NCBI GenBank assembly: GCA_030762935.1
Contig: CM060900.1
Location: forward strand, 369,659,132-369,723,131
DNA length: 64,000 nucleotides
DNA from: Hymenopus coronatus
Lineage: Eukaryota > Arthropoda > Insecta > Mantodea > Hymenopodidae
Direction of reading: 5' to 3'
The notes beneath the pieces were generated by a model that saw only the letters and a list, made by a program, of their open reading frames with translations, was not told the DNA's origin and ran no database searches. Position numbers and translations under genes: made by a program. This document shows, in pieces, positions 1-64,000 of this stretch (position 1 is the stretch's first letter; each line of letters opens with the position of its first letter).

Positions 1-2230
1 CAATCTAGGCCCAAGTGATATTAATGTTTTCAAAACTGGTTTATCTGATCGTTATGCTCAGGCAATCACATTTAGTTTGGGATTAAAGAACAATTATGAT
101 GATGGCATCCCCTTCCACAAAAAAGTGCGCCAGATGAATCAATCTAATTTAGAATACTTGAAATATCTACTAGAAAAAGAAACCTGGGAGGATGTACACT
201 TAGAAAAAACAGAAGAAATAAGCTTTAAATTAATAAATACCTTTAAATACTACTGTTACATGATTTTTCTTTGAATAACTAAAGGCATAAAAATATCCCG
301 GGATAGACTTAAGATTACTAAGCGAACAAATTAAAAGGAAAAATGTTTCTCAAGCATCAATTGCTTACTACAAAAAGTGTAAACAAATATACAAGCAACT
401 AATTGAAGCTGCTAAAACACTGGATAATTCAAAAAAGATTAATAGATCTGTCAACAAACAAAAAGTAATGTGGGAAATAATCAAAATGGAAACCAATCCA
501 AAATTCTTCTCTTTTAAAAATATAGAGCTACTGAAAGATAATACTACAGTAAATAACCCTGGAGAAGTAGCAAATGTTTTGAATGAACACTTTACTAAAA
601 TTACTGTAAATATACAAAACAGCAATAATGCAAAAGGAATTGAAAATTTTGTGCATGAGCTTTTTAACACACATTCACTGTTTCTGGAACCAACAAATGA
701 AGACAAAGTACTAAATATAATTAAAACTCTAAAGAACAAAAAATCTGAAGCACTAGACAGAAGTTCAAACTTTATAATAAAAAACTGTAGCAAATATTTT
801 ATCAAGCCATTATGTTATCTACCTAACCATTCCACAGAAAGTGGAGTATTTCCTCAAGATTTGAAAATGGCAAAAATTAAACCCATCTTCAAAAAGAGCA
901 ACCAACAAGATGCTAACAATTACAGACCAATAGCAGCACCATCAGCCTTCTTAAAAATATTGGAAAAACTAATGTAAAAACAGGCTTTAAAGTTCCTAAA
1001 AAAGTACAATATTATCAATGTTTGACAGTTTTGATTTGAAATCAACAAATCCACTAACATGGCTATAATGAATTTTGTTAATGACATGACGATATTCGAG
1101 ACAAACGCAAGCTACGCATGAGACTATTCCTGAATCTTATCAAAACTTTTGACATGGTTGACCACAAAATACTACTAAGCAAACTGCACAAAAGCAGAGT
1201 CAGAGGTGCTGCATTAAATTGGTCTAAATCATACCTTAGCAAAAGAGATAAAGTAGTAGAGATCGACTACATGGAACCTAATGGGAAGGTATTAATGACC
1301 TAACAATCTCAAAGAAGAGAACTTCAAGCTGGAGTTCCACAAGGCTTGATTTTAGGTCTCGTCTTATTTTACTCTACATCAATGATTTACCTCAACATAT
1401 AAAAACAATCAAGTATTCATGACCCTATTTGCATTTTCATTGAAAGGAAATTCAAGGAGAACCTAAATTAAAGCATCTCAGCCACTTAAATTCTAAATTG
1501 GTTTAAATCCAACAACTAGTGCTTAATGAAGATAAATCTGTGACAATGAACTTCATCAGAAAATATGCAAGACCTCTGTGGACTTCAATATCAAATTGGG
1601 ATTGAAATCTCTGGAAAATGTAACCCACACAAAGTTCTTGGGCCTATGGATTCATAGTAGCCTAAGCTGGCATAAGCATATTAAAAAACTAGCCATTAAA
1701 TTCAGTGAAAAATAAATGTTCTCCTGTACCAGTTAAATAAAAGAGTTTCAACAGAGACTCTAAGAACCTGCTATTTTGTGTATTTCCACTCACAGATATC
1801 ATATGGGATTGTATTGTGGGGTAACTCAGTTAACAGTAATTTAATTCTCAAACTGCAAAAAAAAGTCCATAAGAATAATCATGGGAATATCTAACACAGA
1901 AAATTGTTGTGAGCACTTTAAAAAATTAAATATTCTAGCATTACCGTGTTTATACATAAAAGAACTACTAGTTCATGTTAACAAAAATATAACATGTCTC
2001 TTAACCAATGCTGAGATACATACATATAATACTAGATATAAAAATAATCTGCATGTGAGCTTTCAAAAAACAATCTCTTTGAGAAATCATTTAAACATAC
2101 TGGAATTAAACTGTACAATCATCTTCTTATATATTTGAAAAACCAAAGTTGCATATAAAAATTAAAAATTGAAATCTATAAATTCCTACTTAATAATCAG
2201 TTCTATTCAATGAAATTTAAGGGCCACGGA
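1..2230 (+). mobile_element. Decayed non-LTR retrotransposon (LINE-C), 5' cut by window edge
   Basis: A degenerate reverse transcriptase reads on the plus strand in several frames. The frame at 468-977 carries a finger-region block (AKIKPIFKKSNQQ then NNYRPIA). At 1118-1303 there is a decayed motif A stretch (TFDMVDHKILLSKL). At about 1330-1370 a motif B remnant reads ELQAGVPQGLILG. At 2060-2230 the C-terminal tail typical of these polyproteins (HTGIKLYNHL) follows in other frames. No YADD box is intact and there are many stops, so this is a fossil. The block style resembles CR1/jockey-group LINEs, but the clade is not settled. The endonuclease half is not visible and may lie before base 1. 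No polyA or target duplication was found. Confidence 0.75.
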
Positions 2231-3162
2231 ATACGTAAGATTTGAAATTATGTGAATTGCATAATCTGTACCACTTAATAACTACTTATACAAATAAATT
2301 ACTTTTATGGGGTCTGTTAAATGTCTGAGAACTACCATGATGAATTAGTAAACAGGAAGAAGAATGCACCATCAGCTATGGAGAAGACTAAGTGGCTGCA
2401 ATCACTTCAAGAAATCTTATTTTATATTAAATTGGTCATTGTTTATAATTCATTTAAGGAGTATAATGGGTGTACATAATGTATATTTTTCCAATAATGT
2501 ATCTTGTATTTCAATTATAACTTCCTGTACATAGAAATTTTATCTTGTTAGTTTATTAGTGTACTTTCAAGAAGTATTTTGTAATTTTCAGATGTTTACA
2601 TTTGATGAAGCCAATATTAGCTTTTTACAAGCACCAGAGGATCTTTAAATGACACATCATCATCTTGGTCCCAAAAAGTTACTCCATTAAAAAAGAATAT
2701 TGAATTCAAAATTAAAAGATAACATTCCACAGTAAAACAAGCCAAGAATGTACCAATGCAGATGCAATGACTGTGAGAAAATTTACATTGTGATGTAGTG
2801 TTGCAAAAATTAAGTCACCAATTAAATTCAGCTGATTAGAACATGTCACTATCACAAAGTAAACCACAGAGTGCAATTTTAATTAATATCAATGTGTTAT
2901 ATCTATTGTTATTTCTTAATTGCAATTTGATTTCATGGGTTACATATAATACAAGAAAATGCTGTGCAACATTACATGAAGTACAATATTTCATGGAAAA
3001 TTGTTATACCTGATACTAAAAGCAAATTACTTTTCATATAAAATTACCAATGTGTTCTGAAAGAGTTCTGTTGGCAAAGAGATTTGTGTAAATATAAGTT
3101 TATGATACTGCCAAGACTTATCAGGTCTAGTCAAGTTTTGTCCAACCTTTGTCAAATATTTT
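2231..3162. other. No gene seen
   Basis: AT-rich sequence without a convincing reading frame, tRNA-like head or terminal repeat. It lies between LINE-C and the recognisable start of LINE-A. Confidence 0.5.
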
Positions 3163-3441
3163 TCAACATTTTACAGCTTTCTTGATAACACGAAAAATTA
3201 GAAAAAGCATTAGAGCTACTAAAACTACCAGTAAAATAAGCAAAAATAGAATTAAGACATGTAAAGCTACAAATGAGAAAAAATTAGTTTGTTGAAAAAT
3301 GCAGATCAGGTAAAGAACTAGGAATTGAAAGAGCTTATCAGGTGGAGGGGAGCTAAAAAGGAATTGGAAAGACAAAAATCTGATGAGCTCTAAATGGGGA
3401 TATGTCTATTAGAGAAAAAGAAAAAGGAATGGCAAGAAAAG

Positions 3442-3679
3442 CTGGAGCCGTGGCTGAGTGGTTCAACCACCTGCCTCTCACTAGGGTGGCCCAGTTCGAT
3501 TCCAAGTGATTGCATGTGGGACTTGTGGTGGGCAAAGCAGCACAGAGGCAGGTCTTCTGGGTTCTTTGGTTTACCCCACCATTGCATTCCACTGGTGCTC
3601 CAGCTTCATTCCATGTATCATCAGTGTCATCACCTGCAATGTCATGGTAGAAAAAGCGAATGCTAAATAATATTAAAAC
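3442..3679 (+). mobile_element. tRNA-derived SINE (family S1) with 14-bp target duplication
   Basis: The head holds an A box (TGGCTGAGTGG) and a B box (AGTTCGATTCC) like a class II (Ser/Leu) tRNA promoter for RNA polymerase III. A conserved body runs to an AT-rich tail. It is flanked by exact 14-bp direct repeats AATGGCAAGAAAAG at 3428-3441 and 3680-3693, so both ends are fixed. The body matches the second S1 copy at 17467-17731. It sits inside LINE-A. Long reading frames across it are fortuitous. Confidence 0.9.
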
Positions 3680-3744
3680 AATGGCAAGAAAAGATGGAAA
3701 AGAAATTGAAAGAAGAATAGAAGGAAAAGATATAATAATTAATC

Positions 3745-3745
<1 letters not shown>

Positions 3746-3810
<65 letters not shown>
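3746..3810. repeat. (TAA)n microsatellite
   Basis: About 21 nearly uninterrupted TAA units inside the LINE-A relic. Confidence 0.97.
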
Positions 3811-3811
<1 letters not shown>

Positions 3812-4112
3812 TGAGAAGGGTGAACAAAAAGGATAAAAAAACCAACAAAATCACGCCAAATGAATGGGTAAAATATTCTAAAAGACTGAACAGAGAAAGG
3901 AAAGAATTACAATTAGAACTAAATTTCTAGACCAGAGAGTAATAATGAGAAATTAGATGGCAAAATGACAAGGATGGAAGTTTGTTCACAAATAAGAAGT
4001 ATAAAGTCAGGTAAAGCAGAATAGATGAAATTTCAGTGGAATTCTGGAAATGATATGGGGAAACACAAAGTGGATTACAGATAATGATAGAATTATCATA
4101 TAAAATTAAAGC

Positions 4113-4124
4113 TAAATATAATAT
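4113..4124. repeat. Left 12-bp target-site duplication of the Penelope composite
   Basis: TAAATATAATAT occurs here and again at 6103-6114, exactly flanking the inverted Penelope pair. Only one copy is needed to keep the LINE-A frame running. Confidence 0.88.
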
Positions 4125-4166
4125 TCAAAATCTTCTCGGGCTTCTAGCCAGGTAAAAACTTGGCTT

Positions 4167-4207
4167 GACACCAACGTTTCGAAGAAGTACATCTTCCTCG
4201 TCTTCAG
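4167..4207 (-). ncRNA. Hammerhead-like core, left Penelope copy
   Basis: Mirror copy of the motif at 5984-6024, in the 3' tail of the left element. The same core boxes are present in the same spacing. Confidence 0.4.
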
Positions 4208-4428
4208 GGTGAACTGATGGTTTGAGCTTGCGGAGACTGGTATTTATAAGAGCTGGGATGAAGCTAACATCTGATTGGTTCGCGAGATATTATGGCCTGG
4301 TATTTAAGATGACTGAGACATTGGCACGGACTTCGTAGAAAACTATTTATAGCAGTTATTCGGCTAATGTTTTGTATTTGAGCATGCACCTGCTAGAAAA
4401 TAAGTCTTGGAAGACTGCAGGTACAGGG

Positions 4429-5121
4429 TTAGGTGTTAAGGCTCTTTATCATCGGTGTCCATGCTGAACTTAATTGTAGGCCAGAATCGCGATTTAGATT
4501 ATTTGTTTCAGATGAGATGGCTAAAGCTTCTTTTACTCTCCTTTCCCAGTAGTTCGAACACTTTGCCACTATCTTGGTGTTAGTAAAGTTAGCTCTGTGG
4601 CTCTGTTCTATACAGTGTTCAGCCAGTCCAGATTTTTCGGGTTGCATAAGCCTTATTGATCTTTGGTGTTCAGAAACGCGTGTGGCAATAGTGCGTCCTG
4701 TTTGGCCAATGTACGCTGCGCTGCATTCGCAAGGAATGTGGTAGACACCAGGTACTCTGAGAGCTAGATTATCTTTAACTGGCCTGACCAAATTTTTTAT
4801 TTTAGGTGGTGGCTTATGGATGGTTTTGACATTATATTTGTAGAGTAGTCTACTAATCTTTCCCGAAAAATTGCCGGTAAACGGTATATAGGCTATGGCG
4901 GCTGGCTTGTCTTTTTGTTGAGTGTTCTTGCTGGGGTTTCTTTTTCGTCCGGCTCTTTTCAGCGCTGATGTGATGTCCTTGGCTGAATATCCATTTTGTT
5001 GGAGTGTGAATTTTAGGTGTTGAAATTCCGTTTGCAGATTATCTGGGTCTGATACAGAAACTGCTCTATGTGCCAATGTATTTAGAATGCCCATTCGTTG
5101 TGACTTAAAATACATTGGCAC
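4429..5121 (-). CDS. Penelope-like GIY-YIG endonuclease fragment, left copy
   Basis: This open frame encodes the C-terminal GIY-YIG nuclease region of a Penelope-like polyprotein, which nicks target DNA for primed reverse transcription. Visible features are a connector rich in basic residues, then VYHIPCECSAAYIGQTGRT with the GIY-YIG tyrosines, the catalytic-region arginine in TRVSEH, and a downstream histidine block (LAEHCIEQSH). The frame ends at TAA on 4429. The reverse transcriptase that should precede it is missing, so the ATG in use is not native. The first residues (MPMYFK) are read from the start of the opposite copy across the junction; KSQRMGILNTL probably belongs to the original polyprotein. 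The shared part looks identical in protein sequence to the right copy. Confidence 0.88.
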   Translation of the reverse strand: MPMYFKSQRMGILNTLAHRAVSVSDPDNLQTEFQHLKFTLQQNGYSAKDITSALKRAGRKRNPSKNTQQKDKPAAIAYIPFTGNFSGKISRLLYKYNVKTIHKPPPKIKNLVRPVKDNLALRVPGVYHIPCECSAAYIGQTGRTIATRVSEHQRSIRLMQPEKSGLAEHCIEQSHRANFTNTKIVAKCSNYWERRVKEALAISSETNNLNRDSGLQLSSAWTPMIKSLNT

Positions 5122-5762
5122 ATAGAGCAGTTTCTGTATCAGACCCAGATAATCTGCAAACGGAATTTCAACACCTAAAATTCACACTCCAACAAAATGG
5201 ATATTCAGCCAAGGACATCACATCAGCGCTGAAAAGAGCCGGACGAAAAAGAAACCCCAGCAAGAACACTCAACAAAAAGACAAGCCAGCCGCCATAGCC
5301 TATATACCGTTTACCGGCAATTTTTCGGGAAAGATTAGTAGACTACTCTACAAATATAATGTCAAAACCATCCATAAGCCACCACCTAAAATAAAAAATT
5401 TGGTCAGGCCAGTTAAAGATAATCTAGCTCTCAGAGTACCTGGTGTCTACCACATTCCTTGCGAATGCAGCGCAGCGTACATTGGCCAAACAGGACGCAC
5501 TATTGCCACACGCGTTTCTGAACACCAAAGATCAATAAGGCTTATGCAACCCGAAAAATCTGGACTGGCTGAACACTGTATAGAACAGAGCCACAGAGCT
5601 AACTTTACTAACACCAAGATAGTGGCAAAGTGTTCGAACTACTGGGAAAGGAGAGTAAAAGAAGCTTTAGCCATCTCATCTGAAACAAATAATCTAAATC
5701 GCGATTCTGGCCTACAATTAAGTTCAGCATGGACACCGATGATAAAGAGCCTTAACACCTAA
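5115..5762 (+). CDS. Penelope-like GIY-YIG endonuclease fragment, right copy
   Basis: Mirror image of the minus-strand frame. It encodes about 215 residues with the same PCECSAAYIGQTGRT nuclease core, TRVSEH and the HCIEQSH block, ending in SLNT and a stop at 5760-5762. It lacks the upstream reverse transcriptase, so it is a 5'-truncated piece and the apparent start is accidental. The intact frame in both arms shows little decay, unlike the surrounding LINE-A. A roughly 300-bp 3' untranslated tail follows, including a hammerhead-like motif at 5984-6024. Confidence 0.9.
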   Translation: MAHRAVSVSDPDNLQTEFQHLKFTLQQNGYSAKDITSALKRAGRKRNPSKNTQQKDKPAAIAYIPFTGNFSGKISRLLYKYNVKTIHKPPPKIKNLVRPVKDNLALRVPGVYHIPCECSAAYIGQTGRTIATRVSEHQRSIRLMQPEKSGLAEHCIEQSHRANFTNTKIVAKCSNYWERRVKEALAISSETNNLNRDSGLQLSSAWTPMIKSLNT

Positions 5763-5983
5763 CCCTGTACCTGCAGTCTTCCAAGACTTATTTTCTAGCA
5801 GGTGCGTGCTCAAATACAAAACATTAGCCGAATAACTGCTATAAATAGTTTTCTACGAAGTCCGTGCCAATGTCTCAGTCATCTTAAATACCAGGCCATA
5901 ATATCTCGCGAACCAATCAGATGTTAGCTTCATCCCAGCTCTTATAAATACCAGTCTCCGCAAGCTCAAACCATCAGTTCACC

Positions 5984-6024
5984 CTGAAGACGAGGAAGAT
6001 GTACTTCTTCGAAACGTTGGTGTC
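5984..6024 (+). ncRNA. Hammerhead-ribozyme-like core, right Penelope copy
   Basis: Boxes occur in hammerhead order: CTGAAGA (5984-5990), a 7-bp stem II GAGGAAG/CTTCTTC with a five-base loop, GAAA (6011-6014), a very short stem III, and GTC at 6022-6024. One extra C precedes stem II and I cannot draw a convincing stem I, so self-cleavage is doubtful. Hammerhead motifs in Penelope-like elements are established knowledge. Confidence 0.45.
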
Positions 6025-6102
6025 AAGCCAAGTTTTTACCTGGCTAGAAGCCCGAGAAGATTTTGAATTAACACGTCGCCAGGAAAGCTTTAGTTCTTAT
6101 TT

Positions 6103-6114
6103 TAAATATAATAT
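6103..6114. repeat. Right 12-bp target-site duplication of the Penelope composite
   Basis: TAAATATAATAT, identical to 4113-4124. Confidence 0.88.
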
Positions 6115-6784
6115 ATTGGAACGCTAAAAAGTAAGTATGGTGATGCCAATTTATGTAGGGCAGGGTGGAGTAAACAAACTAGAGAATTATAGAGGAATAA
6201 GCCTATAATTTAGTTAGGGAAAGTGTACACAGAAATTCTGGCACAGAGATTAAGAGAGTAATATAATACATTTATAATAAAAAATATCATAGACAATTAT
6301 CTGAACAAAAAGAGAGGAGGGGTTTGTTTTTCTGCAGACATTTGAATAAGTGTTTTACTCAATAACTAGAAAAGATTATAAACTAAGAGGAAAGGCAGCA
6401 AGTGAAAATTTTATAAAATAAATTAGGACAATTACAAAGAGCTGAAATTCTTTACAAGATGGTTGAACAACTGTATTACAGAGATGAAAGGAAAAGTAGG
6501 GCTAAGGCTAAAGCTGAGCCCTGTACTACTCAACCTATTCATAGGCAATATATTAAATATGTAAAGGAAAGAAACCAGCACTATCTGGTAATGGCAGATA
6601 AAAAAAAATATCAGGATGATTATGATGATTTTTATTGTTATTAGGAAGTTTAATGTCCTTTAACCTGGAAGGTCATATTTGAGGATGAATGAAATAGGCA
6701 AAATTAAGCTCAAATAAACTTGCAGTAAATAGGGCTTAAAATGAACATGCCATTTGACTTCTCAGGATAAAGGAAAAACCTTAT

Positions 6785-6880
6785 AAAAAGCCTTATCCGG
6801 ATAACTCAACCAAACCAACATTTGAACTAGGGACCTCTTGAATGTGAGGCAGACCTATTACCCCCACAATATGGTAGTGG
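6785..6880 (-). mobile_element. tRNA-like SINE head
   Basis: Read on the minus strand this has an A-box-like GGGGGTAATAGG and a B-box-like AGTTCAAATGT in tRNA spacing. No defined tail or target duplication was seen. Confidence 0.45.
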
Positions 6881-6940
6881 GCTATCATCATTATTATTAT
6901 TATTCAGATGACCTTATGGTAGGGGGCCATATTCATAGTA

Positions 6941-8035
6941 TAAGGGTTTGATAATTCCGATAAAAGGAAAAAAAAAAAAGTTTATTTTGCAAACAACTCA
7001 TCTTACTTCTTGACATAATCTCTGTTAAGGAGTATTCACTTTGGTCAGTGATCCTCAAGTTTCTTCATCATGCTGGAAAAATAGGTTTTGTCAAACTCTG
7101 CAAAATACTCACTGATTGCAACTATCACTTTCTCATTTTAGTGAAAATTTCTTCCTATCAAGCCAAAGTTTCAAGCTAGGGAACAGGAAGTAGTCACTTG
7201 GGGCTAAGTCTGACGAATATAGCCAAACGAATACAAAGCCCAATTCATGCAATTTCATTATCACTAATGGGTGGGTTGGTGCATTATTGTGGTGAAAGAG
7301 CACTTTTCTGCATGCCTATCTTGGTTTTTTTCAGCCAATGCAAGTTTCAAACAATCCAATAATGAAACATAAGGTCCAATTATGGTTCTGTCTTTTTCCA
7401 ACTAATCTACGAGGATTATTCTTTAGGAATACCACAAAACTCACCTTACCAGCTGACAAAATGAATTTTGCCTTCTTTGGTGCTCTTTTATCAGCCTTTG
7501 TCTATTGTTTTGAATGCAGTTTTGACTCTGGTAAGTAATGATGGCTCCAGGTTTCATCAAGTTGGCACAAATTGGCACAAAAAGTCTTGCAGATTGCGAT
7601 TTGCCAAACATTGTACTGAAATGCTGTTCCAAATATGCTTTTGATCGACTGTGAGAAATTGCAGCACCCACCATGCACACAGCTTCTTCATAGCCAATCC
7701 TCCACTCATTAAGTTGAGATCCCTGCAGACTTGGCAATCTCTCAAATTTTTACTTGGCTGCCTTGCATTACCATATCATGGATTTTATCAATGGTCACCT
7801 CTGTGGTGACCTCAATTGGATGACCAGAGCGTGCTTTGTCTTTAGTGCTTGTTCAACCATGTTTAAATTCATTAATCCAAAAGTCTTTGATGTGGTTTAG
7901 CATCTGCATGAACTTCACTCAATCTGTTTTGATTTGTGTGACAGTCCAACCCTTCAAATAGAAATGCTTAATAACAGCACAAAACCTTTCCATTCCTTCA
8001 TGAAAATTTACGAGACTTATCAATCCACCCTCGAA
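6941..8035 (-). pseudogene. Mariner transposase pseudogene with terminal inverted repeats (MLE-1)
   Basis: Imperfect terminal inverted repeats (left AGGGTTTGATAATTCCG, right read inward GAGGGTGGATTGATAAGTC) are flanked by TA at 6939-6940 and 8036-8037. The minus strand encodes, in order and across several frames, the N-terminal helix-turn-helix (MERFCAVIKHFYLKGWTV), SGHPIEVTTE, KKLCAWWV, a DETW box near 7545, HHNNAPTH near 7290 where the family has HHDNAPVH, SDLAPSDYF, and a C-terminal FAEFDKTYF. The second catalytic Asp is changed to Asn, and there are stops and frameshifts, so it is dead. It interrupts LINE-A. Known role of the family: DD34D cut-and-paste transposition at TA. Confidence 0.85.
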
Positions 8036-8284
8036 TACAGTGAGAGATCAATAAAATGCAGAAAGTTTCCGAATAAGGAAGATAAATGAATCAAAGGTTA
8101 CAGTATTTACAAAAGGAACCAATTAAAGAAAAAGTAAAACTGGTTCTTGGGCAGACTAAAACTGGAAGTTGTCAAAAGAGTAGAGAATGGGGGGGTTTGC
8201 ATATCTGAAATGTGGTAGGTAAAGTAAGGCAACCATGAAGGAATACAGATATGTAAATATAAGCTGGAAATAACATACAAAATA

Positions 8285-9732
8285 CGAGGGTTGGGGCAAA
8301 AGTCATGCAACTATTTATTTTCTTGAAGATACCAATCCCGTTGGAAAATGTTATATATACAGATGAAAGGACAAGGTGTTAACTACATGTGTGGACAATG
8401 AACATCATAATGCACTTATTTATTACGGTAGTATACAGGGCAATATGGCCTTCACAGTGCAAAAGAATGACAACACAGTACACATACAGTTAACATGACA
8501 AACCTGGACCTAAAGATCCTCAAAGTAGTCCCCTGCTACTGTCCCCACATGCTGCCAATGATGTGGGAGGCGCTGAATATCTGTCACAGTATTTGCCACA
8601 CCATGTGTGAATCGGGTCATCTGTTCATGCACAGCATTAGCAATGTCCTCTCGTCTTGCAAATCGCCTATTACATAGTGGTTCCTTAATCTTTCGAATGA
8701 GATCAAAGTCACAGGGCAAAATGTTGGGAGAGCACGGTGGGTGCTCCAATTCTTCCCATCCCCAACATAGCAGTAGCTGCCCTACACACTCTGCTTTATG
8801 TGGTTTTGCATTGTCATGCAGGATTATTGCACTGTCCACAAGATCTGGACGCTTGTACCTGTCACACCAGGAAGTCCCTGGAGTACTGTGCGGTCACTGT
8901 TCTGCCATGTGGAACAAAGCGGCAAATAATGACACTCCTGATGTCATATGCGAGGATCACCATCAATTTGACTGAGGAAGGATTCTGATGGAGCTTCTGC
9001 TGCCTTGGCGATCTAGCATGTAGCCACTCCACAGACTGACGTTTCAGTTCTTGGCCCAAAATTCATCGATGGCAATTATTCGTGACAAGAATTGATTGCC
9101 ATTCTGTTGCCAGCGTACAAGGTGGTCGGAGCATATTGCATACTGCATCCACCTTTGAACTTCTGTCGGTGCATGCGGTACCCACCGCGATGCAATTTTG
9201 CGTAGTTGCAGCTCATTATGCAATATCACGTGGACGGTGCATTTCTCAATGCCATTGTCCTCTCTAACTCCAGTAGCGTCCATGTCTGTCTTCATCCAGG
9301 AGCTGCTCGATGACGGCATGTGCCATGTCGGTCCACACACTGACAGGTCATCCCGAACATTGCTCATCACTGGTTGCCACACATCCTTGCTGAAACTTTC
9401 CTACTGTTACTGTATGGCATGGTAGGGCATTGTTCCCAAGGGCTTCCGCTAATTCACTGTGACATTCCGTCACATTTCTCCCTCGGAGAACTGCTATTTT
9501 AATACAAGCGCGCTGCTCAACACGAGTTACTTCCATCTTGCATGACACTCACCATCTGACTGATTTCACAGCCCTCGCTGCACTACTGCCAGCTATCACG
9601 GAACCATCTGTTGTTCTGCATACACACTATGCCTGCAGAACTTCCATGCGACACATATACGTTTGTGATCTGTTCACATATCTAAAAGAAAAAAAAAAAA
9701 ACTAGTTGCCATGACTTTTGCCCCAATCTTCA
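8285..9732 (-). pseudogene. Mariner element with DD34D transposase remnants (MLE-2)
   Basis: Strong terminal inverted repeats share TTGGGGCAAAAGTCATG and are flanked by TA at 8283-8284 and 9733-9734. The element is 1,448 bp, near the usual mariner length. On the minus strand the transposase is spread over frames at 9548-9348 (helix-turn-helix, VEQRACIKIAVL), 9382-9044 (ending AIDEFW, first catalytic Asp), 9059-8862 (KRQSVEWLHARSPR) and 8839-8510 (ILHDN, then LPCDFD). Exactly 34 residues separate the last two catalytic aspartates, the mariner hallmark. Frameshifts between the frames make it inactive. It sits in LINE-A sequence and is distinct from MLE-1. Confidence 0.92.
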
Positions 9733-10050
9733 TAGATGAAAAGAATGTTTTGGGAGAGAATCTACATAAATTATGCAAAGAAATTTAATTATATGTATAG
9801 AATGTTTTGTAAAGAATTACTAGAGCCAAAAGGATCAACATCAGGGCAGTTAAACATAGTAGAATTGGGAAGGAGAAATGGAACACTAGAAAGAATTCTA
9901 AAATTCTGATTTAGATGTTTGACAAAGGAGCAGGGAGAAATTTTAAAGATATATACAAATCAATCAAGGTGTATGACAAAAATAGTTGGTGGGCAGGAGT
10001 GGAGAAAATTGTAAGCAAAATCTGATGTATTAAATTTATGAGTCAAGGTG

Positions 10051-10765
10051 TCGACACTTATTGCTTCATGTACTGTTTTATTACACAGGACAGGTTTCAA
10101 AAGCGGTTGCTTTTATTTTCAGCTATTGTTTCTCGACTGGCGTGGATGTGTTGTCTCCTCCATATCTATGGCTTGTAGATGGTGTAATGTACCTACAAGT
10201 CAATTAGAAGCAAATTTTTGCAGCATTCAAACAAGTAGTGTGACTAATTTAATTTCAAGATGGCAGACAAACAGGTGGGATGCATGTTTACATCATAAAT
10301 TTAATTCAATGATGCTTCACTGTCTCTAAGCTTCTACAATATTACATTATCAACACTGGTGACGAAGTTTAAACCTGTCTTACTATGTAAGAAATAGAGA
10401 AAGCCAAAAAGTTTTCAAGAAAATAAGGTTTAAATTTGGGAGTGCCTACACATTTATAGCTTCAGTTAACTTTTATGTTGGCCCTTGGAACTTATAGGTC
10501 CTACTTGCTTTAAACACAACTATATAAAAAGGGTCACATTTCAAGGCTAATTTAATATTATACTAACCTTCAAGCCATAAAATATAGTTATTTGATACTT
10601 TTTTATTTTGTAAGATTATAAAATTTTGTAATAAAAGTGTAGTGATTTTTTTTAAAGAAAAGAGAAAGATCAATGCAACTGCAGTCAAATGTAACTCTGT
10701 CAGCTTCCAAGTGTGCCATTATTCTGGTTATTTTACTTGAGCCCTCCTCTTATTTACTACAGGTA
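10051..10765. other. No gene seen
   Basis: AT-rich; the short frame at 10048-10329 has no recognisable motif. Confidence 0.5.
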
Positions 10766-10767
10766 CG

Positions 10768-10860
10768 CTTGACTGCAGGTGTTGAGATTCAAACCTGCGA
10801 TGTTTGGCTTTGAATGGATGGCCAGTCCATTACCTATCGATCATGGCCATTTGAACCTTT
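10768..10860 (-). mobile_element. tRNA-like SINE head
   Basis: On the minus strand, GATCGATAGGTAATGG resembles an A box and CAGGTTTGAATC a B box, about 45 bases apart. Degenerate, no tail identified. Confidence 0.4.
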
Positions 10861-10879
10861 GCAGAGAAAGCGCCTTCAA

Positions 10880-11720
10880 AAGAGATATGAAAGCAAGTTT
10901 AAACCTTCTGTCGCTAGTGCACATCATGCTAATTGAGACAAAAATTAGCATAAATAGTTGTATTAATCCATTCTAAGTGGAAAGGAAATAAGGTAATACA
11001 CTGTGCTAAACCTATATTAAAATCTTTTGAAAAGCTGGTTGTTATATGAAACAAAATTGAAAGTCAGTTCTCTCTTTATATTCAGGAGTAAAACAAAAGA
11101 GATGAAACAAAAAGATGACTTTTTTGGAGAAAAGTTTAAGTAGTTTAAAATTGAAACCAATAACTATGAATATCTTGGAAATGTTTAAAAAAAATTAAAT
11201 AAATAAATTAATAACAAAAAATACATAACAGACTGTTCATTTTAATCATATATATATATTTTGTGTAGTAAGTTTGTGTCTATCTCTTACAGTTTAACAG
11301 TTATACAAGAGTCATCTAGAATGAAGAGGTGCTCAGGGGCTATTCCCATAAAATGGAAGATATACATTACCTTTGTCATGAACATGTCTTACACATATTG
11401 TATTTTATTAAAAATCATTAGAGCCATTTTTGAGAAATGATTTTTTTTTTTTTTTAAAAAAATGTTCCATGTTCCCCTGCAAGATACTGAACTTATGTAG
11501 CAGTTTGGTACTTAACTTCCACTTCATTTTTGGCACATGCATATGCACACACACACACAGGTCTTTTTCTGAAAATATGTATATTCTTTTTTTATTTTTT
11601 TTATTTATTCAACTGCCTCATAACATGTATACCTGGTGAAATCTCTGTATTAAATTTTTGGGTGGAATATGGTACTTGTTCTCTATTATGTACATAGTAC
11701 ATGTGTGCTAGAGAAAGTAA
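10880..11720 (+). repeat. Interspersed repeat R1, copy 1
   Basis: Non-coding sequence that aligns collinearly, with gaps, to 48140-49015 and 58985-59720. Shared landmarks are TATATGAAAC-like and AAAGTTTAAGTA blocks, a TTTTGTGTAGTAAGTTTGTG block, a CATCTAGAATGAA block, TATTCCCA, a (CA)n run before GGTCTTTTTCTGAAAATAT, and GGTGAAATCTCTGTATTAAATTTTT. No reading frame, promoter boxes or terminal repeats are evident, so its class is unknown. Boundaries are approximate. Confidence 0.75.
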
Positions 11721-12628
11721 AGATAGGAATGGGAGATACGTGGATAATAGGAGAGAGAAATATAAATGGATTCTGAAAGTTAGTAAGAAGTAGAAAAGAA
11801 GATATAAAACGGCAAGAGATATTGGGAAGTTTAGAAAACAAAAATCAAAGTTTTTATGATAGAGTAAGGGGAAGAGGATGGTATGTAGGCCAACATAATC
11901 AACGGGAAAAGGAATAAATGAATTGTGTAGCAGAAGGGAAAGCACTAAGCACTATATGACAGAATGTAAGTACTGATATGGAGCAATAGTTAGGAGTAAA
12001 CTGAACAGAAAGAAAGTAACTATAAGCATTTTGAGAGTAAATAAAATTAGTCATGAGGGAATTTTTAAGGAAAGTAAAGGACAAATGAATTAAAAAAGTA
12101 CGAGACACAAGAAGGGAAGGACTAGTAGGGGTAGGCAAAGAATGACTACTGGAGGCTAAAGTGGGTGAAGGCATACTCATTGAGTTATAAGCCCAGGGAG
12201 TCAAGCAAACTAAGTAAAAAAAAAATATGTTCTAACAACCAGATAATTTGCACATGTTTAACTAACAGAAATATTGCATAATTTTTAATATTGATATTGT
12301 AAATAAGATGCACACATTAATTCAATTTAATACTTTCCTTCAATTCCCCCTCACCCTTGATTTCTTGTAGCAGCACCCCCTCCTCTACTTGATTTTAAAA
12401 TTGTTTTCATTTGCTGCTGTGATGAAAGTGATGCTCTATGATGCTATAGCATTAATGTTAAATGCTATTCTTACTACATACAACAACAGGTTGTGGGCAA
12501 ATGATACAATGAAAAGATATTGGGGAAAGTATTTTTGGGAAAGAAATGTTAGAGGCCTGAGTTCAGAATACCTCCTCAGCACTTGCCATTTGTGACTGAA
12601 GAAAACTTGAAAAAAGCCTGTCAGTAAA
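11721..12628. other. No gene seen
   Basis: Purine-rich then AT-rich sequence; short frames show only low-complexity hydrophobic translations. Confidence 0.5.
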
Positions 12629-12740
12629 AAAAAAAAAAAAAAAAAAACTCCAGGTGGCATTAGAACCATGGACCACTCATTCAGGCATTTGTCTCTTAAT
12701 GACTTAGGTCATTTGTCACCATGTAATAGTATGTGGGGTG
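12629..12740 (-). mobile_element. tRNA-like SINE fragment next to a homopolymer run
   Basis: A poly(A) run at about 12629-12647 abuts a minus-strand tRNA-like segment with a B-box-like TGGTTCTAATGCC. Weak and degenerate. Confidence 0.35.
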
Positions 12741-12767
12741 GGAGGGAGCAGGGGGAGAGGGGGAGAG

Positions 12768-12769
12768 GG

Positions 12770-12843
<74 letters not shown>
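12768..12843. repeat. (GA)n microsatellite
   Basis: About 37 uninterrupted GA units after a G-rich lead-in. Confidence 0.98.
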
Positions 12844-12846
<3 letters not shown>

Positions 12847-13433
12847 ACTAATTTTATTCCCTTAATATAATTTAATTTTCACCATAACTTCTGTGATAGA
12901 TGATACATACACATTGAGAACTCCAGTAAAGGAGCTCCCAAGTATAGTGTACTGTCAGGTAAGAATATGGATCTGGTAAGGGCTTGTAGCAACATTTTCA
13001 CCACTTGTTAACACTGAGAGACAGCAGAAAGTTAGATTCAGTGTTGTTTCAATGCAGATGACATCTTGAAGAGCTCCTTTGGATTTATTGGTTACAGCAG
13101 GTAAATATTATTGTTTCAAATTATGTAATTTTTAAGTTGCATATCACGAACAATCACCACTATACAGGTAAGCACAAGAACCATAAATATTCACCAGCAA
13201 AAATGCAGGTATGCATGGAACAAGGCATTTGTTGACAAATTGCAGAACCAAGGATTGCCTGTCATAAATAATAGCTTTTTCTTTTTACTGTGTGCTTTGA
13301 TGTTTTGTTTGACTATGTTTCTTTCTTAAATTTAATTTTTGAATTGCTAGTGGGGAAAATAAAAAAGTTGCCAAGTCCTTGGGAACTAAAAAAATGTACA
13401 TTATGTAAGGAGTTAAAAGCAGTAAGTGGTATT

Positions 13434-13434
13434 A

Positions 13435-13465
<31 letters not shown>

Positions 13466-13466
13466 A
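13434..13466. repeat. (ATT)n microsatellite
   Basis: About 10 ATT units. Confidence 0.95.
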
Positions 13467-13529
13467 AATTACTTGTAGGGGTATTCAATATAGGGTTAGT
13501 TTAATTTGTTCTTTCTTTATTATTTATCA

Positions 13530-13812
13530 TTACAAGGCTATGCCCCTTTATCACTTGGCAGACTCAAGGAAACATTCAACCCAGCTGTGTACAAAGAACT
13601 TGCAGATCATTGCTGAGACCTGGATGCTAGATTTTATGATCTAATCAGAAAACAAATGACACGATTGGCATTCAGTTTTGCAGAGCAGAATAATTTTAAT
13701 GACATATTCAACCAAACTACAGACACAGCAGACAACTTGGTTGATTGGCTTTTGCAAGACAGGGATAATCTGTTTATTGTCCTGAGCAATGTAGTTTGGG
13801 GCAAATTATGAA
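13530..13812 (+). pseudogene. CENP-B/pogo-type DNA-binding domain fragment
   Basis: The plus strand reads APLSLGRLKETF, then after a stop ARFYDLIRKQMTRLAFSFAE, QNNFNDIFNQ and VDWLLQD. This resembles the CENP-B helix-turn-helix domain of pogo/Tigger transposases (rLAyelAeknni..pFn...aG.dWl..Flrr). No catalytic DDE domain follows, and stops occur. It could be a relic of a pogo-like element or of a gene domesticated from one. Assignment rests on pattern memory only. Confidence 0.4.
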
Positions 13813-13844
13813 CCAACAAAATCCAAGTAGACAGATTTTTTTAA

Positions 13845-14225
13845 TAATCTGTAGTCATGGTACAATGAGAATGTAGTTTTAACCCCACAGAATCTTCAAC
13901 ATTTAGGAATATCAATAGACCTGATTTCTGTCTCTAGCCCTTTCAGATCTGAGGGTATAGTTTGATTGATTTATTTGGTTTTTATGGTTTGAGTTGGAAA
14001 AAATACACAGTTCAGATATTTCCATAAAAAAGCTGATTTTATTTTTTTTTATTAAAAGGTTATAACCCACTCATTTATGAACATTTACAGAAAAAGTATA
14101 CATTACTGCACAGCGTGATAATTGTGGAAACAGGTTCTTTGCTCAAACACAAATACACATTTTGTTCTAATCATCTGGGTTTGTTCTCTTAGTAGAGAGA
14201 TTTTGTCTGCAATATCTTGCAGTTT
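13845..14225. other. No gene seen
   Basis: AT-rich, no motif; may include the 3' flank of the piggyBac remnant on the minus strand. Confidence 0.4.
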
Positions 14226-14229
14226 TTAG

Positions 14230-15480
14230 ATCATTACCATTGACCAATGACTGAAATTGTCTAGTCTCTTGCCCACCATTGGAAGTTTTGCTGGTTTGTA
14301 TATTTTCTGTTAGGGTTCTTCTTCACCAGTGTCATGTTCAGAATCCACACATGGATTTCCTTTTGGTGATGAAATCAGCAATTCTCCTATTGATATACAA
14401 AGCAGGAAGAGTTCCATAGTATTATTTTTAAGGATTTGATTGTCTTGGCAGTCTTATTTGTATTGCAGCCAGGAGTTTACACAAACTAAATCTACTAACC
14501 TTAGAATTAATTTTACTATCTATTTCTGTTTTCAGAATAGTCCTGTAGGCTTCTATTTACTGGTCTGATATGTCTACACCACCCATAAATTTATTGTAAT
14601 TGTATACTATTGCAAGACATGGAACATTTAGGTATATAGTTCTTCTCTGATTTGCTCCATCATGCAACATTTTCAGAAGGTTGCTTGTAGAGGCAAGGGT
14701 GACAGATTTTGCATCCTTCCACTGTACAACAAGAAGTTTATGATCAAACTCTTCCACATTTCCTCTCTTCACTGTTTTATCAGGTGAGAGATGGGTATCT
14801 CTGGCCCTATTTCTCATTATAGTTCCTGTTGCTTCATAGCCTATTCCATTTGTTTTACTAAGTAGTGACAATGTTGTAAAGTATCTATAAAAAGAAAGTT
14901 TTGCACCTTTAGGTAGAGTCTGTGAATGCTGCGAAACAACATTTGGGCCAAGACCAAGATTGGACTGTCCTAATCGAATTGCCTTACCTGATAAATTTCA
15001 AAGACCAATATGAGCCCTTTGTTACAATGACAAAATCTCAAAGTCCAACTGGCCGAGGTTTATTTGGTACATCTATTAGTAAATGAAATCATTTGTTCAT
15101 CTCTGGAATAGGTCAAACTTTAGGCACATTTCCCTCACTGCATTTATTACTGTCTGAAACTTTCCATAACTTGTTAGCTTTTGTTTCCTTAGAGATGATA
15201 TTTGTGTCCACAAAATGCAAGGCTACCCTGTGCAAAGAAATGATCCATAGATGTGGCATCTGCAATCATTGGCAGCCAATATCCAAGGTGTCAATAAATG
15301 CTCAGTCTAGGATATTTAACTCAACTCATTATAATGTGCAGACCAAATGGTGTCTATTTCTCCTGAATTAGTTTAAGATCATCTCACTTTTTCAGGATAA
15401 TACATATTTGTACACTGCCTTAAAGAAGCTATCAAGGAAACACTGTTGTAGATAACTGAGTGGAATTTTCAACTCACTTT
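14230..15480 (-). pseudogene. piggyBac-type transposase pseudogene (PB-1)
   Basis: The best frame, 14871-14557, reads EATGTIMRNRARD, then LVVQWKDAKSVTLASTSN, then VPCLAIVYNYNKFMGGVDISDQ. These are the diagnostic order and wording of the DDE_Tnp_1_7 (piggyBac) core, with the late Asp in GGVD. Upstream, through stops, 15060-14880 reads VPNKPRPVGL and ..YFTTLSLLSKTN, and about 15250-15080 reads HFVDTN and KVSDSNKC, matching earlier parts of the domain. Numerous stops make it a pseudogene. TTAA-flanked ends were not found. Confidence 0.8.
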
Positions 15481-15742
15481 CATCTGCAACAAAGATAAAA
15501 CCATAATTATTATTGGCATTTTACATCATTAATATTAGCAAGTTTTATAAAATGTTAGTCAGAATCATATGTGTTACTGTCAGCTCTAAAGCTGAATTTT
15601 TGGTAAAAAGGACACAAATTTTGGTGTGAATAAATTTTCACCGATAGAATTATAGTTAATATTTAAAAGTTTTACCTGATATACTTCAGTCGTTGGTGCA
15701 AATCTCTTTGAAAATCTGTTTTCTCCAAAAATGTTTTCTTGC

Positions 15743-15990
15743 TGGAGGAAGAGGGGGGAGGGCAAGAGAAGCAGAGGGGAAGGGGGAAGAGGAGGAGGGG
15801 AGGGGAAGGAGGCATAAGGGGAGGAGTGGAGGGGCTGAGAGCAGAGAAGAGGAGGGTGGGGAGGAACAAGAGGGAGAGGGGGAACAGGAGGGCTGGAGGG
15901 GTGGAGGAGGAAGGGAGAGGAGGAAGAGGAGGGTGGAAGAGGAGAGGGAGAAGAAATGCAATGCAGTGGGAAAGAGAAGAATGATGAGGG
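15743..15990. repeat. Polypurine/polypyrimidine tract
   Basis: About 250 bp of almost pure G/A on the plus strand (GGA, GAGG, GGGGA arrays). Long frames across it in both directions (proline/serine-rich or glycine/arginine/glutamate-rich) are compositional artefacts. Confidence 0.95.
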
Positions 15991-16082
15991 GATGGGGAGC
16001 TGTGTGATTATTCTGTTCTTTATTACAATTAGCATTTTTGTCTGTTTTCTCCTCCTCCTCAACAATAATAATATTAATCATA

Positions 16083-16088
16083 GTAATC

Positions 16089-16129
<41 letters not shown>
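16083..16129. repeat. (AAT)n microsatellite
   Basis: About 14 AAT units. Confidence 0.95.
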
Positions 16130-16139
16130 CATCAGTAGC

Positions 16140-17265
16140 TGAGAGGTTTCTTGTATGAATGAAACTTGGATGGGTATTGGAGTGCAGTGAAAGACTTTAT
16201 CTTATCTGAACTCTTCCACATCTGAATCATTACCTGAATATCTGAAGGAATTCCTCATATGGTAGTGCTAAAATATCTGAAAAAGATCACAAAAACATGT
16301 TAAAGTCATTTAAATAATGATTCTGCTTAAAGGTTTTTAAAGGAGTGTCACAAACATGACCTAAATTTAAGCTACAATGCTAAAAATGAAACAGAGTAAT
16401 GACACACACAATTGTGCATGTTTACATTCCAAGTGAAAAATTATAGGGAAAAACATTTCTTTATTCTATTTTTGATATTCTACATCATGCTATATGCATT
16501 ATTTATATTTATAATTTTTCAGCATTTTTAGATATACTTTAAACATCAGATGCATAACTTACCAACATGAGTTTGTTTCCATGCATCCATTTTGCACATC
16601 TACAATATTTATCTTGTGCTGCCTTACTTTGTCAAGATTTTGGAACACAGACAATTGAAACCCGTATAAGAGCTGGGAAAAGCATGTGGTAACAAAATGA
16701 ATCACCAAGCATCAAACCATTGTACAGAATATTAAATAAAACCTAACACACATATAATTGTACATACAGTGTCTGAAAGGGCTAAAGGGCAAGAAATCAA
16801 GGCAGTGTCAGGTGAAAGAGGAGGAACTGTAACAGCTGTCTGCTACTTCAGCCGAACAGGAATCTACATCCCACCAGGTTATGTTCCCTCTTAAGTGTAT
16901 GATGTCACAATTATTCTCAGAAGCCTCGGTATGGATGATAGCGATGGTTTCTGAATCTGGTTTCATAAACTCCGAAGCATTTTGCTCAGCATACAAAACC
17001 CTCAACTGATATCCTGTACTCTTCATTTTGGATAACTAGGCTCCCATTGATCTCTTGCAGCTATTAACATTTTGCAGAGAAAGAAATATAAGGCTTCTTT
17101 CCCTACTTCCCAATTCCAGTCACAGGTTACCACCAATAGGGGTCTCTAAAATCAAATATGCAATGGAAGCTGATATGTTTGCTACTAATCCAGGAAGGAC
17201 CATTAGACAAACAGATATCGGTGCTTGACTTTAATCTGCATATTTCAGAGAGGCTACAATTTAAA
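16140..17265. other. No gene seen
   Basis: AT-rich. Short frame 17026-16808 on the minus strand has no known motif. The last 200 bp may be the 3' region of a Penelope-type element, judged from the motif that follows. Confidence 0.4.
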
Positions 17266-17275
17266 CATCTGAGAG

Positions 17276-17311
17276 CTGAGGATGCGGGCAACGGTCTGCG
17301 AAACAATTGTC
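17276..17311 (+). ncRNA. Second hammerhead-ribozyme-like core
   Basis: CTGAGGA (17276-17282), a short stem II GCGG/CTGC, GAAA (17300-17303), then C-AATT-G stem III and GTC ending at 17311. The core and stem III fit the minimal hammerhead plan well; stem I (GAGAG against CTACTC) pairs poorly. No protein-coding part of a Penelope element was recognised beside it. Confidence 0.4.
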
Positions 17312-17466
17312 CTACTCAATAAAAGTAAGTGAGGTGTGTGTTAACAGCACCGCTTTAATTAATTCAATCTGAGAAATCCTTTGACTTGAAAGGAATATTT
17401 TTGTTCAATATCTTCATAACAGAAGATTTTGTTCTATCAGAAAACGCTGAGAGTTGAATGTTCAAC

Positions 17467-17731
17467 GGCCACGCCATGGCCGAGTGGTTAGACCTCTCGC
17501 CTCTCACCTACACAGCTAGGGTTCGATCCCAAGCGACCGCATGCGAGATTTGTGGTGGACAAAGCAGCGCTGGGGAGGGTTTTCTCCAGATTCTCCGGTA
17601 TCCCCCACCATCACATTCCACCGGTGCTCCATCATCATTCATGTATCATCAGTGTCACTGCCTGCAGTGCCATTAGTAGTACAAGCGGGCATTAAACACT
17701 ACGGAGAAAAAAAAAAAAAAAAAAAGGAATA
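17467..17731 (+). mobile_element. tRNA-derived SINE (family S1), copy 2
   Basis: Well-preserved A box (TGGCCGAGTGGTTA) and B box (GGTTCGATCCC) in class II tRNA style. The body continues GATTTGTGGTGGACAAAGCAG and ends in a poly(A) run of about 20. Flanking direct repeats AATGTTCAAC at 17457-17466 and 17732-17741 fix the insertion. It shares the body with 3442-3679 but is less diverged and ends in pure A, so it is probably younger. Confidence 0.9.
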
Positions 17732-17741
17732 AATGTTCAAC

Positions 17742-18268
17742 TGCAAAAGACAGAGGAGTTCAACAGGTGACAAATGGCAAATGCATTTCATCAGTGGCAG
17801 ATGATATGCCTACTGAGTCACCAGAAAATACCAAAAACTGTTGACACAAATGAAATTCATGGTGCTTATTTATGGATCGGTGTGTCCACTATAAATCCAG
17901 TTGCCAAAATATGATCATACCACAACAATGACAAAGAAATTCGAACCCCCATATAAAAATGCACTGTTACAAACACTAATTATGTCGGATAAAACCAGGC
18001 AAAGACAAAGTACCAGTGCTGAACAACACATAGTCCTTAGGCCTAATCTGGACTTATACCCACAATCAACCTCAGGACTATCAGGTCCACAGGCAATGAT
18101 GTTTCAAATTGCGCAGTGTGCTGGGGTCCACAAGGAGCCCATTACAGAACATGGGATCAAGTGTGGGGTAGCTCCCTATAGTAGCCTGAAGAGTGCATAG
18201 TTTATGAAGGCCATGGTGAATTCCCTTGTGATTTATGTTAGTCCATGTTCTGACTGCATATCATGTGC
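17742..18268. other. No gene seen
   Basis: Frame 17901-18200 (99 residues) has no recognisable domain. It includes IAQCAGVHKEP and similar strings that I cannot place. Confidence 0.4.
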
Positions 18269-18270
18269 TA

Positions 18271-19583
18271 CAGGATTAGCCTGAAAGAAATAGACAAGTT
18301 ATACTATGTAAAAATGTTATATATTTATTTCAGGAAATACATCTCACCTGTATTACAGGCGTTCGTAGTTGAAGTTTTGTGCCTGACATTTTCTATTTTG
18401 TTTCAGTGATGTATGTGAAATTTAAGTGGCCTAGATGTCGTTTGGAGGAATGAGGCGAGTCAAGTTGAGAAGGCAATCTGTGTGTTGGAATATTCCAAGA
18501 CAAAGTATGGGAAACAACCACCCACACGGCAGTCCATTTATGATGACTGGGTGCATAAATCGGAAGAAACAGGTTGTCTCTGTAAGAAGAAATCCACGGA
18601 AAGATGACTAGTGTCAAATGAAACAGTTGAGCATGTTTGTGCTAGCTACACCACAGCCCGCAGAAATTCACGTGTGGAAAGGAACTTAATATCCCTCAAA
18701 ATACTGTGGAATATTCTATGCAAACGTCTCAAGTTCTATCCATATCAATTGCAATTACTGCAAAGGCTGAGCAAAAACGACAAACAAAATCATTTTGAGC
18801 TTTGTGTGTTCATACAAAATCTTTGTGAAGAACAAGATGACTTCAGTCAGCTGCTTACATTTAGGGACAACTGTCCTTTCACATTAGTGGTGCTGTAAAC
18901 AAACATAACCTGCATATATGGTGAAGCAAAAAGTCTCATGCAATTGTGGAGCACATTAGGGACTCCCCAAAGGTTACCTAAAGTTTTTTTGTGCTGAATC
19001 GCCGAAAAAGGTATATGGTCCATTCTTTTTCCTAGAAAAAAACGTTATTGGAATGACCTATCTGGACATGTTACAAATTTGGTTGATGCCATAACTTCAA
19101 GAAGATAGTGACAATTTGCTATTTGTGCAGGATGGAGTCCCACCACACTGGCATTCTGATGTAAGGTGTTACCTTGACAAAGTTCTTCCTGGAGGTTGGA
19201 TTGGCCGTCCAACTGATGAGAAGAGGGCTATGATGAAATGGCCACCCAAGAAGTCCAGACCTCACACCATGCGATTACTTTCTGTGGGGCTTCATCAAAG
19301 ATAAGGTGTATGTTCCCCCTCCCTGAGAGTCTGACAGAACTGAAAGAACGAATCACAGATGCCGTTGCAATGGTGGACAGTCACACTTTGGCGCCTGTTT
19401 GGGAAGAATTGGACTACAGACTAGATATTGCCCGTGTAACCAAAGATCACACATAGAACATCTGTAGTTGTACCAAAAAAACTTCCAAGATATAATCTAC
19501 AACTCATGTAAATTATTTCATCATGTCATTAAAACTCATTTGGTGGACCACTAAATTTGCCTATTTCTTTTAGGCTAACCCTG
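18271..19583 (+). pseudogene. Mariner/Tc1-superfamily transposase pseudogene (MLE-3)
   Basis: Terminal inverted repeats (CAGGATTAGCCTGAAAGAAA at the left; CAGGGTTAGCCTAAAAGAAA read inward from the right) are flanked by TA at 18269-18270 and 19584-19585. The plus strand encodes the N-terminal helix-turn-helix (TKYGKQPPTRQSIYDDWV near 18505, then ETGCLCKKKS), FVQDGVPPHWHSDVR with a catalytic Asp near 19130, and SPDLTPCDYFLWGFIKDKVY near 19255 with the last catalytic residue. The tail is VWEELDYRLDIARVT. At least two frameshifts and several stops inactivate it. This wording (QDGxPPHW, DYRLDxxR) marks a family different from MLE-1 and MLE-2. Confidence 0.88.
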
Positions 19584-19585
19584 TA

Positions 19586-20130
19586 TTACCCAGCAAGGCA
19601 GGTAAGAGTACAAAAGAGTCAAATTTTACATACATTGGTACTTAAGGTTTGTGGTAAAAGATTGCCAATCATAGTTGATGTACAATGCTCTTATATAAAA
19701 AAGCTATAATATGCTATAAGAAAAATTTGTTTTAACATTCCCATCTGCTAGATGTGTGATTAAACACTAAAAGAATATTCTTTCCCAATTTTCCCCAATA
19801 TAAATTAAGGTAAACCTGGGATTAATACCTGTACAATTACTTTACACAAATATTTTCAACATGCTTATAAAACTAAAAATGTTATATTTTGTCTCATTAG
19901 AATTTTAAAAACTGTATAATAACATTGGTAACATCTCTTGTTCATAAGCTGACAATGTTCAAGGCATTCTTCTTGACCTTTTTATTATTTATTTTCTCGA
20001 GTGGCTTTTACAAAGCTACCATGGTGAGTATGTTTGTAACATATCTAATGAACAAGATCACTGCTTAATGGAGAATTTACACTTCAAACTTTAATATCAT
20101 CTTATTACTAAAAACAATCTGATTATAAAT
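19586..20130. other. No gene seen; intronic or intergenic
   Basis: AT-rich. If the exon at 20136-23198 is real, this lies in its downstream intron on the minus strand. Confidence 0.4.
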
Positions 20131-20138
20131 CTTACCCT
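20127..20138 (-). promoter_or_regulatory. Candidate splice donor of the large exon
   Basis: AAAAGG|GTAAGA on the minus strand, a strong GT donor; the open frame stops about 13 codons later. Confidence 0.6.
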
Positions 20139-23100
20139 TTTAACTGATGCTTCCTTTTCTTCTTTCCCTTTTTTTCTGTTACTTATTAATGAATGCCTTT
20201 GGGAAGAAGCTGGATTCAAGTCTTTAGTATGAGACCGAGTTGTATTTGTGTAAATGACCTTTGAAGCTTGAGTAGATGCTGGAATTTTTATTCTATGTAA
20301 GATTATCCTCACTTCTTTGGTGATTAGCGGATGCACATACTTTTCACTTTTCCTGCTGTTTTTGGATGTACGTTTTGCCAATGGTTTTGGGTGTGATTTT
20401 AAGGTATTAGTTGAAAGGAATGGACATGCAGGAAGATTTGTATGTTTTACTGGAGGAATTTTTCTTCTTGGCACTGTAGTAATTCTTGTTTTCCTTTTAA
20501 CATCTGAACTTGATGCCAATGGTTTTGGATGTATCTTCTTATTTTTATCATCCTCATCAAGAGTATTTGCAGCAGGTTGAGAATTTATGGAAATTCTTAG
20601 TTCTTCAAAACAGTTTATCAGAGTACCTTCAATGCCTAAATCCATTAGATTTGAAATGTAACCACTGTCTATCTGCTCAACTACTACCACTTCATTTGGA
20701 TCATTTAAAACATATGGTGAGCACGGACGGATACTATGACTGGATAGCATTTCAGTATTGGATACTGCCTCCAACTGTCTGGAACCACCCATCTCTGATG
20801 GTGACTCACTCCCTGTAGTTGAAACCAAGAGAGGAGGAGGCGAAGGACTACTTTCTGCTGTTATACGGGCAATATACTCTGGAAGTTCTTCAGTATAATC
20901 TCCAATAGGATCTTCTATTTCTTCATTAATAGTTTCAGATGGTCTTGGACGAAACACATCATATAAGTCCCATGGGTATGAATCAAGATTTTCAGTTACT
21001 GCTTCCTTCTTTGCTAGTACTGATCTTGGAAATTTCCCTAAATAGAGCAAGTCATCATCGTCATCATCATCAGCATAATCCTCATCTATACCAGCATTGG
21101 GTGGAGCAAATCCTCTGAATCCATCTGAATGGGATGCAACAGTAATAGGGTTATTACAACTGACGAGAAGAGCATCTGCTATCGGTTCTTTATTACCTAC
21201 AACCAGTGGTTGTGTAAAAGCCTCAACTACTTCTTCTGCTGTTTCAGATATAAACGTGTTGTGTCTGTCAAAGCCAGTGGAGGGAATATGTGGTGAATCT
21301 TTACAAGAAGGAGCAGATATGGGCCTTTGTTGAGGAGAACTGCTGCTTTGTGACTTATGGAGTTTTGCTTTTTTCCTGCTGATTTCCACACTTGATACTA
21401 ATCTAGGACTACTTTCTGCTGATTTACGGGCAATATACTCTGAAAGTTCTTCAGTATAATCTCCAATAGGATCTTTTATTTCTTCATTAATAGTTTCAGA
21501 TGGTCTTGGACTAACCACATCATGTAAGTCCCATGGGTATGTATCAAGATTTTCAGTTACTGCTTCCTTCTTTGCTAGTACTGATCTTGGAAATGTACCT
21601 AAATAGAGCAAGTCATCATCGTCGTCATCATCATCATAAGCATAATCCTCATCTACACCAGCATTGGGTGGAGCAAATCCTCTGAATCCATCTGAATGGG
21701 ATGCAACAGTAATAGGTTTATTACAACTGATGAGAAGAGCATCTGCTATCGGTTCTTTATCACCTACAACCAGTGGTTGTGTAAAAGCATCCACTTCTAC
21801 TTCTGCTGTTTCAGATATAAACGTGTTGTGTGTGTCAAAGCCAGTGGAGGGAATATATGGTGAATCTTTACAAGAAGGAGCAGATATGGGCCTTTGTTGA
21901 GGAGAACTGCTGCTTTGTGACTTATGGAGTTTTGCTTTTTTCCTGCTGATTTCCACACTTGATACTAATCTAGGACTACTTTCTGCTGATTTACAGGCAA
22001 TATACTCTGAAAGTTCTTCAGTATAATCTCCAATAGGATCTTTTATTTCTTCATTAATAGTTTCAGATGGTCTTGGACTAACCACATCATGTATATCAAG
22101 ATTTTCAGTTACTGCTTCCTTCTTTGCTAGTACTGATCTTGGAAATTTCCCTAAATAGAGCAAGTCATCATCGTCGTCATCATCATCATAAGCATAATCC
22201 TCATCTACACCAGCATTGGGTGGAGCAAATCCTATGAATCCATCTGAATGGGATGCAACAGTAATAGGTTTATTACAACTGATGAGAAGAGCATCTGCTA
22301 TCGGTTCTTTATCACCTACAACCAGTGGTTGTGTAAAAGCATCCACTTCTACTTCTGCTGTTTCAGATATAAACGTGTTGTGTGTGTCAAAGCCAGTGGA
22401 GGGAATATATGGTGAATCTTTAAAAGAAGGAGCAGATATGGGCCTTTGTTGAGGAGAACTGCTGCTTTGTGACTTATGGAGTTTTGCTTTTTTCCTGCTG
22501 ATTTCCACACTTGATACTAATCTGCACGGAAGTGCATTCACATTTTTCTGAACTCCACACATTACATCATCATTTATCTGTTCTGTGCTTGTTAAGATGC
22601 TTTTTGCATTAAAGCTGGTAGTAGAGGTTTGAAGATCTGGAGCAGAAGGGCTAGGTGAAATATTCTCTTTTATTCTCTTCTGTTTCTTAGTGCCTGGCGA
22701 ACTGTGAATTTTTTGAGTCCTTCTTTTCTTAGTGGTGGGTGAATCTTCTCTGTTTCTGGGGTTTATTATCTCTTTATTTCCTCTTATTGGTAATGTTCTT
22801 GGTTGATTTCTGTGCTCAGTTTCAGATTTTGTACCTTTACTCACTTTTTTTTTATCCAGAGCATGCGCTCTCCTGGGTAGTAAAAACTGAGCAGCTTCAA
22901 CTTTAGGAGAACAGATAGACAGTGACATTACCTTAGGGACACTTTGATTTCGATCTGCAGGTGATTTAGGAGGTACGGAAGAGAGAGCATGTTCTTTCCG
23001 AGGTACTAAGAACTGGCCGGCATCTATCCTTGGAATACATATGGTCAGTGTTTTAGTAATATGTGGCAAAGAGAGTGCCTTATGAACATTAGTGTTTAGA

Positions 23101-23198
23101 TCTGGAGTGGATGTGGGAGGAATGTGAGTTTGGGAGATATTCATGGCAGATGTGCATTTAGCTGATAATCCTGGTTGAAGATCCACCTTCCTAGTCAT
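20136..23198 (-). CDS. Large internal exon, 1,021 codons, three ~187-residue tandem repeats
   Basis: The open frame extends a little beyond both ends, but splice signals bound it. TTGTGTTTTCAG immediately precedes the ATG at 23198, and AAAAGG|GTAAGA ends it at 20136. The segment is 3,063 nt, a multiple of three, so a phase-0 exon. I do not recognise the protein. Residues about 45-130 contain two copies of a motif like SICxPxxxAxQFLxPRxxHAL. About 135-185 is Lys/Arg-rich with nuclear-signal-like KKRRTQK and KKQKRIKE. About 226-785 holds three tandem repeats, each with RLVSSVEISRKKAKLHKSQS, an FIGFAPPNAG-like block, a run of 6-8 Asp before LLYLG, and SETINEEIxDPIGDYTEEL. The C-terminus is basic and disordered-looking. 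It is probably an intrinsically disordered nuclear protein. The ATG could be an internal Met rather than the start. Confidence 0.72.
20845..21405 (-). repeat. In-frame tandem repeat, unit 3 of the protein (561 bp)
   Basis: Encodes 187 residues. It is the most diverged of the three units, with several substitutions and a shorter Asp run. Confidence 0.9.
21406..21972 (-). repeat. In-frame tandem repeat, unit 2 of the protein (567 bp)
   Basis: Encodes 189 residues. It is nearly identical in DNA to the unit at 21973-22524, with only a handful of differences visible. Confidence 0.92.
21973..22524 (-). repeat. In-frame tandem repeat, unit 1 of the protein (552 bp)
   Basis: Encodes 184 residues. 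It lacks 15 nt relative to unit 2 (five residues around YPWDL), so the frame is kept. Confidence 0.92.
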
Positions 23199-23215
23199 CT
23201 GAAAACACAAGCGAA
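23199..23215 (-). promoter_or_regulatory. Candidate splice acceptor of the large exon
   Basis: CGCTTGTGTTTTCAG read on the minus strand: pyrimidine-rich tract and AG directly before ATGACT. Confidence 0.6.
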
Positions 23216-25380
23216 TTATGTTTAAACTTAGGTAGGTCTTGTAATATTAGGTATCCCATGATGGAATTTATAACAGAGATTCTGCACTTTCCAGTGCAGA
23301 GATTCTCATTTGTTGCTGGGAGGAGGAGAGAAAAAAGGTTATAAAATAAGACACATTGTGGTTTAGCATATTGCCATCTGAATGTTGTGAGAGGGGTAGA
23401 GAGGAGGAAATATACATATTACCATTTTTCAAAGCAATCGCTGAACAAACTGGTACAAAAGCCTACAAAAAATATCATGCCCTTACAGCAACAGATGGAA
23501 CTCATAATCAGACTCTTCACTGGCCTGAATGCTCCTATGCATTATAATGACTGCCAGCCTAATAAAATTACAAATGAATTGTGAAATATGGTTGAGAATG
23601 TGGTAGTGAAATTGAATATGCCTAAATTTCATTATAATTTGTCATCCTTTCCTTGATGCATATTTCAACCACAACTGCTACCACCACAATTGCTGCTGCT
23701 ATGTTCTTACCATCTCTTCCTTTCCTAACCATTTCATAAACAAAAACAAAGAATAGGAAAGGTTTGTTTGCCAAAAATTTAATAGGTGTAACACAGAACA
23801 GGGATAGAAGTTGATATCAGTGGCAAGCTTCTGTAGTCTTTAACATTTTATTTGGCAATATACATCATATTAAATGAGCCCAAAATCCACTACATGACAA
23901 TTACCTGACACTTTTATGTTGCCCAGAATTTTCATGCATTGCAATTTAAAGTTTATAAATGCTCTAACTCCAAGCATTTGTTTTTGAGATACAATATTGA
24001 TACTTGAGTCATCAGTTTGTCTCATAATAAGGGATTACCCTAAAACTAAGCCGTGTCAAGGAAACTCATTTAATATGTTATTCAAGCTCTGCTTCTATTA
24101 GAAAGCAGAGGTATTACGACTACATCACAGAGATGAGCATCACGCAGTGTAATAAAGTATTTCAAATTCTGGGTACAGAACTGAGGAGTCTGAACCATTA
24201 TTGAACATTACTCAATGGCTTCAAGTTCCAAACCAATTGACAACATCCATGCTTATGGCATTATTTTTGGGCACCTTCAATAAACGCCCTATTTTTACTG
24301 GAATATTATGATTACACTATGCTTATGATTAATTTATGCATATCCTTGGATGTATAAAACACTATGATTTTTAAACGAGGCTATTATGGCTTGAAATGGG
24401 GTACTTTTGCTTTTACTTTTAACTGAAATAATGGATACAGTTTGTTGACAAAATACATCAAAGTAACATCAGAGACTGTGAACTTGTCTCAAAGTAATTT
24501 GGGAATAGGAAATGTACTTTCTATTGTTCAAATTTGAAGTTATGGTTATAAGTGTGTAAAGTGCTGGTACACCATTTGCTAATGACAATGCTATACACAA
24601 TCATAGCATTTGATAGGGAACAGAGGTTTCAGTGCATATTTCTTTGGTGCAATAATTATGAACACAGACCAGAAGTTAGACAAAAACAGTTTCTATTTGG
24701 GTGGATATTTTAAAATGTTAAATAGAGAGAAATATTTCCATACATTTAGGGACAATAAAGCCATTTATTTTGCCTTTTATGGCAATTTTGACTACTAATG
24801 CCTATTTTAAGGTAAAAAGCCTTTTTGTATCCGTTTTGGATAGTTATGGCTTTTTGTCTGTGATTATTTGCACATTTTAAATTACACAAAAAAGAATTTT
24901 AATGTATGACAGTGAAAAAAATACTTCCAAAAATAATGAAATGGCATATTTACAACACAAAAATATTTGAAGCTCTTATTCACAATTCATATGCATTTTA
25001 TTGTTTTCCAGAAGTCAAAATATTACCTTTTCAAACAATTCAGTCAAGTTCTTTAAATAGCAGTACCTCTCAAGTCTTGGGAACTGCATTACTCATATCT
25101 TCTTTTGGTACTAGTATTGCTGGGAAGAACTGAAGGTCTCATGCAGGTGTGAATGGAGAGGAGAACATGCTAGACAAGTTTTTTGCCATTTATTTTGTTT
25201 GCTTTAAAAGTTGGATGCTTTAAAAGTGAACATGGTGCAGTCCAGTGTTGCATACAATTGTACTAATCAGACAAATGATTCTAAGATCATTTTCCATTAT
25301 TAAGAATAAATTGTAACACTTGTGGAGTGTGTTCCAAAATAACTCTGTTTGTTCTTATGGTTTCCTTATTTGTTAGGCAA
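23216..25380. other. No gene seen
   Basis: AT-rich, about 2.2 kb. Short frames at 23356-23584, 24610-24798 and 24906-25133 show no domain. Likely intron or intergenic. Confidence 0.5.
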
Positions 25381-25385
25381 ATGTT

Positions 25386-25399
25386 CCCCCCCCCCCCCC
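25386..25399. repeat. poly(C) run
   Basis: About 13 consecutive C. Confidence 0.9.
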
Positions 25400-27370
25400 A
25401 AGACAGAAACCAGAACTACTGAGAGCTGCTCCAAGACTTGGCAAATTTGTGTCATTCAAATACCACAAACCATTTGTATTTTATGGAAAATTTTTGCTCC
25501 AAATGTACAACAGATGCTAGAACCAAATGCAGTTCCGTTGTTATTTTGATTTCCTATTCATCTGACAGAGATAATGCAAACACTAATATAATTCTTGCAA
25601 ATATTTTTTTGCTCATTAGAATTCCAATTAGTGCTAAAATATTCAATTCAATGACACATGTTTTCCTGGTACAAAAAATTATACAGAAATCTCAATTCAT
25701 TTCTTCCAATTTCAATATTCTATGCCAAAATTTCAATGCCCTTTCCATAATCTTTCCCTTACTTGCCACTCTACCCAGCTCTATTTATGCTACCTGCCTA
25801 ACAGTTGCATTTGGTAACCCCAGTATTTCTTCGCAAAATTTCCTATGCACCTCATCTATGCCTTCCCATCCTCCTCCTAATCCCCATACTTCTATCCCAT
25901 ATAGCATTTTTGCCTCAACCACCATATTGTACACTTTTTCTAACCATCTTATATTTATATTAGGTGCTTTGTATTTGCAACTTCTAATAGCTGATAAAGC
26001 TCCTTTTCCTTTTGCCAATGCAAATTTCTTTTGCTTTTCCCAATTGCCACCACTATCAATTTTAACTCCTAGATAAATACATTCTCTCACTACCCTGTAC
26101 TCCTTTTCATTCTCATTCTTCTATTTTTCATACTTGCTCAATTTTCCCCCTTTTTTGAACACTACAATCTGCGTCTTGTCCTGGTTCACTTTTAAACTCC
26201 ACTCTTTACAGTAATTATTTAATGTTTGCAAGGATTGTTTCAAGCCATTCACTGTAGTTGCACCTATAACTAGATCATCTGCAAACAGTAATCCTGGAAT
26301 CTGAATATTATTAATTACTGGCATCGAGTTATTATTTCTCCCAATTTCTGTTAATACATCATCTATATATATAAATTGAATAGGACTGGACTTAACTTAC
26401 ATCCCTGTCTAAGGCCTTTCTCTTGTTGGATTTCTCTTGTTACAACCCCTTCCTCCACTCTTATACAAAAAGTATTTTCCTTATGTAATGCTCTAAGGGT
26501 GTCCACCATTTGTTTACTCACTCCTTTAGTCAACAACTTATGCCACAGCAATTGAAGCTCTATCCTATCGTATGCTTTCTCTAAATCCACAAAAGCCATA
26601 TTTAACTTTCCTCTTTTGTCTTTCAAGTATTTATCTACCAGTGTTTTTATAATAATCAAATTATCAACTGTCCTCCTCCCTTTTCTAAAGCCCATCTGAA
26701 GTTCCGAGAGGATATTATATTCTTCAACCCATGTTTGTATCCTGCTTGCCATAATACCAGTAAAAATTTTTCCTACATTTGATAATAATGCAATGCCTCT
26801 ATAGTTGTTTGGTTTGTCAACACTACCCTTGCCTTTGTATATTGGATGTATGATTGCTTTCCTCCACTTATCTGGTATATAACCCTTCACCTTAATTGTG
26901 TTAAATAAGTCTACTAAAACCTTAACTCTGCTTATTTCAGTGCACCATTCCTTAAGGAACTCTGCTGGGATTCCATCTATTCCCGTTGCTTTATTTCTCT
27001 TCATTATTTTCACCTGTTGAATTATTTCTTCACTTCTTATTATATCATCGAGTATATCTACATAGTTATTACCTATTTCCCAATTTCCTATCTCATTTTT
27101 ACTCTTTTTCTCCCCATACAAATTTTTAAAATATTCCATCCATTCTCCTGGTTTTATACTTGGTTTTGTTACATATTTATTATACATTGATTTCATAACC
27201 TTCCATATCTCATTTGCATTATTCGTATCAAATTACTTTCATATTTTTTCGTCCAGCTTGTTTTCTTTTGTTCCAGTAATGAATTATATAAATCCCTCCC
27301 TTGCATATACTCTTTCTTTAATTCTATGTATCCTAATTCCCTCCACTTTATGAGCAGCTGTTTGACTTGT
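25400..27370 (-). mobile_element. LINE-A, second copy, reverse transcriptase largely preserved
   Basis: Three consecutive minus-strand frames carry a nearly complete non-LTR reverse transcriptase. The frame 27196-26363 has KAIIHPIYKGKGS, NNYRGIALLS, motif A (FVDLEKAYDRI) and motif B (GLRQGCKLSPVLFNLYI). After a short frameshift, 26324-26121 has motif C (LLFADDLVI) and motif D (LKVNQDKTQ). After one stop, 26090-25785 carries the thumb/connection tail (CIYLGVKID, KMLYGIEVWG). Upstream to 27370 the frame reads QLLIKWRELGYIELKKEY, so more of the protein preceded. No apurinic endonuclease domain is visible, indicating 5' truncation. The catalytic FADD is intact but the frame is not. It is the same family as the relic at 3.2-10.05 kb; clade undetermined. 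Confidence 0.9.
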
Positions 27371-27690
27371 CAACTTTTATATAAACATCAGTTATAATAC
27401 AGCAAAATCTTACAGCAGTGCACCGCACAAGAAAATTCACTTCACATATTACCCCGAGAATACTTTTAAAATGGTAAAACATTATTAACTCGAGTTATCT
27501 TGTGTACATTTGAATCTTCTTTCCCTATGGTTTTATCCTGAGAATTCTTGTCCAGAACACACTAATTTAGCATACACCACTAGATAGAATGACTATCTTT
27601 GTGCTCCATGCTATCTAGTGCGTTACCTTTACACCGGGTGGGAGTATATGAGACAATTTAGTGCCTTCTGCAGAAACATTCTGTTGCATA
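27371..27690. other. No gene seen; short perfect inverted repeat
   Basis: Contains CACTAGATAG near 27578 and its complement CTATCTAGTG near 27610. It may belong to the 5' flank of the piggyBac element. Confidence 0.4.
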
Positions 27691-28610
27691 TTCACCATTT
27701 CTATTTGTGAGATGTGCTCGTCTTGTAATGCTCACAATGTCAAGTAACAGTGATTCTGATAGTGTTTCTCTTGAGGAATCTGGCAGTTAAAGTTCAGGTG
27801 AATTACTAGAAAGTAATACTGATTTGAGATACAAGTAATTCTGTGGATTTAAACGCAGCAAGTCAATGGGTGCAACTGCATTCTGCAGTGAGGAGCCTTC
27901 GTGAGTAGACGTGTCTACAGGAGTTTCACATCACAGCAACTTTTGGTGCTTATTAGTGCCAATAGCAGTAATTAGCAATCTGTAGTCTGTAATCCACGGC
28001 ACTTTTTAGCGCCATAAGATACAAGCATCGAGACACCAACCAAGAAAACTCCAGTCTCCAGCCTTCGGCAACAGAACATCTAGTCTCTGATTGGTAGGCC
28101 GCCACTTTAGGAAGCGACCCATTGGGCAGTTTTGGGCATGCCAGCCAATACAGAACCAGCAAGCGTACTTCCATCTCAACGGAAATATAGACAGCAGGCA
28201 GACGAACAAGGCCACAGCCTCGGGCCTGGTCCCTCTCTGGGTGGGTGGCCACTCAGGTAGGTAAGCCAGCCCGCGCCGGCTGCACAGAGGGAAACACCCT
28301 GCCCACATTACTTTGACACAGACAAAAACGCTTGCATAAGACTACATCTTTTATATCACACGGGTAAATCTGCGAGAAAAGTGGATAGGTACCATGGTGA
28401 TTTGCCCCCGCCCGAGTACACTCGGGCGACTAGTTCCTGCTCCTGGCAAGGCCACAGCCACCTTTCCTCCGGTTAGGTAAGGCGCATTTCAGTGTCTGGC
28501 CCTCTGTTTCAGCACACTAAAGTGCACTTACTGCCTATAGGTGAGTGGTGTCTTAGGTTAGCTTTGAGTGTGCAGTACACGTGTACCTTCCCTAACCCTC
28601 TCCCCCAAAC

Positions 28611-29815
28611 ATGAAGCCAGCTCCCCGTATCAAGGCATCCAAAAGCCCTGCCAGCAAGGAGCATAAGCCTATTCCAAGAACCAGATCTGGTATCACCACC
28701 AAGGGTGCAGCCCAGGCCTCCGGGTCCGGCAGCAGCAGAAAGACAACAAAGATCCGCCAACGCAGAAGCAGAAAGGGGACTTCAACCCGTTCAATCTCAA
28801 CTGAATCCTCTGACAGTGGCAGATCTCGAGAGCGATCTCCTATCCACTTACACAAATCATCTGAACAGGCTTTCTCTGACTGCGACAGTGATGTCAAGGA
28901 TCTTTCCACCTATTCGGACTAGACTTTGGTCTACTCCCACCACCCCTCCATTATGGGTCCTCCGAGGTCAGCGATGACTTCATCATAGTAGGCAAGAAGG
29001 GGAAGTCAGTGGCTCTCGCACCACCAGACCATAGACCATTGCAGATACCAGCAGCTCTGCCACTGGCAGACAGAAGAGGTATCACATACCCCCATCATTG
29101 TGGACTCCTTCCAGAGGATGGTGGGTTTCCTTCGAGTGCTCAGTGATGCGGAGGAAGAGCAAAGACACCAGAGGACTAAACGTACCTATTGAGCGAGCTA
29201 GAAAAGAGAAACATTTGCCACTTTAGCTTTGGCCTTGATAAGACCAGAGACCTTAAGCCTGCCATATGGGGCCTAGTGATGGATATGTCTAACAAGGAGA
29301 TCGAAGAGGACCTCATCTGCCAGGGAATAACCCCCAGATTGGTGAAGCAACTCACCAAACCCGCTCCAGCCACACAGCAGCCCATAAAAATCCCCATCCC
29401 CCACTTCCTAGTAATAGTGGAGCAGGTTAACGATCCAAGATAGATTGTGTAACATAGATCTGTTATCTCCGGGTTTCAGTAGAAGCCTCCTGAAACCCTC
29501 CTGGCAGTCCAGCTCAGTGCCATCACTGCTTGGGTTTCAATCACTCAAGCACATATTGTCACCGAATACTGTGTTGCCTTCAGTGTGGTGACAAGCATCC
29601 CAAACGGACCTGCCCGTGCTCCTTAGAAGATGAGCTCACATGTGCCAACTGCGGGGGAAAGCACATTGCCTGCTATGGAGGATGCACTGCACGGCTCAGT
29701 CATCGAGTCAATAAGACCCAGTCCCCCGAGCCACAGCCACAGCAAACCAGTCAACAACTAGCAGCCCCCCCCCCCCAAGAAGGGTGGAGAACCAGAGGAC
29801 ACCATCCGTGATCCA
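28611..29815 (+). pseudogene. Jockey-clade ORF1 (gag-like nucleic-acid-binding protein), broken
   Basis: The N-terminus is Ser/Lys/Arg-rich (frame 28611-28922). It then shifts frame through SDDFIIVGKKGK near 28965. The block at 29189-29443 resembles the Pre-C2HC region of jockey gag proteins. At about 29510-29690 three zinc knuckles follow one another: CHHCLGFNHSSTYC (CX2CX4HX4C), CLQCGDKHPKRTC (CX2CX3HX4C) and CANCGGKHIACYGGC (CX2CX3HX6C). This triple arrangement is characteristic of jockey/I-type ORF1 proteins, which coat the element RNA. At least three frameshifts or stops break the frame. Confidence 0.85.
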
Positions 29816-30322
29816 GCGCCCCAAAGCTAGACCACCACTGAGGCAGGAGCCCCCTGCACATCGGGAGGTACCCAAACAGGCTTCAACACCAGCACCACTA
29901 GGCGCCTTATAAGTGTATAGGGTCTCTGGGAGGGGAGTAAAACAAAACATCCCCACAAAGTTCAATGAACAGCCGGCAAAACACAACCCAGCCTGAAGAG
30001 GCAAAGGGTGGATCGCGAGTCCGATTCTGACCTGGAGGTGCCGCGGCAGCTGGTCCAATACTGGAACTGGGGCGCATCTCCCATGAGGAGTGGCCATTGG
30101 TGGATGCTCCGGCTCTTCAACACACTTTCACTCTACCCCAACGCCGCCATATCTGCTGTTTAGTTCTCGGATCTACTGGGGTGGCTTCAACAACTATTGT
30201 TGAACACGCTGAGAGAGTAAGGGACCTCTTCTGATACTTCCAGGCAACCAATCCCACCAGCAAGGCAATGATCATCTTTGAGGGCCTTGCCTTTTCGCTC
30301 AGCCTCACAACATTGACCCAGA

Positions 30323-33041
30323 ATGGCAGATGGAACTAGGTCTTGTACCTCCTTCCGATTCGTCTTTTGGAATGCCAAAGGCATGAGGGATAAAAGAGAT
30401 GAGCTTCAGTATTCTACCGCCCAATATGCGCTGAACCTCATACTAGTTTCAGAATCACATTTGTGTCCTGACATACCTTTCCGCTTACCTAGCTATGCTT
30501 GCCACCGCAGTGACCAGGTGCCCCACCCTGTTGGTGGCACAGTGGTCTTTGTGAGGCAAGGTGTGGTCCACTCACCTATCCCTTACTTCCTCCCTGCAAG
30601 CCCTTGAGGCGATGGCAGTGTGTGCCGAACTCAGAGGAACGGAGGTAGTAATAGCCTCTGTTTACCATCCGCCTGGTAGGCCGTTCATATCTCATGGTTA
30701 CCATTCCCTCTTCACCCTCCATCCTTGCGTGATCCTTGCCGGGATCTTTAATGTCAAACATCAGCGTTGGCATTCAGGCAATGCAATTATTTGTATGATA
30801 GATAGGGATCCCTAGCTAAGAGTTCTGGGCCCCTGGCAAACTGCACACCATGTACATGGTTGAGGACTACCATCTGTCATCGACTCTGTGATCATAAAGC
30901 ACTTCCACTTTCATCTGATGCTCACCTCGCTCACAGCACTTCATTCCAACCACAATCCTGTGTTGGTAGAAATCAACACCAGGATTGACAGTCATGACTT
31001 CTCAGGTCACTCCAGAGAAATCACCTGGGAATGTGTAAAGGATTGCCTTAGCGCATCAAAACCACCCAGTCCTAGAATCACTGACATACCCACCTTCGAG
31101 ACAGCAGTCCAAACCTTCACTAACACAGTGGTAAGGAAGGTTCATATCCTCACCATCAGAAACCCCCTCCTCCCTTCCTCCCAACCAGAGGTCCTACCTT
31201 TAGACCTGGAACTCCTCATCTGCTGACACTGGGCAGCCTGCAGATTATTCCAGTGAAACCAGATGTGTCACAATCAATATCTTCTATGGTGCCTCCATCG
31301 AGAGGTCCATGTCTGACTACATGCGCACTGAGTGCATGCGTGGGAGGCCAGAATGGCAGTGCAAGATCTGGAGGGTGGCAATGTCTGCAGAATTGCAGAA
31401 AGCATCCGAAGCCAACGAAATCAGTACCACTCCCCACTTTAAGGCAACCCAGGGCTTGTATATGAACCACAAACCAAAGCAAATGTGCTTGCAAACTACA
31501 TAGAGGACTAGAGAGGACACCCAGGATGAAATCTTCACCGCCCATATTAATGAGGAAGTTGACTGCCACCTGCAGCTTCAGCTTGATGAAGCAGAGTATC
31601 CCATCTCAATCATCTGCCCTAGTGAAGTCCAATGCACACTCTGGCATCTCAACAACAAAAAGGCTTGTGGGCAGGATGGGCTGACAAACGCCATGCTGAA
31701 CAACCTTCCCTTCAGAGCAGAGCTGTTCCTCACTAAACTATTCAACATGTCTCACCATGGGCCACTTCCCACGTGAGTGGAGATTGGCATGGATGGTATG
31801 CATTTTGAAGCCTGGCATGAACCCTACACTTCCTTCTAACTACTGCACCATCAGCCTTCTTCCAAACCTCTCGAAAGTCTTTGAGAGGTTAGTACTTCAC
31901 CGCTTTTCGCCGCAGTTGAAGCTATTCCACTCCATCAGTTCAGAGTTTGTCCTGGACACTCGACCATGCAACAGCTCATGCGAGTAGTGGAGGCTGCTGC
32001 ACTGGGTTTCCAGGATGAGGCCTTCACACCAGCAGTGTCTTTGGATGTGAGAAGGCGTTCTCAACCATCTGACATGAGGGACTCCTATATAAACTTATCC
32101 AGATTGACCTACACTGCTTCCTACACCAATATTCCTAATAGTGGTTGCGGGGTAAACATGTACAAAAAATTCCTACAAGGCGGAGTCCCCAAAGCCTCTG
32201 TGTTATCACCCACCTTGTTTAGCCTCTTCATGGCAGACTTTCCTACAGTGCAGGGTGTCAGCATGGCGCAGTTTGCTGAGTTCCTGCTCCACCGCACAGA
32301 CAGGAACTTACGCAGAGCCTTCAACCCTACCCAGACACACCTCCGTCTCATCTAGGACTGGTGCAGTGTAGCAGATGTCCATTAATCCGGGCAAAAGTCA
32401 TGCTGTTCTGTTTACCAAAGAACTCCCCCCCCCCCCCATGCAGGCCAGATAACCAACTTCTCCTACCAGGACCAAATGATAGTGTCGGGAAATTCCATCT
32501 GATACCTAGGCATCACTCTCGACAAGGGCCCAACTTTTTGTGAACATGTGCGGGGAGCATCAGACAGAGCGGAGGGGGCTTTGGTCACCCATTGCCCTGT
32601 TATGGCCTCCCAAATGCCGATCCACTTAAAGTTACATCTTTTCAAAGTGCTCATAGTATATCTGATGCTCTATGCCTGCGAAGTGTGGGGCAGGGCAGCA
32701 GACTCCTGGCTTCTCTGGTTACAGTGGATATAGAATAGAGGACTCCAGTCAATCTATTCTGTATGTCAACATTTCCCAGTGAGGCTGCTATATGAAGCTT
32801 CGGCCCTCCCATATGAGGAGGATGTAATTAAGTACCGGCTCAAAACTTCTATGCTAGATTGGATAAACATGAGAACTCACTTGTCAGATCGCTGGAGGAC
32901 TACTTACCAACTGAACGCCGATACAGGCAGTATCGAGTTCCGTACATGGCTTGCGGGCACCTCCAGGGCTTCAAGCCAACCAACAACAAATTAGCTGAGC
33001 TAAGTACTCCCCCCTCTCAACCTTGGGAGTGGTCAATCTAA
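30323..33041 (+). pseudogene. Jockey-clade ORF2: APE endonuclease plus reverse transcriptase, broken
   Basis: Starts near 30323. The apurinic-type endonuclease is seen as FRFVFWNAKGMRDKRDEL, SESHLCP, GGTVVFVRQG, and, after a frameshift, VIASVYHPPGRP and CVILAGIFNVKHQRWHS, where the family has GDFNAKH. The change of GD to GI removes a conserved catalytic Asp. Reverse transcriptase remnants follow: NNKKACGQDGLTNAML near 31660, LKPGMNPTLPSNYCTISLLP near 31810 and VCPGHSTMQQL near 31950. FLQGGVPKASVLSPTLFSLF (motif B) lies near 32175 and MAQFAEFL where YADD should be. Multiple frameshifts; inactive. Target-primed reverse transcription is the family's mechanism. Confidence 0.85.
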
Positions 33042-34190
33042 ATTCAACTCCAATTTAAACAAACTAAATACCAGCAGAGCAGAGGAAATGGATGCTGCTC
33101 CTGAAAAATGCAACTGTTGAGGAGCCTATGAATAGTGTTACCTCCTTAACTTCAACACCCCAAAAAATCACCAAACCTAAACTATCCTTCATTCCTGTGG
33201 TTAAGCCCTTACCAGAGTAGGTACACAGCAACTTAACCTAAGCTCACCACAAGTCTACCAGATCTCGGATGGATAGTGCAACTGCATGTAGGTGAGAATG
33301 TAGTTCCGGCTCCTCCAAGATATCCACTTACTTCTGCTTCTAGCCTGAATTTTGCAGTAGATGCTAACAATGATTATCACTCAGTTTTTCAGCCTCCCTC
33401 TTTATGATGAGCTAAGTGATATGATAACAAGAGAGAGAAATCGTTTTGCACAGCAGTGTAATAATGGAAACCAAACAATAGGGGGGGGGGTGGATGGAAT
33501 CCCACTACATGATGAAACACATACTAGAAAAGAAGCAGTATTGGTCAAAAAAATCCTATGATCGTAACTCCATTTCTTCCGACAACAATCACCTTGAGAC
33601 ATTGAAGAAGTATCTACACTGCTCCAACAATGAAGATTACGGCCCTGACACACTTCCTAATCCAAAACTGAATAAAATTTGGAATGTGTACAAGCATTTA
33701 GAGCAAAAGTTTCCACAATTGTAATCAATAGAGAGATATAGCAATACACGAAAGCTTGATGAAGTATAAAAGTTGATTGGGATGGGTGCAATATTTGCCA
33801 TTGAAGCGAGCCAGGTTTGGTGTAAAGATATACACACAATATAAATCAAAGATTGAATATGTATGGTCCACTATTATTTATACTGGAAAGAGAACAGTTT
33901 TAGACCAGGAATACAAGGACTTGCTGATGTCACACTAAGTTATGAATTTGATGAATCCATTGCTGGGTAAGGTTATTGTCTAACAACCAACAACTTCTAC
34001 ACATCTCCCCAGCTGGCAGACATCCTCATACACAACAGAACTGATACCTAAGGACAGAGTGATTGTCAAGGAAGGAAATGCCTCAGCTTCTGAAAACAAA
34101 AAAGCTAAATAAAGGCAAAATAGTCGCCTGTCAGAGGGGCAAAGTAATGACTAAGATGGAAAGACAAGAAGGATGTAGTACTACTCAGTA

Positions 34191-36786
34191 CCGTAAAAGC
34201 AGGTGAATCCGATCAAAATGTGCATATAATTTAATATTTTGAAATGAAATACTTTGTTAAAAGTGGCGAAACACGGAAGATATGTTTCTTCATATTTGTC
34301 AATAATGATACATAAATATCATCATTGACTTCAACAATGGCATACTTATTTAATTGTTTACCGATCAGTGTCACCCACATTGTGCGGGTGGTTTCGATCA
34401 CTCATTTATTTTCATTCAATGTCGTTTTATAACTTTAATATGGGTGAATACGATCACAACTGTGATTTTTAAAAAAATAATTTCATAAATTACACAGAAA
34501 CAACGAACAATGGTGTATAAATTGAGCATTTATATTCATATTTATTTTGTAGGACTCCAAATGTTTCAGCACATGTTCATAACCAAAAGTTGATTACAGA
34601 ATATGATTACAAATAAGAAAAACACAGCTCAGTTTATCAATAAACAGGTTCTCATCATTGAAATTGTCCATTAATCAATTTTATTAGTCATATCATTTAT
34701 GTTTCTGAACACATAACTCCCTCTTCTTTAAGTTTCGCATTGGATTTTTCAAATTATTGCACTTCTCTCTACTTCCACAATGTCTTCAGTCTCTGGAAAA
34801 ATGAAGTGCGTATTCATGTTATCACTTTCTTTTTTTCTTAAAAACTTAACTCAAACAAATCTTTATCAACTTCTTCCTCAATCTTTCCAATAAAGTATCT
34901 AACCCTCTTCTTTGTTGAGAATTTTACAACAAACTTTCTTCTTGAAATCTCCTCCTCCTCCTCCTCCTCCTCCTCTCTCTACTGGCTCATCTACACTGGT
35001 TCCTTCACCTGTAATGTGGACATTTTGTTGACTCTCAAGATCTTCCACAACCACCCCTTACCTGGCGCCACATTCAAACGAGCCTTACAAAACACTTCTG
35101 TTCTCGTTGCTGCTTCTCCAGTACGAGACTTCTTTAAGTGATCCACAAATGCTTCTATCCATGACTTTTCCATTTCCTGTGTACCATTATCATTTACATC
35201 TGCAACTTGAGAGAGAACTTTTTCTGGGTAGAAGGGAACAATCCCTGTCTTTGCAAAACCGGATATGATATTCTGGTTCTTATTATCTCCAATTTCATCA
35301 AATGCCTTTTTAAGAAGGCAAGGAAATTCTGATTTTGGAACTAAACCTCTGTTATGTTGTTTCGTCAAGAACACTCCTCCAAGCACATTTGAGTGGTCGA
35401 AAGAATGCTACATCGAGTGGTTGGGTCAAGTGGGTGGTGTTAGGTGGCAATAGAACAAATCTCACACTGTGCAACTCACACTGTTAATGACATGTAGAGA
35501 AATGTGGCTTGTTAAATTATCCCCTATTAGCAACTTTGTCCCTTCTAATCTTTTTACAAAAGGAACCAGAATGTCCGAAAACCATGCTTCAAACATACTC
35601 ATATCAAACCATCCACTCATATTTCTATTATAGCCAGCACCAGGCATACCCCCTAACAGCCAAGTGTCATAGAGATGCTTACTCTTGTACACTGTATACG
35701 GAGGAAGCAATTTTCCATCTGCTGTAGGTGATACCATAACGCTAATGCTGTTCTTTGAAGAATCAATTATTCTTTCCAGGTGTTTCACACCACATTTGAC
35801 GACGACTCTAACTTGGCCCGGATCATCTGAGAAATTGGTTTCATCATAATTAATGATGTTAGATGGAGGGACTCCACCATTGATGTCTCTAAATTAGAAA
35901 AATATTCACGCACTGTAGCGTGTGCCACAACTGCTCTAGCCCTCTATATAGTTTCACTTAATCTTACATTTAATTCCGAGTTTCTTCCAAGGAACCCACG
36001 TAACCATTCCTTGCCAGGTCTGTTGTCAGTAAATCTTTCTTCTATTTTCCCTGTCCTATTTAGATAGCTTTGTACTACGTTTCTGATATCTCGATCTCAC
36101 ATTGCCCCATAGCGGGAAACCCCATTTGGCACACACCAGTAATACTTCAACCTAAGCTTTTTCTTCTTCTCTACTTAAAGCAGTTTGTTCTCCCATTCTG
36201 AATTTATATTTGTTATTTATTTTATCATTAAGGGTGGTATATGGCACACCATATTGCTCTGATGCTTTTTGGATGCTTATTTTCCCTGATTTCACAGCTT
36301 TTACAGTGTTAGTTAAGTATACAGGATTGAAGTTACATCTACCGCCAGGACCAACTTTCTTTTTATACTTCCCCATGCTGATAGGATTCACCCTACAATG
36401 TAACAAATTTTAATGTCAGACGAGCTACCATTAAAACAAAACAAACTTGAATAGGTTTAGTTACTGATACTACTGCAAGAAACATGAATGAAATAAAATA
36501 CGTTGAAACATACCTAGTTATACGAAAGCGATGAAACGCACAACAGAACTTTTCACAAGTAAGATTCTTCCATCACTATGACACGTTCACTTGAATCTGA
36601 TCTACTGCTATAGAAAACAATAACAGTTCCATTGCAACAATGTTGTGTTCTAATTGTATTCTCGTTCCAAACACGTGATGCAATAATTAACTCTAAACAG
36701 CTGTTTTGCCATTTATGGTTATTTTCCGAGTAAAACAAGAAACAATCGGAATTACCCGCCTATATTGCATTCACCCACTTTTATGG
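34191..36786 (-). mobile_element. Pogo-like DNA transposon inserted in PB-2 at TA
   Basis: Terminal inverted repeats (left CCGTAAAAGCAGGTGAATCC; right read inward CCATAAAAGTGGGTGAATGC) are flanked by TA at 34189-34190 and 36787-36788. Length is 2,596 bp. Removing it with one TA restores piggyBac as LLS-T-IHNSQM, so the boundaries are exact. The transposase runs on the minus strand in three blocks (separate entry). GGGTGAATnCGATCA-like motifs recur inside the left end at about 34202, 34370 and 34441, possible subterminal binding sites. It postdates PB-2. Confidence 0.92.
34991..36406 (-). pseudogene. Pogo-like transposase (psq-type HTH plus DDE superfamily endonuclease), broken
   Basis: The N-terminal frame 36406-36152 reads KSGKISIQKASEQYGVPYTTLNDKI, a psq/CENP-B-type helix-turn-helix that binds DNA ends. 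The middle frame 35788-35462 reads SISVMVSPTADGKLLPPYTVYK, GWFDMSMFEAWF and KLLIGDNLTSHIS, the DDE_1 core with a catalytic Asp in GDN. The C-terminal frame 35386-34991 reads SGFAKTGIVPFYPEKVL and WIEAFVDHLKKSR. Between 36150 and 35790, stop-interrupted sequence covers the linking region, including the first catalytic Asp area (decayed ETNFSDDP). The order and wording match pogo-type transposases of arthropods. Stops split it, so inactive unless spliced, which I cannot show. Confidence 0.85.
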
Positions 36787-37240
36787 TACCATCCATAATT
36801 CACAGATGAAGAAAAATCTCAGGCCATTATAGGCTACAACTAAACAGTAGCCAACATCGACAGAGTGGATGAGCATCTCCTATACCAAAAAAAAAAAAAA
36901 AGGGGGGGGGGGCAGGATACTACAAGACAATTTTTTTTTCACTTACTTGACATTAAGGAATTCACACATCCTACATATAAAAATCAGGGGGTAAACAAAC
37001 TCCTCTTCAGTATAGGATGTCTGAAGAGCAATGTAGAAGACAGCTCCAACCAGGCAGTGTGCTATGTGTAGCCATGTGAAGGATGAAAGAGGAAAGAAAA
37101 TTAGAAGAGAGAGTCGTCATTATTGTCCAGACTGCAAAGTTCCACTTTGTGACACACCTTGCTTTCATGTCTATCACACAGTAGCAAATATTTAAATAAA
37201 TGTTTGTTTACAGAGCACTTTTCCAGAAGTCTATTAGGTT

Positions 37241-37263
37241 TTTTTTTTTTTTTTTTTTTTTTT
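37241..37263. repeat. poly(T) run
   Basis: About 23 consecutive T after the piggyBac C-terminus. Confidence 0.95.
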
Positions 37264-39310
37264 GTATTCTAACACAACAAAGTAAATTGTACGAAACCTT
37301 ACAATACTCGGAATAGAAATGCATTAAAACCCATTGTTGTTTCTACACATTGTTGTCTGTTTTTGGCATATGATTCCTATACATAACACCCAAGTAATAA
37401 TCAATGATTACAAAATGCAAAGAAAAACATATGAATTATTTTCACCATTTCTCTAAAAATAACTAGCACATGAAGGGGTTAAGTAGTAACTGACTAATTT
37501 TTCTATTTGTTTATGAAATACTTTAGGAAGCCCAAATCATTCCTCCTGTAGTGCACATCTTATAAACATACCTATTTTATCCATATGTAAAACAAGATAT
37601 ACCATACTGTGAAAATGTTTACTTAACACCCTGAAGAACAGTTTATTAAAGAGGAATACTGGTACTAAATTTCATATTTATTTTCTTTCTATACTACAGC
37701 ATTCCATTACAGAACATCCGGTATCAGTCATCTATTTTTTCTGCTAAGGCTTTTTATTTATTTACATTCACATGATGCCTTAGATAATATTATCCCATTG
37801 CCACTTTGTCCCTCTGAAACAATTGCATAAGTTGAAGTATTAAATAACAATTTTACTTCTCTATTAACATTAACAAATATTCACTCTTGCAACTCTTGAG
37901 GATGGGGAATAATAATTAAATAAGAATTCCTTAACCAGCCTATAACTAAACCAAGCTGATTTTTAATTCTGCATGTTGAGTATTTTAAAACAGAGACATT
38001 CATAAGAACTACTGTTTATCACTCCTTGTTGATGATAGAGCCCAGATTTTATGTAATTACATATTCTGCTCCTGTAAAAAGCTAAAATGTTGATGAATTA
38101 CACTACAAGGATCTTAATTCCATAATTTGATATTACATATTTTACATATTTTGAAGCATAATACATATTTACATCATATTATATAATTTTACATATTTTA
38201 ATATCATTGTGGAGTTGTTATACATTTTTGTCAATCCCATACATATTTTTTACATTGAAGGAAACGAAAAAAAAAAACATCAGTTTTATAATAATTGCTT
38301 CTCATATATTGTCTTTAGTCCCATACATTTGCATTACATTCAAAGCTAAATTGTGTGAGTTCATAGGGATAATGACTCTTTCAAACGTTTACTTTCTTAT
38401 TTTCAACGCTACAAAATTTGTTGTCATCAAAGCTTTAAATATGAATTTCTATTGACACTTGTTTAATCACAGTCCTCTGCCAAACTTGTGATAAATGTCA
38501 TAGGATGTACAATGAAATCTCAGAAGTAAACAACATTTACAGAGCAAACTATATACCAGGAACAAACAATGGGTTTCTTTAAAAAAAAAAATCCACAGCA
38601 TACTTGCACACTTGCAGGGGCAGCCTACATCATCTAAATAGTAAATTTTACAAAAACTGTGCATGGAATTCGTTGCAAGGAACATACCTTGGAAAAAACT
38701 TCAGGTACCTGAATTCATAAGTTTTACAGAAATACTGCAACTGATGCATTCTTGACATGTCCACTCCCATGAGGAATTACTTGAATTGTTGTTATGTTGA
38801 CATATTAGGAAAAAATCAGGGCTGACATAGCCAAATCAGCTGATTAAAAATTAACATAGAGATTCGATTAGCCTACCTGTGAACTATTTTCTAGCAAAAT
38901 AAAAAACGGAACAAAATTCATGACTAAAATTTTGGATTAAACATGTAATAAATCCTTTACATATCTATTTTCATATTTCATCAATTTTGGTTACATATTT
39001 ATGTACATGTTTCATAATTTGATACTACATAAAATCCAGGTCCTATTGATGACTTTGTGCACTGACATAAAAGGCTTAATTAAATTTGGAATCTCTGAGA
39101 AGAAAGTGGGAAAAACTAAATTACAGTTGAATTCTACTCTCTGTGGTACACAGAACACAAATAGTAACAGACATAACATTTTTGATAGTCTGTAGGGGGT
39201 TTATAGGGCGTGTCTTCTAATATCCGCTGGCCCCTCCCTCACTCTAATTGGGGAAGGAGGAGGGGTTGTAGCTTGCCTGTTATAGTGAATTGTAATTCCA
39301 TACTTTTTCT
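37264..39310. other. No gene seen; TACATATTT-rich tract
   Basis: Very AT-rich. Repeated TTTACATATTTT strings occur at 38130-38260 and again at 38955-39005. Short frames have no domain. GC rises at 39210-39270, ahead of the Tc1 fragment. Confidence 0.45.
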
Positions 39311-39317
39311 ATTGTGC

Positions 39318-39945
39318 ATGGTGACAATCAGCAACGTCTTACACAAGCGAGGTGACTCGCAGGCATATTGTGGGCATGTGGGAAGCAGGGCGCATGGTAA
39401 AACAACTTACAAATGCTGTGCAAATAAGTAGACCTGTTGTGCGGTATTGAATTAAACTTTTCCATGAGCGCGGTGAAGATGGATTAAAGATGCATCCAAA
39501 ATCGGGAAAGCCAAGAAAAACCAAGGCGGAAGTCAATGTTAGGATTATAAATGCAAGCAGAGTTGAACCATTTATACCGTCTACAAGATTGTGCCGTGAT
39601 CTGAAGCTATCTTGCTCTCTTACTACTGTGAAAAACCGCATCCAAGAAGCTGGCATCCATCCTCAAATAAAATAGACTTGACTGAACAGCACCGCAACAG
39701 TTGAATGGGGTTTACACTTGAATACTTGGCCACACCAGACCAATTTCGGCAGCTAGTGATTTTCTCAGATGAAAAGGTTGTTTGCTCCGATGAGGATGGC
39801 GAATGTATTTGTGGCGACCAGACAAACCTCGCTACGTTTCAGAACACGTGGTTGCCAAGAAAAAAGTGAACGCACAAGTGTGGAATTTTGGGTTTGGAGG
39901 TTCACGAACAATACTGATTAATGCCTACTTCACAGTTCTCTTCTC
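39318..39945 (+). pseudogene. Tc1-like transposase fragment
   Basis: Plus strand reads RRIVGMWEAGRMVKQL then PVVRYWI (first helix-turn-helix), KMHPKSGKPRKTKAE, and RLCRDLKLSCSLTTVKNRIQ (second helix-turn-helix) in frame 39490-39675. In other frames it reads QFRQLVIFSDEK, then MYLWRPDKPRYVSEHV and VNAQVWNFGFGG, which precede the second catalytic Asp in Tc1 proteins. The C-terminal half with the last two catalytic residues is absent after about 39945, so the copy is truncated as well as frameshifted. No terminal repeats recognised. Confidence 0.75.
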
Positions 39946-41585
39946 CATTAGATCAAACCCCATCCCCTCCATAGCTTTAGGCATTATGCCAAAAGCAAAA
40001 TGTACTACCAGACTCACATAAAACAATTCTGCAACCTCCAAACATCTTGAGAACCTGCTTATGTTCATGTAAATTTCAAAACATGTATTTTCTCAGGAGT
40101 CCCGATTAACCATGTGAAAGATTGTCAAAAATCGATCTCCACCATTTTGAAAGGAGACACACTGCCTAATCTCACTTCCAGTTGAGGAAAGAGGCTATAC
40201 CTATTACCGAATGAGTTGACATACCCAGCATAGGTATACTCTATTGGTTCGATATAGAACACGCACCTGCAAGATGACAGTATCAGCCAATAAAATGAAA
40301 ACATGATGTAATAAAGTATCCTACAAACTGTAAGGAATGCAGTATACGGAACAAGATAGTGCTGATTTCTTTTTGTGCCTTCTGTACTTATATCCCATTT
40401 TTTAAAACACTTTAAACATGTAATATTTAAATTCAATGATGGTATTTACCTTTGCTTTGTTCAGTCATGGGAACTCCATCTAGTCAACACTCCGATTTTA
40501 TTTAACTCCCAACAGACATTCATGGTCTAACCTCTGTGCATAAATGCTGAGGATTATAAGGAACACATTGTTGCTATTATTTCTAACTCAGGTATCCTTA
40601 CAACATAATTAGAGGTGATTTAAATTTCACTTTTTTCCCCATTGGATCAATGCTACAATACAATTGCAACTCTTATCCTCCAGCCTGGTGTATTTCACCT
40701 CTCCACTTGAAATTGTGTATGCAGCTTGTGTGAGGGCTTGGGTATGCTGAACATAATGAATACCAGGAAAGAGATAGGAGGAAAGTTGGTCAGTTCCCAG
40801 ACAATACGCACATTTTTTTCCCCTGATTTCAAAGAGATTAGATATATAATTCCGAGAAAGAAAGTAAATCTGTTCTCTTACAGCTAATATATCCTGCTAT
40901 AAAAGTATCTATATTGAACCTGTTAAAGACATTTGAGGGTTCGTGACAATTTATTTATCATGCTTAAGTTAAGCTCATTGTGTGAAAATCCATTAATCAT
41001 GGAACAAAAAGCACTTCATATTTTGCAACAGGGAAAAACAAGTGTAGGGCTTTTAAAATAGCTGATCTTTCAAAACAATTCCCTTTCAAAACAATTGGCA
41101 GCTGTGGCTACTACTGCATGCTCCAAAACTTCTATCTGAACTGAACTCTAGGCAGCTCTAGTTTTCCATTTCATACCTGTTGATCATTATAGAGCAAACT
41201 CGCTGAAACTGTTGCACATGCAAACCATCACACGTTTAACAATGCTTGGCTTCAATGGCAAAGAACTTGGGGAGACACCACATGTGTCCACTCACACAAG
41301 TGTAACAATTGCCATTGGATGTCAAAGAAACTCATCCAATGACACCTGTCTACTAACACAGGTAAATGAACACCAACAATAATCTATGATTTCCAAAGCA
41401 AGACATTCACACATGTGCAGCAATTATGGGAGCAGGACGTAGTCACAATATCTGGTGAACATGAATTCCATCAGAGAATAATATTGATGAAAAAAATTCT
41501 GACAGATGCAGCAAAACCCAGACACAATATTGTATACAGGGGACAAAGTCTTCTAGGCTTAGTGTGACAGTGAAAGGGATGAAGT
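39946..41585. other. No gene seen; probably intron of the ataxin-7-like gene or intergenic
   Basis: No exon-like frame with splice sites was found on either strand. Confidence 0.45.
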
Positions 41586-41614
41586 GGTTTGGGTATGCCT
41601 TGCTACACACTGGT

Positions 41615-41755
41615 TAGTGGGTCATACTGCCTTGCTTTATGTGGCAGGCACATTTGTTCATTTTTTGGTTGTCTTCTGGCAGCAGGAGTAGCTTTACCTT
41701 GTAGTTGTGACAGTGTATCACTGTGCTGCTGTGAAATCAACAAGTTATTCTGGTT
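41615..41755 (-). pseudogene. Decayed partial duplicate of the ataxin-7-like exon
   Basis: Minus strand reads SDTLSQLQGKATPAARRQ then CLPHKARQYDPLTSV and a stop. The neighbouring exon reads VDTQSELQGGTAARKQQ and LQIKNRQYDPNKHCGV at the corresponding place. DNA similarity is also direct (the CTGGCAGCAG and CCTTGTAGTT blocks). It covers the stretch just before the SCA7 domain and stops as the domain begins. A possible acceptor, GTTGATTTCACAG, lies immediately upstream. It could be a fossil tandem exon duplication; use as an alternative exon would truncate the protein. Confidence 0.65.
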
Positions 41756-41937
41756 ATGTCAAAAGATTTGACCACATTTCACAACATTGAACTTCTTCAG
41801 ACCATTGGATAACAACATAACAAACTGTGTTCTTTAATATTACTTTCTAAAAATTGAAGCAAGTGCCAGCAACAATGGGTAATCAGATAATCTCTAAAAG
41901 CATTTTCACTTTAAATTCTAGAAAATATATAAGTAAT

Positions 41938-41966
41938 TCTTACCTGGAAGTAAATAGTTACCTGTT
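41938..41966 (-). promoter_or_regulatory. Two in-frame splice donors 18 nt apart
   Basis: CAG|GTAACT and CAG|GTAAGA lie 18 nt apart at the end of the SCA7 exon. The second has the better donor consensus and would add VTIYFQ. Confidence 0.6.
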
Positions 41967-42515
41967 TCTTTTTAAGTTCCTTTGCTGCACGTAAATCAGA
42001 CAAAAGTACGTCAAAGTTCTTGCTCCTGCCAGACACTGCCCTTCTTAAAGCAATTCGATGTAACTGGCACATTAATGATCTTGAGCAAGGTCTATCCTTC
42101 TCATCTATCCAAACACCGCAATGTTTATTGGGGTCATATTGCCTATTTTTTATTTGCAAGTTACTGCGACCTCTTTTTTGTTGCTTTCTGGCAGCAGTTC
42201 CACCTTGTAGTTCTGACTGTGTATCTACATTGCCGGTGAAAATCACAGATGTAACTGATGATACTGCCTGTGTGGAAGGTGAGTCTACAGGTAATGGTGA
42301 CATGACTGGCTGCACCACTGGGAATCTTGGGGCTTTTTCACTATCATATAGGTCCACTGTGTTATCTGTTGCAGTTGCTGGTGAGGTAGAGGTAGACTGC
42401 TTTGATTTTGGTTTAGTTAATGTGCCCTTCTTACTGGAGCTTCTCTTGACAGGGTTTTGTTCCGATAGTTCTGGATCTGGCTTTGTCTCTGAAGGCTTTT
42501 CATAATGATTTCTTT
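41944..42515 (-). CDS. Ataxin-7-like protein, internal exon with SCA7 domain
   Basis: An internal coding exon. The acceptor TTTCTGTTGCAG ends at 42516, and reading starts two bases into a codon (AA|AGA|AAT|CAT). The first ~120 codons are Ser/Thr/Pro/Lys-rich and disordered. The last ~60 encode the SCA7 zinc-binding domain: QYDPNKHCGVW, DRPCSRSLMCQLH, then RRAVSGRSKNFDVLLSDLRAAKE. The Cys/Cys/Cys/His ligands are all present, as in ataxin-7 proteins, which anchor the deubiquitinase module in the SAGA histone-modifying complex in the nucleus. The exon ends either at AAACAG|GTAACT (41962) or 18 nt later at TTCCAG|GTAAGA (41944), both in frame. No stop or frameshift occurs. The rest of the gene is not recognised here. 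Paralogue within the ATXN7 family is not resolved. Confidence 0.88.
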
Positions 42516-42530
42516 CTGCAACAGAAATTG
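42516..42530 (-). promoter_or_regulatory. Splice acceptor of the SCA7 exon
   Basis: Minus-strand CAATTTCTGTTGCAG directly before the open coding segment. Confidence 0.65.
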
Positions 42531-43010
42531 AACACCAGTTCTATTTTCACAAGTTTATATTGCAATCCACATGGAAATGCATAAATTCACATTAAAGCAT
42601 ATTAGATTGGTTAAACTCCTCAAGTTCATAAAATAAACTACTGTTTTTTCTGAAGTTAGAAGCAATTGTTTAATGATATCTCAAAAGTATTTGTATAGCA
42701 TAGAAAAGAATGATGGGTTCTCTTTACTCTCCTGTAAAACAGTAAATAGTGACTTAATAATTTTGGGTCCTTTGGCTACTCCACTTATACTTGTTAAATA
42801 TAGGACACATTTTGGAGGGCATCACTTTTCTCACCTGAGGCAATGTGATTGTAAGCACCTGTGGAGCGGAAAGTGAACATGATTTGCTGAATATGTCAAG
42901 TGGTAGTATTTCAAGTTGTTTATTTTTACTTCTGGCAATGAAAATTTAGTCTCAAATGGAAAAACTTTCTTTTCCACAGCCATAAATGTATCTGCTTATT
43001 TATACAAAGA
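42531..43010. other. No gene seen; presumed intron
   Basis: AT-rich, no exon-like segment on either strand. Confidence 0.4.
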
Positions 43011-43012
43011 TT

Positions 43013-43315
43013 TCTCAATAAGTAATGCTCCTATTCTTTTTCAGACAAAAACATTGTTGGGAATATAATTTGGGTTTTCGAAGTTTCCCAGTACATGTGG
43101 GCACAGTTACAATTTGCTTCTTGTAGGTAACATAGTTGCAGAAGGCTTTTGAAATGCCACCTGAAGTGAAATCCATTAGAAATATGGTCCCTGGCAAGCT
43201 CATTGAATGGAATGAAGTAACAGGGAACAGTCACAAATATTTGTGTAATGTCTATGGAACGTCTGCAAACAACAAAGGTACTGTTGGTCACTGGACGCAG
43301 AGCATCTAAGGGCAG
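43013..43315 (+). mobile_element. Mariner-type fragment: terminal region and start of helix-turn-helix
   Basis: Starts with TTCTCAATAAGTAATGCTCC, the style of an insect mariner end. It leads to ATGCCACCTGAAGTGAAATCCATT. A plus-strand reading follows, PGKLIEWNEVTGNSHKYLCNVYGTSANNKGTVGHW, similar in plan to mos1-type helix-turn-helix (lcnvYG...v..W). The rest of the transposase is missing. Recognition is from memory. Confidence 0.45.
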
Positions 43316-43319
43316 TTAA

Positions 43320-44285
43320 TAATATTGTATTTTGGCTGACTGATACTAAAGATATGACAGTGTATTGCTATTGTCATTGTTATTGTAATAGAGAGATTAT
43401 TTTGTAAATAACCTAATGATATTGCTATATTTTTATATATTATAGACATAATGACAATGTTGAATTATTATAAAATGATTAGTTTCTAAATAATTAATAT
43501 TGTATCCTGCATTACTATATAGATTTTACACTCCAGTAAGTGCCTATTTGACTGTAATAAATTCTTTATTTATTAATTTGTTTATATGCCATAGAAAAGA
43601 GACTCCTCACAGCTGTCATATGTGGAATTAGGGAATTCGGATGTTCTCATTCAAAAGGACTGACACATTAAGACTTGGCATTTGGCACTGATGCTATTAT
43701 CAGCAAAGGAAGGGTGAAGTCAATTATTCATGGTCTCGCATACTCAAAAGTGTATAGAAAACGGGTTCAGCAATGGAACTCAAAGAAAAGCCAATTCTAT
43801 TTAATTTTAAAACCAAGGGGTAGGCCTCCATCTCCAACAATATGACAGAACATGAAAGCATGGGATAGTCATTTTAAGTCTAAAGCAAAAGACAATCAAT
43901 GGAATAGTGTACATTCAGAAGCATGTGTCACACATTAACCATACTCACAAAGCACCTCCAGTAACTTTTACTATAACAACTTCTAAGATAATTTGATTAA
44001 AAACAATAACACCTATCCTCTCACAAATTTGACAGCTTCTAAACACCTCACAGAACTCAGATGTATGATGATACTTCATCCACCTGTTTCCCTCTGAGTT
44101 TATTTAGTTTTCTTTATTCCATTTATATGCTGCCTTTAACATCTAGGTCATCAGCAGCCTTTCCTTTGGAACAATTGTTCACGGCAATGAGTTCAGTTGT
44201 TTACTGTGTGTATTACGTTTGGGCTTATTTTCTTTAGATTTACATGCACACATTCACACTCACAAGTGTGTGTATGTTTCGTCAC
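43320..44285. other. No gene seen
   Basis: AT-rich; short frames only. Confidence 0.45.
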
Positions 44286-44292
44286 CACCATC

Positions 44293-44520
44293 AGTCTAGA
44301 TGGCTCAATTGATAAGACACTGGGCTTCTGATCCCAAGGTTGTAGGTTCAAACCTGGCGTAGACCAATGATTTTTAGGTGTGTTTAAAAGTGACAGCTCC
44401 ATGTCAACAAGATATGTAAAATAACTCTTGCATGGCAAACTTCTAACTCACTGGTGGTGCTGGTGGTATACTCCTAGCAATTGATAGGATCATTAACAAA
44501 CAAAATAATTTATCTTAAGG
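44293..44520 (+). mobile_element. tRNA-derived SINE (family S2), Arg-tRNA-like head
   Basis: The tRNA-like head at 44293-44361 has TGGCTCAATTGATAAGA (A box) and GGTTCAAACC (B box). An acceptor-like GTCTA/TAGAC pairing and an anticodon-arm-like GGG..CTTCTGA..CCC are visible. A non-tRNA body follows. Arms are too imperfect for a functional tRNA. The end is approximate. Confidence 0.65.
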
Positions 44521-44970
44521 GCACCAATCCTTACTATGGTTACAGAGCTGAGGTTCAGTACAGAGCAGTTCCACAGGAGGACTGATATAGAAAAAGGATA
44601 GATAAAACTTTATGCTTTCATGTGTATAAATTGCATTTTTGTGGAATAAATACTTTCTTGAGAAAATATGTGGGAATTTATTTATTGGCTGAGCCTCATT
44701 TTTTATGTTGATGTGTTTACTCTTGTAATGACATACATTTTTGGAGCTTCAGCTATAAAACTGGCATTAAACACCTAATTTAATAAAACAAGTCAGTTAT
44801 TACAACTCCACACTTGGGAAAGCCTTTTCATAACAATAAATGAACATCAAAATCCTGCCAACTGACAGATTCAGTGCATTCAACATATATATATTTGCTT
44901 CCAGCTCCATATCTCAGTGAATGTTGACCTACAAGCTAATTATGAAAATATGTCCTGTGTTTAACAAGTA
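44521..44970. other. No gene seen
   Basis: AT-rich, no motif. Confidence 0.45.
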
Positions 44971-44976
44971 AACTAG

Positions 44977-45253
44977 TTGCCCTCTGTGATCTAGGGGTAA
45001 TGCTAGCCTCTGGTTCTCAAGGTCACAGGTTCAATCCCAGGAGAGGGTGATGGACTTTTTCAGGCATAAAAATCTTTGGTCCGGCTTCTTTCAGAAGGGA
45101 AGTAACGCCGTTGGTTCTGTGTCGTAGGCTTACAGCATGCAAAAGAACCTCAAGCCTGATAAAGAAGCCTCTGAGCAAAATTAAGCGATCTTTCATGCCC
45201 AATATGGAATGGGACATTAAGAACCACAGTGCTTAAAAAGTGCCCATAAATAT
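44977..45253 (+). mobile_element. tRNA-derived SINE (family S3), copy 1
   Basis: The head contains GATCTAGGGGTAATGC (A box) and CAGGTTCAATCCC (B box). The body has TTTTTCAGGCATAAAAA, CCTCAAGCCTGA, GAAGCCTCTGAGCAA and AGAACCACAGTGCTTAAA, all shared with the copy at 53820-54026. The copies differ by an internal deletion of about 60 bp in the second. No open frame of significance. Confidence 0.8.
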
Positions 45254-46300
45254 ACCTCAATTTTTTATGTAATAAACTGGCTCAAGATATATCAGACCAT
45301 CTTCATTGTTATATGCTTCTTTTATCTAATAAAATTAATAGAAAAAAGTGAACTTGGAAGATTTTCTCTATACAAAGTAACATACTTATTTGCTGCTTAG
45401 ATCAGTCTCTCTTCTAGGCCCTGAAATGAAAACAAAATAACTGGATGTTTCTCTCAATGTGGTTGTGACTGCAAGCGACCTGGTGGTTAAGATGCACCTG
45501 AAGGGCCATGTTAAAGGAACCTAATTTTAGACCAGAAGACACTATTGAATGTATTACGGTTTCCAAGGTGTTTTTGCCATGCTGAGAGGAAGTACTGTAA
45601 GGTTACTGAATCCACTGGACATCGTTCAGGATATCCAGCCCAGAACAAAGTTGGGGAAATGCAAGCCAGTTGCATTATGTTTTGCCATGTGACAGATCCA
45701 ACCAGCCAACACTGTCTCAAGATCTGGCCTCTCAGTTGGAGGAGCTAGTAAGAGGGCAGCCTATCATTTGACTGTGACACATCTGGAGAGAGTCTGGCAT
45801 CTACTTAAGATGATAACAGTCCATCTTCAGACAAGGGAACAGCAATTATAGCCACACCAACTGAATACTCCCACCACATTGATACAAGAGATGCTTGACA
45901 TATCAGAGACAACCACCTGGATGTGTTCCTCTGGTGAAATAGGCAGCGGTACAGGGCATGCTAAAGGACATGAAATCATATCAAAGAACCAAACAGACCT
46001 TGGTGCTCACCTGTAGTTTTGGCGAAGAAAACCAATGAGCAATATTTCTCTGTGGACCATAAGAAGCTGAATGTTCAACACCCAAAAGAGCTGTTTTCCC
46101 TAAATTCTCTTGCTGGTACACAGTGGTTCTAGACTTTGGGCCTGAAGTCGAGATACTGGCAAAGGCACTAAACTCCAGGAAAAATTAGAAGACTGTGTTC
46201 ATGATGACAATAATAACAGTAACAACAACAATAACAAATATAATTAAGTACTTGCAACATTGTAAGTAGCCATTGGGGTTGTCATCTCAAAATAATTTGA
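45254..46300. other. No gene seen
   Basis: Slightly higher GC at 45460-46100; frame 45545-45748 (NVLRFPRCFCHAERKYCK) has no domain I recognise. Could be an old element. Confidence 0.35.
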
Positions 46301-46367
46301 GAACACCTTGTGGTTTACCAGGAAACATGTGAGTCAATTGAAAAATTCAATGCTATGCCGGCATATT

Positions 46368-46505
46368 GCCATGGTAGCTCAGTGGCAGAGCAACCGGCTA
46401 GAGATCGGGAGATCCATGGTTCAAATCCCGGCTATGGCACTGAATTTCTCAGTCTGACTCTACCTATCCAACTCCTGTCCTACACATGGCTTGTGTGAAA
46501 AAAAC
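46368..46505 (+). mobile_element. tRNA-like SINE head with near-complete cloverleaf
   Basis: 46368-46438 folds partly like a tRNA: a 7-bp acceptor stem GCCATGG/CTATGGC (one G-T), a 4-bp D stem GCTC/GAGC, an anticodon arm with loop CTAGAGA, and B box GGTTCAAATCC. The T stem has mismatches and the anticodon would be AGA, unexpected for a short-variable-arm tRNA. A SINE or tRNA pseudogene is therefore more likely than a working gene. A short body follows, and an AAC/AAT-rich stretch begins near 46505. Confidence 0.6.
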
Positions 46506-48139
46506 AATTAATCCAACAACAATAATAATAATAAAAATAGTAATAATTTATTAACCTTATTAAGTTTCCCATATGTAAGTACATGTCACTTCCATTACGC
46601 ACTAGAAAAGTAGTTCAATATAAACTGTTGACGAGTACCTTCTTTCAAACATAAATGTGGGTTTTTTATTATTCATAACAATAATGTAGTGTACACTGTA
46701 CACTAATGATAAAAATGTGTGAGTTTTATTCCACTTGTGATTTCACTTAAAAACATTACCTTACCTTATGACAAGTATTCAAATATGCTCTGTAACATAG
46801 CAGCAAAACACAGGGAATGATTGAAATATTGACTTTTGTACCCTTGAAAAGCCTCATTATTGCCCGATGTCACACAACACACAACCAACCTCAGCTAGAG
46901 TGGCCACAGATTCAAAATGGGGTGCAAAGGAAAAGAAATTACTCTAGAGGAGAGAAAAATCATCTTGACTACACATCAACAATATAAGCCATTTATCGAA
47001 TTGGAGAAACTGTACATAGAAATCCATCCACTATGTGTCATGTCCTTCAACACTATAAAACAAAGAATAACACTGTCAATCAGACTAGAAAAACTGCTCT
47101 GCCTAAGCTTACTTCCAGAGATGAAAGACATGCAGTGAAAATGGTGAAGCAAGTCCCAGAATAACTACAACAGAGAGTATCTGGAAGCACATCTTGGTAA
47201 GGTGGTTCATGAATGTACAGTTTGTAGGGTCCTAAACTGTACCAGGTACAATTCCAGAACACCAAGAAGAAAGCTGTATTGTATGCAAAGCAAACAAGAA
47301 AAAGCATTTAGTATTTGCTAATGCATTTGTGACAAAGAGTAATGCATTCTGGGTTCACATGTTAGGGTCACATGAAACAAGTTCAATGTATACTAAAGTG
47401 ATGGCTGATTAAGTATATGGAGACAGATGAATATCAAATGGGATCCTAAAAATATGGAAGGTACAGTCAAACATGGGGACAGCAGCATAATGGTATGGGG
47501 ATGTATGGCAACAAGTGGTGTGGATGAGCTTGCTTTTATTGATGGCAACATGAACAAGTATGTTTACAAGAACATACAAGAAAATTTGCAGAAAAGCACT
47601 CAAAAACTAAATCTCCTAATTTTTTTTTTTTCCTAAGCACACCTCAGAAGTTGCTAGGTTACATATGATCAGCAACACACTCCATAACACTCGCCTCAAT
47701 CATTCGACTTGAACCCATTCAGAACATCTGGCAAGAACCTGAAGATAGTATTAAGAATCACCACATCACGAGCACAAGAAGACTGAAAGAAATCATTCTG
47801 TAAGAATGGCACACAACTAATTAAATAGCAAGAAAGTACACCCGTTGCCACAAAAAAATGAGTCATCCCCAGATTCCATGCGTCGATTGAAGAGCTTCAG
47901 GTATCTTCATAAAAGCTTCGTTCACAACGCACACGAAATAACTCTACAGTGGTCTGTGACTGACAGCACAATGGTAAACTTCTGAGTACAGAAAGCAGAT
48001 TACGGAACAAGGTTACATTGTTTGGTAATATTATGACTGGATATGTAGAACATAATATTGCATTAATATAACTTTGGCATTTGAAGTTATGGGCCCAGCT
48101 ATGCACACAAAAACATAATTGTATTAACACTCGTGTTAA

Positions 48140-49015
48140 ATAACTAAAAAATCTTATGTGTTCCATTTACATTTCCTTACATCTCTGTAACAAATTATTA
48201 TTAAAAAGCTTAGACTTCAACTTCATGGTAATTCAGATAAACATCAGCAGGAATGGCTTCTTGTTCTTAGAAGTGAAAAAAAAAAAAAAAAGGAATACAG
48301 TAGACTAAAATGATAGTCAAAACTTTTAAAAACTGGTTGCCATGTGGATGAAATTTGTTTCTTTGCATTGCCAGGAGTTGACAAATCCCCATATGTGAAA
48401 AGTTTAAGTACTTTAAAACTGAAATGAATAACAACGAATATCTCAAAAAAGGTCAACTCCATGAAAAAAATGTGTATGACCTAAATTATATGTTATAACG
48501 AAATCTACATTTTTTGTAGCAAGTTTTTGTCTCTCTCTTAAAGTTTACTAGATATACAAAATCCAGCAAAATTCATCCTGAATAAAGAGTTCTTCAGAGA
48601 CTATTCCCAGAAAATTGAAGAAATGCATTTTATTTGACATGAAAATAACTTTAATATACAGTATTTTAATAAAAATCGTTACAGCTATTTTTGAGAAAAT
48701 CAAAAAGTTCGACAAATTTTTCATGTAAAGGGCAGTTTGGGGAGGGGGCGATTTTCCTCAAAGTTTTCATGTTGCATCCTTGGAAGATACTTAATTTAAA
48801 TACCAATTTGATATTTTACTGATTTTTTTTTTGAGTTATTGTACATATACACACGCACAACCCCCCCCCCCCACAGACCTTTTTCTAAAAATGCATTTTT
48901 AATACAGGTGACCCTAAAATGTGTATTTCTGGCGAAACCTCGGTATCAAATTTTTTGATGGAATGCAGTACCTTCTCCATACATGCATGCATATTACTGT
49001 AGAAAAAGTAAATAT
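48140..49015 (+). repeat. Interspersed repeat R1, copy 2
   Basis: Aligns with copies 1 and 3. Landmarks are CAGTAGACTAAAATGATAGTC, AAAAGTTTAAGTACTTTAAAA, TTTTGTAGCAAGTTTTTGTC, GACTATTCCCAGAAAA, a poly(C) in place of (CA)n, and TTTCTGGCGAAACCTCGGTA. It lies wholly inside E1. Confidence 0.78.
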
Positions 49016-49654
49016 CAGTATAACAGCCGTCAATCTTCAGGGCATAGACAATATAAATACATACAGTAAAGTGGACGAGAAGCTACAAGAGCCCAGGCTT
49101 CTTCAATTTGTGTGCAGAAGCCATCTTTTGTCCCTTGCCCATTTACAGGTAATTGGAGCGCAACTCCCTTTTCACCTCAGCCCACACATTCTCACAGAGG
49201 GAATCAAAATATTATCAAGTATTACTGTGTATTGCACACCGTTCATTGAATCTTAAAGCTGCCATAGCACACCTAGACCGTCCCTTGATGTCCAACCTTA
49301 ATGCGATACAGATATGCGACCATGATGGAATATTGAAGCCACGGTTTATGACGAGTGTTTTGGGCCGCTTTGCGAAGGGTGTGTTAACAAGAAAAGGAAA
49401 AAAAAAAAAAAAAAAAAAAAAAGGTATCAAAAAAATCTTATAAGACATTGGTTTTTTTTAACAATACTTTTAGTATTTCTGCACACCACATGGTTTCATG
49501 TGCATCATATTGAAGTTTGGTAGAATAAAACCCTAAAGCAGCATCATAATAACTATCATATTATTAACTTTACTGAATGTCGTATAGAAATAAGTATGTC
49601 AAATAAATAGATGCTGTGTGTCGATTCAAGATCTTTAAGAGAAGGAACAAAAAA

Positions 49655-49722
49655 ACATTTGCTACATGTGAGAAGCGAACCTGTGACCCTCCGCACAGAA
49701 ACACAGCACTACAGTGAACATG
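49655..49722 (-). mobile_element. tRNA-like head
   Basis: On the minus strand, TGTAGTGCTGTG.. then CACAGGTTCGCTTCTC (B box). Short and without a body. Confidence 0.35.
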
Positions 49723-50069
49723 CATGAAATGTGGCAAGTTTAACAACCCAAACTGTATCATGTTTTGTGTCTATATTTTTAGTTGATATTGATAGTTTGT
49801 TGTTGAAGAGGCTTAAGTTATGTGTCTGTTTATGATTATCGTCATATGGGTTAGTAATATTAAGATCTGGAACTAGTGATAGCTTGCTGCTGCCACTACA
49901 CAACTGTATGCAGATGGTGTATACAAGGCACTGAGCCGTGAGGGACTTAGAGCAATTTGGCATTCCAGACATGACTCATTTTTTTTGGCGATGGGTGTAC
50001 ATTCAATACCTAAGCATTTGGCAGCAGTTATTCACAGGAAAGGTATGATAACCAAATGTTAGAATGCTG

Positions 50070-50555
50070 TAATTAGATTTGAACACTTATGCCCAACAGC
50101 TGGGAGAACACTGTTTCAGTTTTCATTACGAAAATGTATTTATGTTTAATTTAAGTAACTCCTTATGATATTAAAAACAAAATAAACAAATGTTACAAAC
50201 TTTGAAGAAATTTGTTTATTTTATTGTGTATGTTTTGGAAGCTAAATGCTCTCTTTTAGTAGCATAATGTTGACATTTGTATACTTCTGTCCACCTCTTT
50301 ATATAGAAAAAGGTCATTAAATATATTTGCCTCGAACCTGTATGGAGAGTAAGATCCTGAAGTGTTAGTGTGGTAATGTTTGGACAGTATTTATAATTTT
50401 CTTCTTTATCGTCAACATATATCATTGTAAAACTATCCCAATTTTACAAAATGTTGGGTTTTGTAAGTCCCATTAGAGAGGGGAAACAACTTTAGAAATA
50501 AAACTGACTAATATAAGATTTGCACCTCAGTCATGCTCCCTATTACATTCATTTT
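50070..50555. other. No gene seen
   Basis: 3' flank of the Tc1 pseudogene and AT-rich sequence. Confidence 0.4.
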
Positions 50556-52429
50556 GTTTAAATATAAAAGCCCCTGCATCCATGTCCTCTTTACCATGAG
50601 TTGAGTATGATAGGGAGAGGGCCAACCTTTGCAGCTCTACTTTACCTCTCCACTTTTATTGCATCAGTCCACATGCCTGATATTCATAATGTATTAAATC
50701 AGACTTTGGACAGTATTATTTGAAAGCTCTTCCAATTTTGGAAATTGACTGCTCTTTGGTGAGCAAATGCTGGACACATACCGAATAGACAACAGATGTC
50801 TCATACACCCGTTCACACCATCTAATGCAGGATTCACTTGCTGTACCATTCTGTGCAAGGTACTTTCTAAGGAGACAGTCTCCTAAAAAAAAATATGATT
50901 AATTTTAGCAACTCTTGTGACCTGATTTTGTCCAATCTCCATACAAGAACTATGGAGTGCCTGAACCCTGCAGATGAATTCCAGTATTTCTTCTGTTCTC
51001 TAAGCTAAGAGTTCCTGAAGAGCCAGCTTAGCTGGTCCTAATTGCAGTCCCAGTTCTGGTTCAGGTCCAATAAAAGGTTATGCAATTCCCCTCTTAGCAG
51101 CTTTGCCTGGCCTTTCATTGCCCAGGATCTCCATGTGCTCTGGCGCCATTTCATTTGAACAGAACTGTTGGCATCTCATGCCATGAGGGATTCTTGACAT
51201 TCTAAGGCAACTTGGATTTGACCATATGGTTACAGAGGCCTTCAGACCTGCCTGTTTGCCTATTTGAGATTATAAAAATGTGTCTATTATTATAGGTGCT
51301 TACTAAATAAGATAGCAAATATCTCTGCCTGAAAAACCATAACATAGTATTTGCCTAAGTTAAATTATAACTTGGTAGGTACCATCGCCACAAAATCCAG
51401 CCCTTGCCCCAAATTCAGTTTTAGAACCATTAGTATTCCAGATTGGGCCTTCATCTTTATCAGGTGTAACCGATCCTTCTCATTTACTGCACTTAGGATA
51501 ACAAACAGTGAAAGCTTTGTCAAACATAAAACTTTTGGTTTCATAATATAGGTTCTCATATTGAGTATCCTAAACAATTTTTGTCTCAAGATTGTTTAAG
51601 TTAATCAAAGTGCCCATCGAAGGGAACTTCAGTTTGATGCTTTAATCTATGCAATGCCCCAAAGGCCTCCGTGTCGACCCAGATGTATAAGAGAGAAAGT
51701 TCCAGTCATGATTCTGTAGCTACAGTGGGGTTGTTCTCAATGCAAGATACCCTTTGCAACTTGCTTAAGTTCAGTTTTGCATTGCCTTCCAACCACTGTA
51801 GTAAATATGCAACACATCACTTTAAGTTTTAGCCCCAATATCTTGTCAAATAGGTTTCTACAGGTCCAAAAAACTAAATGACCTAAGTGGTCTTTCTATG
51901 TCAGTTTCTTGTTTCAAAGAAGACCAAGGTATTTGACTTGGGGTGAATACGATATAGTTTTACCAAACAGAGTAGGTTTCTTTAAGGTCCGAGTATTCCT
52001 CATTCTGGTGAAGGCAACTACCACTGTTTTACTTGAATTGACAAAAAGTTTGGGTCCATCACATCGCATCTCAATCTATCTGAGTGCTGATTGAAGCAAC
52101 ACAGCAACAATATTAGGAAATTTTCCTCTGACTGTAATAGCAATGTTGTCTGCAAATCCAATGGTTAGAAGACTGGCATCAATGAGGCAATGCAAAGTGC
52201 ATCCACCATCATGTTCCAAAGCATGGGTGAGAGAACTCCTCCCTGCAAGAGATAGACCAAGTGTCTCCCCAAAACCGCTTAGGGTCAGCTCCCTATTGTT
52301 TAACATGAAATGTATTCTACAAATCAGTGGCAGCCGGCCTTTTACAAAAATTTCAAACAATAATTCCTCCATTATATTATTAGGTAAAATGCTATAATCT
52401 ATAATGCATTTTGTATACATTTAAACCTA

Positions 52430-53815
52430 TTATACACACTGGACAGTTGTAGTGAAGATATGTCAGAATACTAACCAGCTGCATTTTTTGGACACAAGTG
52501 ATTTTGTGGTCATCCTATGTGCACACGCTGAAGAATTCAGTGCTTTCAGATATAGTTATTTTGATGGTGTGGGGTTCAAGGGGCCAAATGGGGAAGGTTC
52601 TCTTAGGGCAGGAAAGCCTCTGTGGTCATTTGCAGCACATGTGCAAAGAGAAAATAAGAACCGACAATAAGCAAATACAAAAGTTTGAGTCAAATCCCTG
52701 ACAAAAATATTTAGCCAAAGATCTCTTCACATGTAAGAGTAAATAATAAGAAACATTTCTTAAGTTTGAATGTCTTCTTATTTGAAAACAAAGTTGATCT
52801 ATAAACCTCCCGAACAAAATATGCAAAAAGAAGCTAATGTGGTAAAAATTTACAATGTTGGTACTTGGAACCAAGCAGACGACAAGGTACACTCGCCCGC
52901 AAACGCTCAAGGCATATAAGCAGTGTGTTGTGTAACTCCCCTAAGTTTACTAGGAAATAGATTTGCGATACATTTGAAGCTTCACTTAAAAACAGGAAAA
53001 GGTCAAATAAACAATAGTTATTGAAATTATGGATGTGGACAAACAGTAAATTGGACCTTACTTGCGAGAGGTGATTAGTGGCTAGTGTTTTGAAAATGAG
53101 TGCTGAATTACAATATTCACCTTAAGGGTAAACTGATAAGAAGTGGTGAAATAGTGCCTTGAATGTATTTCATGTGTTAATGAAACATAATCCGAATGCG
53201 CTGGAGAATAATTTGGCGAAATAAACTGCAGAATAATATGCCGACTTATCAGTTCAAAGAAATGGCACTGTTAAAACTTGCCTTAAGAGGGAAAATCCTA
53301 AACACTGTTACGAAAGATAGGCAACGGTTTGTAAAGTATACAATTGGTTATAAAGAAAATGATTTAAGACAATATCACAATCATGATCTAGTTTACTTTA
53401 AGGGTAGTTCCCATAATTTTCTGAGAGAAAAGCGAACTTCATTTGTGAAAAGAAACAGCATGAACTTTGTAATTGGCAAACATAAGCAATTAAAGTAGTG
53501 CAAGGTAGTATTGAAGACTGGAAGCTTAAACTAAAGTGCATCGGCTGTTAAGATGAGCTATGCATTAATTTGCAGCAGGATCACATCTCTGATAATGTCG
53601 TTGACATATTGGTAAACAGTGAAGGTGACAGTTTGTGTTCAAATTTCTCGGTACATGCCGCGTTCAGTTTCTGACTTAAATCAAAGAGTTATCAAAGTAT
53701 TTTTTGAAGTAAAGGATCAAAGGATGAACTTCATCTACAAACAGAAAGGTTAGTGGTATTACACAAATTAGGATTTCCATTTCTACTGATAGCTTTTAGT
53801 ATCCACTAATTTTAG
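52430..53815. other. Unassigned insertion within LINE-B
   Basis: It separates LINE-B motif A from motif B, where normally only about 100 codons intervene. It contains a plus-strand frame 53196-53498 (100 residues, rich in Lys/Arg, FKEMALLKLALRGKIL) that I do not recognise. No terminal repeats identified. Confidence 0.45.
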
Positions 53816-53819
53816 TCTG

Positions 53820-54026
53820 TCATCATCCGTGATCTAGGGACAACATGCTAGCCTCTGGTTCTCAAGGTCGTGGGTTCCAACCCAGCTGATTTTTTTTTTT
53901 CAGGCATAAAAAAACCCTCAAGCCTGACAATGAGGCCTCTGAGCAATATTAAGCGGTCTTTTGTGCCCAAAATAGAATGGGATGCTTAGAACCACAGCAG
54001 TTAAAGAGCGTCCATAAATAACATTC
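53820..54026 (+). mobile_element. tRNA-derived SINE (family S3), copy 2
   Basis: Same head and body as 44977-45253, with a poly(T) run and an internal deletion after the B box. Inserted in LINE-B. Confidence 0.8.
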
Positions 54027-54500
54027 AATTTAGTTTTAATTTTAATCAATCTTAAAATTGTGCCCAAACAGATAATTTGGCCATGAGCTGCCACTGCTAC
54101 AAGCAATCATGCCATTGAAGGCCTCTCTCTTTATTATTTCACAGGACATCTTATCAAAAGTACTTTCTATATCGAGGAATGCAGCAATTCCAATCTCTTT
54201 GGTTGCCAGCAACTTCCTTATAGCAGACACTACACGATAAAGCACCATTTGTATTGTTCTCCCAGACTGATAGATTGATTTCTGCAGTGGGACATTCCTT
54301 AGTACATTAATCCTTTCTATGAACTAGTCCTTCTAATTGTTTAGAAAGAAGGAAGAGAGACTTATTGAAAGCATGTTTTCACCTTGTAGCTAGGATAACC
54401 AGGCTTGGATATAAACATCACTTGAGGTTGCCTGCATGTCAATTGAACATGGCCATAGGCTACTTAACTTTGTAATTCTGCAGAGCAGGGAATGAATGGA

Positions 54501-55015
54501 CTCAATTCTCTATCCCAGCAATGACGGAAAGATCAGTCATGTCCTGCTATTTAAATGCTTCAAATGAATTGATAGCCCAACTGACTTTGGTTATGGTGTC
54601 CCTTTGATCATGTTCCAGTCCTCTTTTGTAATGATATATACAACACAAATTAATTTTCCCCTAATTGACTACCCCATCACTGATACTTTTGACTATAGAA
54701 TATAATGGATACTAGCTAAATGCAATAACATTTCCAGTACAGAATGAGTGTAACTGCAATCAGGTATTTTAGCAGTGCTAATTATCTTATTAGCATTTTT
54801 AGCAATGAATTTCATGACAAAGTTTGCTACACATTTTGGAAAATGAAATTCCTGGACTTTACCAGATTTTCCGGGTCAAATTTGAATTTTCTTCCAGGTC
54901 CTCTATTATGTGAGTTATTTATAGGTCTGCAGGAATCTAGTTTTACATTTAACTATATAGAAAAGGCATCATTTTACACAAAATACCTGAAATCACATTT
55001 CAAGTGCGAAATTTA
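54501..55015. other. No gene seen
   Basis: AT-rich upstream flank between LINE-B and the hAT-like remnant. Confidence 0.4.
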
Positions 55016-55019
55016 CTGT

Positions 55020-56560
55020 GAAAATGTTTACTTAACTTTGTAATGTGCAAATCTGTTTTTCAAGAAGTTGTGCTTCTTGTTCAGCTGCAGCAAGTATTTT
55101 CCTCTTTTCTTCCAAAACCTGCATTTGTTCCTTTTTTTGATTCCCCACCATCCTAGATTTTTCTTGTTGCTGTTCCTCCTTTTTCTTCTGTTCAAGTCTT
55201 CCATAGCATCCTGCTTGAGCATTTCTCATATAATGGACCATATCCTTTGTAAAATCTGCCTTCTATACTTTGCCAGTGTGCTGTATTCCTTCCCATATCA
55301 ATCTTTGAGCCACAAGTGATTATTGAGATTGACCTTCAAGCAAGCATTCCTTATTTGCTGGAAAACCTCATTCTCCAGATGCATTTTCATCTGAAAGTAT
55401 AAAAATGCTTTTAAGAATGACACGAGTTCTGAACGACAAGATGCAACAGTAATTTCCCACAACATATCAAGTTGGGTTGCCCATGAGTAATTAAACTTTT
55501 CAAGGAACATTGGATCTGAACATAAAATTTTAAATTCTCTTTCTACATACTTTTGATGAACTGATATTTCAGAGGTGCCTTTTCAAGCAAGTTTGAATAA
55601 AATGTCTGCAGCATTTCTGACAACTCTGTTTGAAAGGAAGTATATCTCTTGAGGAAGCATTCTGCACCTGTTAAATAGCATCAGATATGCCATACCCCAA
55701 ATTTACATTTTTTGCACTAACCAAACTCTTGGAACCCATTAGGTACATTTATCTTAGCTATATTTTTGGTTTTAATCATCACATCATCTCTAACAAATCT
55801 ACTCATTGCAGATGCCATGATGTTTTATAGTTCAGAGAATAAGAAAGGAACTAGGGGCTGCTCAGCCTGAAATGCCCTTAAAAATGGTTTGATTTCAGAA
55901 CCAAGCAATTTAAAAAATTATCACCTTGGTCCCATCATTTTATCTTCTAAATTTTTTTCATAGTTTCGTAGCTTGAAGATTTTGGTTCTTCACTCTGTTG
56001 TTTAGCTTTTTCTGCATACATTCTTAAGTCCTTAAGGATTTCTAGTGCTCTTATAAGCCACATTTTCAACCCACTGTATGGCAAAAAATGTATTTCTTGA
56101 GAAACTGATGCACCAGTTAATGCTCTTCTTGGTGGTACATTTTTAGATACATTATAAATAGCTCTCAAAAAGACTACAATATTCCACTCAGTAGATTTTT
56201 ATCCTGATTTGAAAGAATTATTCATGCTATGCAGACCACATGTACTAAATTCTAAGATTACTGTCCCAACATATGAATCCTGATGTAATTTTTCTTTAAG
56301 CGGTTGCATTAACTTACATTTGGTCCATCCATTGAAACATGCAAAAGATGTCTCACATCAAAAGACTCGAGTTTTTCCTTGAATGCTGCTGATAAATCTG
56401 CTGCTGTAGGATGTGTAAGTATTTACAGACACCGAGACCTCCTTGTAATTCCAGAACCTTATTACAAAGTCCATTTGTTTGGTTTGGTGCATTTTATTGA
56501 AGATTTCATTAAATGAGATACTAAAACATTCACTATTAGATGCATCACTCATTATTTGAT
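55020..56560 (-). pseudogene. hAT-like transposase remnant
   Basis: Minus-strand pieces occur in order. At 56552-56358: SNSECFSISFNEIF, QMDFVIRFWNYKEVSVSV. Then about 56340-56300: HVSMDGPNV. At 56168-55947: LRAIYNV, PPRRALTGASVSQEIHFLPY. At 55510-55298: WATQLDMLWE, AFLYFQMKM. At 55241-55032: a highly charged coiled-coil tail (EQKKKEEQQQEKS, EEKRKILAAAEQEAQLLEKQ). The strings RFW...V, SMDGPNVN and a Lys/Glu-rich tail recall a hAT-related family common in arthropod genomes. Frames are broken and no terminal repeats or 8-bp duplication was found. Family assignment is tentative. Confidence 0.5.
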
Positions 56561-58980
56561 TAAAGAAATAAGGTGCTAAAACATAAACCAGACAATGTTA
56601 TTTTTGCTTTCCCAAGTGCAATCTGCTATGTCACTGTAACAGTCAGGAAACATGGGGAAAAATGTTTGTAATTTAGTCAGCTACAGAAAGTGACAAATTC
56701 ACAGAAACTGACCACAAGCACCTTAATATGTTCTGCCTTTGTTGTTCACTCTTTTCTGAGAAATCTTTGTATCCCATGGTTTGAAGGTTCTACAGTCAGC
56801 TCAAATTGAATTCTTACATGTTGAGTCATGGGAATTATCTTTAGAGATTGATGCATTCATTACTTCATTTTCTTGACACATCAGCTTCATTTTGTGTTTC
56901 AAACACAGAAATATCTCAATTCAGTGCAAGTTTAAAAAACCTACAGTAACCAAATGCCTTCTGCCTTTCATGTAGCTACTAGAGCTTGCTTCCCCATATT
57001 GCTTAGAGAAAACTTTTTTACACATTTTGCATTAAAATGAAAATCTGTCAGACTTACAAGGTAGAAGGCAGAAGAAGAAATAATTATTTGTATGCCAAAT
57101 ATAAGCAACAATCCAATATAATGTACAAGAATTAAAATTCATTTTACTTTCTTGTTGTTAGAAATTCTGAAGATCTGTGACTTGAGGCATTAGTTGATCA
57201 TCCTTGTACAAAATGTTTAAATTAGGTAACATTTTATTTACATGTTTTAAAGCAAAAGTAGTCATGTATATTAGGAAAATTACTCCATTATGGATATGGT
57301 GCTGTTAGAGCAGCTGTGTGCCCACATGAAGCAGCTTTTCACCCTTTATCCCCTGGACAAATTTGTCTACCAAGTCCAAGAAATGTCCACAAATGTCACA
57401 AAAGTAGCCAAAGTCGTTGTGCTTTTTAGTAATGCCAATCTCTTCCTCAAAATCCCAGTTGTGTGTGAAAATCACAATTATGCAAATATTTCATTATAGC
57501 TGGGTTCATATTTTAGATTTCACGCCATTGTGTCAAAGAACAAAATACGAAATGCATGCAGTTCTTGGATGTTCATTACAAAAAGTATTAACTTGCAAGG
57601 GATGACAAGACCAGTTTTCAGAATCTGTCACAAAACATTCTCTGTTCAGAAATGCTAGGTTTCCATCTGTCCAGATCAAGAAGCTTGCTTGTCTTCCCAG
57701 AACTCCAAATATAAAAATATGGGCAACATAGATGGTGCTGGCCATCTCGTTCAAACAGTTGAATACAAATGATATAATAACTGGTGAATTTTGCAGCTCA
57801 ACCAACCTTAACCATAATCTTTTTGTGAACTCAATGACCAAAGTCCATACTCATAAAATTAAGTCCCACTGGCAATCTCTTCAACATTGCCTATTCAGCG
57901 ACCAAATGGATGTACTCTTGGCAGAATAGATATATTACACCAAGGCTATAAGCATAGGTCCACAGACTCATTTCAAGAGATAATCATGGACATTAGCAAA
58001 TTTTGTCCTGTGTTTTGCAAATTTCCAGTCTACAAGTTGATGTTGGTGACCAAAAAGCTGAAGTTGGCAGCCAAGGATAGCACATATGCTTCATACACAT
58101 CTACAAAAATTCAACCTTAGTTATTATTTTTGCCACTGGCCGTCACAAACAAAAACATTGTGCAGCTAGCTGCTGGGACTGAAAAGTTAAGTATTACATA
58201 TTTTGCAGATAAATGACAGCTAATTTTTATGTTATATCTGATCTACATTAGGAATGGAAATTAAGAGATTGCTGCAAGGAAATAATTATCCAGCATAAAC
58301 CATGTCCATTGAGAGAACAAAGGAGGAATCAACAACCAGTGAGCTTACACCATATTACATCTTCAAGCTTAGGCAGCATCTCCGAGTTCCACCAGCTACA
58401 GAGATGTTTGATTGAGTGAATAAAAACTAACGTCCAGCTCAGGTCATGCAATGATCATGTAAGCAGAAATGAATTTGCATGCCTAAGATGCTTCATGTTA
58501 CTAAGACATACAATATACGAATCAATGGAATAAGTTTGGAATAAGTCAGAACTTGTGCATAAAATTTGGATTCTGAAATTGCTCTGGTGGGCCCTTCAAA
58601 AATGACAACAGTGTTTGGTTAGTTTACTGTATTTCAAACATTATGAACACTTCTTTAAATCTTTAATAACAAAAAATGTCAATTTGTTTGGTTCAATATG
58701 CTGTGAAGGTTCAGCTGTCACAACAGAGATAAGGCTGACCACAGGAACTCGAGGACCGAGATGCTGGATAATATCCTAAGGATTTCTGCAAATTTTCCCT
58801 CCCTGGATGACTTGCCAAGTGATGCAATACAGTAAGAGAAAAGTGGTACTTCAGTATAGAAAGTAAGTGTTACATTAATATGAAAAACTAATATATCGTA
58901 TTTAAAATTCTTATTTGTTTCATGATAGAAAGTAGTTCCACATTTTTATATTTTGTTATCTCTTTGACTGTATTGAAGGA
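56561..58980. other. No gene identified
   Basis: Frames at 57290-57499, 57417-57605, 57841-57533 (minus) and 57887-58120 overlap in a stretch with fewer stops than its surroundings, which suggests a decayed coding element. I recognise no domain. Confidence 0.35.
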
Positions 58981-58984
58981 AAAA

Positions 58985-59720
58985 ATGTAGAAATAGTATG
59001 TGATGTGTTCCATTCACAGGATTTTCTCTACCTGTTCTACTAACAAACTATTCATACATAAGATTATTCATTTATATACATCATGCTATTCAAGATAAAC
59101 ATTAGCACAATTTGTATTAGTACTTGCTTCCTTGTAAGCAGAAGGAAAATAAGGGAATACACTAGGCTAATGCAATAGTCAGATATTTTAAAAGCTATCG
59201 CTATATGAAACAATTGAAATTTGGTTCTCTTTGGGTGGCTAAGTGTAGAACAAAAGCAGAAAATGAAAGATGACTTACTGTTTGAAAAAATTTAAGTTTT
59301 AAAATTGAAACTATTGTAAGAAGTATCTTGGAAATAATTAACTCCACTACCAAATTATATAAAAAAAAGTATTGTAACAAGATCTATATTTTTTGTGTAG
59401 TAAGTTTTGTCTCTCTCTAATGGTTTACCGGTTACACAAAGATCATCCAGAATGAAGGTCTTCCAAGAGCTAGGTGAGAGGCCAAGTGGTCTAACCACTC
59501 GGCCACGGCGCGGCCTATTGGAATGTACTGAACTCCCTCTCCCACACCCACTCTTTTCTAAAAATTTTCTTTTTCTTTTTTGATTCAGGGACTCTCAAAA
59601 TATGCATTTCTGGTGAAACACTCAGTATGACACTTTTGGGTGCCATACAATACCTTTTCTATTTACTATGTACATTGCACATATGTGCTAGGGAAAGTAC
59701 AAATATGGAAAATGGAAAAA
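58985..59720 (+). repeat. Interspersed repeat R1, copy 3
   Basis: Aligns with copies 1 and 2: GATGTGTTCCATTCACA, ATAAACATTAGCA, CACTAGGCTAATGCAATAGTC, TTTTGTGTAGTAAGTTTTGTC, TCATCCAGAATGAA and GCATTTCTGGTGAAACACTC. A SINE head at 59466-59515 replaces the middle part present in the others. Confidence 0.78.
59466..59515 (-). mobile_element. S1 SINE head fragment
   Basis: Minus strand reads CGTGGCCGAGTGGTTAGACC then CTCTCACCTAGC, matching the first ~45 bp of the S1 SINE at 17467. The rest of the SINE is missing. Confidence 0.75.
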
Positions 59721-61200
59721 TGATTTTATAGTCATGTATATGTAATATATTAGAATAGTTGTGATGAACATTTTTAGTGGTTACTGCCATGAGACTTGAA
59801 ATTCTATGCCCTGGTGTAGAGTATGAATAATGTATAGTGTTTGCTTATTTTTTTTGACTCTCTTCATTTATCAATTCATCATGCGATACTCCACACCAGA
59901 GTTGTGAATGAAACAATGTTGCAAAGAAATAAACATGTCTGCCAGTCACCAGTGCATAGAACTTCCATCACCATTTGTGCATTTCTTGGACTTAGATATG
60001 TTTCGGTGGGATGAAAAGAATAACTCCAATGGTCTTATGCTGTGCAAGTTCATCTTTAACTGTTGATAGAATAAACATTTTCAAAATTATTGCATGTATT
60101 TTTAATACATAATATAACATGCACTATTAGAAGACAAATGTTATTGCTTCTTGTTTAAAATAATCCTGTGTGAATGAAAACAAGCTTATATTACTGCATT
60201 CCTGTAAGAGTGCGAGACAAGTTAGGTTAATATCAGATCAGTGAGTATCTATTTTAACTTGTTCAGTAGACAGTATTGAATATACAAGGTAAGACTCACA
60301 TTATCTTTCAGCAGATTTCTTTCACTTGGTATATGTTGCCAGTATACTATCACATTTTGCTCTGAGATGCGTGCAGAATCTTGTACAAAAAGCATACCTG
60401 TAGTAGCACCATTCCTTCTAGTACTTTAAGAAACAATCTAAGGATGATAATTCACACTTACAGTGTGATGCAACTTTAGAATGGCATTAACTCAAAATTT
60501 AAGCCTAATGCATAACCAAGTACACTAAAAGACAATAAATATGGACTTCAATAGTACCCACACAATGCATCTCTAATACAACTATAACAGTACTGTTATT
60601 AATTGCAACAGTAGGATGCAATCCAGCATTTGTATATGTATACTGGATGCCTTACAGTGTGTGACATAAAAGAAAGACTTCAGATGGAATAATTTAAACT
60701 GTAGACAATCAGTGTGTTTCACATCTTTGTTACAGATGCCCTAGTCCTGTGGCATTAGTGCAATCAGCTTGCTATATCCATCAATGATTTTGATTGACAA
60801 CCTAAAAGGGACAACCAACTTCACCAACTACTCCAGAAGTTGCAACAGTATGACAGTTGCTATTAATCGGTTTTAGAAGATCATTAGTTGTAAAATCCAT
60901 TCTGACAGCCTATCGTCATTGTTGGTATTTCTATACACATATGATATTTCTAAGATAGCATCATTAAAACTAGTTAGAGGAGCAATTTTTTTTATTTCTT
61001 GTCGCTGTTTGTCTGACAACAGAATGTTAGCAGCTTTGCTCCTTTTTGTTCCATCATTAAGTCACTGATGGACATTGTACTAATGAGAGTCGGAACATGC
61101 TCAACGGTATCAAACTTAATAAGGAGAGCAAGTTGATTGATATAAGTGATGTGTTTATGAATGCTTATGATGTAATATACAGTGTTTTCCAAAACTTAAT
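59721..61200. other. No gene seen
   Basis: AT-rich, about 1.5 kb, no domain in any frame. Confidence 0.5.
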
Positions 61201-61206
61201 TTAGTA

Positions 61207-61380
61207 TCTCCTATCAGAAGAAAGGACAAGTACCATTACTTGCAAAACAATTATCTCCCAGAGGCAGAAAGAACAAGTAATATAATTTGCAAAATAACAG
61301 TCTCTAGTGGAAGAAAGGACAAGCAGTATTAGTTGCAAAATGAGTCTTCTAGCAGAACGACAACCACTTACAAAACAACC
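61207..61380. repeat. Degenerate minisatellite, ~46-bp unit, about 3.7 copies
   Basis: Successive units share a TCTC(C/T) start, (C)AGAAGAAAGGACAAG, and TTGCAAAA(C/T)AA. The last unit is truncated and more diverged. Confidence 0.8.
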
Positions 61381-62005
61381 AAACTTGACATGCACAGCAC
61401 GGTTGTAATATTAGAAGGTCTTTGATTACAATTTGGAAGTTCAACTTGATAGTATTGCATCAATAGCAAAACTTACAACCTTTTTTTCCTCTAAAGAGAG
61501 ATTCCAATATTTGTTTGGACTTTCAAAATTCCCTGATTTCTCCAGGTTTTCCAGGTGCTTAGCAACCTGATGACTCTTGATCTACAGCCTCCATGATGAA
61601 TGCCTTTTGGCTTTATGGATGACCCTGTTGTAACTAGTTAGTGCTGTTTCTTCTTGCGGGTTTGTAAGGTCCCCTTGCTTTCTTCTTAAGTTTGCTAAGC
61701 TCGCTCGATCAACAAGGAGTTAACATTGGTGAACAAATGACCTTGATCCGACAATTTTTGCAGTAGGATTAGTGAATGGACTGCTGCAACTGGTGAGCAG
61801 CCAACTGCATTTGGAGTACCAAATTAACATCCCTTGATATTCCCAATACTAATGCAGAAAGCTCCTTTTTGTACCCCTCCCAAATGAAGAGCTTGTTTTC
61901 AAAACTCACTAAGTCACTATTTTGAATAATGCATGGGGCTATCTATGTGTAAAGCTGTTTCTTCCAAAAAACAACTACCTTTATGAAGTTCAAGATTGAA
62001 AACAG
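61381..62005. other. No gene seen
   Basis: No recognisable frame. Confidence 0.4.
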
Positions 62006-62011
62006 AGATTT

Positions 62012-62070
62012 TTTCCAAAACTATGTTAAGTCAGCCCCTGATTTCTTCCTAACTCTGTTAAGTCTATGTG
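62012..62070. repeat. Left pair of AACTnnnTTAAGTC motifs
   Basis: AACTATGTTAAGTCA and AACTCTGTTAAGTCT occur here. Related motifs AACTCAGTTAAGTCA and AACTATCTTAAGTCA lie at about 63695-63740, on the other side of the DUF7869-like remnant. The sequence TTTTTCCAAAACTAT precedes one motif on each side. Confidence 0.6.
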
Positions 62071-62489
62071 CATGTGCAAAAGTCAGCTGGTCCTCTTTCC
62101 CGCCAGAAAGTTGACTCATTTTGAGTCTTTAATTGTCAGCAAAGCATTGAAGTGCCAGGTTTACACACATAAGTGTGTCCAGCATGATTGGATTTGATTT
62201 ACAAGGTTTAGTATGCCCTGTAGAAGATTCAGGAAGCAGGAGTAAGAGAAGACAAAGTAGAGACAACAGGGATAAAAACAAATGCAAACATGCAAGAACA
62301 GTTTCCAGTGCCCATTCCACCATGCATTGCTTGTGCCCATGCTAGTAGACCTAACTACATATGTAAGGTATGCTTATTAAGTCCAGAGGACATTACCATT
62401 TTCTGTAACAAAATTTATTAGAATAAACCAAAAGTAGAACAAGATAACCTACTGTTGATATATATGATAATGAACCAAAAACACCTTGG

Positions 62490-63365
62490 CCTATGAACAT
62501 ACAGAACCCACAACCTAGGTTATTAACAGAGTATTTTGCTAAGAGAAGTAATGGTCATATTGTTTGTGTCTGTCCTCAGTCATTTTGTTCCATAACAGGA
62601 ATAAGCAGATTCAGACTAAATGCTTGTCGAGACACTTCCATGCTACAGGAGAGGATGGCAAAGAAAACAGGGGCAGACAGAACACCAGTCTGCGAGAGGA
62701 TCAAATGAAGTTGCATCAGCTCTTAGTGATATTCTGCACCATCTTGAAAAAAAGGTAGATTACAAAAGGCACTCAGGTTGTTTTCTGACTCTGCTACTAG
62801 CCAAAACAGGAATCAACTGTTACAGGCTTGTTACTGCATTATGTTCAGAAAAGTAAAATCTTTGATAAAATACAACACATTTTCCCCATCCGAGGCCATA
62901 GTTTTATGCCCCCCGACAGAATGTTTGGAGGGATTGAAAAAGAAGCAGAGACATCAGGAGAAAATACTGGAGCCAGCAGAGTACCACACCATATTGGAGA
63001 AGCACGGAACCCTCTAACTTCTTGGAAGAAATTGGAAGATTCTAAATTATAAAAAGAGCACAGAAACCATTATGAAAACCAAGCACCCATTCATGATTAG
63101 AGAACAGAGAGTTCTTCTGTACAAAAAAGTTAAAAGAAAGAAATATTTGCTAAAAATATTTACATGGGAGATTTTTAATGAATATCAGGTGTTAAGAATT
63201 CTTACACTTGATAAAAGTAGTAGAGGAACATAATAAAATGAGCACACAGAAGAAGAAAGATGTCCAAGAACTTCTGAAGTTTGTTTCACTGTTTGAAGAC
63301 ACTTGCCAGTATTACAACCGAGCTCTCTATAAAATGTTGCCAATGAGGAAGGAGATGTGCTAGAT
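62490..63365 (+). pseudogene. DUF7869-like protein remnant
   Basis: Three plus-strand frames cover one decayed protein. Around 62750-62850: a stretch corresponding to the N-terminal core. Around 62860-63000: FPIRGHSFMPPDRMFGGIEKEA, the most diagnostic string of this family (usually GHSf.PpDR.Fg.IEk). About 62965-63025: EYHTILEKHGTL then SWKK. About 63240-63350: KKKDVQELLKFVSLFED and YYNRAL, resembling the C-terminal end. Proteins with this domain occur in large numbers in arthropod and other invertebrate genomes and are probably transposon-encoded; biochemical function is not known to me. Frameshifts separate the pieces. Confidence 0.6.
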
Positions 63366-63369
63366 TATT

Positions 63370-64000
63370 CAGAGTACACTATGCTGAAGAAGAACCATTT
63401 GTGTAATCATGAATAGAAGGACCTTTTGTTCAATGTCTTCTTTGTCCAACATCAGCCTCTAAAATGAATAAGCTATTCCATTTCATAGTTATATGGCAAA
63501 AATATATGTCAAATTTTATTAAATTTTTTCTTGATCAATTTGGAAAGTATTTTTGACTTGAACTCTAAAATGTAATTGTTGTCTTATTAACATCCAAGTG
63601 AATAAAGATAAGCTTATGTAAATGAACCAGAGATAAAATTATGTATTTCTGATATAAAATATTGTACTGTTTACATAGGAGTTTTCTACCCAAACTCAGT
63701 TAAGTCAAACAGATTTTTCCAAAACTATCTTAAGTCAGTTGGCTTAGGTTAATTCTGGGAAAAAATGGTCTCTTAATTATAAATATTTTGCAAAGAGTGT
63801 TTGTTTTGCTAAACATCACTATTCACATTAAATTCAAAACATAAACCACACATGATAACAAATGAATGTGTTCAATAAAGCCTAAAGAACAAAAACGAGA
63901 TTTTTCTTAAAAATAACAAAATTTTGAGTGAGTTTTGGAACCGAGCTCTTCAATTGTAGTCCTTGGATTCCTATACATCAGAAAGTTAATAACCTGAGAC
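63370..64000. other. No gene seen; contains right-hand TTAAGTCA motifs
   Basis: AT-rich; includes AACTCAGTTAAGTCA near 63695 and AACTATCTTAAGTCA near 63725. Confidence 0.45.

Follow-up and report, generated by a model that had tools for sequence, protein, structure and literature searches.

How does a Penelope-like element come to lie in a genome as two inverted copies of its own 3′ end inside one target duplication? The question is raised by a palindrome in a 64,000-nucleotide stretch of the Hymenopus coronatus genome (the window). We consider it reasonably probable that this palindrome is the normal two-armed product of Penelope insertion, in which both target strands prime synthesis, one from each of two start sites.

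The palindrome consists of two head-to-head arms (4123-5083 and 5108-6068) of 961 nt each, which differ by one mismatch at arm position 699 and are flanked by a single 12-bp duplication, with the terminal 34 nt of the element present on the right copy only (Table 1). In these three respects an earlier, sequence-only reading of the locus was borne out. A repeat of 10 bp in like placement was encountered once in 20000 random pairs of window positions, and a longer one in none. Positions within the element are given against a genomic copy used as reference unit U (L032:5173-7825, 2653 bp). Measured in this way, the left arm runs from U2619 to U1635 and the right arm from U1659 to U2653, the two abutting at 5107/5108; the 24 nt at 5084-5107, previously taken for a spacer, are the 5′ end of the left arm (U1658-1635). 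Elsewhere in the window (20844-22470), three tandem copies of ~ 560 bp were seen, mostly 94-95% alike.

Table 1. Parts of the inverted Penelope pair and its flanks, in window positions, with element positions on reference unit U
Feature	Position	Strand	Remarks
Left target site duplication copy TAAATATAATAT, 12 bp	4113..4124		Last 2 bases equally countable as element
Right target site duplication copy, 12 bp	6103..6114		
Left arm, tailless, U2619 to U1635	4123..5107	-	5′-truncated; bears the putative C-terminal GIY-YIG part of the ORF
Central 24 nt, U1658-1635, left-arm 5′ end	5084..5107	-	Inverted in segmental copy L022
Right arm, U1659 to U2619	5108..6068	+	1 mismatch vs left arm
34-nt tail, U2620-2653	6069..6102	+	Right arm only
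Stop-to-stop ORF fragment, 217 codons	5109..5762	+	C-terminal Penelope protein, including the putative GIY-YIG region
Hammerhead-like core (CTGAAGA ... GAAAC ... GTC)	5984..6024	+	Read by eye
Left flank: decayed LINE reverse transcriptase, split by insertion	4024..4112	+	
Right flank: same decayed LINE	6115..6205	+	In frame after removing one duplication copy

Once the flanks were joined and a single duplication copy retained, a LINE reverse transcriptase frame was restored, and a local search aligned 64/64 residues of it gap-free (37.5% identity, E = 2.6e-10) to a LINE elsewhere in the window, on the minus strand at 26977-26786. The matching reverse transcriptase segment is better kept than the decayed LINE interrupted by the insertion, and is its kin. 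Because the duplication is single and the empty site gap-free, insertion of the window palindrome as one unit is supported, in line with the earlier proposal of a single integration event. An identical-edged insertion was found at two further places on the same contig (C21:369387581-369389560 and C21:369919566-369921545), within a duplicated stretch that corresponds to the left end of the window (1-9556) and to the extracted regions L021 (C21:369383001-369393000) and L022 (C21:369915001-369925000), which flank the window at distances of ~ 276 kb (left) and ~ 256 kb (right). One copy aligned to the window over 9542 bp with 0 mismatches and 1 gap, the other with 99.59% identity over 9559 bp. These are either segmental copies or assembly duplicates, and together with the window they were counted as one insertion. 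In L022 (5503-5550), the central 24 bp is opposite in orientation to that of the window and L021, while the flanks and the side of the tail are the same; recombination between the arms, a mismatch resolved at birth or a misassembly could each account for the inverted centre.

Regarding the identity of the element, a 757-codon ORF in L032 contains an RVT_1 domain (E = 1.4e-12); the window copy, being 5′-truncated, is without it. The top two matches of the L032 ORF (73% and 75%) were proteins of Periplaneta americana; a protein of Anolis carolinensis showed 48% identity across 99% of this ORF and 40% to the 217-codon window fragment. The latter aligned over 216 residues to P0065, residues 516-586 of which score as GIY-YIG. 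The element thus appears, through this alignment, to carry a C-terminal GIY-YIG endonuclease, the domain itself being unscored by Pfam in a direct search of the window fragment and of the L032 ORF. Several features by which EN-containing Penelope-like elements are recognised were present: consecutive 2653-bp units in L032 and sequences running across the unit boundary in L026, L033, L035 and L042, giving tandem or partial tandem units with pseudo-LTRs; a 3′ tail of 34 nt, inside the 30-40 nt range for such elements, at one end per pair; and target duplications of variable length (9-15 bp in 18/24 loci) at sites that looked AT-rich by eye. Judged from its sequence, the element is an EN-containing Penelope-like element, probably of the Penelope/Poseidon type by its similarity to the Anolis carolinensis protein.

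Relative to the ATG at 5999 that opens the ORF, the two outer ends of the palindrome are at 70 and 104 nt. A hammerhead-like GTC, the putative cut site, ends 26 nt beyond this ATG, inside the ORF. Rfam returned no hammerhead match at E values up to 1, and by eye the closing pair of stem II misfits; the matches that Rfam did give were miRNA models fitting the palindrome hairpin, all under their gathering scores, and were rejected. The predicted fold of the tail region was no better than that of shuffled sequences.

The genome was searched for further inverted pairs sharing one flanking duplication, as the sequence-only reading had suggested. The arm query yielded 46 matches from the 40 of 2230 candidates that were scored. 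Twenty-four loci (the window and L021-L043) were examined, the places left aside being seven single ones (on C12, C11 (two), C8, C6 (two) and C5) and an array on C9. In that array (G000:C9:103538438-103560867), Penelope copies recur every ~ 2654 bp, first on the minus and then on the plus strand, in a tandem, head-to-head arrangement. Eighteen of the 24 loci proved to be independent head-to-head pairs, each with a single 9-15 bp duplication (the last three were assigned by eye; at some loci the duplication overlaps the element end by a few bases). Two loci were segmental copies of the window, L031 held a single arm only, and the far end of L032 fell outside the stretch examined. L037 (5325-7429) and L039 (3563-7180) were inverted pairs with no clear target duplication, whose minus arms end off the start sites, at U829 and U2446, respectively. 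One locus, L043, contained an additional 446 bp inside its minus arm. In all 18 insertions, one outer end was located at U2652/2653 and the other at U2618-2624.

Since the query included the tail, the sample of 18 is biased to tailed copies, and pattern counts across the genome were made to lift this bias. A 23-mer from the 3′ end of the element was present at 8425 forward and 8296 reverse places, some of them segmental copies. In the first 100 places listed, which span the first 17.2 Mb of C1, all 31 pairs of neighbours separated by less than 1 kb were head-to-head. Genome-wide, 1766 short pairs with a core spacing of 140-170 were found, counted as exact-match places, some of which are segmental copies and not independent events. 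These had 1454 tailed ends (702 left, 752 right) and a single two-tailed place, the same one being found at a spacing of 138-168. Exactly one tail was thus borne by 1452 pairs and both by 1, while 313 fell into a class that pools changed with truly tailless ends; the numbers expected if tails were independent are ~ 855, ~ 299 and ~ 611, respectively. Likewise, at a spacing of 40-70 there were 789 tailed ends (388 and 401) and one two-tailed place (also one at 38-68), i.e. 787 one-tailed versus 1 two-tailed among tail-bearing pairs. The evidence on target duplications comes from the 24 fetched loci and does not extend to the short pairs. One tail per head-to-head pair is apparently a genome-wide rule. 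It seems to be new: neither the rule, nor the single-source test and the even loop count described below, was found in the literature searched, which left most subscription literature outside.

Both arms of a pair come from one template source. Within-pair differences amounted to 11 in 9112 positions in seven pairs with close 5′ ends and to 29 in 9610 positions in nine other pairs (including L032), and sites at which both alleles were known from other insertions numbered 0/11 and 1/29, respectively. Arms of different insertions differed by a mean of 4.43 such variants per kb across 480 comparisons, in the lowest of which none was seen. This count leaves out L041-L043, L037, L039 and the segmental copies. 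In the short pairs, a diagnostic variant agreed in 23/23 scorable cases (15 and 8; 30 pairs with sequence, seven of them unscorable), where independence would give 10.4 discordant pairs (P = 9e-7). In L024, L027, L034 and L035, an arm from a different insertion matched the tailless or minus arm as well as, or better than, the partner arm of the pair did; distance is uninformative for these pairs, and the differences in L027 are private. Indels account for the high raw distances measured in L039 and L040.

The inner, 5′ ends of the arms were distributed bimodally, lying 9-35 nt apart in 7/18 insertions and at least 342 nt apart in the other 11. When ends were reshuffled, seven pairs within 40 nt were obtained in 2/200000 trials; with a hot spot counted once, 5/16 was reached in 30/200000. 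The hot spot is at U1632-1659, where arms end in the window insertion (4123-6102), L023 and L027, all independent; it adjoins CCAT/ATGG and GAATG/CATTC inverted repeats of the element. At the joins of the fetched loci, the arms shared 0-5 bases or were separated by 2-11 nt of filler: that of L023 is located at the CCAT/ATGG repeat, and that of the window has 0 shared bases. Among 50 short pairs listed, total lengths of 174, 183 and 188 bp recurred (12, 8 and 6 times, respectively). A TCAG/CTGA hairpin with a 6-nt loop predicts 174 bp, while no stem of at least 4 bp predicted 183 or 188 bp. A 73-bp short pair that includes tail bases also recurs among the places listed. At the 174-bp join, the loop was part of the tailed arm 238 times and of the tailless arm 236 times (binomial p = 0.96), these being counts of places that include some segmental copies.

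The reading we favour can be set out as follows. A GIY-YIG enzyme would cut the two target strands ~ 12 bp apart, probably leaving 3′ overhangs, and each target 3′ end would prime reverse transcription of element RNA. The cDNA begun at the outer start site would retain the 34-nt tail, and that begun at the inner site would be without it. Both would be read from one RNA, perhaps a single molecule, or from RNAs of one source. The 3′ ends of the cDNAs may then pair through a few bases of inverted homology, often the element’s own hairpin, and fill-in would leave a head-to-head palindrome with one target duplication. Two cDNAs of the same sense can pair only via inverted homology, so joins are expected at hairpins, with the loop on either arm equally often. 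Which target strand takes which cDNA, and annealing as the joining step, are presumed here. More tentatively, we propose that this is the standard Penelope product in this genome, that each strand is allotted one of the start sites, a protein dimer on one RNA probably being responsible, and that the element’s own hairpins serve as join sites. A narrower version, in which the enzyme starting at the inner site leads a convoy on one RNA and the tailless arm is consequently the longer, fitted 5/7 close-ended pairs and was dropped in view of the 238 versus 236 count.

Closely spaced 5′ ends in seven insertions, joins at element hairpins (CCAT/ATGG in L023, TCAG/CTGA in the 174-bp class) and arms of one source would also be produced if a single target-primed cDNA folded back at its 3′ end and copied itself, the second arm being a DNA copy of the first. 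A copy, however, cannot hold a tail absent from its template, and the tailless arm is the longer one in 9/18 insertions, the window included, and at 236/474 joins of the 174-bp hairpin. With the longer arm tailless and the tail on the shorter, neither can be a full copy of the other, so such pairs cannot be the outcome of self-copying by one cDNA, except if the centre was subsequently inverted, as L022 illustrates; the segmental copy with its inverted centre weakens what can be concluded from the arm lengths of the window itself. Self-copying also leaves unexplained why the copy should stop at U2618-2624, the confinement expected of a second start of reverse transcription. We regard self-priming as unlikely, and two starts on the element RNA as the simpler account; if fold-back were followed by a further target-primed start, this would be a variant of the reading we favour. 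With regard to the earlier proposal, initiation at the right 3′ end fits the tailed right end, but the wider data, namely the nine insertions with a longer tailless arm and the narrow tailless end, disfavour second-strand synthesis or a template switch as the origin of the left arm.

The recurrent lengths of 174, 183 and 188 bp could suggest instead that short palindromes are a mobile unit in their own right, whose palindromic RNA, tailed at one end, is inserted from a single target-primed start so that the tail is simply inherited. Against this, one source variant was found at lengths 172, 174, 183 and 188, the 18 long insertions differ in their joins and are all one-tailed, and the model requires the palindromic RNA to start precisely at the tailless end, which makes the explanation distinctly unlikely. 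If both strands started at the outer site and repair trimmed one tail, one tail per pair would result provided that trimming were tied to joining; yet exactly one of the two ends must be hit every time, and the tailless ends are confined to U2618-2624 in 18/18 insertions, matching a second in-vitro start of reverse transcription (PMC11167929), and we consider trimming very unlikely. An assembly artefact or two independent insertions are extremely improbable: palindromes pose difficulties in assembly, and the centre is inverted in one segmental copy, but the single duplication, gap-free empty site and unequal arm ends speak against both, as do 17 further loci with this layout but different flanks and joins.

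In LINE-1 twin priming, two target ends prime on one RNA to give an inverted structure within one target duplication, the second primer landing at an internal place and the inverted segment being located 5′ of the direct one in the RNA. The insertions described here differ in that both outer ends are 3′ start sites of the element (in the window and 17 further insertions), although L037 resembles LINE-1 twin priming more. The Penelope of Drosophila virilis, of a different family, shows inverted or direct terminal repeats and a tail.

Closer to the present case are the Penelope elements of the rotifer Adineta vaga, for which a 2013 paper describes head-to-head inverted copies inside one 8-10 bp target duplication, a 31-bp tail optional on one inverted copy and palindromes at the inverted junctions, with self-priming on an antisense template proposed as the cause (PMC3846280). 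The inverted pair, single duplication, tail on one copy and palindromic junctions are shared with H. coronatus. The arrangement of two inverted copies, one of them tailed, is a known Penelope layout, and the window locus is thus an ordinary member. The rotifer proposal of self-priming concerned a handful of copies (PMC3846280), whereas 18 dissected insertions and genome-wide counts are available here and lead us to argue for two target-primed starts.

In-vitro data (PMC11167929) show that the Poseidon protein PAc of Anolis carolinensis cuts and extends both strands, with two starts of reverse transcription ~ 30-40 nt apart within the start of the ORF, the tail being the interval between them. 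The element studied here is like PAc in its ORF with RT and putative GIY-YIG parts, tandem units, tail between two starts and seemingly AT-rich targets; its hammerhead-like core would, if active, place a cut 26 nt into the ORF, where a possible ribozyme cut is placed in PAc as well. The main start of PAc is 111-118 nt into the ORF, compared to 70 and 104 nt for the ends in H. coronatus. The use of start sites by PAc in vitro was alike on top and bottom strands (PMC11167929), which is compatible with one start site of each kind per insertion, rather than proof of it. The 2024 work describes in-vitro first-strand products and leaves later steps unvalidated (PMC11167929); the products in H. coronatus are joined, two-armed and genomic.

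On the question of how Penelope elements complete their insertion, the H. coronatus genome offers a large number of fixed end products for counting. The interest of the finding lies in the genome-wide regularity, more than in the window locus. The one-tail rule, the single-source arms and the even orientation of the loop point to priming by both strands, with both start sites used together. Such paired use of the start sites would explain why the ‘optional’ tail exists.
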